A DNA stretch of 46,374 nt from positions 1 through 46,374 of the forward strand of contig JABSRZ010000014.1 of the NCBI GenBank assembly GCA_013214705.1. Reading direction: 5' to 3'. The DNA is from Hyphomicrobiales bacterium (GTDB lineage Bacteria > Pseudomonadota > Alphaproteobacteria > Rhizobiales > OSC116). Below the pieces are notes generated by a model, which was not told the DNA's origin, made no database searches, and saw only the letters and a list, made by a program, of their open reading frames with translations. Shown piece by piece: positions 1 through 46,374 of the stretch. Each line of letters starts with the position of its first letter. Position 1 is the stretch's first letter. Both the position numbers and the translations under genes were made by a program.

Positions 1-398
1 GGCTCGTTGGTTGGCTCTAGCGTAGCGGTCAACAACGCGGTTTCGGCCATAGGCTGCGGCGCAAGCTTGGGATAAATGCAAGATGAGCCTAAAAACAATA
101 GGTCTTGCACATAATTGCAATGTGCCGCATGAATGATATTGCATTCAATCATCAGATTTTCGTAAATAAATTCAGCTGGCATGGTGTCATTGGCTAAAAT
201 ACCACCGACTTTGGCTGCGACTAAGTAGGCTTGGTCAATCTGCTCGCTCGAAAAAAAATCTGCGACCTGCTGCTGATTGGTTAAATCTAGCTCAGTATGA
301 GTGCGGGTGATGATATTTACATCTGGCAAGCCGTCTAATTGCCGCACAATAGCACGCCCAACCATGCCATTATGACCTGCAATATATATTTTTTTCAT
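1..398 (-). CDS. fcl: GDP-L-fucose synthase, N-terminal part (cut by window edge)
   Basis: The protein begins [21 protein letters not shown] and the frame stays open to base 1, so the C-terminal part lies outside the window. The N-terminal GxxGxxG nucleotide-binding motif (AGHNGMVG) and the later segment [18 protein letters not shown] are hallmarks of the GDP-4-keto-6-deoxy-mannose epimerase/reductase (short-chain dehydrogenase, extended type). The Ser of the catalytic site is seen in [14 protein letters not shown]. The family makes GDP-L-fucose with NADPH from the product of Gmd, which is encoded 24 nt upstream on the same strand. A start at 404 (two codons earlier) is also possible. The role in surface polysaccharide synthesis is inferred from its neighbours. 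Confidence 0.93.
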
Positions 399-422
399 CA
401 CCATAACTCCAACAATTACAAG

Positions 423-1544
423 CTATTCAACCGAAAGGCTAATGTCATAACCGTGTTGTTTTAATATCGCCACTTGTTTGGCTTTGTCTAAATCTTTGGC
501 CACCATTTCGGCACACATTTCTTCTACGGTGATTTCTGGCACCCAGCCTAGTTTTTCCTTGGCTTTGGTAGGGTCGCCAAGCAAGGTTTCAACCTCGGCC
601 GGGCGGAAGTAACGCGGGTCGACCTTAACAATGATATCGCCGACTTTTAAAGCATGGGCATTGTCACCAGTAATTTTACTCACCCGGCCAACTTCATCTA
701 GACCTTGACCGCTAAATTCTAATTCAATGCCCAATTCTTTGGCCGACAGGTTTACAAATTCGCGCACCGAGATTTGTTTGCCAGTGGCGATGACAAAATC
801 ATCTGGCTCAGTTTGTTGCAACATCATCCATTGCATACGCACATAGTCTTTGGCATGGCCCCAATCGCGCAACGCATCCATGTTGCCCAAATACAAGCAT
901 TTCTCCAAACCCTGAGATATATTGCTTAGCGCCCGGGTGATTTTGCGGGTTACAAAGGTCTCGCCGCGTCTCGGTGATTCATGGTTAAACAGGATGCCAT
1001 TGCAAGCGAACATATTATAGGATTCACGATAATTCACCGTTATCCAATAAGCATACATTTTTGCTACGGCATAAGGTGAGCGCGGATAAAATGGAGTTGT
1101 CTCCGTTTGGGGTGTTTCTCTTACTTCTCCATAAAGCTCAGATGTAGAAGCTTGATAAAAACGTGTCTTTTTTTCGAAACCCAAAAAGCGAATAGCTTCC
1201 AAAATTCGCAACGTGCCTAGTGCATCCACATCAGCAGTATATTCGGGAACTTCAAACGAAACTGCAACATGCGATTGCGCGGCTAAATTATATATCTCAT
1301 CGGGCGCGATTTCTTTAATCAACCGAATTAAATTTGAGCTGTCACTCAAATCACCATAATGTAAAAATAATTGCGGGTTTTTAATATGCGGATCTTGATA
1401 AATGTGGTCGATCCGTTCGGTATTAAACGATGATGAGCGGCGTTTTATGCCGTGAACCTCATAGTCTTTTTCGAGCAATAGTTCGGCTAAATATGAACCA
1501 TCTTGGCCGGTAATGCCGGTTATTAAGGCTATTTTTTTGGTCAT
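423..1544 (-). CDS. gmd: GDP-mannose 4,6-dehydratase
   Basis: This 373-aa protein has the usual length of Gmd. It opens with the Rossmann motif [16 protein letters not shown] and contains the NADP-binding RR pair ([10 protein letters not shown]), the catalytic Thr/Ser-Tyr-Lys set (STSELYGE, then [10 protein letters not shown]) and the conserved [15 protein letters not shown] stretch. The family converts GDP-D-mannose to GDP-4-keto-6-deoxy-D-mannose in the cytoplasm, the first step to GDP-fucose, GDP-rhamnose and related sugars. It lies 3 nt downstream of ugd and 24 nt upstream of fcl, so the three probably form one leftward operon. Nothing unusual is visible in the reading frame. Confidence 0.97.
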
Positions 1545-1547
1545 AAT

Positions 1548-2717
1548 TTAGTCGCTCCTATACAAATCGCGCGTATATACTTTTTCGACCACATCACGCA
1601 GAATTTCATCAAACCGATTGGCCACGATGACACTAGAATTTTTTTTGAATTCATCTAAATCGGTTACAACCTGAGAACTCATAAAATATTCGTCAGTTAA
1701 TGTAGGCTCATAAATTATGACATTAGCGCCTTGGGCTTTGAGCCGCTCTATAATGCCGAGAATGGAAGATGACCGAAAATTATCGGAGCCAGATTTCATA
1801 ATTAGGCGATAAATGCCAACCGTTTTGGGCGCTCTGGCCAAAATTGCATTGGCAATAAAGTGCTTGCGGGTGCTGTTTGAGTCCACAATAGAGCGAATTA
1901 TATTATTTGGTATATCCTGATAATTGGCGCGTAATTGCTTGGTGTCTTTTGGTAGGCAATAGCCACCATAACCAAAAGATGGGTTGTTATAATGATCGCC
2001 AATTCTTGGGTCTAGACAAACGCCCTGAATGATTTGCTGGCTATTTAGCCCATGGGTTTCTGCAAAAGTGTCTAATTCATTGAAAAAAGCAATTCTCATG
2101 GCCAAATAAGTGTTGGAAAATAATTTTATCGACTCAGCTTCGGTGGAATCTACCAGTAGAATGTCGATATTTTGTTTTTTGGCCGCTTGGGCTAACAAGT
2201 TAGCGAATTGTTTGGCTGTTTGGCTAATATCTCCCACAATGATTCTTGACGGGTGTAAATTATCATAGAGGGCTTTGCCCTCGCGCAAAAATTCTGGCGA
2301 AAATATAATATTGCCGCGCTTATATTTTTGTTTGATACGGTTTGTGTAGCCAACCGGGACAGTTGATTTAATGATAATTGTGGTGTTTGGGTTTATTTTC
2401 AAGACATCTTCAATGACATTTTCGATGGTTTCAGTGTTAAAATAATCACTCACTATGTCATAATCTGTCGGTGTGGCTATAATGACAAAATCGGCATTTT
2501 TATAGGCTTCAATTTTGCTATTTGTGGCGCTAAAATCGAGTTTTCGGTTGGTTAAAAATTGTTCGATCTCTGGGTCTGAGACCGGACAGATCTGGTTTTG
2601 CAATTGTTTGATTTTTTGTTTGCAAGTGTCAAATATGACCACTTTATTATGTTGAGCCAATAATAAGCCATTTGAGAGACCTACATAACCAGCTCCGGTA
2701 ACAGCAATTTTAATCAT
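1548..2717 (-). CDS. ugd: UDP-glucose 6-dehydrogenase, short type
   Basis: This 389-aa protein belongs to the UDP-glucose/GDP-mannose dehydrogenase family and has the length of the short enterobacterial-type Ugd. It shows the N-terminal NAD-binding motif [14 protein letters not shown], the middle-domain segment STVPVGYT and the catalytic cysteine in [16 protein letters not shown]-terminal UDP-binding domain ([15 protein letters not shown]) completes the enzyme. It oxidises UDP-glucose twice with NAD to give UDP-glucuronate for capsule or exopolysaccharide. It is the first gene of the ugd-gmd-fcl run. Substrate choice is inferred from length and motif; a related UDP-sugar dehydrogenase cannot be excluded. 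Confidence 0.93.
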
Positions 2718-2909
2718 ATACCACCATATCTAACTTCGTTATGTTACAGATAGTTGTAACATTAAAAAGCACAATTTTTAAGCAATAATTATTTGTGATT
2801 GAATTTATGTCACTAAATTCAACCATTTATGAGTGGTCTTTCTGTTTAAAAACTGCGGTGGTTATACCATTCCGGATAAAAGCCGGAAAAAATTATGACC
2901 ACTTATGTT

Positions 2910-3483
2910 CTAATTTTCAATTTCTAGTTTTTGTTTATTGGCATAGGGATACCAAAAGAGTCCCAATTCTCGCTTGGATGCGTAATATTCTACTTTACGT
3001 TCTAGATAATTCATGAATTCAGAAATCGAGAACGCCTTTTACAGCCCGAATGAAACCAATGCGAACACCACTTAAAATTTCTGGCAACGCTGCCCAAAAA
3101 TAGATTTTAACCAATGTATCCCATTGTGAGGCGCCAAAATATTGGGTCATTTCAACCAAAGATGGGTTGATTTGTTTAACACGGGCGCGTGCGTTGAGTA
3201 TAATGATCCTGATGGCGAACGATGATGTTGTGATAACAATTATTTTCAACCAAAACCCAAACAAAACCATCAGAACCGGCACTAAGGCCGTTAAAGGTGC
3301 GCTCAGAAAAACATTAACCCAAGGCAGCAGTAATTCGTCAATCAAACGGTTTTTGCCCATCAAGATGCCAGCAGGTATGCTGATCACAATTGCAAAAAAT
3401 GTTCCCAGCAGAAATGCCTGACCCGTTTCAGTTAAATCACGGATCGAGGCCATTCGGTTGAAGAAGTCTTTGAGCTGGGGCAC
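2910..3483 (-). pseudogene. ABC transporter permease remnant (SsuC/TauC-like), internally deleted
   Basis: The open part (3483 to 3019, 154 aa) shows the central membrane segments of a nitrate/sulfonate/taurine-type permease and the cytoplasmic coupling loop (MTQYFGASQWDTLVKIYFWAALPEILSGVRIGF). The frame then ends abruptly at VKGVLDF. In another frame, from an ATG complementary to 3012-3014 down to 2910, the peptide MNYLERKVEYYASKRELG resembles the basic LERR-type C-terminus of such permeases. The last transmembrane helices are therefore missing and the junction is out of frame. The first helix is also absent at the N-terminus. No ATPase or binding-protein partner lies nearby. The family handles aliphatic sulfur or nitrogen compounds; this copy is almost certainly inactive. 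Confidence 0.75.
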
Positions 3484-3540
3484 TAAATCACTTTATGATT
3501 GGCGCGGACTTTATAGTCAACCAGAGCCAAAGATTAAAAA

Positions 3541-3960
3541 AATGCAGCTCAGAATTGGGCGATTCAGAGACTAAAAGCCGAACTTATACGAGTTGCTGAA
3601 AAGAGTGACATTTTAAAAACGGCAATGGTGTACTTTACCAAAAATGCCAACTGAGCTACGCCTTTATGAAGCAAGCTTAGGTATTATTTGGATTCAAGCA
3701 AAGTGTCGGATCTTCAGAATACATCCGCGTGGTTTCTAGGTTTGGCTTAAAAATCTAGCTAGCAATAAACTAAAAGAAAATAAGCCTTTGGCTGGTTTGT
3801 TAAAACAAGCTTGGTTGAAATTGCTTGTGTTTATGGCTATCGCTATCGCTATCGCAAACTTCATGCCCGGCGCGGCTGCATCACGGCGACAGGGAGTGTT
3901 AAACCTGCGGGCATTTGTAAGGTTTTCGAAAATTGGCAAACGGCTGAGGCAGATGACTTG
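3541..3960 (+). mobile_element. IS3-family transposase remnant (orfA tail plus orfB scrap)
   Basis: Bases 3541-3654 encode AIQRLKAELIRVAEKSDILK followed by TAMVYFTKNAN and a stop. This matches the C-terminal coiled coil of IS3-family OrfA, normally of the form RLRRELxRVxEERDILKKAxAYFA. About 170 bases on, in frame 3811 onward, EIACVYGYRYRYRKLHA recalls the YGYRRLH segment of OrfB, here lengthened by a tandem TATCGC hexamer at 3838-3855. The HTH of OrfA, the DDE core of OrfB and both terminal inverted repeats are not recognisable, and stops separate the pieces. The element is long dead. The OrfA part is fairly secure; the OrfB part and the right boundary are tentative. Confidence 0.6.
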
Positions 3961-4080
3961 CAAGCGCGCAACGGAAATTCGCAAAACGATTCAGAATTAT
4001 CCAGTGATAGCTGCCGTCAAAAACATAATTGTTTTTATTATAGTGAGCTGCTTTTATTTGGGATTGTAGTTTTGATCGAT

Positions 4081-4112
4081 TATCACCGTGGCTTATCCGG
4101 GACACGGTGATA
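4081..4112. repeat. Perfect 10-bp inverted repeat in decayed region
   Basis: TATCACCGTG at 4081-4090 is the exact reverse complement of CACGGTGATA at 4103-4112, with a 12-nt loop. No T-run follows on either strand, so it is not a canonical rho-independent terminator. It sits between the IS3 remnant and the end of the GlcG-like gene. It may be an old terminator or an element-derived repeat. Confidence 0.6.
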
Positions 4113-4211
4113 TTCGAAATAACATTGCGGGTAGGGACTTCTGGTTACAGAATCTGGGAGTGTCTTTGCGAACACAGGTGATCTGGCCATGGCCTTTGTA
4201 TTGTCTCAGGC

Positions 4212-4658
4212 TTAAGTGACTAAACCAACCGCCTCAATGCCGGCGATAGAACATAATTCATCATTATCAGATGTATCACCGGTTACGCCAATGGCGCCAA
4301 TTATATCGCCCTCAGCATCTTTTATAATCAAACCTCCAGCGGCGGGAATAAGACCGTATGGTGTTTGGCCAGCTAGGGCGCTGATAAAATGTGGCCGCTC
4401 AAGCGCTATTTTTTCGATCGCTCTTGAGGGTATGCCCAATGCTAATGCGCCTGCCGCCTTGCCTGTCGCGATTTGAAAACGCGAATTTGAAGCTTTATCT
4501 TGGCGTTGGAAAGCAATTGGGTTTCCGCCAGCGTCTAACACCGATACAGCCAACGGGTTTAAACCCAATTCAGTGCCTTTTTTTAGCGCAGCGGCGATGA
4601 TGTTGTTTGCGGTGTCTAGAGATATTCTTTTCATTTTTTTATCCAATTTGGTTATCAT
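4212..4658 (-). CDS. GlcG/HbpS family protein (DUF336)
   Basis: This 148-aa protein carries the typical DUF336 pattern: ALKKGTELGLNPLAVSVLDAGG near the N-terminus, FQRQDKAS, the central GKAAGALALG and the glycine-rich C-terminal half (IPAAGGLIIKDAEGDIIGAIGVTG). Members include GlcG of the glycolate locus and the heme-binding HbpS; the biochemical role of most is unknown. There is no signal peptide, so it is cytoplasmic. It starts 9 nt after the stop of the class V aminotransferase on the same strand, so the two are very likely cotranscribed and may act on the same small molecule. The start at 4658 could instead be the internal ATG of MKRISLD. Confidence 0.88.
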   Translation of the reverse strand: MITKLDKKMKRISLDTANNIIAAALKKGTELGLNPLAVSVLDAGGNPIAFQRQDKASNSRFQIATGKAAGALALGIPSRAIEKIALERPHFISALAGQTPYGLIPAAGGLIIKDAEGDIIGAIGVTGDTSDNDELCSIAGIEAVGLVT

Positions 4659-4667
4659 AATTAATAG

Positions 4668-5921
4668 CTAGCCAATAATCTCATGCATGGCTTTGAGGAA
4701 TTGTGCAACTTCATCTGTCGTATTATAGTGACACATGGAGACACGTACACAATCTTTCAGATTAAGCGGAATGAGAATGTTGCCCGAAAAGTGATCATCC
4801 TTGCGGGCATGGGTGCGGATGCCGCGCTCACGAAGCGCGCTGACCAAATCGACGGCACTCATGCCTTCCAAGGTGATGGCAACCAGACCTTCGCGCAGGG
4901 GGTTATCAACCCCGCCGATAACGCCGACCTGTGGCATGTCTGCAAGACCTGTTAAGCCATCGAAGCCGTGCAGTATAGCATCTGTCAGGCTTTTTTCTTG
5001 CTGATGAATCACTTTGCCAGCCGTTTCGATGCGCTGGCGGCGGTCATTGGAATCAGTAAACTTGCCGCCCAGCCAGTCGAAGTAATTTACCACTTCACTG
5101 AAAGTGCCGTAGGAGCCAGTGTCGCGCGTGCCCAGCTCCCAGCTATCTTCGGGCGATCCAATTAAACGATCATGCGGCAGAATGCTCATGCGCTCGGACA
5201 CCCACGCTACGCCATATCCATGACGCGAGAACACTTTATACGGTGAGATGACATAGCCATCAATGCCATAGCCATCGATATCCATCTGCCCGTGGGCGGC
5301 ATGCTGAATGCCATCAACGATGATATAGCAATCTGGTGATATTGAGCGAATCATTTTGGCAATGGCTTTTACGTCTACAGCCATACCGGTTACCGGGCTG
5401 GTATGCAGTATGGTCGCAACGCGTGTGTCTTTGGTGATGAAGGGACGGTAATCATCGGCACTAACCGAGCCGGTTGCATTATTATGTGGCACGCGAACAA
5501 AATTTCGATTGGCTATTTTTGACCAACGTGCGCAAGCACTGGCAGAGGCCGGGTGTTCCAGCGTACTGCCGACCACATCACCACCTTCTGGCGCGCCAAG
5601 AATGGCAACACTTATCAACCGAAACAGCAATTCCGTTCCGCTTTCGCCGACAAAGACAGCACCTTTTGCAGCGCCAAGGAATACACGAATGTCGTCTTTG
5701 GCCTTATTGATGATATTGACCAGCTCTTTAGAGGCCGGGTTATCACGGCCCTGATTATCAGGAATGGCCGCTAGCTCGGTTGTGCGTTCAACCACCGAGT
5801 TCAAGGTCAGTGCGCCACCCGCATTTTCAAAGAAAACCCGTGAGCCTTGTTGTGGGCAGGTGTCAATATGGCTAAACTGGCCACGAATTTCGTTCATAAG
5901 TTCATTATTAATTCTATACAT
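4668..5921 (-). CDS. Aminotransferase class V (cysteine-desulfurase-like fold), PLP enzyme
   Basis: This 417-aa protein is a fold-type I PLP enzyme of the class V group. It shows GESGTELLFRL (phosphate-binding turn, about residue 93), STLEHPAS with His123, IIVDGIQHAAHG with Asp203, and the Schiff-base lysine Lys229 in ISPYKVFSRHG. It resembles SufS/CsdA-like and isopenicillin-N-epimerase-like proteins. However, I do not see the conserved active-site cysteine loop of true desulfurases near the C-terminus, so the substrate is unknown. It is the first gene of a two-gene operon with the GlcG-like gene and is divergent from a LysR regulator, which suggests a small inducible catabolic or detoxification unit. 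No Suf/Isc partner is nearby. Confidence 0.85.
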   Translation of the reverse strand: MYRINNELMNEIRGQFSHIDTCPQQGSRVFFENAGGALTLNSVVERTTELAAIPDNQGRDNPASKELVNIINKAKDDIRVFLGAAKGAVFVGESGTELLFRLISVAILGAPEGGDVVGSTLEHPASASACARWSKIANRNFVRVPHNNATGSVSADDYRPFITKDTRVATILHTSPVTGMAVDVKAIAKMIRSISPDCYIIVDGIQHAAHGQMDIDGYGIDGYVISPYKVFSRHGYGVAWVSERMSILPHDRLIGSPEDSWELGTRDTGSYGTFSEVVNYFDWLGGKFTDSNDRRQRIETAGKVIHQQEKSLTDAILHGFDGLTGLADMPQVGVIGGVDNPLREGLVAITLEGMSAVDLVSALRERGIRTHARKDDHFSGNILIPLNLKDCVRVSMCHYNTTDEVAQFLKAMHEIIG

Positions 5922-5970
5922 TAGTATATTTCCATAAATTCAAATAAGTTAATCAACTGACCTATAAGGG

Positions 5971-5988
5971 ATTGTTTTTTATAACAAC
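5971..5988. promoter_or_regulatory. Candidate LysR-type operator in divergent intergenic region
   Basis: The inverted motif TTGTT (5972-5976), six bases, AACAA (5983-5987) lies between the class V aminotransferase start (5921) and the LysR start (6076). LysR regulators usually bind T-N11-A dyads in such divergent regions. The dyad is short and A+T-rich, so chance is possible. Confidence 0.3.
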
Positions 5989-6075
5989 AGTCAATGTTTA
6001 GGTTAGACTTTAGCCTTTTATTTGTAATTCATAAAACGATTGATTCTAAACACTTTATTAGATATTCTAACAAAC

Positions 6076-6996
6076 ATGAGACCTGCAACTCCCCCACTTA
6101 ATGCTCTACGTGCCTTTGAAGCTGCGGCTCGGCATCAGAGTTTTACCCGTGCAGCCGACGAACTTCATGTGACGCCGGGTGCAATTAGCCAGCAAGTTTC
6201 AGGGCTTGAGGAACGGCTAGGCATATTGTTGTTTAGGCGGATAAAAAAACGTTTGGAAATTACCGATGCAGGTAAAAATTATCTTGTACCACTCAGGGAT
6301 TCATTAGATCGTATTGAGCTTGCAACCGTTGATCTGCTTTACCACGGCGGTAGCGGTGGCAACTTGCGCATCGGCGCATTACCCTCGTTGGCGTCCTATT
6401 GGTTGATACCAAACCTGCCAGTGTTTGCAAAGCTATATCCAAATATAAGGTTGAGCCTGAGCACGCTTTATCTAGATTTTGCATCCAAGCAGCGTGAACC
6501 TAGTCTGGAAGGTGGGTATATTGACATTGGCCTGTTTTACGGTGATGGGCATTGGGATAATCTGGCGGCTGACCTGCTGTTGGAGGAATATTTAATTCCT
6601 GTTGTTTCGCCAGATATTATCGACCCTGAATCTTTGGATGACTTGAGAATATTTGGAAATTTACCGCTACTCTATCATACGACGAGGCCGAACAGTTGGG
6701 CTGAATGGTTTCAACAAAATAATCTGCCTATTGAGAAGCCTAGGGGGTATGGCTTTGAGCATTTTCAGATGTTAATTGATGCTGCCAAGGCAGGGTTGGG
6801 CATTGCCATAGTGCCAAGTATGTTTGTACAGACGGAAATTGAAAAAGGCACACTGATGGCTATTCACGGAAAATCGGTCAAATCACGGCGCGCCTATTAT
6901 TTAGTTTACGACCCGGTAACCGCTGATGACCCAAAAATTAGGTCATTCAAATCTTGGGCGTTGGAAACTGTGAATAACCATGTTGCCAGCACTTAA
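6076..6996 (+). CDS. LysR family transcriptional regulator, GcvA-like
   Basis: Translation from the ATG at 6076 gives 306 aa beginning MRPATPPLNALRAFEAAARH. This matches the N-terminus of the GcvA-like subgroup, so I prefer it to the upstream TTG at 6040. The winged HTH covers about residues 5-65 (SFTRAADELHVTPGAISQQV). The effector domain follows (RIGALPSLASYWLIPNLPVF) and ends with the common GLGIAIVPSMF segment. LysR proteins act as tetrameric DNA-binding activators responding to small ligands. Divergence from the class V aminotransferase/GlcG-like operon makes that operon the likely target. The ligand is unknown. Confidence 0.92.
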   Translation: MRPATPPLNALRAFEAAARHQSFTRAADELHVTPGAISQQVSGLEERLGILLFRRIKKRLEITDAGKNYLVPLRDSLDRIELATVDLLYHGGSGGNLRIGALPSLASYWLIPNLPVFAKLYPNIRLSLSTLYLDFASKQREPSLEGGYIDIGLFYGDGHWDNLAADLLLEEYLIPVVSPDIIDPESLDDLRIFGNLPLLYHTTRPNSWAEWFQQNNLPIEKPRGYGFEHFQMLIDAAKAGLGIAIVPSMFVQTEIEKGTLMAIHGKSVKSRRAYYLVYDPVTADDPKIRSFKSWALETVNNHVAST

Positions 6997-7082
6997 AGCT
7001 CAGGGTAATGCCCCCTAAATTACTGGCATTTCCTTAATAGCTTTATTGAATGTTGGCGCAAAATTAAAAAGTATAATTAAGT

Positions 7083-7116
7083 AAAGCCAGTCGCAATCAA
7101 TGATGCGGCTGGCTTT
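7083..7116 (+). terminator. Stem-loop terminator after the LysR gene
   Basis: AAAGCCAGTCGC at 7083-7094 pairs with GCGGCTGGCTTT at 7105-7116 (12 bp with one G-T), with a 10-nt loop and a stem ending in TTT. It stands between two converging genes, lysR and the copZ-like gene, and could serve both strands. Confidence 0.65.
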
Positions 7117-7253
7117 AAACTTAAATTCAATTATTCGGCTTGCAAAACCAGCTAGGTGACAATTTATAGTCTGACGGCCTAGCCATTTGCTCGCAGCTTG
7201 GCATAGCCAACCACGCATCAAATATGGGCAGTTAAATTGCGGATATTACAAAT

Positions 7254-7451
7254 TTAGACAACTGAAGCTTCGTAACCTTTTTCTTTAAGGGCGCTGATCA
7301 ACGTGACCTCTGAAGCGTTGCATTCGATATTGATGAGGTGAGTTTCAAGATCGAACTCAATACGTGCGCTTGCATCAATGCCTTTCACAATTTTTTCAAT
7401 GGATGATTTACAGCAGTTGCAGCTCATTTCTGGGACGCTAAGTTTGGTCAT
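7254..7451 (-). CDS. copZ: Heavy-metal-associated domain protein, CopZ-like copper chaperone
   Basis: This 65-aa single HMA domain of beta-alpha-beta-beta-alpha-beta type carries the metal-binding motif MSCNCC (Cys11, Cys14, plus an extra Cys13) near the N-terminus. KGIDASARIEFDLETH and ALKEKGYEASVV complete the fold. Such proteins carry Cu(I) in the cytoplasm and hand it to CopA-type ATPases or to the regulator. The gene is divergent from copA and has a MerR-type promoter of its own (7492-7522). The third cysteine inside the motif (CNCC rather than CxxC with ordinary residues) is a small oddity that could modify metal affinity. The symbol reflects role and context. Confidence 0.85.
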   Translation of the reverse strand: MTKLSVPEMSCNCCKSSIEKIVKGIDASARIEFDLETHLINIECNASEVTLISALKEKGYEASVV

Positions 7452-7491
7452 GTTTCAGTTCCTTTTTTTAAAATATATGACTTCAAATCGC

Positions 7492-7522
7492 CACCGTAAA
7501 GCCTCCCGTTAGGGAAGGTCAA
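7492..7522 (-). promoter_or_regulatory. CueR-type promoter/operator for the copZ-like gene
   Basis: On the minus strand TTGACC (7522-7517) is followed by a long spacer holding the dyad CCTTCCC-TAA-CGGGAGG, then TACGGT or ACGGTG as the -10. The 18-19 bp spacer and the dyad with CCTTCC/GGGAGG arms are typical of copper-responsive MerR-family promoters. Confidence 0.7.
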
Positions 7523-7555
7523 GAAATATAATTTTTTATTTTTTTACACTCCTGC

Positions 7556-7586
7556 TTGACCCTCCACCCACTGAAACGTTTACGAT
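7556..7586 (+). promoter_or_regulatory. CueR-type promoter for copA
   Basis: TTGACC (7556-7561) and TACGAT (7581-7586) are separated by exactly 19 bp. This over-long spacer is typical of MerR-family activated promoters. The spacer (CTCCACCCACTGAAACG) has a weaker dyad than the divergent site. The copA start codon lies 33 nt downstream of the -10. Confidence 0.65.
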
Positions 7587-7619
7587 CTGGTTAAATTACA
7601 TATTTCGAAGGTGATATAT

Positions 7620-10130
7620 ATGAGCCAACAAACCAATACTACTTTTCAAATTGAAGGCATGAGCTGTGCCTCTTGTGTCGGCCGAGTGGAAAAGGCCTTA
7701 TTGGCCATTCCAGGGGTTAGCGATGCCTCGGTGAATTTGGCGACAGAGCAAGCTCAGGTTAGCTATGACGACAGCGTTAATGTTGGCGATCTAACCAAGA
7801 CCTTAACTGATGTCGGTTATCCAGCTTCTATTGAAGAAGTCACTTTAGAAATCGAATCAATGACCTGCGCATCTTGTGTGAAACGGGTCGAAAATGCCCT
7901 CAACGCCGGGCCTGGCGTTATTGACGCTTCGGTGAATTTGGCGACAGAAACTGCCGTGGTGCATTTTGCTGCGGGTAGCATTAACCCTGCAGGCGTCGCT
8001 GCGCTGGCGAGCGATGCAGGTTATACCGCCAAAGTAAAAACTACTGAGCAGACAGATAAGGCCGAGCGCAAAGCTGCCGAAATTCAATGGCTAGGCCGGA
8101 TGACGCTTATCGCCGCGATATTTGCGCTGCCGGTATTTGCCTTGGAAATGGGCAGCCATTTCATTCCCTTGGTAAAAACTTTTGTGGCAGAACAGATTGG
8201 CGTGCAAAATAGCCGGTTAATCCAGTTTGTTTTGACCACTGTGGTGTTGTTTGGCCCGGGTCTCAGATTTTACACCAAGGGCTTCCCGGCTCTGTTGAAA
8301 CGCACACCTGATATGAATTCATTAGTCGCGTTGGGCACATCTGCTGCCTACGGATTTTCATTGGTGGCAACTTTTCTGCCCGAAACATTACCAGCAGGCA
8401 CGGCCAACGTATATTTTGAGGCGGCGGCCGTCATCGTGGTTTTGATTTTGTTAGGACGTTTCTTGGAAGCGCGGGCAAAAGGCCGTACCGGCGAAGCGAT
8501 TCGCAAACTTGTGGGTCTGCAAGCTAAAATCGCACGGGTTGAACGCGGTGGCGAAGTGGTCGAACTGCCTATTCAACAAATTATTTCAGGCGACATTATT
8601 CATGTCCGCCCCGGCGAAAAAATTGCTGTCGATGGCATTGTGCAGTGGGGCTCTTCCTATGTTGACGAAGGCATGATTACCGGAGAATCGATTCCTGTCG
8701 AAAAAACCGAAGGTGAAAATGTTGTTGGCAGCACTGTCAACGGTGCTGGCGCGCTTAAGTTTCGCGCCACCAATGTCGGTGATGACACTATGTTGGCACA
8801 AATCATCAAGATGGTTGAACAGGCGCAAGGCGCAAAATTACCCATTCAGGGCTTGGTCGATAAAATAACCGCAGTTTTTGTGCCCATTGTTATGGGTGTG
8901 GCCGCCCTCACAGTTTTGGCTTGGGTGGTGTTTGGCCCAGACCCTGCAATTACCTTCGCGCTTATTGCTGGCGTTTCGGTTCTGATTATTGCCTGCCCTT
9001 GTGCGATGGGCTTGGCAACGCCGACCTCGATTATGGTCGGCACCGGCCGCGCTGCTGATATGGGCGTATTGTTTCGCAAAGGCGATGCTCTGCAAATGCT
9101 ACAAGAAGCCACCATTGTGGCGGTCGACAAAACGGGCACTTTAACTGAAGGCCGCCCGGCACTGACTGACATGATTGTAACCGACGGATTTGAACGTGAC
9201 GAAGTATTACGGCTAGTGGCCGCGGTCGAAGTTACCTCCGAACACCCGATTGCCGAAGCCATTGTCAGGGCTGCCAAATCAGAAAGTATGAGCCTGCCAG
9301 AAATAACTGATTTTGTTTCGTTCACCGGTTATGGCGTTCAAGCTGACATTGAGAATAAACGCATTCTTATTGGCGCGGACCGGCTGATGGCGCGTGAAGG
9401 TATTGAGCTGGGCTTACTTGCCAGCGAAGGTGCAGCACTCGGCAAAGCCGGCAAATCGCCATTATATGCCGCCATTGACGGCAAAGCCGCCGCTGTTATT
9501 GGTGTTGCCGACCCGATCAAGAAAAGTTCCCCCGCCGTTATCGCCGCTTTGCATAAGTTAGGCCTCAAAGTGGCGATGATAACCGGCGACAATCAAGCCA
9601 CGGCTGAGGCCATCGCACGCGAACTTGGCATCGATGAAGTGGTGGCTGAAGTGTTGCCAGAAGGCAAAGTTGCCGCTTTGGATGCGTTGCGCGCCAACGG
9701 CCAGAAACTTGCCTTTGTCGGCGACGGCATTAACGACGCGCCAGCACTGGCAGTCGCAGATGTTGGCATTGCCATTGGCACTGGCACGGATATAGCCATC
9801 GAAGCTGCAGACGTTGTGCTGATGTCGGGCGACCTGAAGGGCGTGGTCAACGCGTTTACAATCAGCAAACGCACCATGAGCAATATTCGGCAGAACTTGT
9901 TTTGGGCCTTTGGCTATAACACGTTGCTTATCCCGGTTGCTGCCGGTGTTTTATACCCATTCAGTGGCACTTTATTGTCGCCAGTGTTGGCGGCCGGGGC
10001 GATGGCTCTGTCTAGTGTATTTGTATTAACCAACGCTTTGAGGTTGCGCTGGGTGAAACCGGCTATGCAAGAACTAGAAGCGACAGCAATTTCAATGGAC
10101 ACGGCGCATGCCGCTGCCCCAGCTGAGTAA
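7620..10130 (+). CDS. copA: Cu(I)-translocating P1B-type ATPase
   Basis: Translation from ATG 7620 gives 836 aa; GAAGGTGAT just upstream is a good ribosome site, so the earlier GTG at 7611 is not needed. Two HMA domains come first (GMSCASC with Cys16/Cys19, and SMTCASC around residue 83). Membrane helices follow, with the Cu-specific CPC motif in helix 6 (about 459-461). The phosphorylation motif DKTGT starts at Asp503, then come [10 protein letters not shown] (HP motif), TGDN and GDGINDAP. P1B-1 pumps export Cu(I) or Ag(I) to the periplasm using ATP. The gene is followed after 13 nt by cueR and is divergent from copZ, so the three form one copper-homeostasis unit. Confidence 0.97.
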
Positions 10131-10143
10131 GAAAGGAATTTCG

Positions 10144-10539
10144 ATGAATATTGGTGATGTTTCAATCCGCTCTGGCTTGCCTGTAAAAACCATTCGTTAT
10201 TATGAAGATATAGGTTTGGTCAGTCCCTTGCGCAGTGAAAATGGTTATCGGACGTTTCAGGAAAAAGAGTTGCATAAACTTTCGTTTTTGGCACGCGCCC
10301 GGTCACTTGGTTTCACCATAGAAGTGTGCCGGACACTGCTCGGGTTATATGATGACCATTCGCGCGAAAGCTCCGATGTAAAACGCATCGCCAATGAGCA
10401 TCTTGAGCAGATCGAAACAAAAATTTCTGGACTTGAAACCATGCGCGCCGCGCTTTCACATTTGATTGACGAATGTGCTGGTGATCATCGGCCAGACTGC
10501 CCGATCCTAGAGGATCTAGGTGGGATATCTGAACATTAA
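10144..10539 (+). CDS. cueR: MerR-family copper-responsive regulator (CueR/HmrR type)
   Basis: The start is ATG 10144, preceded by AAGAAAGGAA. This gives 131 aa beginning MNIGDVSIRSGLPVKTIRYYEDIGL, the canonical MerR winged helix. A long dimerisation helix follows. The C-terminal metal loop has Cys111 and Cys119 with the spacing CAGDHRPDC, as in CueR (Cys112/Cys120), which indicates a monovalent Cu/Ag sensor rather than Zn or Hg. It likely bends the 19-bp-spacer promoters upstream of copA and the copZ-like gene. It sits 13 nt after copA and so is itself copper-induced if cotranscribed. An ORF track start 12 codons earlier lies inside copA and is unlikely. Confidence 0.94.
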   Translation: MNIGDVSIRSGLPVKTIRYYEDIGLVSPLRSENGYRTFQEKELHKLSFLARARSLGFTIEVCRTLLGLYDDHSRESSDVKRIANEHLEQIETKISGLETMRAALSHLIDECAGDHRPDCPILEDLGGISEH

Positions 10540-10685
10540 AGAGGGTTGAATATGTTGGGACATATTAGCCAAACGGCAGCGGTCAATGAGATCAAACGCC
10601 AAAAGAGTTTTCGTTATTGCCGACCTTTCGCAAGAGTTGGCGTCTCTGGTGCACACATCGGAAATGCCAAGACGTGTCGTCAATT

Positions 10686-10701
10686 CGTGGCACTTGCCAC
10701 G
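10686..10701 (+). terminator. Weak stem-loop after cueR
   Basis: CGTGGC (10686-10691), a four-base loop and GCCACG (10696-10701) form a perfect GC-rich stem. It lies between cueR and the ABC operon. It is followed by TAAATTAAA rather than a T-run, so it is at best a weak terminator. No gene is visible in 10540-10785. Confidence 0.35.
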
Positions 10702-10785
10702 TAAATTAAACTTGACATAAATGACCGCAGTTGAAACTTGCGAGGCGTCATTTTTGTTGGGAACATTATATCGGGAGGATATGAA

Positions 10786-12378
10786 GTGAATACTGTTAAA
10801 AACTATTACTGTGGAGGGACTTTCAGCCCCGGAAGCAGAATCCTGAAATCAGCCATTGCGCTGATGGCGGCTGTGACGTTTACAGCAACGCTAAGCACAA
10901 GTGCTTTTGCAGCCTCGGATGACCGTTCGGATCTTCGAATTGCCATGCCAACGACTTGGGCATCGCATGGACCGACAGTGAACTCAAACTTTGCTGCTCG
11001 TGTTGCATATTCGATATATGATACGCTGGTATGGCGTAACTATTTGTCTAAATCAGACGGTAGTGGCTCTGAACTAGAGCCGGGTTTGGCAACATCATGG
11101 GAGCAAGTTTCACCAACTGAGTGGGATTTTGCCATTCGCCAAGGTGTAAAATTCCATGACGGCACAACCATGACAACTGAGGATGTTGCATTCTCAATTA
11201 ACAACACTTATGGCGATGGCACTGAGCCGTTTGCAGCTTCTGGAACCATTGCAAGCGCTGTGGCAATAGATGGCAATACAGTTCGGGTAACCACTAAAAA
11301 CCCTGATCCTGCATTGTTGTCACGCATGGCGACTGTTATGGGCCAAGTTTATCCGCAAGCCTATTATGAAAAAGTCGGACCAGAAGAATTTGGCCGTACG
11401 CCAATTGGCACTGGACCATATCAATGGGCTGGCAGAATTGCCGGTGAATCGCTTAAATTGACATCTTTTGATGACTATTGGGGCAGCACACCACCTCTAA
11501 ACAGCATCACTTTCCTTGAGGTGCCAGAAGTGTCATCTAGGATTGCTGGCTTGCTTACTGGTGAATATGACATCGTGACGTCACTACCACCAGATCAGAC
11601 TCGGCCGATCGATAATGATGCGGGCACTGAAATCCGTGCGGTGGCTGTTGAAAATGTTCACATGATCACTTTCCGTCAGTATAAAGAAGACAGACCACAA
11701 GCTGATAAGCGTATCCGTAAAGCCATGGCGTTGTCACTTAACCGTGCCTTGCTTGCAGACAAGCTTTGGGCTGGTTTAACTGTAGCTGGTACGTATGACT
11801 TTGCCGGTTATGGCGAATATGCAATGCCAGAACGTGGCGCATTGCCATTTGATCCAGAAGGCGCCAAAGCACTGTTGGCCGATGCTGGTTATAATGGTGA
11901 AGAAATCGTTATCCGGGTTGTTGGTGGTTATTATACCAACATGACACGGGCGATGGAAGCCGGTCTTGAGATGTGGAAAGAAGTTGGCCTAAACGTCAAA
12001 CTCGACATCATTGAGAACTGGGGCCAAATGGGTCAAGAAGGCGATGCTTATGCAGCGTCTGACAATATGTGGATGACTGATCCAGGTGGTGGCATGTGGT
12101 TTAGCTGGGGTCGTGAAGGCGGACATCGTCTGAAGGATTGGGGCGGAACGCCACCAGCAGAATTTGCGGCTCTTGGTACAGCGATTGAGCAAGGTTCAGA
12201 CTTTGACACTCGCCAACAAGCCTATAGCGATCTGCTTGACCTTTGGGACGATTTAGTGCCTGCTATATTGCTATATCGCCCTGTAGAAGCCTATGGCGTG
12301 CGTAAAGACCTTGATTGGAAGCCATATACATTCTTCTATATGGATTTCCGCGCTGGCAATGTTGAAGACAAAAGCTAA
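10786..12378 (+). CDS. ABC transporter substrate-binding protein, family 5 (peptide/opine type)
   Basis: The GTG at 10786 is preceded at good distance by GGGAGG (10773-10778), giving 530 aa. Residues 1-42 form a signal peptide (SRILKSAIALMAAVTFTATL, cut after SAFA). The mature protein has the SBP family 5 layout: TLVWRNYL, the signature GLATSWEQVSPTEWDFAIRQGVKFHDGT, and a C-terminal domain with YRPVEAYGVRKD. Family members bind di- or oligopeptides, opines, nickel or glutathione in the periplasm for the cognate permease pair. It is the first gene of a five- or six-gene operon. The substrate is not predictable from the sequence. Confidence 0.95.
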   Translation: MNTVKNYYCGGTFSPGSRILKSAIALMAAVTFTATLSTSAFAASDDRSDLRIAMPTTWASHGPTVNSNFAARVAYSIYDTLVWRNYLSKSDGSGSELEPGLATSWEQVSPTEWDFAIRQGVKFHDGTTMTTEDVAFSINNTYGDGTEPFAASGTIASAVAIDGNTVRVTTKNPDPALLSRMATVMGQVYPQAYYEKVGPEEFGRTPIGTGPYQWAGRIAGESLKLTSFDDYWGSTPPLNSITFLEVPEVSSRIAGLLTGEYDIVTSLPPDQTRPIDNDAGTEIRAVAVENVHMITFRQYKEDRPQADKRIRKAMALSLNRALLADKLWAGLTVAGTYDFAGYGEYAMPERGALPFDPEGAKALLADAGYNGEEIVIRVVGGYYTNMTRAMEAGLEMWKEVGLNVKLDIIENWGQMGQEGDAYAASDNMWMTDPGGGMWFSWGREGGHRLKDWGGTPPAEFAALGTAIEQGSDFDTRQQAYSDLLDLWDDLVPAILLYRPVEAYGVRKDLDWKPYTFFYMDFRAGNVEDKS

Positions 12379-12399
12379 GCGTTAAACAACCTAAAAACC

Positions 12400-12430
12400 C
12401 GGTGGGTCGTAGCTAATTTGCGACCCACCG
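12400..12430 (+). promoter_or_regulatory. Intra-operon hairpin between binding-protein and permease genes
   Basis: CGGTGGGTCG (12400-12409) and CGACCCACCG (12421-12430) form a perfect 10-bp GC-rich stem with an 11-nt loop, 22 nt after the binding-protein stop. No T-run follows. Such hairpins commonly protect the upstream mRNA or partly stop transcription, so that binding protein is made in excess over permease. Confidence 0.75.
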
Positions 12431-12472
12431 TATAATAACCCCCAATTGTGCAATAGTTCACAGGAGGCAAGA

Positions 12473-13402
12473 TTGACCAGATATATTCTCATTAAAATAC
12501 TGCGTAGTGTTTTTACACTTTGGATTGTGGTATCCGCCGTATTTTTGGTTCTTCGAGCCTCAGGTGACCCGATTTATAGTGTATTTTCTCTGGGCACACC
12601 AGAAGCCACGCTAGACGTATTTCGGGCAAAATGGGGCATTGATAAATCTATTTTCGAACAATATTTAATTTATTTAAATGACATAATTCATGGCGATTTT
12701 GGCACCTCCTTTTTCGATGGCCAACCCGCGTGGGATCTGGTCGTAGCGCGACTGCCCAAAACTTTGTTACTCGGCGGCACAACTTTTGTAATTAGCGTCG
12801 TCGCTGGCGTTTTGCTGGGTGCTTTTGCAGCCTTAAAACGTGGCACATTCTGGGATAGAGGCATCATGACCGCCGCGGTGGCTTCTTTCTCCATGCCGAG
12901 CTATTTCCTAGCGCTGATGCTTATCTTATTTTTCTCTTTGGAACTTCGCTGGCTGCCAACCGCTGGTGCCGAAACTTGGAAACATTTAATCTTGCCAGCA
13001 ACCACGCTTGGCCTGACCCTTTCGGGCAGCATTGCCCGCTTCACGCGCTCGGCCATGCTCGAGGTTTTGCGCAAGTCTTACATGCGAACGGCGCGCGCCA
13101 AAGGGGCACCGCGCTGGCGACAGATCGCGTGGCACGCGCTGCCAAATGCGGCCATCCCAACGGTTACAGTTATTGGCTTTCAGCTTGGGTGGTTAATCGG
13201 CGGGTCGGTGGTAATCGAAACCGTGTTTGCTTGGCCTGGCGCTGGGCGATTATTCATCACCTCAGTTGGCGTTCGAGATTTTGCGGTGGTGCAATTATTC
13301 ATTTTGATGGTGGCCTCGACGGTTATTATCGCCAACCTTCTGGTCGACATTCTATACGGATATTTAGACCCTAGAATAAGTGTGACAGGTGATAACAAAT
13401 GA
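12473..13402 (+). CDS. ABC transporter permease, DppB-like
   Basis: I place the start at TTG 12473 because AGGAGG lies 5 nt upstream and the product then begins MTRYILIKILRSVFTLWIVV, typical of DppB-type permeases (309 aa). The N-terminal segment with RASGDP is conserved in the family. Six membrane segments follow, and the coupling loop is seen in YMRTARAKGAPRWRQIAWHALPNA. The protein forms a heterodimeric inner-membrane channel with the next gene product, with which it overlaps by 4 nt (ATGA), indicating translational coupling. Confidence 0.94.
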   Translation: MTRYILIKILRSVFTLWIVVSAVFLVLRASGDPIYSVFSLGTPEATLDVFRAKWGIDKSIFEQYLIYLNDIIHGDFGTSFFDGQPAWDLVVARLPKTLLLGGTTFVISVVAGVLLGAFAALKRGTFWDRGIMTAAVASFSMPSYFLALMLILFFSLELRWLPTAGAETWKHLILPATTLGLTLSGSIARFTRSAMLEVLRKSYMRTARAKGAPRWRQIAWHALPNAAIPTVTVIGFQLGWLIGGSVVIETVFAWPGAGRLFITSVGVRDFAVVQLFILMVASTVIIANLLVDILYGYLDPRISVTGDNK

Positions 13403-14316
13403 GCCATCAACAAGCGCAGCCAGCAACCCAAACCGTCACAACCAACCGCATTAAACGTAGCCGGCTTGGTGCATTGCTGCACCGCTGGGGCTTAACCGGT
13501 GAATGGCTGGTAACAGCCGCGCTGATCTATGTCAGTTTTATCTTGTTTGTTGCGGTGTTTGGGTTTTTGTTCCAACCCTATCCTCACACCCAGACCGACC
13601 TGTTTAACCAATTGCAGCCGCCAGTGTTTATGGATGGTGGTTCATGGGCGCATCTCCTAGGTACAGACGACCTTGGCCGCGATGTCTTAAGTCGCCTAAT
13701 TCGTGGGCTACGGTTAAGCGTGTTGATCGGGGTTATTGGCACGGTAATCGGCGCTATTTTGGGCAGTTTTCTCGGCATTGTTGCCGCTCATTTTCGCGGA
13801 TGGGTGGAAGAAGTGTTGATGATGCTGGTGGACATTCAAGTCTCATTGCCATTCATCATTTTCGCGCTGGCTATATTGGCATTTGTTGGCAATAGCCTTA
13901 CAATTCTTATCATCGTTGTTGGCATAGACGGCTGGGAACGCTATGCAAGACTATCGCGTTCCATGGTGCTTTCGGCAAATCGGCAAGATTATGTGTTGGC
14001 CGTGCGTTCGTTAGGGCTTAACAATTTCAAAATATACCAACGCCACGTTTTGCCCAACATTATGGGCACATTAGTGGTGCAGGCAACCATCAACTTGCCC
14101 GGCGTCATACTATTAGAGTCAACCTTAAGCTTTCTTGGCCTAGGGGTGCAGCCACCGATGACCAGCCTAGGCCAAATTCTTGGCGTGGGTAGAGATTATC
14201 TAATTCTCGCCCCGTGGATTGCCGTAGCGCCCGGCTTGGTCATCTTCTTTTTAACCTTGTCAATTGCCGTTATCGGCGATTGGTTACGCGACAAACTGGA
14301 CCCGACCCTGAAATGA
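13399..14316 (+). CDS. ABC transporter permease, DppC-like
   Basis: This 305-aa protein has a cytoplasmic N-terminal tail, a first membrane helix (TAALIYVSFILFVAVFGFLF) and the family motif HLLGTDDLGRDVLSRLIRGLRLSV. The coupling loop is DYVLAVRSLGLNNFKIYQRHVLPN. It is the second permease subunit of the peptide/opine-type ABC transporter. Its ATG overlaps the stop of the DppB-like gene, and its own stop overlaps the ATG of the ATPase gene by 4 nt, so the operon is tightly coupled. Confidence 0.95.
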   Translation: MSHQQAQPATQTVTTNRIKRSRLGALLHRWGLTGEWLVTAALIYVSFILFVAVFGFLFQPYPHTQTDLFNQLQPPVFMDGGSWAHLLGTDDLGRDVLSRLIRGLRLSVLIGVIGTVIGAILGSFLGIVAAHFRGWVEEVLMMLVDIQVSLPFIIFALAILAFVGNSLTILIIVVGIDGWERYARLSRSMVLSANRQDYVLAVRSLGLNNFKIYQRHVLPNIMGTLVVQATINLPGVILLESTLSFLGLGVQPPMTSLGQILGVGRDYLILAPWIAVAPGLVIFFLTLSIAVIGDWLRDKLDPTLK

Positions 14317-15332
14317 GCGATAGCCTTAAAATCAAATCTGATCCGTCTGACGAGATCGCCCAAACCCCACTTTTGGAAGTGCGCGGCCTGTCTGTTGTTT
14401 TTGACACGCCTGACGGCCCCCAAGAGGTGGTGGATCAAGTTGACCTTAAAGTTTGCGCGGGCCGCACGCTTGGCCTTGTTGGCGAAAGCGGCAGCGGGAA
14501 AAGCGTGACTTGCCTTGGTGTGATGCGGCTGTTGGATACAGGCGGACGAGTTACCAGTGGCGAAGTGATGTTCGAAGGCAGAGACCTGCTTAAAAACACC
14601 GAAGAGGAAATGGAGGCACTACGCGGTTGCAAAATTGGTATGGTGTTTCAAGACCCGATGGTATCACTTAACCCGGTGCGCACCATTGGCTGGCAAATCT
14701 CGGAATCCTTGCGTTTGCACCGAAATCTTTCTAAAGCGGCGGCCAAACATCGCACCATGGAATTGCTCGACCTGGTCGGCATTCCTGAGCCGAAAACCCG
14801 CTACGCCGAATACCCACACCAATTTTCTGGCGGCATGAGCCAACGGGCAATGATTGCCATGGCGATTGCTTGCCAACCAAAATTGCTAATTGCTGATGAG
14901 CCTACAACCGCGTTAGATGTGACTATACAGGCGCAAATATTGGAATTGCTGTCTGATCTTAAGAAAGAACTGGATATGGCACTTATTTTGATCACCCATG
15001 ACCTTGGTGTGATTGCCGAGGCAGCGGATGACGTGGCCGTCATGTATGCCGGCCGGGTGGTCGAAGAAGCCAGTGTGCTAGATTTGTTTGATAACCCTTT
15101 GCATCATTATACCTTGGGCCTGCTCAATTCTCTGCCCCGTATTGACCGCAGTGTGGACCGCTTAAATGCCATTGAAGGCACAGCCCCACCACCGCAGGAT
15201 TTTGTCGAAGGCTGCCGGTTTGAATCACGCTGTGGCCATTGTAGTGACCATTGCTATGGCGTTCGTCCGAGTTTTAACCAGGTCAGTGCCACCCGCCGGG
15301 TGGCCTGCATGCACCCAAGGGAGATGACATGA
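14313..15332 (+). CDS. ABC transporter ATP-binding protein, DppD-like
   Basis: The start is ATG 14313, overlapping the upstream stop by 4 nt. A longer frame begins inside the permease gene and is unlikely. The product is 339 aa. It has Walker [10 protein letters not shown]-loop [13 protein letters not shown], an ABC signature in the unusual form [12 protein letters not shown], and Walker [13 protein letters not shown]. The C-terminal oligopeptide/dipeptide extension holds the cysteines expected of this family ([16 protein letters not shown]). It hydrolyses ATP to drive import together with the DppF-like partner. Confidence 0.95.
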
Positions 15333-16327
15333 ATAAATCATCGGCCGTGGCGCCTGAAATATTGATGGAAGCCAAAGATTTGGTCTGCCATTTTAGCGGG
15401 CCAAAGACATCATTTTTTGGCAAGCGCAAGATAATCCATGCCGTCAATGGGGTGTCGCTTGACTTGTATAAAGGCGAAACTTTGGGGCTGGTCGGCGAGA
15501 GCGGCTGTGGCAAATCAACTTTGGGTCAATTGATTCTCAACCTAATTCAACCAACATCAGGTTCGACTGTGTTTCTGGGGCAAGATGTCACCAAGGTCGA
15601 CAAGCTAGAATGGCGGCGCTTGCGCAGCGAAATGCAATTGGTATTTCAGAACCCGCTTGGCGCGCTTAACCCACGGCTGCTAATCTACAAGCAAATTCGT
15701 GAACCGTTGGAAATCCACAATGTCGGCGACCCAGATGATCGCCACGCCAAAGTGATGGACATGATCGAGGCGGTCAGTCTGCCGGAACATTTGCTAGAAC
15801 GTTATCCGCACCAACTTTCGGGAGGCCAACAGCAACGGGTGGTGATCGCCCGTGCGCTGATCAACAACCCCAAACTGGTGGTGTGCGATGAAAGCGTGTC
15901 GGCGCTCGATGTCTCGGTGCAGGCGCAGGTGGTAAATCTACTGGCAGATATGCAAAAGAAACTTGGGCTAACCTATTTATTCATAACCCATGACCTCAGC
16001 ATTGTTCGCCATATTTCTTCGCGCATTGCGGTGATGTATCTGGGGCGGATAGTCGAACTTGCAGACAGCGTGGAATTATTGCAAAACCCGGCTCACCCCT
16101 ATACCAAAGCGCTTATTGCGGCTGTGCCTGTGCCCGACCCGCGCGCTCGTTCATCACGTGCCACCATTCGCGGCGAACCACCTAACCCGTTCGACCCGCC
16201 TTCGGGCTGCGCTTTTCACGCGCGATGTCCGCACGCAGACGCCAAATGCCGCACAGATCTGCCCGATTTTAGGCAAATTTCTGATCGCCATATGGTGGCT
16301 TGTCATCATGCAGAAAAACTCTTTTAA
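15329..16327 (+). CDS. ABC transporter ATP-binding protein, DppF-like
   Basis: The 332-aa protein is the second ATPase of the importer. It has Walker [12 protein letters not shown]-loop [12 protein letters not shown], signature [15 protein letters not shown] and Walker [16 protein letters not shown]-terminal oligo_HPY tail carries a cysteine cluster ([14 protein letters not shown]). The start ATG overlaps the DppD-like stop by 4 nt. The five transporter genes therefore form a complete system: binding protein, two permeases and two ATPases. Confidence 0.95.
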
Positions 16328-16369
16328 CCATCGCTCTGGGCGAAAATAAACCTAGCGAAAGATCTCACT

Positions 16370-17296
16370 ATGCCAACACGTTTTTTTAGATCAGCAGATA
16401 AATTTTATCGTGGCAATTTACACACTCACTCGACCAATTCCGATGGCGTTCTTTCGCCGCAAGAGGTCTGCCGTCGTTATCAGGCCGAAGGTTATGATTT
16501 CATCGCGTTGACCGATCATTTTATCGGGCAGTTTGATTATCCGATTTCTGATACTTCGGCGTTTCGGAATGATGGTTTTACCACCATTCTAGGCGCAGAA
16601 TTGCATACGGGTTCTATGCTGAACGGCAATTTATGGCATATTGTGGCAGCCGGGTTGCCAACTGATTTTAAACCACCGCATGCGCCAACTTTTCGCGCGG
16701 TGGAAGGTTCAGAATCCGCAGCAAATATTGCCCAGCGTGCTCGTGATGCGGGCGCTTTTGTCGTCATTGCCCACCCACATTGGTCGGGCATGACTCAGGC
16801 TGACGCCCTCAGCATCGAAGCGGCACATGCGGTAGAAATTTACAATCATGGTTGCGTGGTTGATAATGACCGCGGCGAGGGCTTACATACGCTCGATCAA
16901 TTATTGAACTCTGGGCGCCATGTAAACCTGATAGCCACTGATGACGCGCATTTCAACACCCCAGATTTTTTCGGCGGATGGGTTATGGTCAAAGCTTCAG
17001 AGAACAGCCCAGAAGCTCTGTTAACCGCGCTGAGGGACGGTGAATTCTACTCGAGCACTGGCCCAGATATAAAAGACATTCGGATTTCTGAAACTAGTGT
17101 TGAGGTCGATTGCTCCTCCGCTGCGACCATCATCATTCAAGGCCAAGGCACATCGATGGCAACGCTGCACGGCGAGTCCATGACGACAGGAAAACTTTCT
17201 CTGGAGCGGCTGCATGGATCGCCATGGATCCGCGTCACAGTCATAGACCGTGCCAGCAAACGCGCATGGTCAAATCCGATCTGGATCAATGAATAA
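16370..17296 (+). CDS. PHP-domain metal-dependent hydrolase (CehA/McbA-like)
   Basis: The 308-aa protein opens with the PHP metal-binding motif NLHTHSTNSDG (about residues 16-26). It continues with EGYDFIALTDH, the middle motif LGAELHTG, VVIAHPHWSG and a late ATDDAHF, so the metal-ligand His/Asp set of PHP domains is present. PHP enzymes hydrolyse phosphoesters; the CehA/McbA branch includes an amide/ester-type hydrolase. There is no signal peptide. It lies 42 nt after the transporter ATPase gene on the same strand, so it may process the imported compound. The C-terminal 60 residues look like an all-beta tail. Substrate unknown. Confidence 0.85.
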   Translation: MPTRFFRSADKFYRGNLHTHSTNSDGVLSPQEVCRRYQAEGYDFIALTDHFIGQFDYPISDTSAFRNDGFTTILGAELHTGSMLNGNLWHIVAAGLPTDFKPPHAPTFRAVEGSESAANIAQRARDAGAFVVIAHPHWSGMTQADALSIEAAHAVEIYNHGCVVDNDRGEGLHTLDQLLNSGRHVNLIATDDAHFNTPDFFGGWVMVKASENSPEALLTALRDGEFYSSTGPDIKDIRISETSVEVDCSSAATIIIQGQGTSMATLHGESMTTGKLSLERLHGSPWIRVTVIDRASKRAWSNPIWINE

Positions 17297-17420
17297 AAAA
17301 TTACGCTGTTTTGGGTAAAGTGAAAGCCATATTTTGCCGTTGCCACCTCGAAACTGTGAATTGACATGCAAAAGCGATCCATTTAGGTGAAAAATTGGCA
17401 CGAAAGCGGGACATGACCAT

Positions 17421-18617
17421 TTAGTATTTGATGTTTTTTAATGCCGCTTGTTGCTTAATAATTTTCATTAAATTTGCGTCAAAACTATTCTGATCTTGCG
17501 CCGACAATCGGCCTATTTCATCGGCCTTATACACCGCGCGTTGTTTGACCAATTCATCAATCTGTTGCTGTATGTCAGTGCGTTTGGTTTGCATTTCTGC
17601 AATATAGGTTTGGCGCTGCGCATCATCCATGGCTTGCATAATTTTTGGCAATTCTTCCAATATCAAATTGTCGATGGTTGCGCGGTTTAACTCCAATTCT
17701 TGCAGTAAGTCGCCTTTGCCGCTAAACACCTGAGATTTTGTCAGCCGTTTGGCGTTATAGCTGGCCATATCAGAACTGGCTGCAGGTGCGGCCCTTGCCA
17801 TAGACTTCATAACTTTACTGGCCTGTTGTTTGACTTTTTTATCGCCATACAAAATAATTGTGGCGTTTAACTCTATGTTTAATTGATGTATTTGCTCATC
17901 ATACGGGGTTTTGATGATGGTTACATTGCCATCTTGAGCAATTTGGCTAAACGCACCATTGGCATTTTGGGCAATTTCTTGCCATATTTTTTTGGTTCTT
18001 TGGCTGTTGCCAGCCAATATGGTGTTGATGATGATGTCTTTACGTTTGGCGATTTTTACGGTTTGAGTATATTTCATGTCATCGCTATAATTCATTTTTG
18101 GCGGGGCATCGCCAACCAAAAAGATAATGCGCAATGTGTCATCGGCTTGGCTCCAATTTAATTGGGTTACCGCTTCTGATAAAGCTTGGTTGACCGACTC
18201 TGGCGCATCGCCGCCGCCTGCAGCTCTAAACTCTATTAAATCGGCATATATTTGGTGGATGTCGCTGCTGATGGGGAAATGTTTGGTCACATATACATCA
18301 CCACGGTCGCGATAGGCAATAAGCCCCATGCGCACGTTGACATCCGATTTGGCGTTTTGAATCTCGTTGGCAATGTGCCAAATTTTGTTTTTTGCACCTT
18401 CCAACAACCCGCCCATAGAACCGGTGGTGTCGAGCACAAACACGACTTCTACGGTTTGTTGTTTGGCTTGGGTTTGTTTATGTGCGGCTGGGGCGGCATT
18501 GTTAGGGGTTTTATCATTAGCGCCGCTGGCACCACTGGCAACAATCGGTATGGCAATGGTTGTGCATACAAGTAGGGGGAGTAGGATTTTCATAAATTTG
18601 GATTTGTAATAGGCCAC
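17421..18617 (-). CDS. Secreted von Willebrand factor type A domain protein
   Basis: The 398-aa protein starts with GTG 18617; an ATG at 18593 (MKILLPLLVCTTIAIPIVAS) is equally possible. Both give a signal peptide, so export to the periplasm is expected. A low-complexity linker (NNAAPAAHKQTQAKQQ) leads to a VWA domain with the MIDAS motif DTTGSM, then RMGLIAYRDRGD and the GGGDAPESVNQAL stretch. The C-terminal 130 residues are charged and helical (LLQELELNRATIDNLILEEL) and probably form a coiled coil. VWA domains bind partners through a metal ion. No AAA ATPase (MoxR) partner is adjacent, and the function is unknown. Confidence 0.85.
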   Translation of the reverse strand: MAYYKSKFMKILLPLLVCTTIAIPIVASGASGANDKTPNNAAPAAHKQTQAKQQTVEVVFVLDTTGSMGGLLEGAKNKIWHIANEIQNAKSDVNVRMGLIAYRDRGDVYVTKHFPISSDIHQIYADLIEFRAAGGGDAPESVNQALSEAVTQLNWSQADDTLRIIFLVGDAPPKMNYSDDMKYTQTVKIAKRKDIIINTILAGNSQRTKKIWQEIAQNANGAFSQIAQDGNVTIIKTPYDEQIHQLNIELNATIILYGDKKVKQQASKVMKSMARAAPAASSDMASYNAKRLTKSQVFSGKGDLLQELELNRATIDNLILEELPKIMQAMDDAQRQTYIAEMQTKRTDIQQQIDELVKQRAVYKADEIGRLSAQDQNSFDANLMKIIKQQAALKNIKY

Positions 18618-18865
18618 TTCAATCTCAATCTGTTGGGGTTAAACTTGACAACTAGAAGTATGAACCAAAAATTAGAACCGAATTTTGTTTAAAATATGCC
18701 GAGAGTGTGACGGTGTTGTGGTAACAACGTGACCCCATTAAGGCGCGCTTTGTAGCTAATTATGAGTTTGGAATAAGCATATTTATGGGGCTAAAAATTC
18801 ACTGTTTATTATCCTTAACCACGTAAATTATTGATAATAAGAATATTTGGCTAGTTGGGGCGGCT

Positions 18866-20248
18866 ATGGCAGTTAATCTATTAGAGTTTGAAATTAGAGA
18901 TGTTGATGAGCGGTTGTCGGCCGAATTTATAGCAGCTGTTACCCAGTGCATAAAGCAGCATGATGTTAAAAGTCTAACGCCTTTATTGGTCGATATGCAT
19001 GACGCCGACCTTGCCGATTTTATCGAAATTCTCAAACCGGCCATTAGGTTGGATTTTTTCAGACTGATGGGCACAGGGTTTGATTTTTCGGTTTTGACCG
19101 AGCTTGACGAGTCAATACGCGATGAATTGATTGAGCTTTTGCCCAATAATTATATTGCCAATGAGTTGCGTGAGTTAGATTCGGATGACCAAATCCACGT
19201 GTTGGAAGATCTGGACGAAAATGAAAAAGTCGAAATTCTAGCGCATATTCCAGTTTATGAACGCCGGGTGTTGGAGCATGGGCTAGATTACCCAGAAGAT
19301 AGTGCAGGGAGGTTGATGCAGAATGCATTTATCTCCGTACCGCCATTTTGGACGGTCAAAAAAGTGCTTAGCTTTATCCGTGAAGATGAAAAATTACCCG
19401 ATGAGTTTTTTGAAATTTTTGTGACCGATGCGAATTTTCATTATTTGGGCAGTGTGCCGCTAGATGTTTTGGTGCGGTCAGCCCACAATGTTGTCATCGA
19501 AAAAATTATGGATGATGGTGATGTAACCGTTGCTGTGACCGATGACCAAGAAGATGTGGCGTTGCAGTTTGAAAGATACAACTTAATATCCACCCCAGTG
19601 TTAGACGATGGCGAGCGGTTGGTCGGGGTTGTGACCATTGATGACGTGGTGGATGTGATTAGAGAAGAAGCCGAAGAAGATATGAATTTGATGGCCGGTG
19701 TGGGCACGGCTGAGTCGCTTTCGGACAGTGTGATGAGCATCAGCAAAGCAAGGTTTATTTGGCTATTTGTGAATTTAGTGACCGCCATTTTGGCATCTAT
19801 CGTTATTGGCATGTATGGCGGCACTATCGAGCAGATGGTGTCTTTGGCCGTGCTTATGCCGATTGTGGCCTCTATGGGTGGCAATGCTGGCACGCAAACT
19901 ATGACAGTGGCTGTACGCGCCATAGCCACACGTGAGCTGACATCTTACAATATGTTCAGGGTGGTAAGCCGAGAGGTGCTGGTTGGCGGCATAAACGGCC
20001 TGTTATTTGCCATCATTGTGGCCATCGTTACCTATGTGTGGTTTGGCAATATCGGCTTATCTGCGGTTATATTTGTGGCCATGATGTTAAATATGGTCAT
20101 TGCTGCATTCGCCGGCATACTCATTCCGCTTTCATTAGATAAATTGGGTGCAGACCCCGCGCTGGCATCATCGGTATTTTTAACCACGGTTACCGATGTG
20201 GTTGGTTTTGTGGCTTTCTTAAGCCTAGCAACGGCATTTTTAATATAG
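18866..20248 (+). CDS. mgtE: Magnesium transporter MgtE
   Basis: The 460-aa protein has the MgtE order. First comes an N-terminal superhelical domain (DVKSLTPLLVDMHDADLADFIEIL). A pair of CBS domains follows around residues 145-265 (DDQEDVALQFERYNLISTPV). The C-terminal channel has five helices, including the conserved PIVASMGGNAGTQTMTVAVRAI and ending in SSVFLTTVTDVVGFVAFLSL. MgtE is a Mg2+-gated Mg2+ channel in the inner membrane. The 248 nt upstream show no M-box or other recognisable Mg2+ riboswitch by eye. The gene converges on the DMT transporter with a 13-nt gap. Confidence 0.96.
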   Translation: MAVNLLEFEIRDVDERLSAEFIAAVTQCIKQHDVKSLTPLLVDMHDADLADFIEILKPAIRLDFFRLMGTGFDFSVLTELDESIRDELIELLPNNYIANELRELDSDDQIHVLEDLDENEKVEILAHIPVYERRVLEHGLDYPEDSAGRLMQNAFISVPPFWTVKKVLSFIREDEKLPDEFFEIFVTDANFHYLGSVPLDVLVRSAHNVVIEKIMDDGDVTVAVTDDQEDVALQFERYNLISTPVLDDGERLVGVVTIDDVVDVIREEAEEDMNLMAGVGTAESLSDSVMSISKARFIWLFVNLVTAILASIVIGMYGGTIEQMVSLAVLMPIVASMGGNAGTQTMTVAVRAIATRELTSYNMFRVVSREVLVGGINGLLFAIIVAIVTYVWFGNIGLSAVIFVAMMLNMVIAAFAGILIPLSLDKLGADPALASSVFLTTVTDVVGFVAFLSLATAFLI

Positions 20249-20261
20249 TCAGAGGCGTTAT

Positions 20262-21215
20262 TTATTCTTTTTGGAGAGATTTGGCCGCCATTTTAGCGCC
20301 TATACGCGAGATTATGAGCGATGCCACTATCAACGCCAAAGCATAAAAGGTGTTTATGGTGAGCGGCTCGCCCAATAAAATGGCCGATAATAACACCCCA
20401 AATACCGGAATAAAAAATATTGTGGTTAAGAAGGCAGTATAGCCAATTTTCAAGATTAGATAAAAACGAATTAAATAGGCCAATCCGGTGGGAAATACGC
20501 CAAGATATATTATCGCCCAGATGGCGTCGCTGCTGATGCTGCCAAAATCGCTGGGATATTGCCCGGTTAGCCACAGCGCGGGCAGCAAAGCTATGGTGCC
20601 CAAGCCCAGAACCGCGGCGCTTAAATTTTCGGTCGAACCGTTGGTTATGGTGCGGGTTATGGTGCCAGATATTGAATAACAAACCAAGGCGGCTAAAATG
20701 GCAACAATGCTCCAAATGCTGGATGTGTCGTCGGTAGAATTTGAAAAATCGGTGGCGAAATATATACTCACAAGACCTAGGCCAAGCGCCAAAATCTTCA
20801 TGCTGTTCAGTTTTTCATCTCGAGTTGCAAAATGGGCAATAAGGTAACCAATTAGCGGCGATGAACCCATAATGATAGAGGTTAGGGTGGCGCTGATATA
20901 TTGCTGGCCCCAGCTAATGAGCGAAAATGGCACGGCGGTATATAATAACGCGATGATGCCTAATTTGAGCCAATTGTTTCTGCCGCTTGGCCAGTTTGTG
21001 CGCTTGGCCAAAAATGGCAGAACAAGCACATATGAAATGAGAAATATAAAGCCAATGGTCACCCGGCTAGTCGCCACCATAATGGGGTCAAATTCCTTAA
21101 CCGCTATGCTAATGGCCACAAAGGCAGACGCCCAGATGAGCGCACATAACATTATCAGAAATATATCTAGAACCGTTGGCGGGCTGATGGGTTTGCGGGT
21201 TGGATTTTTTGTCAT
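20262..21215 (-). CDS. EamA/DMT-family permease
   Basis: The 317-aa protein has ten predicted membrane segments in two EamA repeats, the first starting LDIFLIMLCALIWASAFVAI and the second around SIWSIVAILAALVCYSISGT. The PLIGYLIAHF and GVFPTGLAYLIRFYLILKIG segments are typical of the drug/metabolite transporter superfamily. These proteins usually export amino acids or other metabolites; the substrate cannot be inferred here. Its stop lies 13 nt from the mgtE stop. It has no visible operon partner. Confidence 0.92.
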   Translation of the reverse strand: MTKNPTRKPISPPTVLDIFLIMLCALIWASAFVAISIAVKEFDPIMVATSRVTIGFIFLISYVLVLPFLAKRTNWPSGRNNWLKLGIIALLYTAVPFSLISWGQQYISATLTSIIMGSSPLIGYLIAHFATRDEKLNSMKILALGLGLVSIYFATDFSNSTDDTSSIWSIVAILAALVCYSISGTITRTITNGSTENLSAAVLGLGTIALLPALWLTGQYPSDFGSISSDAIWAIIYLGVFPTGLAYLIRFYLILKIGYTAFLTTIFFIPVFGVLLSAILLGEPLTINTFYALALIVASLIISRIGAKMAAKSLQKE

Positions 21216-21363
21216 GGTTTATGCCTTACATATAGCTTGGTTTTATAATATATTTAGCCGCAAAATAATAGAGTTAGTTGCCAAACAAAGATCAATATTA
21301 TTGATGATGAAATTGCGATATTTTGGTTTATAAAGCTAATGAACAACGGAAAATGGGTGAAAT

Positions 21364-22404
21364 ATGAGCAAGCAAATAATTTTAGATGGCCATAATGATG
21401 TTTTGATGAAATTGGAAGCGGCCAGACGAATTGGCCAACCGATAGATTTTTTTAAACAACAAGCTGAACTTGAAATTGATGCGGTTAAAGCTCAACAAGG
21501 CGGGTTTTGCGGTGGTTTATTTGCCATGTATACCAACAATTTGGTTTTAGGCGCTGAGGATATGCAGGTGGGTAAAAACCCAACAGATGCTTACGATTAT
21601 AAAATCAGTTTAGACCGGGTTTCGGGCATGATGGCCGAAGCGCGGCGATTGGTGCGGGCTGGCGATGGTTATGTCGAAATATGCACAACTGCCGATGAGC
21701 TGGAGCGGGCAGCTCTAGCGCATAAAATGGGCATTATGTTGCATATCGAAGGGTGCGAGGCGATAGATGCCAACTTTAATTCATTAGAAATGTTATATTC
21801 TGCGGGTTTGCGCTCGCTAGGCCCAGTTTGGAGCCGCGATAATATTTTTGCAGTGGGCGTGCCGTTTGATTTTCCTTTACATCCAGACCAAGGCGCAGGG
21901 TTGAGCGATTTGGGCGTGGAATTGATTAACTTATGCAATCAGATGAATATTATGGTCGACCTATCGCATATTAATGAAAAAGGTTTTTGGGATGTGGCCA
22001 AATATAGTGAAAAACCACTTATGGCCACCCATTCTAACGTTTACAATTTGTGCAACACAGCCAGAAATTTAACCGATAAACAGTTAGATGCCATTGCCGA
22101 CACGGGCGGAATTGTCGGCTTAAATTTTGCCACTGGGTTTCTAAATGCCGATGGCGATATGGACGGGCAGGCGAGTTTAGAAACGATGATTAAGCACACA
22201 GACTATATGCTGGCAAAACTGGGCGAAGATGGAGTGGCACTGGGTTCGGATTTTGATGGCGCGCCGATGCCGACGGAAGTAAAATCTACCGCGCAATTGC
22301 CCAACTTGATTCAGGCCTTTAAAAATACCGGCTATAGCGCTGAACTTATTGATAAAATATGTTATAAAAATTGGTTATCACATATGCGTAAATCTGGCTT
22401 ATAA
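21364..22404 (+). CDS. Membrane-dipeptidase-like metallopeptidase (M19)
   Basis: This 346-aa protein belongs to the renal-dipeptidase family. The zinc ligands are visible in order: GHNDVLMKL near residue 9, the bridging Glu in MLHIEGCEA, His in VDLSHINEKGFWD, His in MATHSNV and the Asp of ALGSDFDGAPMP. NLTDKQLDAIADTGGIVGLNF is a family signature. Such enzymes hydrolyse dipeptides, including D-amino-acid-containing ones. It has no signal peptide, so it should be cytoplasmic. GGTGAAAT before the ATG is a usable ribosome site. Its 3' end overlaps the convergent TauE/SafE gene by 6 nt. Confidence 0.93.
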   Translation: MSKQIILDGHNDVLMKLEAARRIGQPIDFFKQQAELEIDAVKAQQGGFCGGLFAMYTNNLVLGAEDMQVGKNPTDAYDYKISLDRVSGMMAEARRLVRAGDGYVEICTTADELERAALAHKMGIMLHIEGCEAIDANFNSLEMLYSAGLRSLGPVWSRDNIFAVGVPFDFPLHPDQGAGLSDLGVELINLCNQMNIMVDLSHINEKGFWDVAKYSEKPLMATHSNVYNLCNTARNLTDKQLDAIADTGGIVGLNFATGFLNADGDMDGQASLETMIKHTDYMLAKLGEDGVALGSDFDGAPMPTEVKSTAQLPNLIQAFKNTGYSAELIDKICYKNWLSHMRKSGL

Positions 22405-23211
22405 GTCTAAATTCTCATAGCTTCTATAAATCATATAAATGGCCATTAAAATGAGCACTAAGGCGAATAGCTTGTTGAGCAAGGCTTTTTGGTTGGCCAA
22501 CTTTGTGGCGGCTCTGGTGCCAAATAAGCTACCGATAACCCCGCCCATGATAAAGTAGGTGGCTATCGGCCAGTCTACAAACCCAGAAAAGCTATAATTT
22601 ATGGAGGTGGTTAAGCCAAATGCGGTTACCGCCACCAGTGACGAGCCAATGGCAAAAATAATGGGTATTTGGAGCGCATAAATGAGCGCCGGTACAATTA
22701 AAAAACCGCCACCAATGCCAAAAAACCCGGCTGCTAGGCCAACCACAAAACCGAAACTTAGCAATTTGGGCACTAAAACCGCCATATTTTCTAGCGTCAT
22801 ATGTAGGTCACCATTGGGCTTGTCTTTTTTATCGGTCAACATAAGGCCGGCAATTAATATCATAACAATGGAAAATATAATCAGCAATAAATTGCCATTA
22901 ATGGTTTTGCCAAAAGACGAGCCAATATAAGAGCCCAAAATGCCCGCCACGGTAAATGTGAGGGCACAACGCCATTTGACATTGCCTTTGAAGCCATGGT
23001 TGATGGTGCCGGTGGCGGCGTTCATCGCCACTGCAAAAGCTGACGTGCCGATGGCCATATGTGGCGAAGGCATGCCCACCACATAAAGTAGCAACGGCAC
23101 TGCCAAAACCGACCCACCACTGCCTATTAAACCCAAAACAAAACCGACAATGCTACCAGAAACAACCGCTAATGGGTTAAATTCGGCATATAATAATTGT
23201 AAGATTTCCAT
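22399..23211 (-). CDS. TauE/SafE family permease in a persulfide-response cluster
   Basis: This 270-aa protein with about eight helices has the two-fold glycine-rich motif of the family: FVLGLIGSGGSVLAVPLLLY in the first half and GLAAGFFGIGGGFLIVPALI in the second. TauE/SafE proteins export sulfite, sulfoacetate, thiosulfate or similar organosulfur anions. It lies 63 nt downstream of the BigR-like regulator on the same strand. The regulator's other neighbour is a persulfide-dioxygenase-like gene, so removal of sulfite formed from persulfide is the likely role. The equivalent permease is part of the BigR operon in other proteobacteria. Confidence 0.92.
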   Translation of the reverse strand: MEILQLLYAEFNPLAVVSGSIVGFVLGLIGSGGSVLAVPLLLYVVGMPSPHMAIGTSAFAVAMNAATGTINHGFKGNVKWRCALTFTVAGILGSYIGSSFGKTINGNLLLIIFSIVMILIAGLMLTDKKDKPNGDLHMTLENMAVLVPKLLSFGFVVGLAAGFFGIGGGFLIVPALIYALQIPIIFAIGSSLVAVTAFGLTTSINYSFSGFVDWPIATYFIMGGVIGSLFGTRAATKLANQKALLNKLFALVLILMAIYMIYRSYENLDL

Positions 23212-23274
23212 AAAAATTCGCGACCAATCTGGCGGTTGCTATACGCGGATTGTATAGTCTATTGTGGCATTTGT

Positions 23275-23568
23275 TTAACAATAAATTTCGCGCAATGTTT
23301 CCATTATTTTGGCAACGTCTTTATTGTCAATTCTGTAATATATGTTCTGCGCTTCACGGCGGGTGGCGATAATCTTGTTTTCACGCATTTTGGCCAAATG
23401 TTGCGATAGTGCCGATTGGCTTAAGCCAACAAATTTTGAAAGCTCAGTCACTGAGGTTTCTTCGGCTTCGGCCAATTTGCATAATATGAGCAGGCGTTTT
23501 TGGTTGGCGAGAAGTTTTAACATCTCGGAAGCTTCGGTAGTTTTGTCTACAAATTTTTCAAATTTCAT
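23275..23568 (-). CDS. bigR: ArsR-family persulfide-sensing repressor (BigR/SqrR/YgaV type)
   Basis: The 97-aa winged-helix protein has the ArsR fold (ELSKFVGLSQSALSQHLAKM as recognition region). Two cysteines are present: Cys30 in RLLILCKLAEAEETSV and Cys97 as the last residue in LREIYC. Their positions align with the cysteine pair of BigR/SqrR, which form a di- or tetrasulfide with reactive sulfur species and release DNA. No metal-site motif (ELCVCDL) is seen. The gene is transcribed away from the persulfide-dioxygenase-like gene and into the TauE/SafE gene, so it probably represses both through the intergenic region. Confidence 0.88.
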   Translation of the reverse strand: MKFEKFVDKTTEASEMLKLLANQKRLLILCKLAEAEETSVTELSKFVGLSQSALSQHLAKMRENKIIATRREAQNIYYRIDNKDVAKIMETLREIYC

Positions 23569-23587
23569 TTATTCGGCCTAAATTTAC

Positions 23588-23603
23588 ATTAGATTTGACT
23601 AAT
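23588..23603. promoter_or_regulatory. Candidate BigR operator
   Basis: ATTAG (23588-23592) and CTAAT (23599-23603) form a dyad with a 6-nt centre between bigR (start 23568) and the divergent hydrolase gene (start 23698). A further ACTAAT half-site lies at about 23612-23617. A+T-rich dyads upstream of such operons are typical BigR targets. Confidence 0.45.
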
Positions 23604-23697
23604 TTAGAAATTACTAATATATAGGTAGTGACAAGTCAACCGTTTAATTTATTCAATTAATATAGTGGGTTTTCCGAAATATATAGAAGGGTCTAAA

Positions 23698-24576
23698 ATG
23701 CAGAACCAAATCACACAGCGCAAAAACTTAGCCGTCAAAGGTTTTTTCGATGAAGAAACCAACACCGTTACCTATTTGGTTTGGGATAAAAAAAGCCTCG
23801 AAGCGGCGGTTATCGACCCGGTTTTTGATTTTAACAATTTAACCGGCTCGGCCAATACCCATAGCGCCGATAAAGTGTTGAATTTTGCGCAGGACAAACA
23901 TTTAAAGCTTAAATATGCCTTGGAAACTCACGCGCATGCCGATCATTTGAGTGGCGCGCCTTATATAAAGGTTAAAACCGGTGCAAAAATTGGCATTGGC
24001 GAAGGCATCCATAAAGTGCAAGAAATTTTTAGGCCGATGTTTAACCAAACTGATGATGATGAAATTTCTGATTTTGATTTGCTGTTATCAGCTGATGATG
24101 TCATTAAACTGGGCGAAATGAAGATAGAAATTATGCCCACGCCCGGCCATACACCAGCCTGTGTGAGCTATAAAATTGAAGATAGTATTTTTGTTGGTGA
24201 TACGTTATTTATGCCAGATTTTGGCACGGCACGCTGTGATTTCCCAGGGGGTGACGCGGCGACATTATATGATAGCATTCAACTCATTCTTTCGCACCCG
24301 CAACATACGAAACTCTATATGTGCCATGACTATAAACCTGTAGGTCGCAACGAATATAAATGGGAAACAAGTGTTAAAGAACAATCTGAGAGCAATATTC
24401 ATATCAATAAAAATGTTAGCAAAGCTGAATTTGTTAACCTGCGGAATTCTCGCGATGCCAATTTAAACCCGCCACAATTACTATTGCCGGCCATTCAGGT
24501 TAACATTAACGCTGGTAATTTGCCCAAGGCCGAGGATAACGGTGTGGCTTATATTAAAATACCGATTAAATTATAG
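23698..24576 (+). CDS. Metallo-beta-lactamase-fold persulfide dioxygenase-like protein (Blh/ETHE1 type)
   Basis: I start at ATG 23698, which has AGAAGGG upstream, giving 292 aa; a GTG 11 codons earlier lacks this. The metal site is THAHADHLSGA (HxHxDH), followed by PGHTPACVSY and the aspartate of FVGDTLFMPDFGTARCDFPGG. A late histidine lies in MCHDYKPVGRNEYKWETSV. This pattern fits ETHE1-like persulfide dioxygenases and the Blh protein of the bigR operon. They oxidise glutathione persulfide to sulfite and GSH using mononuclear iron. There is no rhodanese fusion. The cluster lacks an sqr gene in this window. Confidence 0.9.
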   Translation: MQNQITQRKNLAVKGFFDEETNTVTYLVWDKKSLEAAVIDPVFDFNNLTGSANTHSADKVLNFAQDKHLKLKYALETHAHADHLSGAPYIKVKTGAKIGIGEGIHKVQEIFRPMFNQTDDDEISDFDLLLSADDVIKLGEMKIEIMPTPGHTPACVSYKIEDSIFVGDTLFMPDFGTARCDFPGGDAATLYDSIQLILSHPQHTKLYMCHDYKPVGRNEYKWETSVKEQSESNIHINKNVSKAEFVNLRNSRDANLNPPQLLLPAIQVNINAGNLPKAEDNGVAYIKIPIKL

Positions 24577-24690
24577 CTTTTTTTTGAGATTGACTTTCAG
24601 GTTCTAGCAATGGTAATCAGCCGCGGCATTTTGCGTTTAAAGTTATAATATTAACTTGAAATTGGCGGGTTATAACGATATGAAAACGCC

Positions 24691-25125
24691 ATGATAAATT
24701 TAATCAAACTCTCGGTTGGCACGGTTTCAATCCATTCTCTGTTAGAATGGCAAAAGATGAGCCGCGCCAACAATTTGCGAGATTTTGGCGTTGCCGAACA
24801 TTGGCACACCACCCGCATGCGGCCAAAACGCGAGGCCGAATTGTTGGATGGTGGCTCTATCTATTGGGTGTTTAAAGGCATCATTCAATGCCGGCAAAAA
24901 ATTACCCGGTTGGACGAGGTGACGGGCGGCGATGGCATTAGGCGTTGCCGCATTGTGCTAGATAAAAATTTACACGCAACCGCCACATGGCCGAAGCGAC
25001 CTTTTCAGGGGTGGCGGTATTTAAAGGCGCCAGATGCCCCGCCAGACGTGGCTATGCCCAGTAAAAGTGATGTAAATATGCCACAAGAGCTACGCAATGC
25101 GCTGTTTGAGCTGGGGCTATTGTAA
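24691..25125 (+). CDS. DUF1489 family protein
   Basis: This 144-aa soluble protein is recognised from the N-terminal pattern INLIKLSVGTVSIHSLLEWQ, the THRMRPKR-like stretch (HTTRMRPKREAELLDGGSIYWVFKG), and PKRPFQGWRYL near the C-terminus. All of these are characteristic of DUF1489, a family found mainly in alphaproteobacteria and of unknown function. There is no signal peptide or membrane segment. It lies 55 nt upstream of mipZ in the same direction and may be cotranscribed. Confidence 0.85.
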   Translation: MINLIKLSVGTVSIHSLLEWQKMSRANNLRDFGVAEHWHTTRMRPKREAELLDGGSIYWVFKGIIQCRQKITRLDEVTGGDGIRRCRIVLDKNLHATATWPKRPFQGWRYLKAPDAPPDVAMPSKSDVNMPQELRNALFELGLL

Positions 25126-25179
25126 TTTATGTGTTAGATGATTAATCTAAATTAATATTTAATCTAATTTGAGACTCTT

Positions 25180-26007
25180 ATGACGGTAATGACGGGGAAC
25201 GCAGCCGAGAACAATAGTTCACGGGTGATTGTATTGGGTAATGAAAAGGGCGGCACGGGCAAGACCACTTTGGCCATCCACCTTTTGTTAGGGCTGCAAG
25301 CCAATGGTGCACGCGTCGCGGCTATCGATTTAGATGGCAGAGTGGGCGGGTTTTCCCGGTTTTTAAAAAATCGTGAAGCGTGGGCCAAAAACTCTAGACA
25401 GAACATTTATACACCGCCGTTTTTTACCGTTAGCGCCAGCCAAGATAATGACATTAACAAACGCGAGCAAGAAGAGTTTGCTGGCTTTGCCGGTGCGGTC
25501 GAGAAATTAGAACATATATCGGATTATTTGATATTGGATTTGCCATCAGGCGACACTTATTTGGGGCGTTTGGCGCATTCTATGGCGGATATTTTAATCA
25601 CCCCGATTAATGACGGGTTTTTGGATGTAAATGTGCTTGGCGATGTCGACAATGTTGATTATTCGGTCAATGGTATAAACCCCTATGGTCAATATGTTAT
25701 GGATTGTTTGGCGCGCCGAAAAAATATAGATGGCAGCGGGTTTGATTGGTTATTGGTGAAAAATCGGGTGTCTAGCCTTGGTGCAAAACACAAACAAAAA
25801 GTCGATAAAGCGCTTACTAATTTGGCCGACAAATTAGGCGCTACCATTGCCTCTAACATTGGCGATCGGGTGATATTTAGAGAGCTATACGCTATGGGGC
25901 TTTCGGTGTTTGATGTGTTAGACCGGCAAACAGGGGTTAAAGCCACGGCATCGCATAACGAAGCCAAGCGCGAAATTTTAGACCTTATTGAGTTTATAAA
26001 TAGATAA
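25180..26007 (+). CDS. mipZ: Division-plane positioning ATPase MipZ
   Basis: The 275-aa protein is a ParA/MinD-type ATPase with the deviant Walker A NEKGGTGKTT (about residues 24-33). The AIDLDGRVGGFSRFLKNREAW segment is as in MipZ of Caulobacter, and a switch region DLPSGDTYLGRLAH and a C-terminal DRVIFRELYAMGLSVFD follow. MipZ forms a gradient from the ParB-bound poles and blocks FtsZ polymerisation there, placing the division site. It substitutes for MinCDE in many alphaproteobacteria. The upstream gene is DUF1489; no parB is in the window. The similarity through the whole length makes a plasmid ParA unlikely. Confidence 0.93.
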   Translation: MTVMTGNAAENNSSRVIVLGNEKGGTGKTTLAIHLLLGLQANGARVAAIDLDGRVGGFSRFLKNREAWAKNSRQNIYTPPFFTVSASQDNDINKREQEEFAGFAGAVEKLEHISDYLILDLPSGDTYLGRLAHSMADILITPINDGFLDVNVLGDVDNVDYSVNGINPYGQYVMDCLARRKNIDGSGFDWLLVKNRVSSLGAKHKQKVDKALTNLADKLGATIASNIGDRVIFRELYAMGLSVFDVLDRQTGVKATASHNEAKREILDLIEFINR

Positions 26008-26023
26008 TCAATTGGCCGAAATT

Positions 26024-26050
26024 AAGCCGGCAACAAATGCCGCCGGCCTT
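26024..26050. terminator. GC-rich stem-loop between mipZ and the carboxypeptidase gene
   Basis: GCCGGC (26026-26031) and GCCGGC (26042-26047) pair perfectly, extended by AA/CTT with one bulge, and have a 10-nt loop. It lies in the 51-nt space between two convergent stops. A T-run is lacking, so it may be a bidirectional but weak terminator. Confidence 0.45.
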
Positions 26051-26058
26051 GACTTAAA

Positions 26059-27699
26059 TCAATTATTTTTCAACGCTAAGCAACTGTAGCCCTTGCGCTT
26101 AAGGTCACTACAGGCTTTGCGTGCGTAGCTTTTGGTCAGCCCTGCAAACCGCGCGCGATAAAATAGTTTATTGCCCTTTTTAACACTCGGTATGTAATAT
26201 TGGGCATCATATGGGGTCATAATATTGCTCAATTTATCCAAGTGTTTTTTGGCATCATTTTGGTTGGCATAAGCGCCAACTTGCACAGCCCAGCTATCTT
26301 TAGCGATGCTGTCGGTAATGATTGTGGCAGTTTTAACGCTGGGTTGAACTGACTTTTTAACGATGAAACGTGCCGAAGCTATGGCAATTATTTTTTGCCC
26401 AACCGGCGATAGGTTGGTTTTGTTTTTGCGGCTTAATGTTGGCGTGTAACCTAACGGCAAAGCTGTATTGCCAATTGTGGTGGCATAATTAATGCGGCTT
26501 TCATCTTTTTTCACTTTGCCATCTATAGGGGTTGCAACCGCGTTGTTATTTGTAATTTGTAACGGCGCTTCATTAGCGGTGCCGTTAGCCAAGGCGTTAT
26601 GCGCTGCTAGGACTTTGTCGGCAGAGGTTAAACCTTGCAACATTTTTGGCATGGGGGTTAAACGCGCCGCCAGTTTAAGTTTGTTGTTGGCGGTTGGCGT
26701 TGTGGTGGCGATTTTTGCCGCGACATTAATTACATTTGGTGGCACTGGGAATAAACTGCCATTGGCCAAAACTGGCCGGAGCGGTTTGGGCGCATTGGCA
26801 ACAATGATGCGGCCAGAGGTTTTTGGCGTGGCTTTTCTGACAGATAGGCGCGGCATGGCTTTGTCTAATAACTGGATCATATGCGCATCGCGAGATTTGC
26901 TGGTTTTACCGCCCATAACCACGGCCACTACACTTTTGCCGCTGCGTTTGACCGAGCTTACCAAATTAAAACCACTGGCCCTTATATAGCCAGTTTTAAT
27001 GCCATCTACACCTTTATATTTGCCAAGCAGTTTATTGTGGTTTCCGTAGACGCGGCCGTTATATTTAAAGCTGCGGGTCTTAAAATATTTAAAATATACC
27101 GGAAAATGGGCTTCTATTTTAATGCCCAAAATGGCCATGTCTTTGGCAGTGGTCACTTGTTTTATGTTGGGCAGGCCGGAGGCATTTTTAAAGGTTGTGC
27201 GTTTCATGCCCAAATCGCGGGCTTTTTTGGTCATTTTGGTGGCGAAACGGGCTTCGCTGCCGCCAATATATTCGGCAATCACCACGGCCACATCGTTGGC
27301 AGATTTAGTAACCAGAGCTTTAATGGCATTTTCAACGGTAATCCATTGGCCTTTTTTTAGCCCTAGGCTAGACGGCTCTTGCTGGGTGGCAAACCTTGAA
27401 ACCGGCAGTTTGGTCCATTTTTTCACTTTGCCAGCTTTTAGCTGTTCAAACAGCATGTATAATGTCATTATTTTGGTTAATGATGCTGGGTGGCGATAGC
27501 TTGTTGCATTGCTCGAGGAGATGGTGCGGCCATTGTTTACATCAATAACTACCGACGAATATAGCGCTTTACTATAGGCTATGGACGTTAGGGAGCTGGA
27601 AAACACTATGACAAGTGCGGATATGCAGACGGGCAATTTTTTGCAATTATTTTTAACTATTCTGGTTAAAAAACTTAGGGACATATTGATACTCAACAT
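26059..27699 (-). CDS. D-alanyl-D-alanine carboxypeptidase (S11) with C-terminal SPOR domain
   Basis: The 546-aa protein starts with a signal sequence (LPVCISALVIVFSSSLTSIA). The penicillin-binding S11 domain shows all three active-site motifs: SLTKIM (SxxK), SAND (SxN) and KTG in VDGIKTGYIRASG. A proline/alanine-rich linker of about 170 residues follows. The last 80 residues form a SPOR domain (SWAVQVGAYANQNDAKKHLDKL) that binds denuded septal peptidoglycan. It trims stem peptides in the periplasm, likely at the division site. The start could be the ATG five codons later. It is divergent from clpS and convergent with mipZ. Confidence 0.93.
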   Translation of the reverse strand: MLSINMSLSFLTRIVKNNCKKLPVCISALVIVFSSSLTSIAYSKALYSSVVIDVNNGRTISSSNATSYRHPASLTKIMTLYMLFEQLKAGKVKKWTKLPVSRFATQQEPSSLGLKKGQWITVENAIKALVTKSANDVAVVIAEYIGGSEARFATKMTKKARDLGMKRTTFKNASGLPNIKQVTTAKDMAILGIKIEAHFPVYFKYFKTRSFKYNGRVYGNHNKLLGKYKGVDGIKTGYIRASGFNLVSSVKRSGKSVVAVVMGGKTSKSRDAHMIQLLDKAMPRLSVRKATPKTSGRIIVANAPKPLRPVLANGSLFPVPPNVINVAAKIATTTPTANNKLKLAARLTPMPKMLQGLTSADKVLAAHNALANGTANEAPLQITNNNAVATPIDGKVKKDESRINYATTIGNTALPLGYTPTLSRKNKTNLSPVGQKIIAIASARFIVKKSVQPSVKTATIITDSIAKDSWAVQVGAYANQNDAKKHLDKLSNIMTPYDAQYYIPSVKKGNKLFYRARFAGLTKSYARKACSDLKRKGYSCLALKNN

Positions 27700-27770
27700 T
27701 AAATACGCGTATAATTCTTATACATCGTCACTCTGGGTGAATGAAAGGTAACAATCTTGGCTTACTAAAC

Positions 27771-27797
27771 AGTAAAAATTTCTTTTAAAATTTTACT
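27771..27797. repeat. A+T-rich inverted repeat upstream of clpS
   Basis: AGTAAAAATTT (27771-27781) pairs with AAATTTTACT (27788-27797) except for one bulged A. It lies in the divergent region between the carboxypeptidase and clpS, after the putative start regions. It may be a stem-loop in an untranslated leader or chance A+T richness. Confidence 0.35.
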
Positions 27798-27922
27798 TTT
27801 AGGCTATAAATGTTCCGAATCTGAACAAATAATGCCCAAATCGGGCAGATAAATTATTTATTTTGATTTTTGGGCTATACCCAAATTGTCGCCAACTAGG
27901 CTATATATTTAATAATTTTTGA

Positions 27923-28255
27923 ATGTTTGAGAAAAAAATGAGCAAAGACTTTGATTATGAACTTGAGAATAATGTTTATATAAAAGAGCAGCAAAAAACC
28001 CAGAAACCAAAATTGTATAAAGTATTATTGTTGAATGACGATTTTACCACACAAGAGTTTGTGACCTATGTGCTGGAGCATTTTTTCAACAAATCCAGCG
28101 AGCAAGCCTTTGAGATCATGTTGCATGTGCATAAAAAAGGTGTTGGCGTTTGCGGTGTTTATTCGTTTGAAGTGGCGGAAATGAAGGTATCGCAAGTTAT
28201 GTTATTAGCCGAGTCCGAAGAATTTCCGCTACAATGCATTATGGAATCGGAGTGA
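27923..28255 (+). CDS. clpS: ATP-dependent Clp protease adaptor ClpS
   Basis: The 110-aa protein has a flexible N-terminal tail of about 35 residues, then the ClpS core. [23 protein letters not shown] contains the Asn-Asp pair that binds the alpha-amino group of N-degrons. It is followed by [25 protein letters not shown], whose HxxG-containing region faces ClpA. ClpS delivers N-end-rule substrates (Leu, Phe, Tyr, Trp) to ClpAP. The gene is 129 nt upstream of clpA in the same direction, the usual arrangement. Confidence 0.95.
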
Positions 28256-28384
28256 ATTAACTAAAATATTATTGATGCATTGCGCGGTTTGGCATTTTAG
28301 TTTTACATATTCACAAATTGTTTTATTGAAATTTTATAAATAGCCCTTAGATTTATAGATGTAATTAATGAAAAGAGCCCCCCT

Positions 28385-30739
28385 ATGACCGCATTTACAG
28401 CGAGCCTTGAAAAAACAATTCATGAAGCCTTGGCTTTGGCGCTTAAATTAAAGCACGAATATGTGACGCTTGAGCATCTGTTAATGGCATTATTATCCGA
28501 GCAAGATGCGGTTGCGGTGTTGTTTGCTTGCGATGCCGATTTCATTACATTGCGCAAAAACCTCACCCAATATTTAAATGACGAGTTAGACGACATCATA
28601 TTTGATGATGAAGATGAGAATGCTGACAGCCAACCAACAGCGGCTTTTCATCGGGTGTTGCAACGGGCGATTATTCAAGTGCAGTCATCTGGGCAAGATG
28701 AGGTGACCGGCGCGACTGTGTTGGTGGCTCTATTTTCGGAACAAGACTGCCATGCGGTTTATTTTCTAGAAAGCTTGGGCATTACCCGGCTGAACATTGT
28801 AAAATTTATTTCTCATGGCATCGCCAAACGGCCAGAATTGTCTGAAGGCTTGTCTATAAGAGGCGCAGAATCTAACCAAGATGGCGCGGCCGAAAATGCT
28901 GAAGCTGATAAGGACAAGAAAAAATCGCCGCTAAATGAATATTGCGTCAATTTGAACGAAATGGCCAAAGACGGCAAAATAGACCCGCTGATTGGCCGCG
29001 AGCAAGAAGTAAAACGCATGATGCAAGTCATCTGCCGCCGACGCAAAAATAACCCATTATTGGTTGGTGACCCGGGGGTTGGCAAAACCGCCATTGCCGA
29101 AGGGTTGGCAAAATTAATTGTCGATGGCGATGTGCCAGAAGTGCTTGAAGACTCAACGATTTATCAGCTAGATATGGGCTCATTGCTAGCTGGAACACGG
29201 TTTCGAGGTGATTTTGAAGAACGGTTAAAAGCCGTGGTGACCGCCATTAAAGATAAACAAAACGCCATTTTATTTATCGATGAAATTCATACGATTATCG
29301 GTGCTGGCTCGACCTCTGGCGGCTCTATGGATGCCTCTAACCTGTTAAAACCAGCCTTGCAAAAAGGCGAGTTGAAATGCATTGGCTCGACCACATATAA
29401 AGAATATCGCCAACATTTTGAAAAAGATGCGGCGCTGGTGCGGCGGTTCCAAAAAATAGATATCAAAGAGCCATCCGTGCCTGACAGCATTGCTATTTTA
29501 AAAGGTTTAAAAACTAATTTCGAAGATTTTCATAAAATTAAGTTTAGTGATGAAGCGCTGAAAGCCGCGGTTGAGCTTTCTGACCGTTATATGCAAGATA
29601 AACGCTTGCCCGACAAAGCGATTGATGTGATTGATGAATCAGCCGCTGCACAAACAATAATGCCGAAAGACAAACGCAAAAAAATTATCGGCGTGAAAGA
29701 AATAGAGAAGGTCTTGGCTGTGTTGGCGCGGGTGCCGGAAAAAAATATCAATAAATCTGATTCTGAACTATTGCGTCATCTAGAAAAAAATATGTCGCGG
29801 GTGGTGTTTGGTCAAGATGCCGCCATCGAGCAATTGTGTAGCGCCATTAAATTGTCGCGCGCCGGGCTACGTGAGCCCGGCAAGCCGATTGGCAATTATT
29901 TGTTCACCGGCCCAACAGGTGTTGGCAAGACCGAAGTTTGTAAGCAGTTAGCCAAATTATTAGGCGTCGAATTGTTGCGCTTTGATATGTCCGAATATAT
30001 GGAAGCCCATGCGGTCGCACGGCTCATTGGCGCGCCTCCGGGCTATGTTGGGTTTGAACAAGGTGGCCTGCTTTCAGATAAAGTCGATCAATCGCCACAT
30101 TGTGTTTTGTTGTTGGACGAAATAGAAAAAGCTCACCCTGATATTTATAACATTTTGTTGCAAGTCATGGACTATGGCAAATTAACTGACAATAGCGGCA
30201 AAGTTATTGATTTCAGCAATGTTGTGCTGATTATGACCTCCAATGCTGGCGCGAGCGAGCTTGAAAAAGAAACCATTGGCTTCACCCAACCAGCCCATGT
30301 GGACAGCAATAATGATGAAGCCATTAAACGAATTTTTACCCCAGAGTTTAGAAATCGATTAGACGCAAATATTAATTTTGCCTCCTTAGATGAGAAGGTG
30401 ATCTCGCGAGTTGTGGAGAAATTTATTTTGCAGCTCGAAGAGCAATTGGCCGACCGCAATGTTACTTTGTCACTGACTGATGGCGCCAATAAATGGCTTG
30501 CAGACCGCGGGTTTGACCGGGCAAATGGCGCTAGGCCGCTTAGCCGGGTGATTCAAGAGTATATTAAAAAACCATTGGCCGATGAATTACTATTTGGCAA
30601 ATTAAAATCGGGCGGTAAGGTGCGCATTTCGCTAAGCGCTGGCAAGCCTAAAAAACTAATGTTTAGCATCCAAGCCAGTGTGAAATCACTACCTGCGCCA
30701 AAAATTAAAAAATTGAGCAAGCCTAAACAACCGGTTTAG
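28385..30739 (+). CDS. clpA: ATP-dependent Clp protease ATP-binding subunit ClpA
   Basis: The 784-aa protein is an AAA+ unfoldase with an N-domain of two Clp repeats (residues 1-145). D1 has Walker A GDPGVGKTAIAEGLA and Walker B ILFIDEIHTIIGAG. D2 has GPTGVGKTEVCKQLA and VLLLDEIEKAHPDIYN. The C-terminal helical region ends with a short basic tail (KPKKLMFSIQ...). The middle coiled-coil domain of ClpB is absent, and the size fits ClpA. It unfolds substrates for ClpP. The 3' end overlaps the convergent HIT gene by 4 nt. Confidence 0.96.
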   Translation: MTAFTASLEKTIHEALALALKLKHEYVTLEHLLMALLSEQDAVAVLFACDADFITLRKNLTQYLNDELDDIIFDDEDENADSQPTAAFHRVLQRAIIQVQSSGQDEVTGATVLVALFSEQDCHAVYFLESLGITRLNIVKFISHGIAKRPELSEGLSIRGAESNQDGAAENAEADKDKKKSPLNEYCVNLNEMAKDGKIDPLIGREQEVKRMMQVICRRRKNNPLLVGDPGVGKTAIAEGLAKLIVDGDVPEVLEDSTIYQLDMGSLLAGTRFRGDFEERLKAVVTAIKDKQNAILFIDEIHTIIGAGSTSGGSMDASNLLKPALQKGELKCIGSTTYKEYRQHFEKDAALVRRFQKIDIKEPSVPDSIAILKGLKTNFEDFHKIKFSDEALKAAVELSDRYMQDKRLPDKAIDVIDESAAAQTIMPKDKRKKIIGVKEIEKVLAVLARVPEKNINKSDSELLRHLEKNMSRVVFGQDAAIEQLCSAIKLSRAGLREPGKPIGNYLFTGPTGVGKTEVCKQLAKLLGVELLRFDMSEYMEAHAVARLIGAPPGYVGFEQGGLLSDKVDQSPHCVLLLDEIEKAHPDIYNILLQVMDYGKLTDNSGKVIDFSNVVLIMTSNAGASELEKETIGFTQPAHVDSNNDEAIKRIFTPEFRNRLDANINFASLDEKVISRVVEKFILQLEEQLADRNVTLSLTDGANKWLADRGFDRANGARPLSRVIQEYIKKPLADELLFGKLKSGGKVRISLSAGKPKKLMFSIQASVKSLPAPKIKKLSKPKQPV

Positions 30740-31176
30740 GCTTGGGCATCGAGAATTTGCTTTAAATCTGCGGCCTGCATTGCCAAGGTCTCGGCACTGG
30801 CCATTTCGCTTGCATGTTGGCCAATAAGTGTGTCTTTCTGCACCGGAATTAGATGAAAGTGCAAATGAAATATGGTTTGGCCAGCGGCTGCGCCGTTATA
30901 TTGCCTTAGCGAAATTCCATCGGGTTTAAAATAGCCCATCATCGCTTGGGCAATGGTCTGAACTTTTTGAATTAGTGTGGCTAAAGCCGCGGGATCGGCA
31001 TCTAATAAGCTGATAGACGCGGTTTTGCTCACCACCAATAAATGGCCATTGGTTTGTGGCATAATGTCCATAAATGACAAGATTTCATCATCTTCATAAA
31101 CCGTATAATTGGGTATTTCACCACGGATGATTTTTGCAATGATATTTTGCTCATCATATTGCGTAGGTATGGTCAT
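30736..31176 (-). CDS. HIT-family hydrolase (HinT-like)
   Basis: The 146-aa protein carries the histidine triad IFHLHFHLIPV near residue 100, with EIPNYTVYEDDEILSFMDIMPQTNGHLLVVSK as the nucleotide-binding N-terminal half. HIT proteins hydrolyse purine nucleoside phosphoramidates or dinucleoside polyphosphates. It is the last gene of a minus-strand run with the FAD monooxygenase (23 nt upstream) and the zinc-finger protein. The C-terminal helix (ASEMASAETLAMQAADLKQIL) is longer than in HinT and alanine-rich. Confidence 0.93.
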   Translation of the reverse strand: MTIPTQYDEQNIIAKIIRGEIPNYTVYEDDEILSFMDIMPQTNGHLLVVSKTASISLLDADPAALATLIQKVQTIAQAMMGYFKPDGISLRQYNGAAAGQTIFHLHFHLIPVQKDTLIGQHASEMASAETLAMQAADLKQILDAQA

Positions 31177-31199
31177 TTTGGCTCATTTCCGATTAAAAT

Positions 31200-32471
31200 T
31201 TAAAAATTATCATATCTTTTGGCATATAACCAATCTAATCGCGAAAGCAGCCGCTGTCTTAAAAATTTGCTGATGAATTTTAAATAAACGTCTCTGGCCC
31301 ATGAAATTGGTGGCGAAAGATGAAATATTTTGGCGTTTTGTTGGGCGGTTTTCTGGGTTTTTGTTACCCTTGCGTCTCTAGAAGCTTCGAACATTCTTAG
31401 GTTGTTGGCTAATTTTTCAGCCGGCCACGTCAACCAATCGTCATTTTGGCTATATAGCAGATTTGCCAAACAGGCGGCATCTTCTATCGCCATGGCAGCG
31501 CCTTGCGCCTGATAGGGCAGGGTCGGGTGGGCGGCATCGCCAACATATAAAAAATTGCTAATGGCTTGCTGATATTCTGGCTCACCCGCACAAAGTGGCC
31601 AAATTTTTAGGTCTTTTGCTTGGCTAACAAGGTTTTGCACATCTGGATGCCAGTCTGATAAATGGGTTTTCAGGTCTTCTACATCGGCCGGTTGCGCCCA
31701 GGATTTTTGTTTAAACCCGCCCTCGGTAAAAGCCACAAAGTTTAATTTGCGGCCCTGGCTAATCGGGTAGACGATGATATGGGCTTGGCTGCCCAACCAA
31801 ACATGGGTGGTGGTTTTATATTTGTTGGCAAATTTATCGGCATCTAACAAAGTGCGCCATGCAATATGTTGCGAAAATTGTGGTTTGTTCAAATTTTTAA
31901 GGTTGAGCGCTTGTTTGGTGGGTGACCATACGCCATCTGCAGCTATATATAATTGGGCATTTATATATTTTTGTTGGCCGTGGTTTTCAAATATTAATTC
32001 AGCATGATCGGCAAATTGGTTGATGCCGATTAATTCATAATTAAAATTCACCTTGATGTTGGAGCGTTTGTTAACCGCATCAAGCAATATTGCATGCAAA
32101 TCGCGCCGGTGCACCACCAAATAGGGCGCTCCATATCTTTTGGTCGCATATGCCCCCAGCGGGATGTCGGCAATTTGGCGGCCAGTTTTACCATCGGCCA
32201 TGATAATATTGTCGGGCTGGCCAGCTTTGGCGATCAAGTCATCTAACAGGTTAAGCTTGCGCAATATATGGGTTACGTTGGGGCTGAGCTGAAGGCCTGC
32301 ACCTTCTTCGGTTGGGCGCTTTGTGGCTTCAAAAATTTGGATGTTGAGCTGTTGCTTGGGATGTTTGTTTTTGGCGGTTAAGCTCAAACAAAGCGCGGCG
32401 GTTAAGCCCGCTATGCCACCACCAATAATGCTAATGGAATTATCAAACTTTCCATCATCTAGCGGGTTCAT
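31200..32471 (-). CDS. FAD-dependent monooxygenase, salicylate-hydroxylase-like
   Basis: The 423-aa protein has the three group A flavin motifs: GxGxxG in SIIGGGIAGLTAALCLS, the DG motif in LYIAADGVWSPTKQAL, and the GD motif in YVGDAAHPTLPYQAQGAAMAIEDA. The Arg needed for FAD contact may be in HRRDLHAILLDAV. Members hydroxylate aromatic or cyclic substrates with NAD(P)H and O2. There is no membrane anchor. Neighbours on the same strand (CHCC zinc finger upstream, HIT downstream) do not reveal a pathway, so the substrate stays open. A role in ubiquinone synthesis (UbiH-type) is less likely from the sequence. Confidence 0.88.
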   Translation of the reverse strand: MNPLDDGKFDNSISIIGGGIAGLTAALCLSLTAKNKHPKQQLNIQIFEATKRPTEEGAGLQLSPNVTHILRKLNLLDDLIAKAGQPDNIIMADGKTGRQIADIPLGAYATKRYGAPYLVVHRRDLHAILLDAVNKRSNIKVNFNYELIGINQFADHAELIFENHGQQKYINAQLYIAADGVWSPTKQALNLKNLNKPQFSQHIAWRTLLDADKFANKYKTTTHVWLGSQAHIIVYPISQGRKLNFVAFTEGGFKQKSWAQPADVEDLKTHLSDWHPDVQNLVSQAKDLKIWPLCAGEPEYQQAISNFLYVGDAAHPTLPYQAQGAAMAIEDAACLANLLYSQNDDWLTWPAEKLANNLRMFEASRDARVTKTQKTAQQNAKIFHLSPPISWARDVYLKFISKFLRQRLLSRLDWLYAKRYDNF

Positions 32472-32489
32472 TTTAGCGCCTATTGTTTA

Positions 32490-32552
32490 TGTTGTGCACA
32501 TGCCATTATTTATGCTGTGCGCAAGCCATTATTTATGCTGTGCGCAAGCCAT
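32490..32552. repeat. 23-bp tandem repeat, about 2.7 copies
   Basis: Units start at 32490, 32513 and 32536. The second is TGCTGTGCGCAAGCCATTAT plus TTA, the first differs in a few bases and the third stops after 17 bases. The repeat includes the last six codons and stop of the zinc-finger gene (MACAQHK) and continues into the space before the FAD gene, so it arose by duplicating the gene's 3' end. Confidence 0.85.
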
Positions 32553-32765
32553 GGGGTTTGACATTGCTGGCGATAATTTATCGCTAAAGGTGTAAAGTGT
32601 CGAGCAATATGGGCAGACAATTTCGCCTTCGGTGCTCATATCCAAATATACGTGTGGATGGTCATAAGGTGCGGATGCGCCAATACATTCAAAGGTTTTT
32701 GAGCCAATTTCGATGGTGTCTACACCCGGGTCGTTATGAAATTGGGGTATTGAAGTTGCGGCCAT
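32529..32765 (-). CDS. CHCC-type zinc-finger protein (NDUFS6-like)
   Basis: The 78-aa protein has the zf-CHCC pattern: FECIGASAPYDHPHVYLDM with Cys and His ligands, then EIVCPYCSTLYTF. This is the bacterial relative of the mitochondrial complex I accessory subunit NDUFS6, common in alphaproteobacteria. The bacterial role is not established beyond the family link. It is the first gene of the run zinc finger, FAD monooxygenase, HIT. Its final codons are duplicated downstream as a 23-bp tandem repeat. Confidence 0.88.
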   Translation of the reverse strand: MAATSIPQFHNDPGVDTIEIGSKTFECIGASAPYDHPHVYLDMSTEGEIVCPYCSTLYTFSDKLSPAMSNPMACAQHK

Positions 32766-32891
32766 GATGCACCTGATGGTTTAAGTTGATTCACCTTAAA
32801 CTAAACTGCGGCTGGCTTTAAATCAACTATATGTTGGCTAAATTGGCAAACATTTGGGTTTTATCGTCAGATATTTTGGCTTTTTTCTAGA

Positions 32892-33686
32892 ATGTCTGTC
32901 ATAAATAATCCAGACGAAATATTACGGACAAATAACATGCAAAAATTTGACAATTTGGGCGTTGAAATCGCCTTTACAACCCTAGGCAACCCGGTTAATC
33001 CGGCTATATTGCTCATTCATGGGTTTGGCTCTACCCACGCCAACAATTGGGTCGAGCCGGGCTGGGCCGATTTTTTGGTTGAGGCTGGTTTTTTTGTGGT
33101 CATGTTTGACAATCGAGGCCATGGACAGAGCTATAAATTATACCAAGCTGACGATTATGATGTGGATAAAATGGCGCAAGATGCGTCTCGGCTTATGGAA
33201 TATTTAGACATTGGGCAGTTTGATGTTTTGGGATATTCCATGGGCGCACGCATATCTGCATTTTTGGCACTGCAAATCCCCACAAAAGTGCGGCGGTTGA
33301 TACTTGGTGGGTTGGGTGACAACATCATCACCGGCACCCCTGAAGTGGAGGAAATCGCCGCCGGTTTGTTGGCCGAAAATCTCTCTGATGTAAGTGACAA
33401 AATTGGCCGAATGTTTCGAATTTTTGCTGAGCATACTGGCGCCGACAGAAAAGCCCTGGCGGCCTGTATAATGTCCCCCCGGCGGGTGATGACCAAGGCC
33501 GAGGTGCTGCAAATTAAGCAACCTTGCTTGGTGGCCATTGGCAGTGTTGATGATGTGGCAGGCGATGGCAATGCCTTGGCAAATATGATGCATGATGGTG
33601 AGTTTTTAGAGATACCAAAACGCGACCATATGCGGGCAACCGGCGACAAAGTGTTTAAACTTGGGGTGGCAAAATTTTTGGCTTAA
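32892..33686 (+). CDS. Alpha/beta hydrolase
   Basis: The 264-aa protein has the alpha/beta hydrolase fold: oxyanion-hole HGFGSTHANNW, VVMFDNRGHGQS, the nucleophile elbow LGYSMGAR (GxSxG, serine near residue 118), and a late acid/His pair (GSVDDVAGD, then KRDHMRATGD). The start may be the second ATG at 32937 (MQKFDNLG); neither has a clear ribosome site. Substrate unknown. It stands alone between divergent/convergent neighbours. Confidence 0.92.
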   Translation: MSVINNPDEILRTNNMQKFDNLGVEIAFTTLGNPVNPAILLIHGFGSTHANNWVEPGWADFLVEAGFFVVMFDNRGHGQSYKLYQADDYDVDKMAQDASRLMEYLDIGQFDVLGYSMGARISAFLALQIPTKVRRLILGGLGDNIITGTPEVEEIAAGLLAENLSDVSDKIGRMFRIFAEHTGADRKALAACIMSPRRVMTKAEVLQIKQPCLVAIGSVDDVAGDGNALANMMHDGEFLEIPKRDHMRATGDKVFKLGVAKFLA

Positions 33687-33805
33687 CGGGCAAATAATGG
33701 CAATGAATAGCGCCGACCAATCAAATAAATTTGATTGTTTGTGGTTTGATATGTTATATTGATTGCCTTATGATTGTTTAAATTAAATAATTTTCAGAGT
33801 TTATT

Positions 33806-34621
33806 ATGTCAATAGTTTTAAAAGATAAGACGCTTTCAGTGATCGACCCGATGTGGCAACGCATTCGCCAAGAGGCCGAAAATATCCATGATGATGAACC
33901 AGCTTTAGCTGGGTTTGTGTTTCAGACAATATTGGCACATGATAACTTAGAAACCGCCATCGCTTACCGTATGGCTCAATTGTTAGGCACAGTCGATGTG
34001 GGCTCGATGCTGATTCAGCAGATATTCGAAGAGGCGATAAGTGCCGATAAAGTCATCATGTCGGCGGTTCGCGCCGATATTGTGGCATTTAACGAACGTG
34101 ACCCTGCGGCCACGCGATATATCGAAGCGTTGCTTTATTTTAAAGGCTTTCAGGCCATTATCACCCACCGCATTGCTCATTGGCTGTTTAACCAAGGGCG
34201 GACGGATTTGGCGTTTTATTTGCAAAGCTGTAGCTCGCGTCTATTCAGTGTCGACATTCACCCGCGTGTGCAAATTGGCCATTCTATTTTTCTCGACCAT
34301 GCAACTGGGTTGGTTATTGGCGAAACCGCCATTATCGAAGATGAAGTGTCAATATTGCAGAATGTCACCTTAGGCGGCACTGGAAACGATATTGGCGACC
34401 GCCACCCTAAAGTGCGCCATGGTGTGCTTATTGGTGCGGGGGCAAAAATATTGGGAAATATTGAAATTGGCCATTGCGCCCGGGTTGGTGCAGGCAGTGT
34501 GGTGTTAAAATCTGTGCCGCCTAACAAAACCGTGGTTGGTGTGCCGGCCAAAATAGTCGGCGAGGCCGGTTGCCGCGAACCAGCGTTAAAAATGGATCAA
34601 ATAAATTGGGATAAAATATAG
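33806..34621 (+). CDS. cysE: Serine O-acetyltransferase
   Basis: The 271-aa protein has an N-terminal helical SATase domain (DPMWQRIRQEAENIHDDEPALAGFVFQTIL) and a left-handed beta-helix of hexapeptide repeats. These carry the active-site and acetyl-CoA motifs (DIHPRVQIGHSIFLDHATGLVIGETA, GGTGNDIGDRHPK). CysE makes O-acetylserine from serine and acetyl-CoA for cysteine synthesis. The C-terminal tail (PALKMDQINWDKI) resembles the peptide that docks into cysteine synthase, ending in Ile as in the canonical complex. No cysK is in the window. Confidence 0.95.
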   Translation: MSIVLKDKTLSVIDPMWQRIRQEAENIHDDEPALAGFVFQTILAHDNLETAIAYRMAQLLGTVDVGSMLIQQIFEEAISADKVIMSAVRADIVAFNERDPAATRYIEALLYFKGFQAIITHRIAHWLFNQGRTDLAFYLQSCSSRLFSVDIHPRVQIGHSIFLDHATGLVIGETAIIEDEVSILQNVTLGGTGNDIGDRHPKVRHGVLIGAGAKILGNIEIGHCARVGAGSVVLKSVPPNKTVVGVPAKIVGEAGCREPALKMDQINWDKI

Positions 34622-34645
34622 ATATCAATATCAATATCAATATCA
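34622..34645. repeat. Hexanucleotide microsatellite (ATATCA)4
   Basis: Four perfect copies of ATATCA begin directly after the cysE stop codon. Slippage-prone; it has no effect on a reading frame because it lies outside genes. Confidence 0.9.
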
Positions 34646-34740
34646 ATGAATTTGGGGATAAGGCCGTAACTGAATTGATATTTTGATATGAATTTATATG
34701 ATGCGTTTAAATTTGGTATTTAATATAGTTAGGGTTCAGT

Positions 34741-34950
34741 ATGAACAAAGATGAAGTGGCTAAATTGCAAAGCTATTTGCAAAAACTTTTTGACAACCAG
34801 AGCTTTGATGTGCGCTTGCGCCCCAACCAAAAAGATAGCGTTGAAGTGTATTTAAAAGATGAATATATCGGCCTTATCTATAAAGATGAGGATGATGACG
34901 ACATTTCTTATGATTTCCAAATGGCGATATTAGATTTCGATTTGGAATAG
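34741..34950 (+). CDS. DUF3126 family protein
   Basis: This 69-aa small acidic protein is recognised from the pattern EVAKLQSYLQKLFDNQSFDVRLRPNQKDSVEVYL and EYIGLIYKDEDDDDISYDFQMAILDFDL, which is typical of DUF3126, a family of short alphaproteobacterial proteins with no known function. The ATG has AGGGTTC upstream. It is followed by a clear terminator at 34976-35003, so it is probably a single-gene unit or the end of a cysE transcript. Confidence 0.88.
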   Translation: MNKDEVAKLQSYLQKLFDNQSFDVRLRPNQKDSVEVYLKDEYIGLIYKDEDDDDISYDFQMAILDFDLE

Positions 34951-34975
34951 AAATATTGCCTATAATCAGCAAGTT

Positions 34976-35003
34976 AAGCTTCGCGTTTTGCGAGGCTTTT
35001 TTT
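34976..35003 (+). terminator. Rho-independent terminator after DUF3126
   Basis: AAGCTTCGC (34976-34984) pairs with GCGAGGCTT (34990-34998; one G-T), with a short loop and TTTTT right behind. A strong, canonical terminator. Confidence 0.85.
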
Positions 35004-35009
35004 GTGGCC

Positions 35010-35069
35010 TTAACCATATTTGTTAACTTATTAACAAAATTAACCATGTTTACTAACCAAAATGGTTAA
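35010..35069. promoter_or_regulatory. Cluster of TTAAC(C) motifs upstream of the small membrane protein gene
   Basis: TTAACC or TTAAC occurs at 35010, 35023, 35031 and 35040, with the inverted GGTTAA at 35064-35069. It includes the perfect dyad TTTGTTAA-CTTA-TTAACAAA at 35019-35038. CtrA sites in alphaproteobacteria are TTAA-N7-TTAAC, but none of the spacings here is exactly seven, so this may be another regulator or A+T-rich chance. Confidence 0.35.
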
Positions 35070-35125
35070 TAAATTGCTAATTTTGCCAAAAACGCTATGT
35101 TGGAGGTAGTTTAAAGTGCGGGTTA

Positions 35126-35449
35126 ATGAGTATGAATAGTTTAATGGTTTTTGGCCTTGTTGTGCTAACAGGCTTCATTTGTGCGGGTTTTCTACATAGT
35201 TTATATCAATTGCTAACCAACCGGGTTATGAGTTTTGATTTAAGCAAAGAAACAGGCGCAGGCATGATAATTGGTTTGTTGGCGCTTATATTTGCTGGCC
35301 CATTTGTGATAATGCGCAACAGCATACGTGGTTTTATTATTGATAATAAACATGGCGGCTGGGTGGCGGCAAGCACGGCGATCTCTATTTTTTGGAGTTT
35401 CGTATCGGGGATGTTTTTACTTAACATTTATATGATTACTTTGACCTAA
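35126..35449 (+). CDS. Small integral membrane protein (DUF6949-like)
   Basis: The 107-aa protein has three hydrophobic segments: SLMVFGLVVLTGFICAGFL, GAGMIIGLLALIFAGPFVIM and WVAASTAISIFWSFVSGMFL. A conserved-looking loop MRNSIRGFIIDNKHGGW separates the second and third. The order and the GPFVIMRN stretch recall a small alphaproteobacterial membrane family (DUF6949), but I recall this family only loosely. The function is unknown. The start could be the second ATG at 35132. It precedes the gamma carbonic anhydrase gene by 33 nt and may be cotranscribed with it. Confidence 0.75.
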   Translation: MSMNSLMVFGLVVLTGFICAGFLHSLYQLLTNRVMSFDLSKETGAGMIIGLLALIFAGPFVIMRNSIRGFIIDNKHGGWVAASTAISIFWSFVSGMFLLNIYMITLT

Positions 35450-35482
35450 AATGGGTTAGTATATTGCCAACAATATGAGGCA

Positions 35483-36019
35483 ATGATGAGCATTTACAAA
35501 TTAGATAATTTCACCCCAATATTTACCGACAGAGCCAGCTGTTTTGTTGCCGATAGCGCCGATATAATTGGCGAAGTTATCATTGGCCGTAATGTCGGCA
35601 TTTGGTTTGGCGCCGTGTTGCGTGGTGATACAGAATTGCTGACCATAAAAGACAATAGCAACATACAAGATGGCACTATAATACACGCCGATGCGGGCTT
35701 TCCGGCGACCATCGGCATGGGCTGTACCATTGGCCATAAGGCAATTATTCACGGCTGCACCATTCACGACAATAGCCTAATTGGCATGGCCGCCACCGTG
35801 CTTAATGGCGCGGTTATTGGCGAAAATTGTCTAATCGGCGCTGGGGCATTGGTGCCAGAAGGCAAGGTCATTCCGCCCAAATCATTGGTGGTGGGCATGC
35901 CGGGCAAAGTGCGGCGAGACTTAACTGATGATGAAGTGGCAGGGCTGACAAAAAGCGCCGAACATTATATGCAAAATGCCAGCCGCTTCATTCAAAATCT
36001 AAACATTATAGTGGTGTGA
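35483..36019 (+). CDS. Gamma carbonic anhydrase family protein
   Basis: The 178-aa protein is a left-handed beta-helix of the gamma-CA/YrdA type. It shows GIWFGAVLRGDTELLTIKDNSNIQDGTIIHADAG, GCTIGHKAIIHGCTI and LIGMAATVLNGAVIGENCLIGAGALV. The metal-binding histidines (IIHADAG, IGHKAIIH) are present. A second ATG at 35486 has better spacing to GAGG. Members bind Zn or Fe; many lack strong carbonic anhydrase activity. It is followed directly by recJ (stop at 36019, ATG at 36026), so the two are cotranscribed. Confidence 0.93.
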   Translation: MMSIYKLDNFTPIFTDRASCFVADSADIIGEVIIGRNVGIWFGAVLRGDTELLTIKDNSNIQDGTIIHADAGFPATIGMGCTIGHKAIIHGCTIHDNSLIGMAATVLNGAVIGENCLIGAGALVPEGKVIPPKSLVVGMPGKVRRDLTDDEVAGLTKSAEHYMQNASRFIQNLNIIVV

Positions 36020-36025
36020 GTGTTT

Positions 36026-37867
36026 ATGGCCAAAAACTTGTTTTTAGATGTCGAAAAATCTCACTTGGGTCAAAAATGGGTCTCACGGTTAGAGAGTGCC
36101 GAACAGGCAATCGCCATTGCGCAAAAATTCGACATACCCGAAATTTTGGCGCGGACCATTGCTGGTAGAAACGTAAATATTGATGATATAGAAGCCTATT
36201 TAAGCCCTACCATCCGCACTGCCATGCCAGACCCATATAAATTGCAAGATATGGAAAAAGCCGCAACGCGCATTGCCGATGCCATTGTTAAGGGGCAAAA
36301 AATTGGCATCTTGGGCGATTATGATGTAGATGGCGCGACATCGACCGCCCAGATATTGCGGTTTGTAAGCCAATTAAACTTGCTGGCTGAGGGCGAGCGC
36401 AACTTCCCCACACCCGAATTTTATATACCAGACCGGCAAAAAGAAGGTTATGGCCCTTCCAACCAAGCGATTGATGCTTTGGTGCAAAAAAATTGCGGGC
36501 TTATTGTAACTGTCGATTGCGGTGTGATGGCGTTTGAGCCAATTGTCCATGCTAACCAACAACGGGTCGATGGCAAAACGGTGGATGTGATTATATTGGA
36601 CCATCATATTGCCGAAGAAATATTACCCAACGCGTTTGCCGTGGTGAACCCAAATAGGCAAGATGATTTAAGCGGCTTGGGGCATTTGGCGGCTTGTGGG
36701 GTGGTATTTGTAACTTTGGTTGCGGTCAACCGCATATTGCGCGAAAAACACGGGTTTACAGCCGCAAAATTGCCAAACCTAATGCGGTTTTTAGACCTTG
36801 TGGCGTTGGGTACGGTGTGTGATGTGGTATCGCTTACCGGGCTTAACCGAGCTTTTGTTAAGCAAGGCTTAGACATAATGGCGCAAGGGCAGGCGGCTGG
36901 TGAAAATTTTGGCAATATGGGCATAAGCTCATTGGCTGACATTGCGAGTATCATTGGCAAATTAGAGGCTTATCATCTGGGTTATATCATTGGCCCGCGG
37001 ATTAATGCCGGCGGGCGGGTTGGCGATAGCCGGCTGGGCAGTGTGATATTATCGACTCAGCAAAAAGATGAAGCCAACTCAATTGCCATTAGGCTGGATG
37101 AGTATAACAAACAGCGCCAAAATATCGAAAAAACTGTATTGGATGCGGCGTTTTACCAAGCAGATTTAGAAATAAATGGTGAATTGCCACATGTTATCAT
37201 CGTCTCAGACAATGGCTGGCACCAGGGCGTTATAGGCATTGTGGCGGGGCGAATCAAAGACAAATATAACCGCCCGACCATTGTGATTGGGTTTGATGGC
37301 AATGGCGGCAAAGGTTCTGGGCGGTCGATTGCCGGGGTGGATTTGGGCAGTGCCATCCAAAAAGCTGTCGATTGTGGTGTGTTGATAAAAGGCGGTGGCC
37401 ATGCCATGGCAGCTGGGCTTAGCCTGAAACCCGAACAATTGGCCGAATTTAGAGCGTTTATGGAGCAAGAACTTGCCCCATCTGTGAGTATAGCGCGGCA
37501 GAATCTGAGCTTAAAAATTGATGGTGCGTTAACCGCAAGTGCGGCAAATATTAAACTATTGCGCACGTTAGAGAAGCTAGAACCCTATGGCACGGGCAAT
37601 GCGCGGCCAGTATTTGCTTTTCCGGCGCATCATATCGGGTTTGTTAAAACCATTGGCAAAGGCCATTTAAAGCTAAGCCTAAGGTCTGCCGATGGCTCTA
37701 AATTAGAAGCCATTGCGTTTGGGGCAGAACAAAACGGCCTGACTAAATTATTAACGCATCACGGCGATAAAGCCTTTCATTTTGTAGGCAATTTAAAAAT
37801 AAATAGATGGCAGGGGCGCGAAACCGTACAATTGCAAGTGATGGATGTAGCAGAAATTAAATTTTAG
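36026..37867 (+). CDS. recJ: Single-stranded-DNA-specific exonuclease RecJ
   Basis: Translation from ATG 36026 gives 613 aa. It belongs to the DHH phosphoesterase superfamily with motif I GDYDVDGATSTAQI, VDCGV, motif III LDHHIAEEILPNAFAVVNPNRQDD and the DHHA1 domain (GGRVGDSRLG and GGGHAMAAGLSL). The C-terminal OB-fold domain has KTIGKGHLKLSL. RecJ degrades single-stranded DNA 5' to 3' in RecF-pathway recombination and repair. It is the last gene before the tRNA-Glu and the integrated element. Confidence 0.95.
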   Translation: MAKNLFLDVEKSHLGQKWVSRLESAEQAIAIAQKFDIPEILARTIAGRNVNIDDIEAYLSPTIRTAMPDPYKLQDMEKAATRIADAIVKGQKIGILGDYDVDGATSTAQILRFVSQLNLLAEGERNFPTPEFYIPDRQKEGYGPSNQAIDALVQKNCGLIVTVDCGVMAFEPIVHANQQRVDGKTVDVIILDHHIAEEILPNAFAVVNPNRQDDLSGLGHLAACGVVFVTLVAVNRILREKHGFTAAKLPNLMRFLDLVALGTVCDVVSLTGLNRAFVKQGLDIMAQGQAAGENFGNMGISSLADIASIIGKLEAYHLGYIIGPRINAGGRVGDSRLGSVILSTQQKDEANSIAIRLDEYNKQRQNIEKTVLDAAFYQADLEINGELPHVIIVSDNGWHQGVIGIVAGRIKDKYNRPTIVIGFDGNGGKGSGRSIAGVDLGSAIQKAVDCGVLIKGGGHAMAAGLSLKPEQLAEFRAFMEQELAPSVSIARQNLSLKIDGALTASAANIKLLRTLEKLEPYGTGNARPVFAFPAHHIGFVKTIGKGHLKLSLRSADGSKLEAIAFGAEQNGLTKLLTHHGDKAFHFVGNLKINRWQGRETVQLQVMDVAEIKF

Positions 37868-37986
37868 CCGTTGCACTGGCTGGTTTGACGTAATTAAATC
37901 CAATCTTGTGAATAACTGAATTTATCAAATTTTGGGGCTTGCAATTGGGTCGTATCGGCCTTATTAAACACCTGTCTCAATAAGAT

Positions 37987-38061
37987 GCGCCCTTCGTCTA
38001 TCGGTTAGGACGCCAGATTTTCATTCTGGAAAGAGGGGTTCGATTCCCCTAGGGCGTACCA
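37987..38061 (+). tRNA. tRNA-Glu (TTC)
   Basis: All four arms are visible. Acceptor GCGCCCT pairs with AGGGCGT (one G-T), the D-arm has TATCGGTTAGGAC, the anticodon stem CCAGA/TCTGG encloses TTTTCAT with anticodon TTC, and the T-arm is AGGGG-TTCGATT-CCCCT. CCA is encoded at 38059-38061. It directly precedes an integrase gene, so its 3' end is the likely attachment site of the element. Confidence 0.96.
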
Positions 38062-38062
38062 G

Positions 38063-38125
38063 TTGAGATATTTCCACATATTCATAAGTATTTGAAATCA
38101 TTGAGTTTATCTCAATTTTCCACAT
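38063..38125. repeat. Repeats between tRNA-Glu and integrase (candidate integrase arm sites)
   Basis: TTTCCACAT occurs directly repeated at 38071-38079 and 38117-38125. TTGAGATA (38063-38070) is the reverse complement of TATCTCAA (38108-38115). Tyrosine integrases bind short direct repeats in attachment-site arms, and the position just after the tRNA 3' end fits. Alternatively the inverted pair is a tRNA terminator. Confidence 0.45.
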
Positions 38126-38223
38126 GATTAATTCTTTTCCATTTGCAATAATTTCGTTTTTGTGTCAGTTTTTGTAACAGTTTTGTGTTTCAAATTCACT
38201 AAAACTTGCTAAGGAATGTTTCT

Positions 38224-39576
38224 TTGAACAATGAAAAACGTTATTTATTACTGAGAAGTGAAGTGTGGTGGTATCAACGTGATTTGCCAAAAGCACTATA
38301 CAATCAATTGGGCAAAATCCGTCGCCGCGTGAGTTTGAAAACAAAAGACCTAGCGGTGGCAATGATGCGGCGTGATGTTATCGCAAGGGCCGATGATGAA
38401 TATTGGAATGACCTGTTGGGCGGAATAGATCGAAACAGCATTGAAGCCAATTATGACCGCGTAATATTGCGTGCCAGGCATATGAACATAAAGTACAAGC
38501 CTCAGAATGAAATGCTGGCGAGTATTGCACCAGATGAGCTACTTAAACGAGTTGAAATGTTGGAAGGTAATGTTGGTCGATCGAAAATTGCCACAAGCGC
38601 AGTATTAGGTGCTGCAAAGGCACCAAGGCATAAATGCAGTGAAATTATAGATGTATATGTAAAAGACATAATGGCCACGCAAATTAGAAATAAAAGCAAA
38701 GCGCAGCGGCATAGGTGGATTGTCGGTCATAAGCGTATATTGAATAATTTTATAGCTGTTTGCGGTGATGTGGTTTTTACCGAGATAAATCGTGAAAATA
38801 CTCTTAAATACCACGAGTATTTTAAAAACAGGGTATTGAGCACCAATAAGGGCAAGAGGCTCTCTGCGGGAGCTGCAAACCGCGAAATTGGTACGATGCA
38901 GACTATTTTTAAACGTTACCATGAACATTTTGCCATTGAGCAGGTAGGTAACTCATTTTCAAATCTAAAGTTTGCCAAAGAGCGTTCGAAACCACGACCA
39001 CCATTTAGCACTGAATGGATTAGAAATTTACTTGAAAAACCAAATTTAACCAGCGAGATGAATAAAACTGCCCGCGCGATTGTATTTGCTATGGTTGAGA
39101 CAGGGTTGCGTCCGATAGAGATTTGCAACATAAGACCCGAAACTATATTTTTAGATGTAGCTACGCCCTATATATCCATAGAGCCTAGAGATTCATCAAT
39201 TGACGAACCAGAGGGTTATGAGCTCAAGACCGCATCATCTGTACGGAAAATACCGCTGATGGGCGTGTCACTGGCTGCATTTAAAGTATTAAAAAATGGG
39301 CTTGGGCGATATGAAGGCAATAGTGATTTACTATCTGCTGCTGCAAACAAGTTCTTTAGGGGCAATGGTCTGATGGAGAGTGAGGCTCATACTATTTATT
39401 CGCTTAGGCACAGTTTTAAAAAGCGCATGGTAGAAGCTGGTGTCGACGAAGAGTTGCGTAACATATTAATGGGTCATGCTGACGAAAAGCCAGAATATGG
39501 CGATGGCGGATCAATAGAATTTAGAGCTGAAATGTTGGCGCGGATGGTATTGCCTTGTGAAGTTAGCCTTGTTTAG
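38224..39576 (+). CDS. Tyrosine recombinase/integrase
   Basis: I start at TTG 38224 because AAGGAA lies 8 nt upstream; this gives 450 aa. The N-terminal arm-binding part (YLLLRSEVWWYQRDLPKALY) is of the DUF6538-like type, followed by a SAM-like core-binding domain. The catalytic domain shows Arg in ETGLRPIEI, Lys in ELKTASSVRKIPL, the box II stretch IYSLRHSFKKR (Arg present, first His replaced by Tyr, a variant seen in some integrase groups), the LMGHADEK histidine and the nucleophile Tyr in KPEYGDG. It integrates DNA at the neighbouring tRNA-Glu. Coding is intact, so activity is possible. Confidence 0.92.
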   Translation: MNNEKRYLLLRSEVWWYQRDLPKALYNQLGKIRRRVSLKTKDLAVAMMRRDVIARADDEYWNDLLGGIDRNSIEANYDRVILRARHMNIKYKPQNEMLASIAPDELLKRVEMLEGNVGRSKIATSAVLGAAKAPRHKCSEIIDVYVKDIMATQIRNKSKAQRHRWIVGHKRILNNFIAVCGDVVFTEINRENTLKYHEYFKNRVLSTNKGKRLSAGAANREIGTMQTIFKRYHEHFAIEQVGNSFSNLKFAKERSKPRPPFSTEWIRNLLEKPNLTSEMNKTARAIVFAMVETGLRPIEICNIRPETIFLDVATPYISIEPRDSSIDEPEGYELKTASSVRKIPLMGVSLAAFKVLKNGLGRYEGNSDLLSAAANKFFRGNGLMESEAHTIYSLRHSFKKRMVEAGVDEELRNILMGHADEKPEYGDGGSIEFRAEMLARMVLPCEVSLV

Positions 39577-39604
39577 CTTAGGGGCAGAAGCATTAAATTT
39601 GAAA

Positions 39605-39793
39605 TCACTTGGTATCTTTAACTCGTTCTAATGCCGCTTTAAGCCTGTTGGGGCGATCGAGATATGTTTTGCGTAGCTGTTCAAGGTGGTCGAATGTTGG
39701 CCACAAATCCAAACTTGGAAAGCGCTCGATTTGCACGGCCAATGTGGCGAGTGCTTTGTCGATTCTTTCTAATGTTACTGAATGCTTGGCCAT
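39605..39793 (-). CDS. Small hypothetical protein of the integrated element
   Basis: This 62-aa helical protein (SVTLERIDKALATLAVQIERF and FDHLEQLRKTYLDRPNRLKAALERV) has no recognised domain. Its charged helical composition, ATG start and lack of a competing frame support coding. No good ribosome site is visible. Its start lies 36 nt from the palindrome ATACTTGAAGTAT (39829-39841), which resembles the repressor operators, so it may be an early-regulated gene of the element. Function unknown. Confidence 0.55.
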   Translation of the reverse strand: MAKHSVTLERIDKALATLAVQIERFPSLDLWPTFDHLEQLRKTYLDRPNRLKAALERVKDTK

Positions 39794-39828
39794 AAATAGT
39801 CACTATTTGATGATATGTTGCAATTAGG

Positions 39829-39867
39829 ATACTTGAAGTATATATTCAAATCAATTTATTTGAATAT
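39829..39867. promoter_or_regulatory. Candidate repressor operator plus adjacent 10-bp inverted repeat
   Basis: ATACTTGAAGTAT (39829-39841) is a perfect palindrome whose arms recur next to the repressor gene. Directly after it, ATATTCAAAT (39842-39851) and ATTTGAATAT (39858-39867) form a perfect 10-bp stem with a 6-nt loop. The rest of the gap up to 40192 holds only an unconvincing leftward frame. Confidence 0.5.
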
Positions 39868-40192
39868 TTGAAATATCTTTACGTGTATAACAATTCAAAT
39901 ATCACCATATGCCAACGAATCACGGCCCATATAACAGTAAAAATCAAATATTTTTTGGGGAATAAGCGTTTCGTCGCACCCAAATTGCCAAATTAAAGTG
40001 AAATATCTTGGTGTTGATTGTCTGAAGGGCTTATGTGATTTGGGGTTGTAACGTGAGTACGCAAGCACAAACTTTGGAGTTATTGAAGCTTTTGCAGAGG
40101 GCGGATGTTTGTTGGATTTGTTTTTGTAGTTTAGGTCGAGCTTACATCGAGTCAAATATCTTACAAGTTTTGTATTTGATTGGAGTTGCTTC

Positions 40193-40897
40193 TCAGACGC
40201 CAAAGAGTTCTCTGGTTATCAGAATTTTGTGCATGGAAATGAGGTTGATTTTGTCTAAAATTAATTCTTCACGCGGGTTGTGCTGGCTCAAAGCGATTGA
40301 TTCCTGGCCGTTGTCATTGGTTTCAATTCTTTCGAATTTTTTAATAATGCATGTCTTCTGGTCTGTTTCGGGTTCGTTAACAACGCAAATTACTGTATCG
40401 CCGGGTCGGCAAGGTATATGTGGTGTTATCACTCTTAAGTCTCCAGCATCATGTGCGGGTGTCATGGTGTCTCCAGTGATATATACGGCGTATAAATCGT
40501 TGTGATTTGAGAGGGCGATTGGCCTAGCTATCTTGCCAATTGGCACCTCGATGATGTATCCGCGATCATCAATGTTGCCCTTAGCATGGTTGAAGATTGG
40601 AATGGACTCCAAATGTTCCGGTGTCAAGGTAATTTGGGGTGGTTTTAGGGGTTCTGCTGGTTTCTTGTTGGAAGCTATGCGGATGGCTTCACTAATTTCG
40701 CCAGTTCTATATATTATGTCACTTACCTGCACGCCAAGAATTTCTGACAGTTTCAAAATATTCTGAACAGTTGGGTTTTGTCTGTCTTTTTCCCAAGATG
40801 TGACCGCGCCTTTGGTTAAGTTGAGCATTTCCGCGACCTGCAATTGTGTAAGGTTACGCGCCAATCTGTATTTTTTAATTTGTGTTCCAAGGGTCAT
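40193..40897 (-). CDS. CI/LexA-like phage repressor (XRE HTH plus S24 peptidase-like domain)
   Basis: The 234-aa protein has an N-terminal HTH of the XRE type (LTQLQVAEMLNLTKGAVTSWE) and a linker. A C-terminal S24 domain follows: DLYAVYITGDTMTPAHDAGDL and RPGDTVICVV, with a lysine in CIIKKFERI. In S24 repressors the nucleophile is the Ser of GDSM; here it is Thr (GDTM), so self-cleavage may be weak or lost. It is transcribed away from the replication genes, the usual control layout of temperate phages and satellites. TAAGAA lies upstream of the ATG. Confidence 0.9.
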   Translation of the reverse strand: MTLGTQIKKYRLARNLTQLQVAEMLNLTKGAVTSWEKDRQNPTVQNILKLSEILGVQVSDIIYRTGEISEAIRIASNKKPAEPLKPPQITLTPEHLESIPIFNHAKGNIDDRGYIIEVPIGKIARPIALSNHNDLYAVYITGDTMTPAHDAGDLRVITPHIPCRPGDTVICVVNEPETDQKTCIIKKFERIETNDNGQESIALSQHNPREELILDKINLISMHKILITRELFGV

Positions 40898-40915
40898 AAA
40901 TATTCTTACCGAAAT

Positions 40916-40980
40916 TTGCTAAAGAATACTTCAATATAATAAGTATCCTTGTATTGACATTCAATATATATCAAGTATCC
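40916..40980. promoter_or_regulatory. Repressor operator cluster and divergent promoters
   Basis: ATACTT (40926-40931) and AAGTAT (40941-40946) form an inverted pair with 9-nt spacing, and AAGTATCC recurs at 40941 and 40973. On the minus strand TTGAAT, 17 bp and TATTAT can serve as the repressor promoter and overlap the pair. TTGACA at 40954-40959 could be the -35 of a rightward promoter. Such overlap suggests autoregulation. Confidence 0.6.
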
Positions 40981-41064
40981 TTTGTGTCAACGAACGAATC
41001 GCTGGAAATAGCGATATTCAGCTTGAATAGTTGAGTCTTGGGGAATGGGATTAAACAAAGACTA

Positions 41065-41160
41065 ATGACAGATGATCGATATAACATATCCAAGCAAAAT
41101 CCATTTTGTAAAATGGTGAGGCAGTTCTATCACATTGGGCGGGTGAGGGCAATGGTATGA
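41065..41160 (+). CDS. Possible 31-aa early peptide
   Basis: The frame ATG 41065 to TGA 41158-41160 encodes MTDDRYNISKQNPFCKMVRQ and 11 more residues. It lies where a Cro- or CII-like early gene would be expected, in the 406-nt gap between the repressor and the replication gene. No ribosome site or known domain is visible, and it may be a fragment or chance. Nothing else is seen in 41161-41303. Confidence 0.2.
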   Translation: MTDDRYNISKQNPFCKMVRQFYHIGRVRAMV

Positions 41161-41303
41161 CCTGGCCATGATGTAGCGCCCAAAACAAAGCGAAATATAT
41201 GAATGTTTAGGCTGATACCTGATGGGTATTAGCGAGTTTTGAAGTGCTGTTTTTGCGGCATGGATTTTCATTGCCAAAATTTGGTAATTTAAGGATAAAT
41301 AAT

Positions 41304-42101
41304 ATGAGTGTTAAATACTTGAATTGGGCGTTTTCTTTGCTCGATTTTGAACCAATTCAAAAAGTGATATTGTTATCGCTTGCTGATAATAGCGACGATG
41401 ATGGAGTTAGTTTCCCATCAATACGTCAAGTATGTGCCAGAACCGGCATAAAGAGCCGTACGACAGTAATCTAGCATATCAAATCTATGTGTGATGTAGG
41501 TTTGATAACCATATCAGAACGCATTCGATACAACGGTTCACAATCATCCAATGAATATAAATTAAATATTGAATTTGAAAGTGGGTTTACCCCCTGTTCA
41601 ATAAATGCACAGAGGTGTTCAGCAATTGCACAGTCTGATGTAACAGATGTACAGGGGGCTGTGCAGAAGAGTGAACGGGGGAGTGTACAGCAGACTGAAC
41701 AGCTAGGTGTACAGCTAAATGAACACCAAGAACCATCACTAGAACCATCATTTAAACCATTATATGAACCACCACTGCAAAAAGCCAAGAAAACTAGGTT
41801 TGTAGCCCCAACGATTGATGAATGCGAAACTTTCTTTTTTGATGAGAAGCATATTACCGATCAAACCATGCCAAGTCAGTTTTGGGATTATTACCAGTCA
41901 AACGGTTGGATAGTAGGGCGAACCAAAATGAAAGATTGGCGAGCCGCTGCCAATGGCTGGGTTGGTAGGCAAAAGAAATACGAACTTAGCAACCGAAACC
42001 AACTTCAAAAACCAAAACCACTAATTCAACAAATGGCAGATAAATTACGTGCTGCAGAACAAACAAATTCAGAAATGATGGAGATCAGCTATGACAAATA
42101 A
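41304..42101 (+). pseudogene. Phage-type replication initiation protein, interrupted by in-frame TAG
   Basis: The ATG 41304 follows AAGGATAAATA. The first part, MSVKYLNWAFSLLDFEPIQK onward, has SFPSIRQVCARTGIKSRTTV, the start of a winged HTH as in phage replication (O-like) proteins. A TAG at 41472-41474 interrupts it exactly within the helix that continues HIKSMCDVGLITISERIRYN in the same frame (an internal ATG at 41487 follows). After a repetitive Gln/Ser/Val-rich linker (SDVTDVQGAVQKSERGSVQQ), the C-terminal domain FWDYYQSNGWIVGRTKMKDWRAAANGW is typical of these initiators. Without the stop the product would be 265 aa. The last 11 nt overlap the next gene. It may be a true pseudogene, a suppressed amber or a sequence error. 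Confidence 0.75.
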
Positions 42102-43017
42102 CTTATCAATTATTGAGAAAAATATCCCCAATTGGGTCGGCCGATATGAGGGTGATTGGCAAAGATTGCTGCAAATACCAACTGGTGAATTGCCAGAAAT
42201 GAGCGAAGTGGAGGTCACGATCGCCAACTTAACTGCTGATGAGAAATGCACTTTAAAGCAGGCGGTTCGGTTGTCTGAACAATTATCATTTCTGTCAACA
42301 TGGCCTAACGATAAGCGGCCTATTCGTTATTCTCCTACCGAAATAATTGCCAAATCGTTTTTCGAACACCCTGTTTGGCTTGGTAAAAAAGCGTTTATAA
42401 GCATGCTTTCAACGTCAAAGTGGTTACCTGCGCCAGTTGAAATTAGTGATGAACAGGCGGCGGTTTATAGCCATGATGGCGTGGCTATTTCACGCTCCAC
42501 GAATTTTAAAATATTTCGAAGACGGATAGATAAAAGCAAGCGTTCAGATTGCAGAATTAAGAAAGATGTTGATGCAAATATTTCATTCAGACAAACGGTA
42601 CTAATTGATTTTACGGTCAATAAAATAATTGAATTCAAGGGCAGAACTGCGGAATGCCATAGAAAGGTTGATGATCTGGATTATATAAAATTAAACAATG
42701 AAAGCCGAAAGAATGCGGAACGATTGGCCAACAAGAAAATCGACCCAGAACCTAACCATTGGCCAAAAGTAGATGAATATTTATCTGCCAGTAATATTAC
42801 CCAAATATGCAAAATGCTTGGCCTTAGTAATTGGTTTGAGTGCTTGGCTGACTATACCGTTTGGACAATGTTGCATTATGATCTTGGTTATTGCATTGGC
42901 GATATTGATAAAACTATTTGCATGAGTGGGTTTAACCAATTGACGGCAACGTTTGAAGCCGCAAAAGATCAAACGGGTACAAACTTTGAAATAATGGGAA
43001 TCAGCTATGACAAATAA
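42091..43017 (+). CDS. Element protein of unknown function, paralog A
   Basis: This 308-aa protein has no domain I can name. It is clearly paralogous to the next gene over its whole length. Shared blocks are MTNNL, VEKNIP or IEKNIP, WQR, KQAV, EQLS, SKWLPAPVEISDE, NHWPxVDEYLA, GLxNWFExLADY and ICMSGF. The SKWLPAPVEI block after a short helical segment recalls proteins encoded beside phage initiators, possibly helicase-loader-like, but this is inference. There are no membrane segments. It overlaps the replication gene by 11 nt and the next paralog by 11 nt, with GGAG before its ATG, indicating translational coupling. Confidence 0.8.
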   Translation: MTNNLSIIEKNIPNWVGRYEGDWQRLLQIPTGELPEMSEVEVTIANLTADEKCTLKQAVRLSEQLSFLSTWPNDKRPIRYSPTEIIAKSFFEHPVWLGKKAFISMLSTSKWLPAPVEISDEQAAVYSHDGVAISRSTNFKIFRRRIDKSKRSDCRIKKDVDANISFRQTVLIDFTVNKIIEFKGRTAECHRKVDDLDYIKLNNESRKNAERLANKKIDPEPNHWPKVDEYLSASNITQICKMLGLSNWFECLADYTVWTMLHYDLGYCIGDIDKTICMSGFNQLTATFEAAKDQTGTNFEIMGISYDK

Positions 43018-43897
43018 TTTAATAATCGTTGAGAAAAATATTCCCGATTGGCTTGCCCGATATGATGGTGGCTGGCAACGGATAGTAAATATGCCGATTA
43101 AAGAAATACCGCCAAAGGCTCAAATTGTCTCGACTCTGGAATATTTAACAAGCGATCCAAAGTGTGATCAAAAACAAGCCGTGTTGTTATTTGAGCAATT
43201 ATCAGTTTTGTCAACTGGCGCAAATGATAGGCGCATGGACAGTTATTTAATTACTGAAATAGTAATCAAGTGCTTTATGGATTTTCCGGATTGGGTTGGC
43301 AAAATAGCAGTCGTTAATTTGGCGTTCAAATCAAAATGGTTGCCAGCTCCAGTGGAGATCAGTGATGAGCTGGAGGCTGTTTATAGGTCCGTTAGCGAAG
43401 CTATATCGTGTCTTGAAAATCTTGAAAAGCGAAGAGAGCGGCATGACAAAGAAACAATATCTAGCAACGGATTTAAGTCTGATAAGTATGCCAAAAACTC
43501 ATTTAACCAAACGGTGCGATTAAACTTTAAGGTCAATCAAAATGTCTTTTTCAAAGTCAGAGAAACGAACTTTTGCAGGTCAGTTATCGACCTAGACTAC
43601 AAGAAGCCTATCATCGAAAGCAGAGAGAAAGCTGAACAGATAGCAAACAGGCCAATTGACCCCAAGAAAAATCATTGGCCGCAGGTAGATGAGTATTTGG
43701 CAACCAGTAAGATTACTAAAAGGTGCAAACGCCTTGGTTTGTACAACTGGTTTGAATCACTTGCTGATTATGCCGTATGGAGCATGTTACGCTGTGAAGA
43801 TGGTTACTTCACTGTTGATGCAGATAAAGTTATTTGTATGAGCGGTTTTGACAAGCTGATGGACGCATTTGAAACTGAGCATGTTGAGGTGGCATAG
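43007..43897 (+). CDS. Element protein of unknown function, paralog B
   Basis: This 296-aa protein is homologous to the preceding gene product across its full length, roughly half identical by eye, with the least similarity in the charged middle (residues about 130-200). C-terminal residues ICMSGFDKLMDAFE match the paralog, but the protein ends EHVEVA and lacks the ISYDK tail. Its ATG overlaps the stop of paralog A by 11 nt in a sequence nearly identical to the junction before paralog A, so the pair arose by tandem duplication. It is the last clear gene of the element. Function unknown. Confidence 0.8.
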   Translation: MTNNLIIVEKNIPDWLARYDGGWQRIVNMPIKEIPPKAQIVSTLEYLTSDPKCDQKQAVLLFEQLSVLSTGANDRRMDSYLITEIVIKCFMDFPDWVGKIAVVNLAFKSKWLPAPVEISDELEAVYRSVSEAISCLENLEKRRERHDKETISSNGFKSDKYAKNSFNQTVRLNFKVNQNVFFKVRETNFCRSVIDLDYKKPIIESREKAEQIANRPIDPKKNHWPQVDEYLATSKITKRCKRLGLYNWFESLADYAVWSMLRCEDGYFTVDADKVICMSGFDKLMDAFETEHVEVA

Positions 43898-44491
43898 GCT
43901 TGGTAATGAACAGATGCGAAAAACTTGATAAAGCAGCTGAATGCAGAACAGAAACCGCGGGTTGGCATACACTGCCAGCCTGCTTATTAGATTTTGGGTT
44001 GTTTAACGACTGAAAAGACATCAGAAAATCTGGCACTGCTCTCCCCATTTACGCATTGCCAATGGAACTTTGCATGAAATATGATGAAGGGTGGGCGGGG
44101 GTAAAACCATATTCGCCCTTTCTAACTAGACCGTTGGGGTAATCGAAATATTATCAGAAACGGGAAAATATAAATTAAAACCCCATTTGAACAATAACAA
44201 AATAAATTGGGAATGATTAGAAATACAGGATGCAATCTTTCCAGCGTTGAAAGTGAAAAACTAGTAAGCCGAATTGCTACAGCAAACAATACGAGTTTGG
44301 TATGTTGCCCGGAACTAAGCGAATTCACTTCCGTTCGGCTGATTCAGAAAAAATCACACAGCTTTTGCAAACAGCCCAGTCCACACTTTTATTCACAAAA
44401 AGTGAACAAAATATAGTTCTGAATAATTGTGTTCGATTATGCAACAACCGGTTTCTATTCATTTTTTAGATATGCTAGATAAGCATTAGTT
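43898..44491. other. Gene-poor stretch at the right end of the element
   Basis: No convincing gene is present. A 35-codon frame (43906-44013) and a 69-codon frame at 44207 lack ribosome sites and domain features. GGGTGGGCGGGGGT near 44090 is a short G-rich patch. The element's right boundary probably lies here, but I could not find a copy of the tRNA-Glu 3' end by eye. Confidence 0.5.
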
Positions 44492-45545
44492 ATGTATTAT
44501 GTAATTATTTTTTCTAGTAATTACGTAGAGTATCCAGTGTTTCCTATAATCCTATCATTCCTATTTACTTTAATATTTATAATCTGCATGATACCGGTTG
44601 ACAACAGATTTGGCTTCATGGATGCGCCGAACCATCGAAAAACCCATGTTGGCGCAATTCCGATAGTAGGGGGGTAGCCATATATGTCATTGCATTAGGT
44701 TACCTATTGTTATTACATAACGTTTCTGTGCTCACGTTAAGTTATATTGCTGGTGGGAGCGCTTTGTTTTTTGTGGGCATTCTGGACGACATGCTGGATA
44801 TTAGAGTGAGATACAGACTGATAATTCAAATGATATCTGCTCTTATAATCATATTTTGGGGTGTTTATATTTTGATTATATTGGCTCAATAGCCACAGTC
44901 GGTGATATCTATTTGGGATATATTGGAATTATTTTTACCGTGTATTTCTTCATGGCAAATATAAATTCATTAAATATGGTGGACGGTATAGATGGTTTGC
45001 TAGGAGCACTATCATTGGTTTCGCTGATAACACTGGCCATTTTTCTGTCGATATCAGATTCATCATTTGCATCTGTCCCAATTGTAATATCCGCTGCTTT
45101 AACAAGCTACCTAATTTTCAATTTTAAAATAGCATCGTTTATTCCAAAAATATTTATGGGCGATGCTGGTGCAATGCTATTGGGGTTTACAGTAAGTTGG
45201 TTAATAATTATTTCAGTTGTTATTGAAGAAGTCTTTAGACTAGTATCAATATTATATATTATTGCATTGCCTTTTATTGATATGATATTTACGATATTCA
45301 ATCGTATTGGAAAAGGGCAATCTCCTATCCGCCCGCAAAGAGATCATATCCATCATAGGTTGATGAATAGAGGTTTTTCTACCTCTCAAACCGTTGGAAT
45401 CACAACTTTGTTGGCCCTAATTATCGCAACTATTGGCTTTCTAGGAGAACTCTCCAATATAAATGATTTAAACATGTTATTGATGTTTTTATTTATTATG
45501 ATTTGTTTTACCTATTATTTTATTCACACTTCAAAATACAAATAA
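44492..45545 (+). pseudogene. WecA/MraY-family undecaprenyl-phosphate sugar-phosphate transferase, two frameshifts
   Basis: Three consecutive frames together encode one protein of about 350 aa. The first has FMDAPNHRKTHVGAIPIVGG, the second FVGILDDMLDIRVRYRLIIQM (the DDxxD metal motif) and the third NSLNMVDGIDGLLG, FMGDAGAMLLGF and SPIRPQRDHIHHRLMNRGFS. All are WecA-family hallmarks, with about ten membrane helices. The frame is lost at a G6 run (44669-44674) where G7 would restore it, and at a T4 run (44870-44873) where T5 would. The enzyme would load a sugar-1-phosphate onto the lipid carrier to start surface polysaccharide synthesis, in keeping with the neighbouring manC. It may be a pseudogene or carry sequencing errors. 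Confidence 0.85.
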
Positions 45546-45582
45546 TTCAATCGGTATTTTGAAGAGCACCTGTCACAAATTA

Positions 45583-46374
45583 TTATTTCCTACCATACTT
45601 ATCGTCAAATCTTACAATGTCATCTTCTCCAAAATAAGTGCCGGTTTGCACTTCAATGAGTTCTAGCGGCACAAGGCCGGGGTTTTCTAGCGCGTGTATT
45701 GTGCCCAAAGCGATATAAGTCGATTGGTTTTCTGTCAATAACAATGTCTCATCGCCATTGGTAACTTTGGCCGTGCCGGTTACCACCACCCAATGTTCGG
45801 CGCGGTGGTGATGCATTTGGATTGAAAGTTTTGCCCCGGGGTTGACGGTAATACGCTTGACTTGGAAACGTAGCCCAGAATCAATGCTGTCATATTTGCC
45901 CCAAGGCCGATATACCTCTCGGTTTAATTTAACCTCTGGCCTGTCATCAGCTTTTAGCTGATTGACGATTAGTTTTACGTCTTGGGTGTGGTCTTTATGG
46001 GCAACAAGCAGTGTGTCTTTGGTGTCGATGATCACCAAATCCTCAACACCGACTGTGGTCACTAACCTGTCTTGGCTCCGCACCAAGGTATTTTTGGTGT
46101 TGACCGATTTCACATCGCCGTTAAAACTATTGCCCTGCTCATCGCGTTTAGAAACTTCCCATAACGCCGTAAAACTACCGACATCATTCCAACCGGCATC
46201 TAGTGGCACAACTATCACATCATTATCATCGCTGGCGCAGGCGGACTCCATGACTGCATAATCAACCGATTCGGCTGGGCAGGCCAAAAATGCAGGCTCA
46301 TCAAGACGGATAAAGTCTAAATCAGACGTGAGGGTGTTAACAGCCTTTTGGCAAGCATTATAAATAGCCGGGCG
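45583..46374 (-). CDS. manC: Mannose-1-phosphate guanylyltransferase/mannose-6-phosphate isomerase, C-terminal part (cut by window edge)
   Basis: The frame is open to the window end, so the N-terminal nucleotidyltransferase motifs are outside. The visible 263 residues begin [20 protein letters not shown]. They contain SVDYAVME, the catalytic [15 protein letters not shown] stretch, and a C-terminal cupin isomerase domain ([47 protein letters not shown]). The family makes GDP-mannose from mannose-1-phosphate and GTP, and type II members also isomerise fructose-6-phosphate. GDP-mannose is the substrate of Gmd at the other end of the window. A TTG at 46287 is an internal codon, not the start. Confidence 0.95.

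Follow-up and report, generated by a model that had tools for sequence, protein, structure and literature searches.

The replication locus described here is likely to have arisen by an old tandem duplication of the second gene of a lambda-like module, of which a sister module with a single unit is preserved elsewhere in the same genome. The window analysed is a whole contig (C6, 46,374 bases) of the alphaproteobacterial genome G000, and two further genomes mentioned below, G088 and G122, belong to the same genus. Three genes on the + strand make up the locus: rep (41304-42101), which codes for a lambda-O-like initiator, paralog A (42091-43017, 308 aa), whose codons 1-289 are homologous to B and whose remainder carries a rep-derived tail, and paralog B (43007-43897, 296 aa). 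The observations that carry this account are a repeat at the gene junctions, the transfer of the rep tail onto A, the presence or absence of one 916-nt unit and the relative ages of the copies. Taken by itself, the tandem duplication is a history of which we are nearly certain.

The first-pass annotation had described the junctions rep/A and A/B as nearly identical, and this was borne out when they were returned by a repeat finder as a 100-nt direct repeat, 81% identical and spaced by 916 nt. The first copy (42063-42162, +) spans the rep tail and the start of A, and the second (42979-43078, +) the rep-derived tail of A and the start of B. Within each copy, stop and start codons overlap in the same 11 nt, ATGACAAATAA (42091-42101 and 43007-43017, both +), an 11-mer that occurs in the window, both strands searched, at these two places and nowhere else, and once, on the + strand, in the stretch L009 of a second contig of the same genome, C8. 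Aligning the two junctions, a check proposed beforehand, gave agreement at 34 of 46 positions (from -35 to +11), above any other place in the window, as the runner-up on the + strand reached 24 of 46 and the best on the - strand 26 of 46. The ribosome-binding site noted earlier is indeed present, with the correction that the letters GGAG belong to rep/A and GGGA to A/B, the latter being also found at the C8 junction. The proteins had been said to have diverged to roughly half identity, and A and B are in fact 53% identical (152/289 residues, gap-free), with 61.7% identity at the DNA level over codons 1-289.

A key element of the earlier proposal was that the duplicated unit (916 nt) took along the 3' tail of rep, which became the C-terminus of A, and this holds on the basis of the polarity of the ends. 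Homology between A and B stops at codon 289, beyond which B has at most 7 residues and A has 19, encoded at 42958-43017 (+). The last twelve residues of A, TNFEIMGISYDK, match the rep tail TNSEMM(E/G)ISYDK. In local DNA alignments, the A tail scored 32 against the C6 rep and 40 against the C8 rep, compared with a maximum of 26 among random 60-mers (8,000 from the + strand and 8,000 from the - strand); the corresponding protein scores were 44 and 52, whereas 20,000 random draws outside the locus (41200-44300 excluded) reached no more than 36. Removal of the last 13 nt lowered the score against the C8 rep to 16, under the best null score of 24, so that rep-derived sequence is shown for about 28 nt and no more, with homology to the rep tail starting at approximately 42979. 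The ISYDK end is found only in A, while B, the C8 copy and the G088 and G122 homologs have short ends of their own. Since all four share this short, B-type end, the native end is that of B, and the rep tail was passed to A.

The search for copy-number variants, also suggested at the outset, yielded a one-copy module in the same genome. Contig C8 encodes a third family member, which shares 83% identity with B and 52% with A, so that A stands at about 52% identity from both other copies and has no close relative within the genome. In locus L009, an uninterrupted rep (2988-3785) is followed by a single paralog (3775-4665) with the same 11-nt overlap. Global alignment of the modules (window 41155-44238 against L009 2839-5004) showed them to be colinear, with 1869 of 2163 aligned positions identical (86%); among the gaps, one measures exactly 916 nt (window 42078-42993, +; its end points can slide inside the junction repeat) and the seven others 1-2 nt. 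Left of ATGG, the C8 junction resembles the rep tail of C6, and right of it the C6 A/B junction. Beyond the module, L009 gave no match to the window from 38001 on, and the surroundings of the module differ between C6 and C8, from which it follows that the replication module is common to different elements. Homologs of A and B placed separately behind unrelated genes would have spoken against the duplication; as far as this search could be run, the only other full-length homolog, that of C8, has the same rep upstream and the same overlap.

The relative ages of these events were estimated from synonymous divergence. The dS between A and B was 2.5 by maximum likelihood (ML) and undefined by NG86, that is, saturated, and that between A and the C8 copy was 2.4 (ML) or 4.5 (NG86), whereas B and the C8 copy differ by only 0.19-0.26, a range close to that of the two rep genes (0.20-0.23). 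The duplication is, thus, far older than the split between C6 and C8, and although the tandem duplication recognized earlier is real, it is not private to the C6 element. The A-B dN/dS of about 0.14 (ML, with saturated dS) suggests that both copies have long been under purifying selection. There was no sign of gene conversion at the junctions since C6 and C8 separated, A being about equally near to the C8 and B starts. In codons 5-25, A and B use the same codon in 9 of 12 cases, against 70 of 142 in total (permutation P 0.057), and A and the C8 copy in 8 of 12 (P 0.15), so that codon agreement close to the junction exceeds that elsewhere only marginally.

These observations could be integrated in the following scheme. 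The second gene of an O-like module would have been doubled in tandem long ago, one breakpoint falling in the last codons of rep and the other around codon 289 of the duplicated gene. Copy A, lying upstream, would thereby have lost its own last residues and gained a rep tail, together with the ribosome-binding site and the next start; because the gained tail holds both signals, the two junctions share the same 11-nt overlap, across which ribosomes may couple. The copies would then have diverged to their present 53% identity under purifying selection. As the junctions are direct repeats, recombination between them could remove exactly one unit, and the C8 module would represent such a state. 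That the one-unit state reflects loss of A rather than gain in C6 is the simplest history, requiring fewer steps, and it is the one we lean towards. Full-length members are found in one genome only, so a tree cannot separate loss from gain, and the tree of the C-terminal part gave no resolved fork among A, B and B8, with an overly long branch for the C44 sequence described below.

Two other origins were considered for the pattern. In one, translation signals and overlap would by themselves force the same letters upon both junctions. Part of the likeness does consist of a ribosome site and a two-frame overlap, and the tail match loses significance without its last 13 nt, but 28 nt before and 72 nt after the start match at 81%, in register with full-length protein homology, the C8 junction is closely similar, and convergence does not predict the presence or absence of exactly 916 nt, which makes it hardly credible. 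In the other, the A unit entered C6 by homologous recombination from an element carrying a tandem pair, and C8 retains the older single-copy state. The junction repeat could act as the recombination site, A lacks a close relative in the genome (about 52% identity to both other copies), and the different settings of the module on C6 and C8 indicate that it moves between elements. However, such an import still requires an old tandem duplication elsewhere, and a donor pair was not found in 397 genomes of the order, 385 of the class, phages, plasmids or viral contigs. We therefore hold import to be unlikely, though clearly less so than convergence, and retain the loss of A from an ancestral tandem pair as the preferred reading.

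The module itself is identified by its first gene. The window rep, 89% identical in DNA to the C8 rep, has its frame broken by an in-frame TAG (41472-41474), at which the C8 copy has AAA, and the window initiator gene is probably either broken or restarting at the ATG at 41487. The uninterrupted C8 rep matched phrog_1032 (replication initiation protein, 1.9e-22), phrog_391 (O-like, 5.6e-18) and phrog_8540 (9.8e-16) in the PHROG scan, and HTH_36 (1.5e-7) in Pfam; judged by these family matches of its C8 ortholog, rep is a lambda-type O initiator. From the window rep, the fragment after the TAG was scanned, which matched phrog_15768 (function not named, 7.9e-18) and nothing in Pfam. Inside the gene, at 41594-41714, lie five exact copies of TGWACAG, one of them on the - strand, which are candidate iterons of a possible lambda-type origin. 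Lambdoid phages carry their origin, iterons included, midway along gene O, with P located in the same replication region (PMC7466680). The C6 cluster of five copies in 121 bp has a counterpart on C8 with six in 121 bp (L009 3278-3398), the last three copies being 12 bp apart in both, while no 125-bp stretch in 300 Markov shuffles of L009 held more than 4 copies of this motif, which had been picked by eye beforehand. The total is 14 in the window, a number reached by 4 of 100 shuffles, and 11 in the C8 stretch, reached by 0 of 200; as the window total is only mildly high, the argument for iterons relies on the clustering and on C8. Among the spaced copies, the first T occupies the third position of different codons (AGT, ACT, GGT), which hints at a constraint on the DNA, as a lambda-type origin might impose.

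Upstream of this module, a CI/LexA-like repressor gene (HTH_3 plus peptidase S24; 40193-40897, -) diverges from rep, and a tyrosine integrase gene (38206-39576, +) adjoins a tRNA-Glu (37987-38061). By its gene content, the locus is best taken as a lambda-like replication module in a small mobile element with integrase and repressor. The region from 37987 to about 44300 comprises the tRNA-Glu, integrase, repressor, rep, A and B, with no recognised structural genes, and resembles a small satellite or the remnant of a prophage; downstream on the contig, a second tRNA-Glu end was not detected at the thresholds used. The window has only three exact sites of AAGTATCC (39827-39834, 40941-40948 and 40973-40980), and these lie on either side of the repressor gene, two of them next to a divergent promoter-like pair and one downstream of the gene. 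They are possible operators, a candidate role to be read together with the fact that 8 of 100 shuffles reach three sites. Further downstream, at 44492-45545, one gene is spread over three ORFs, apparently through frameshifts or stops; we take it to be membrane glycosyltransferase-like.

Since rep is lambda-O-like and contains candidate iterons in its frame, A and B occupy, by gene order, the slot of lambda P, directly behind O and with the 11-nt overlap. In this place, A and B might cooperate with the initiator to recruit the helicase. That they load it is a conjecture drawn from gene order, and we give a loader-slot function slightly less than an even chance. Neither A nor B matched any family above threshold in Pfam, NCBIfam or PHROGs; the sole PHROG match of A was phrog_12054 (no function given; 0.098), and B had none at E ≤1. 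The C8 copy gave a sub-threshold Pfam match to Alba (E 0.0084, 16.3 bits against a cut-off of 25) and none in PHROGs at E ≤5. No similarity of A or B to P (phrog_109) emerged from the PHROG scan, nor one above controls from hhalign. The N-terminal halves of A, B and the C8 copy matched no PHROG at E ≤10, whereas the P protein of phage GF-2, used as a control, matched phrog_109 at 7.1e-78, and in hhalign the N-terminal half aligned with P and loader-like proteins no better than with shuffled and unrelated controls. The G39P-like family PF11417 was matched neither by A or B (Pfam, E ≤1) nor by the C8 copy (E ≤5), and a six-frame search for it found nothing in 190 genomes, G000 included, with the 14 control genomes equally silent. 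A resemblance by eye between the N-terminal half and a short ORF behind an O-like initiator in genome G142 (L039) was rejected as evidence. This ORF matched phrog_2289, 'helicase loader', at only E 0.18, and its hhalign score (12.8) equalled that of its own shuffle (12.8), with unrelated window proteins reaching up to 18.0; the search for relatives from which to build a profile gave none of use, namely one contig at 100% and, among 297 genomes, the ORF itself. Structure prediction yielded a B model with a mean pLDDT of 45 and a model of the C-terminal part with 59 (both from 4 rows), and Foldseek returned no fold match for the latter (best E 3.3 in the PDB and 1.8 among viral models). Against PDB sequence profiles, query A2 retrieved HAUS8 alone, at E 0.76, and query A3 nothing.

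The C-terminal half of A and B recurs at the C-terminus of O-like initiators in G088 and G122 (36-43% identity, depending on the query). In some elements, then, this domain belongs to the initiator itself, and in others it sits in the following gene, which suggests that the C-terminal domain of A and B and the initiator act in one shared process. In G000 itself, a phage-like region on contig C44 (L031, 6452-7255) codes for an initiator (phrog_11233, 1.1e-23) whose end weakly matches the C-terminal part of A and B (E 9.5e-4). It could be speculated that A and B represent a new two-domain replication family, with an exchangeable C-terminal module recruiting helicase or primosome, with A modulating B and with the repeat switching between one- and two-copy states. 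This would join a C-terminal module placed either on the initiator, as in the phage-like elements of the same genus, or on a separate, duplicated partner with a retained, faster-changing A; as a whole, we consider it a long shot.

The gene that follows comparable initiators varies. Among 267 phage records with a match to a similar initiator, the next gene was examined in five, and it is annotated as replication protein P in two, GF-2 (with a phrog_109 match) and Psychrobacter phage Y8A (with no PHROG match); in the other three, it is annotated as a coil containing protein (H1), a small hypothetical protein (H5) and a phosphoadenosine phosphosulfate reductase (H32). Of nine viral loci, the next ORF was scanned in two, and it matched a DnaC-like loader in L017 and phrog_2113 (function not named; 0.019) in L023. 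For nine other genomes of the order with an initiator match, the listing covered + strand ORFs, and six of the loci have their match on the - strand. A loader thus follows comparable initiators in only some cases.

The family is also rare. A search with B matched 3 of the 397 genomes examined from the order, and one with A matched 3 of 6 from the genus; an alignment of A, B and the C8 copy matched 3 of 6 genomes from the family and 1 of 385 from the class. Full-length members were found in G000 only. B matched none of 50,697 phage records and 72,556 plasmid records, and pattern scans of IMG/VR with B, A3 and A2 gave no match, in collections that may omit near relatives of the genome from which the window comes. 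Against the collection of genome contigs, B alone found no further full-length homolog, and a profile scan gave only two C-terminal homologs. No paper on such a junction pattern was found among the openings of abstracts, and a passage of PMC9426424 contained nothing on these genomes.

The retained coupling had been taken to suggest selection for a fixed ratio or a hetero-oligomer, a notion that finds no support in the comparison with C8, where A is missing and one copy follows rep with the same overlap. Both frames are open, overlapping genes are commonly coupled in translation, and the A-B dN/dS of about 0.14 (ML), with its saturated dS, implies that both were long kept as proteins. On the other hand, the uninterrupted C8 rep is accompanied by a B-type copy alone, and, if the C8 module works at all, it would do so with that single copy. 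Moreover, the overlap was inherited with the duplicated DNA, and so provides no independent evidence of selection. The junction codons are only marginally more alike (P 0.057), and the TAG in the window rep interrupts coupling from the rep start, unless translation restarts at the ATG at 41487. An obligate hetero-oligomer, or products in a fixed ratio, accordingly appear improbable. A different possibility is that the element in the window is a remnant in decay, in which A is a redundant, functionless copy. The in-frame stop in rep would fit, as would the lack of a second tRNA-Glu end (attR) downstream on the contig at the thresholds used. Of the 44 C-terminal columns in which the other four homologs all agree, A has also changed 9, and this marks it as the less conserved copy, since the same count gives 2 of 37 for B and likewise for the C8 copy, 3 of 38 in G088 and 6 of 41 in G122. 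However, its frame remains open over 308 codons after saturating synonymous divergence, and it keeps 35 of those 44 columns (35/37 in B and the C8 copy, 35/38 in G088, 35/41 in G122). Decay with a functionless A is therefore somewhat unlikely, if easier to accept than an obligate partnership, and the preferred reading remains an ancient tandem pair from which C8 has lost one unit.

The evolutionary mechanism is ordinary: a gene was duplicated in tandem, with one breakpoint falling in its neighbour, and a one-unit state arose later. Nevertheless, the locus offers a clean natural record of how a gene within an operon doubles without breaking translation, since the duplicated unit brings along the tail of the preceding gene, its ribosome site and the overlap, and it does so with the two-unit (C6) and one-unit (C8) states in one genome. 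The protein family of A and B is nearly unknown and of interest, and it points to an unnamed domain common to phage-type initiators and to a separate gene behind such an initiator.

Among known systems, the closest is the O-P module of phage lambda, which likewise has an O-like initiator gene of the HTH type, a second gene directly behind and overlapping, and a CI-type repressor diverging upstream; the iteron-like repeats midway along the rep frame may be a further point in common. It differs in that here the second gene occurs in two copies and does not recognisably resemble P, and in that no structural gene was recognised among the ORFs from the integrase to B. The O-like initiators of G088 and G122 share the C-terminal half of A and B and the native B-type tail, but in them this half is fused to the DNA-binding part of the initiator, and the N-terminal half of A and B is absent. 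Finally, in Stx phages, duplication of iterons within the O genes lengthens the replication protein (PMC7466680); both cases involve a change in copy number within a lambda-type replication region and a lengthened replication protein, but what is duplicated there is the iterons, and here it is the whole neighbouring gene.
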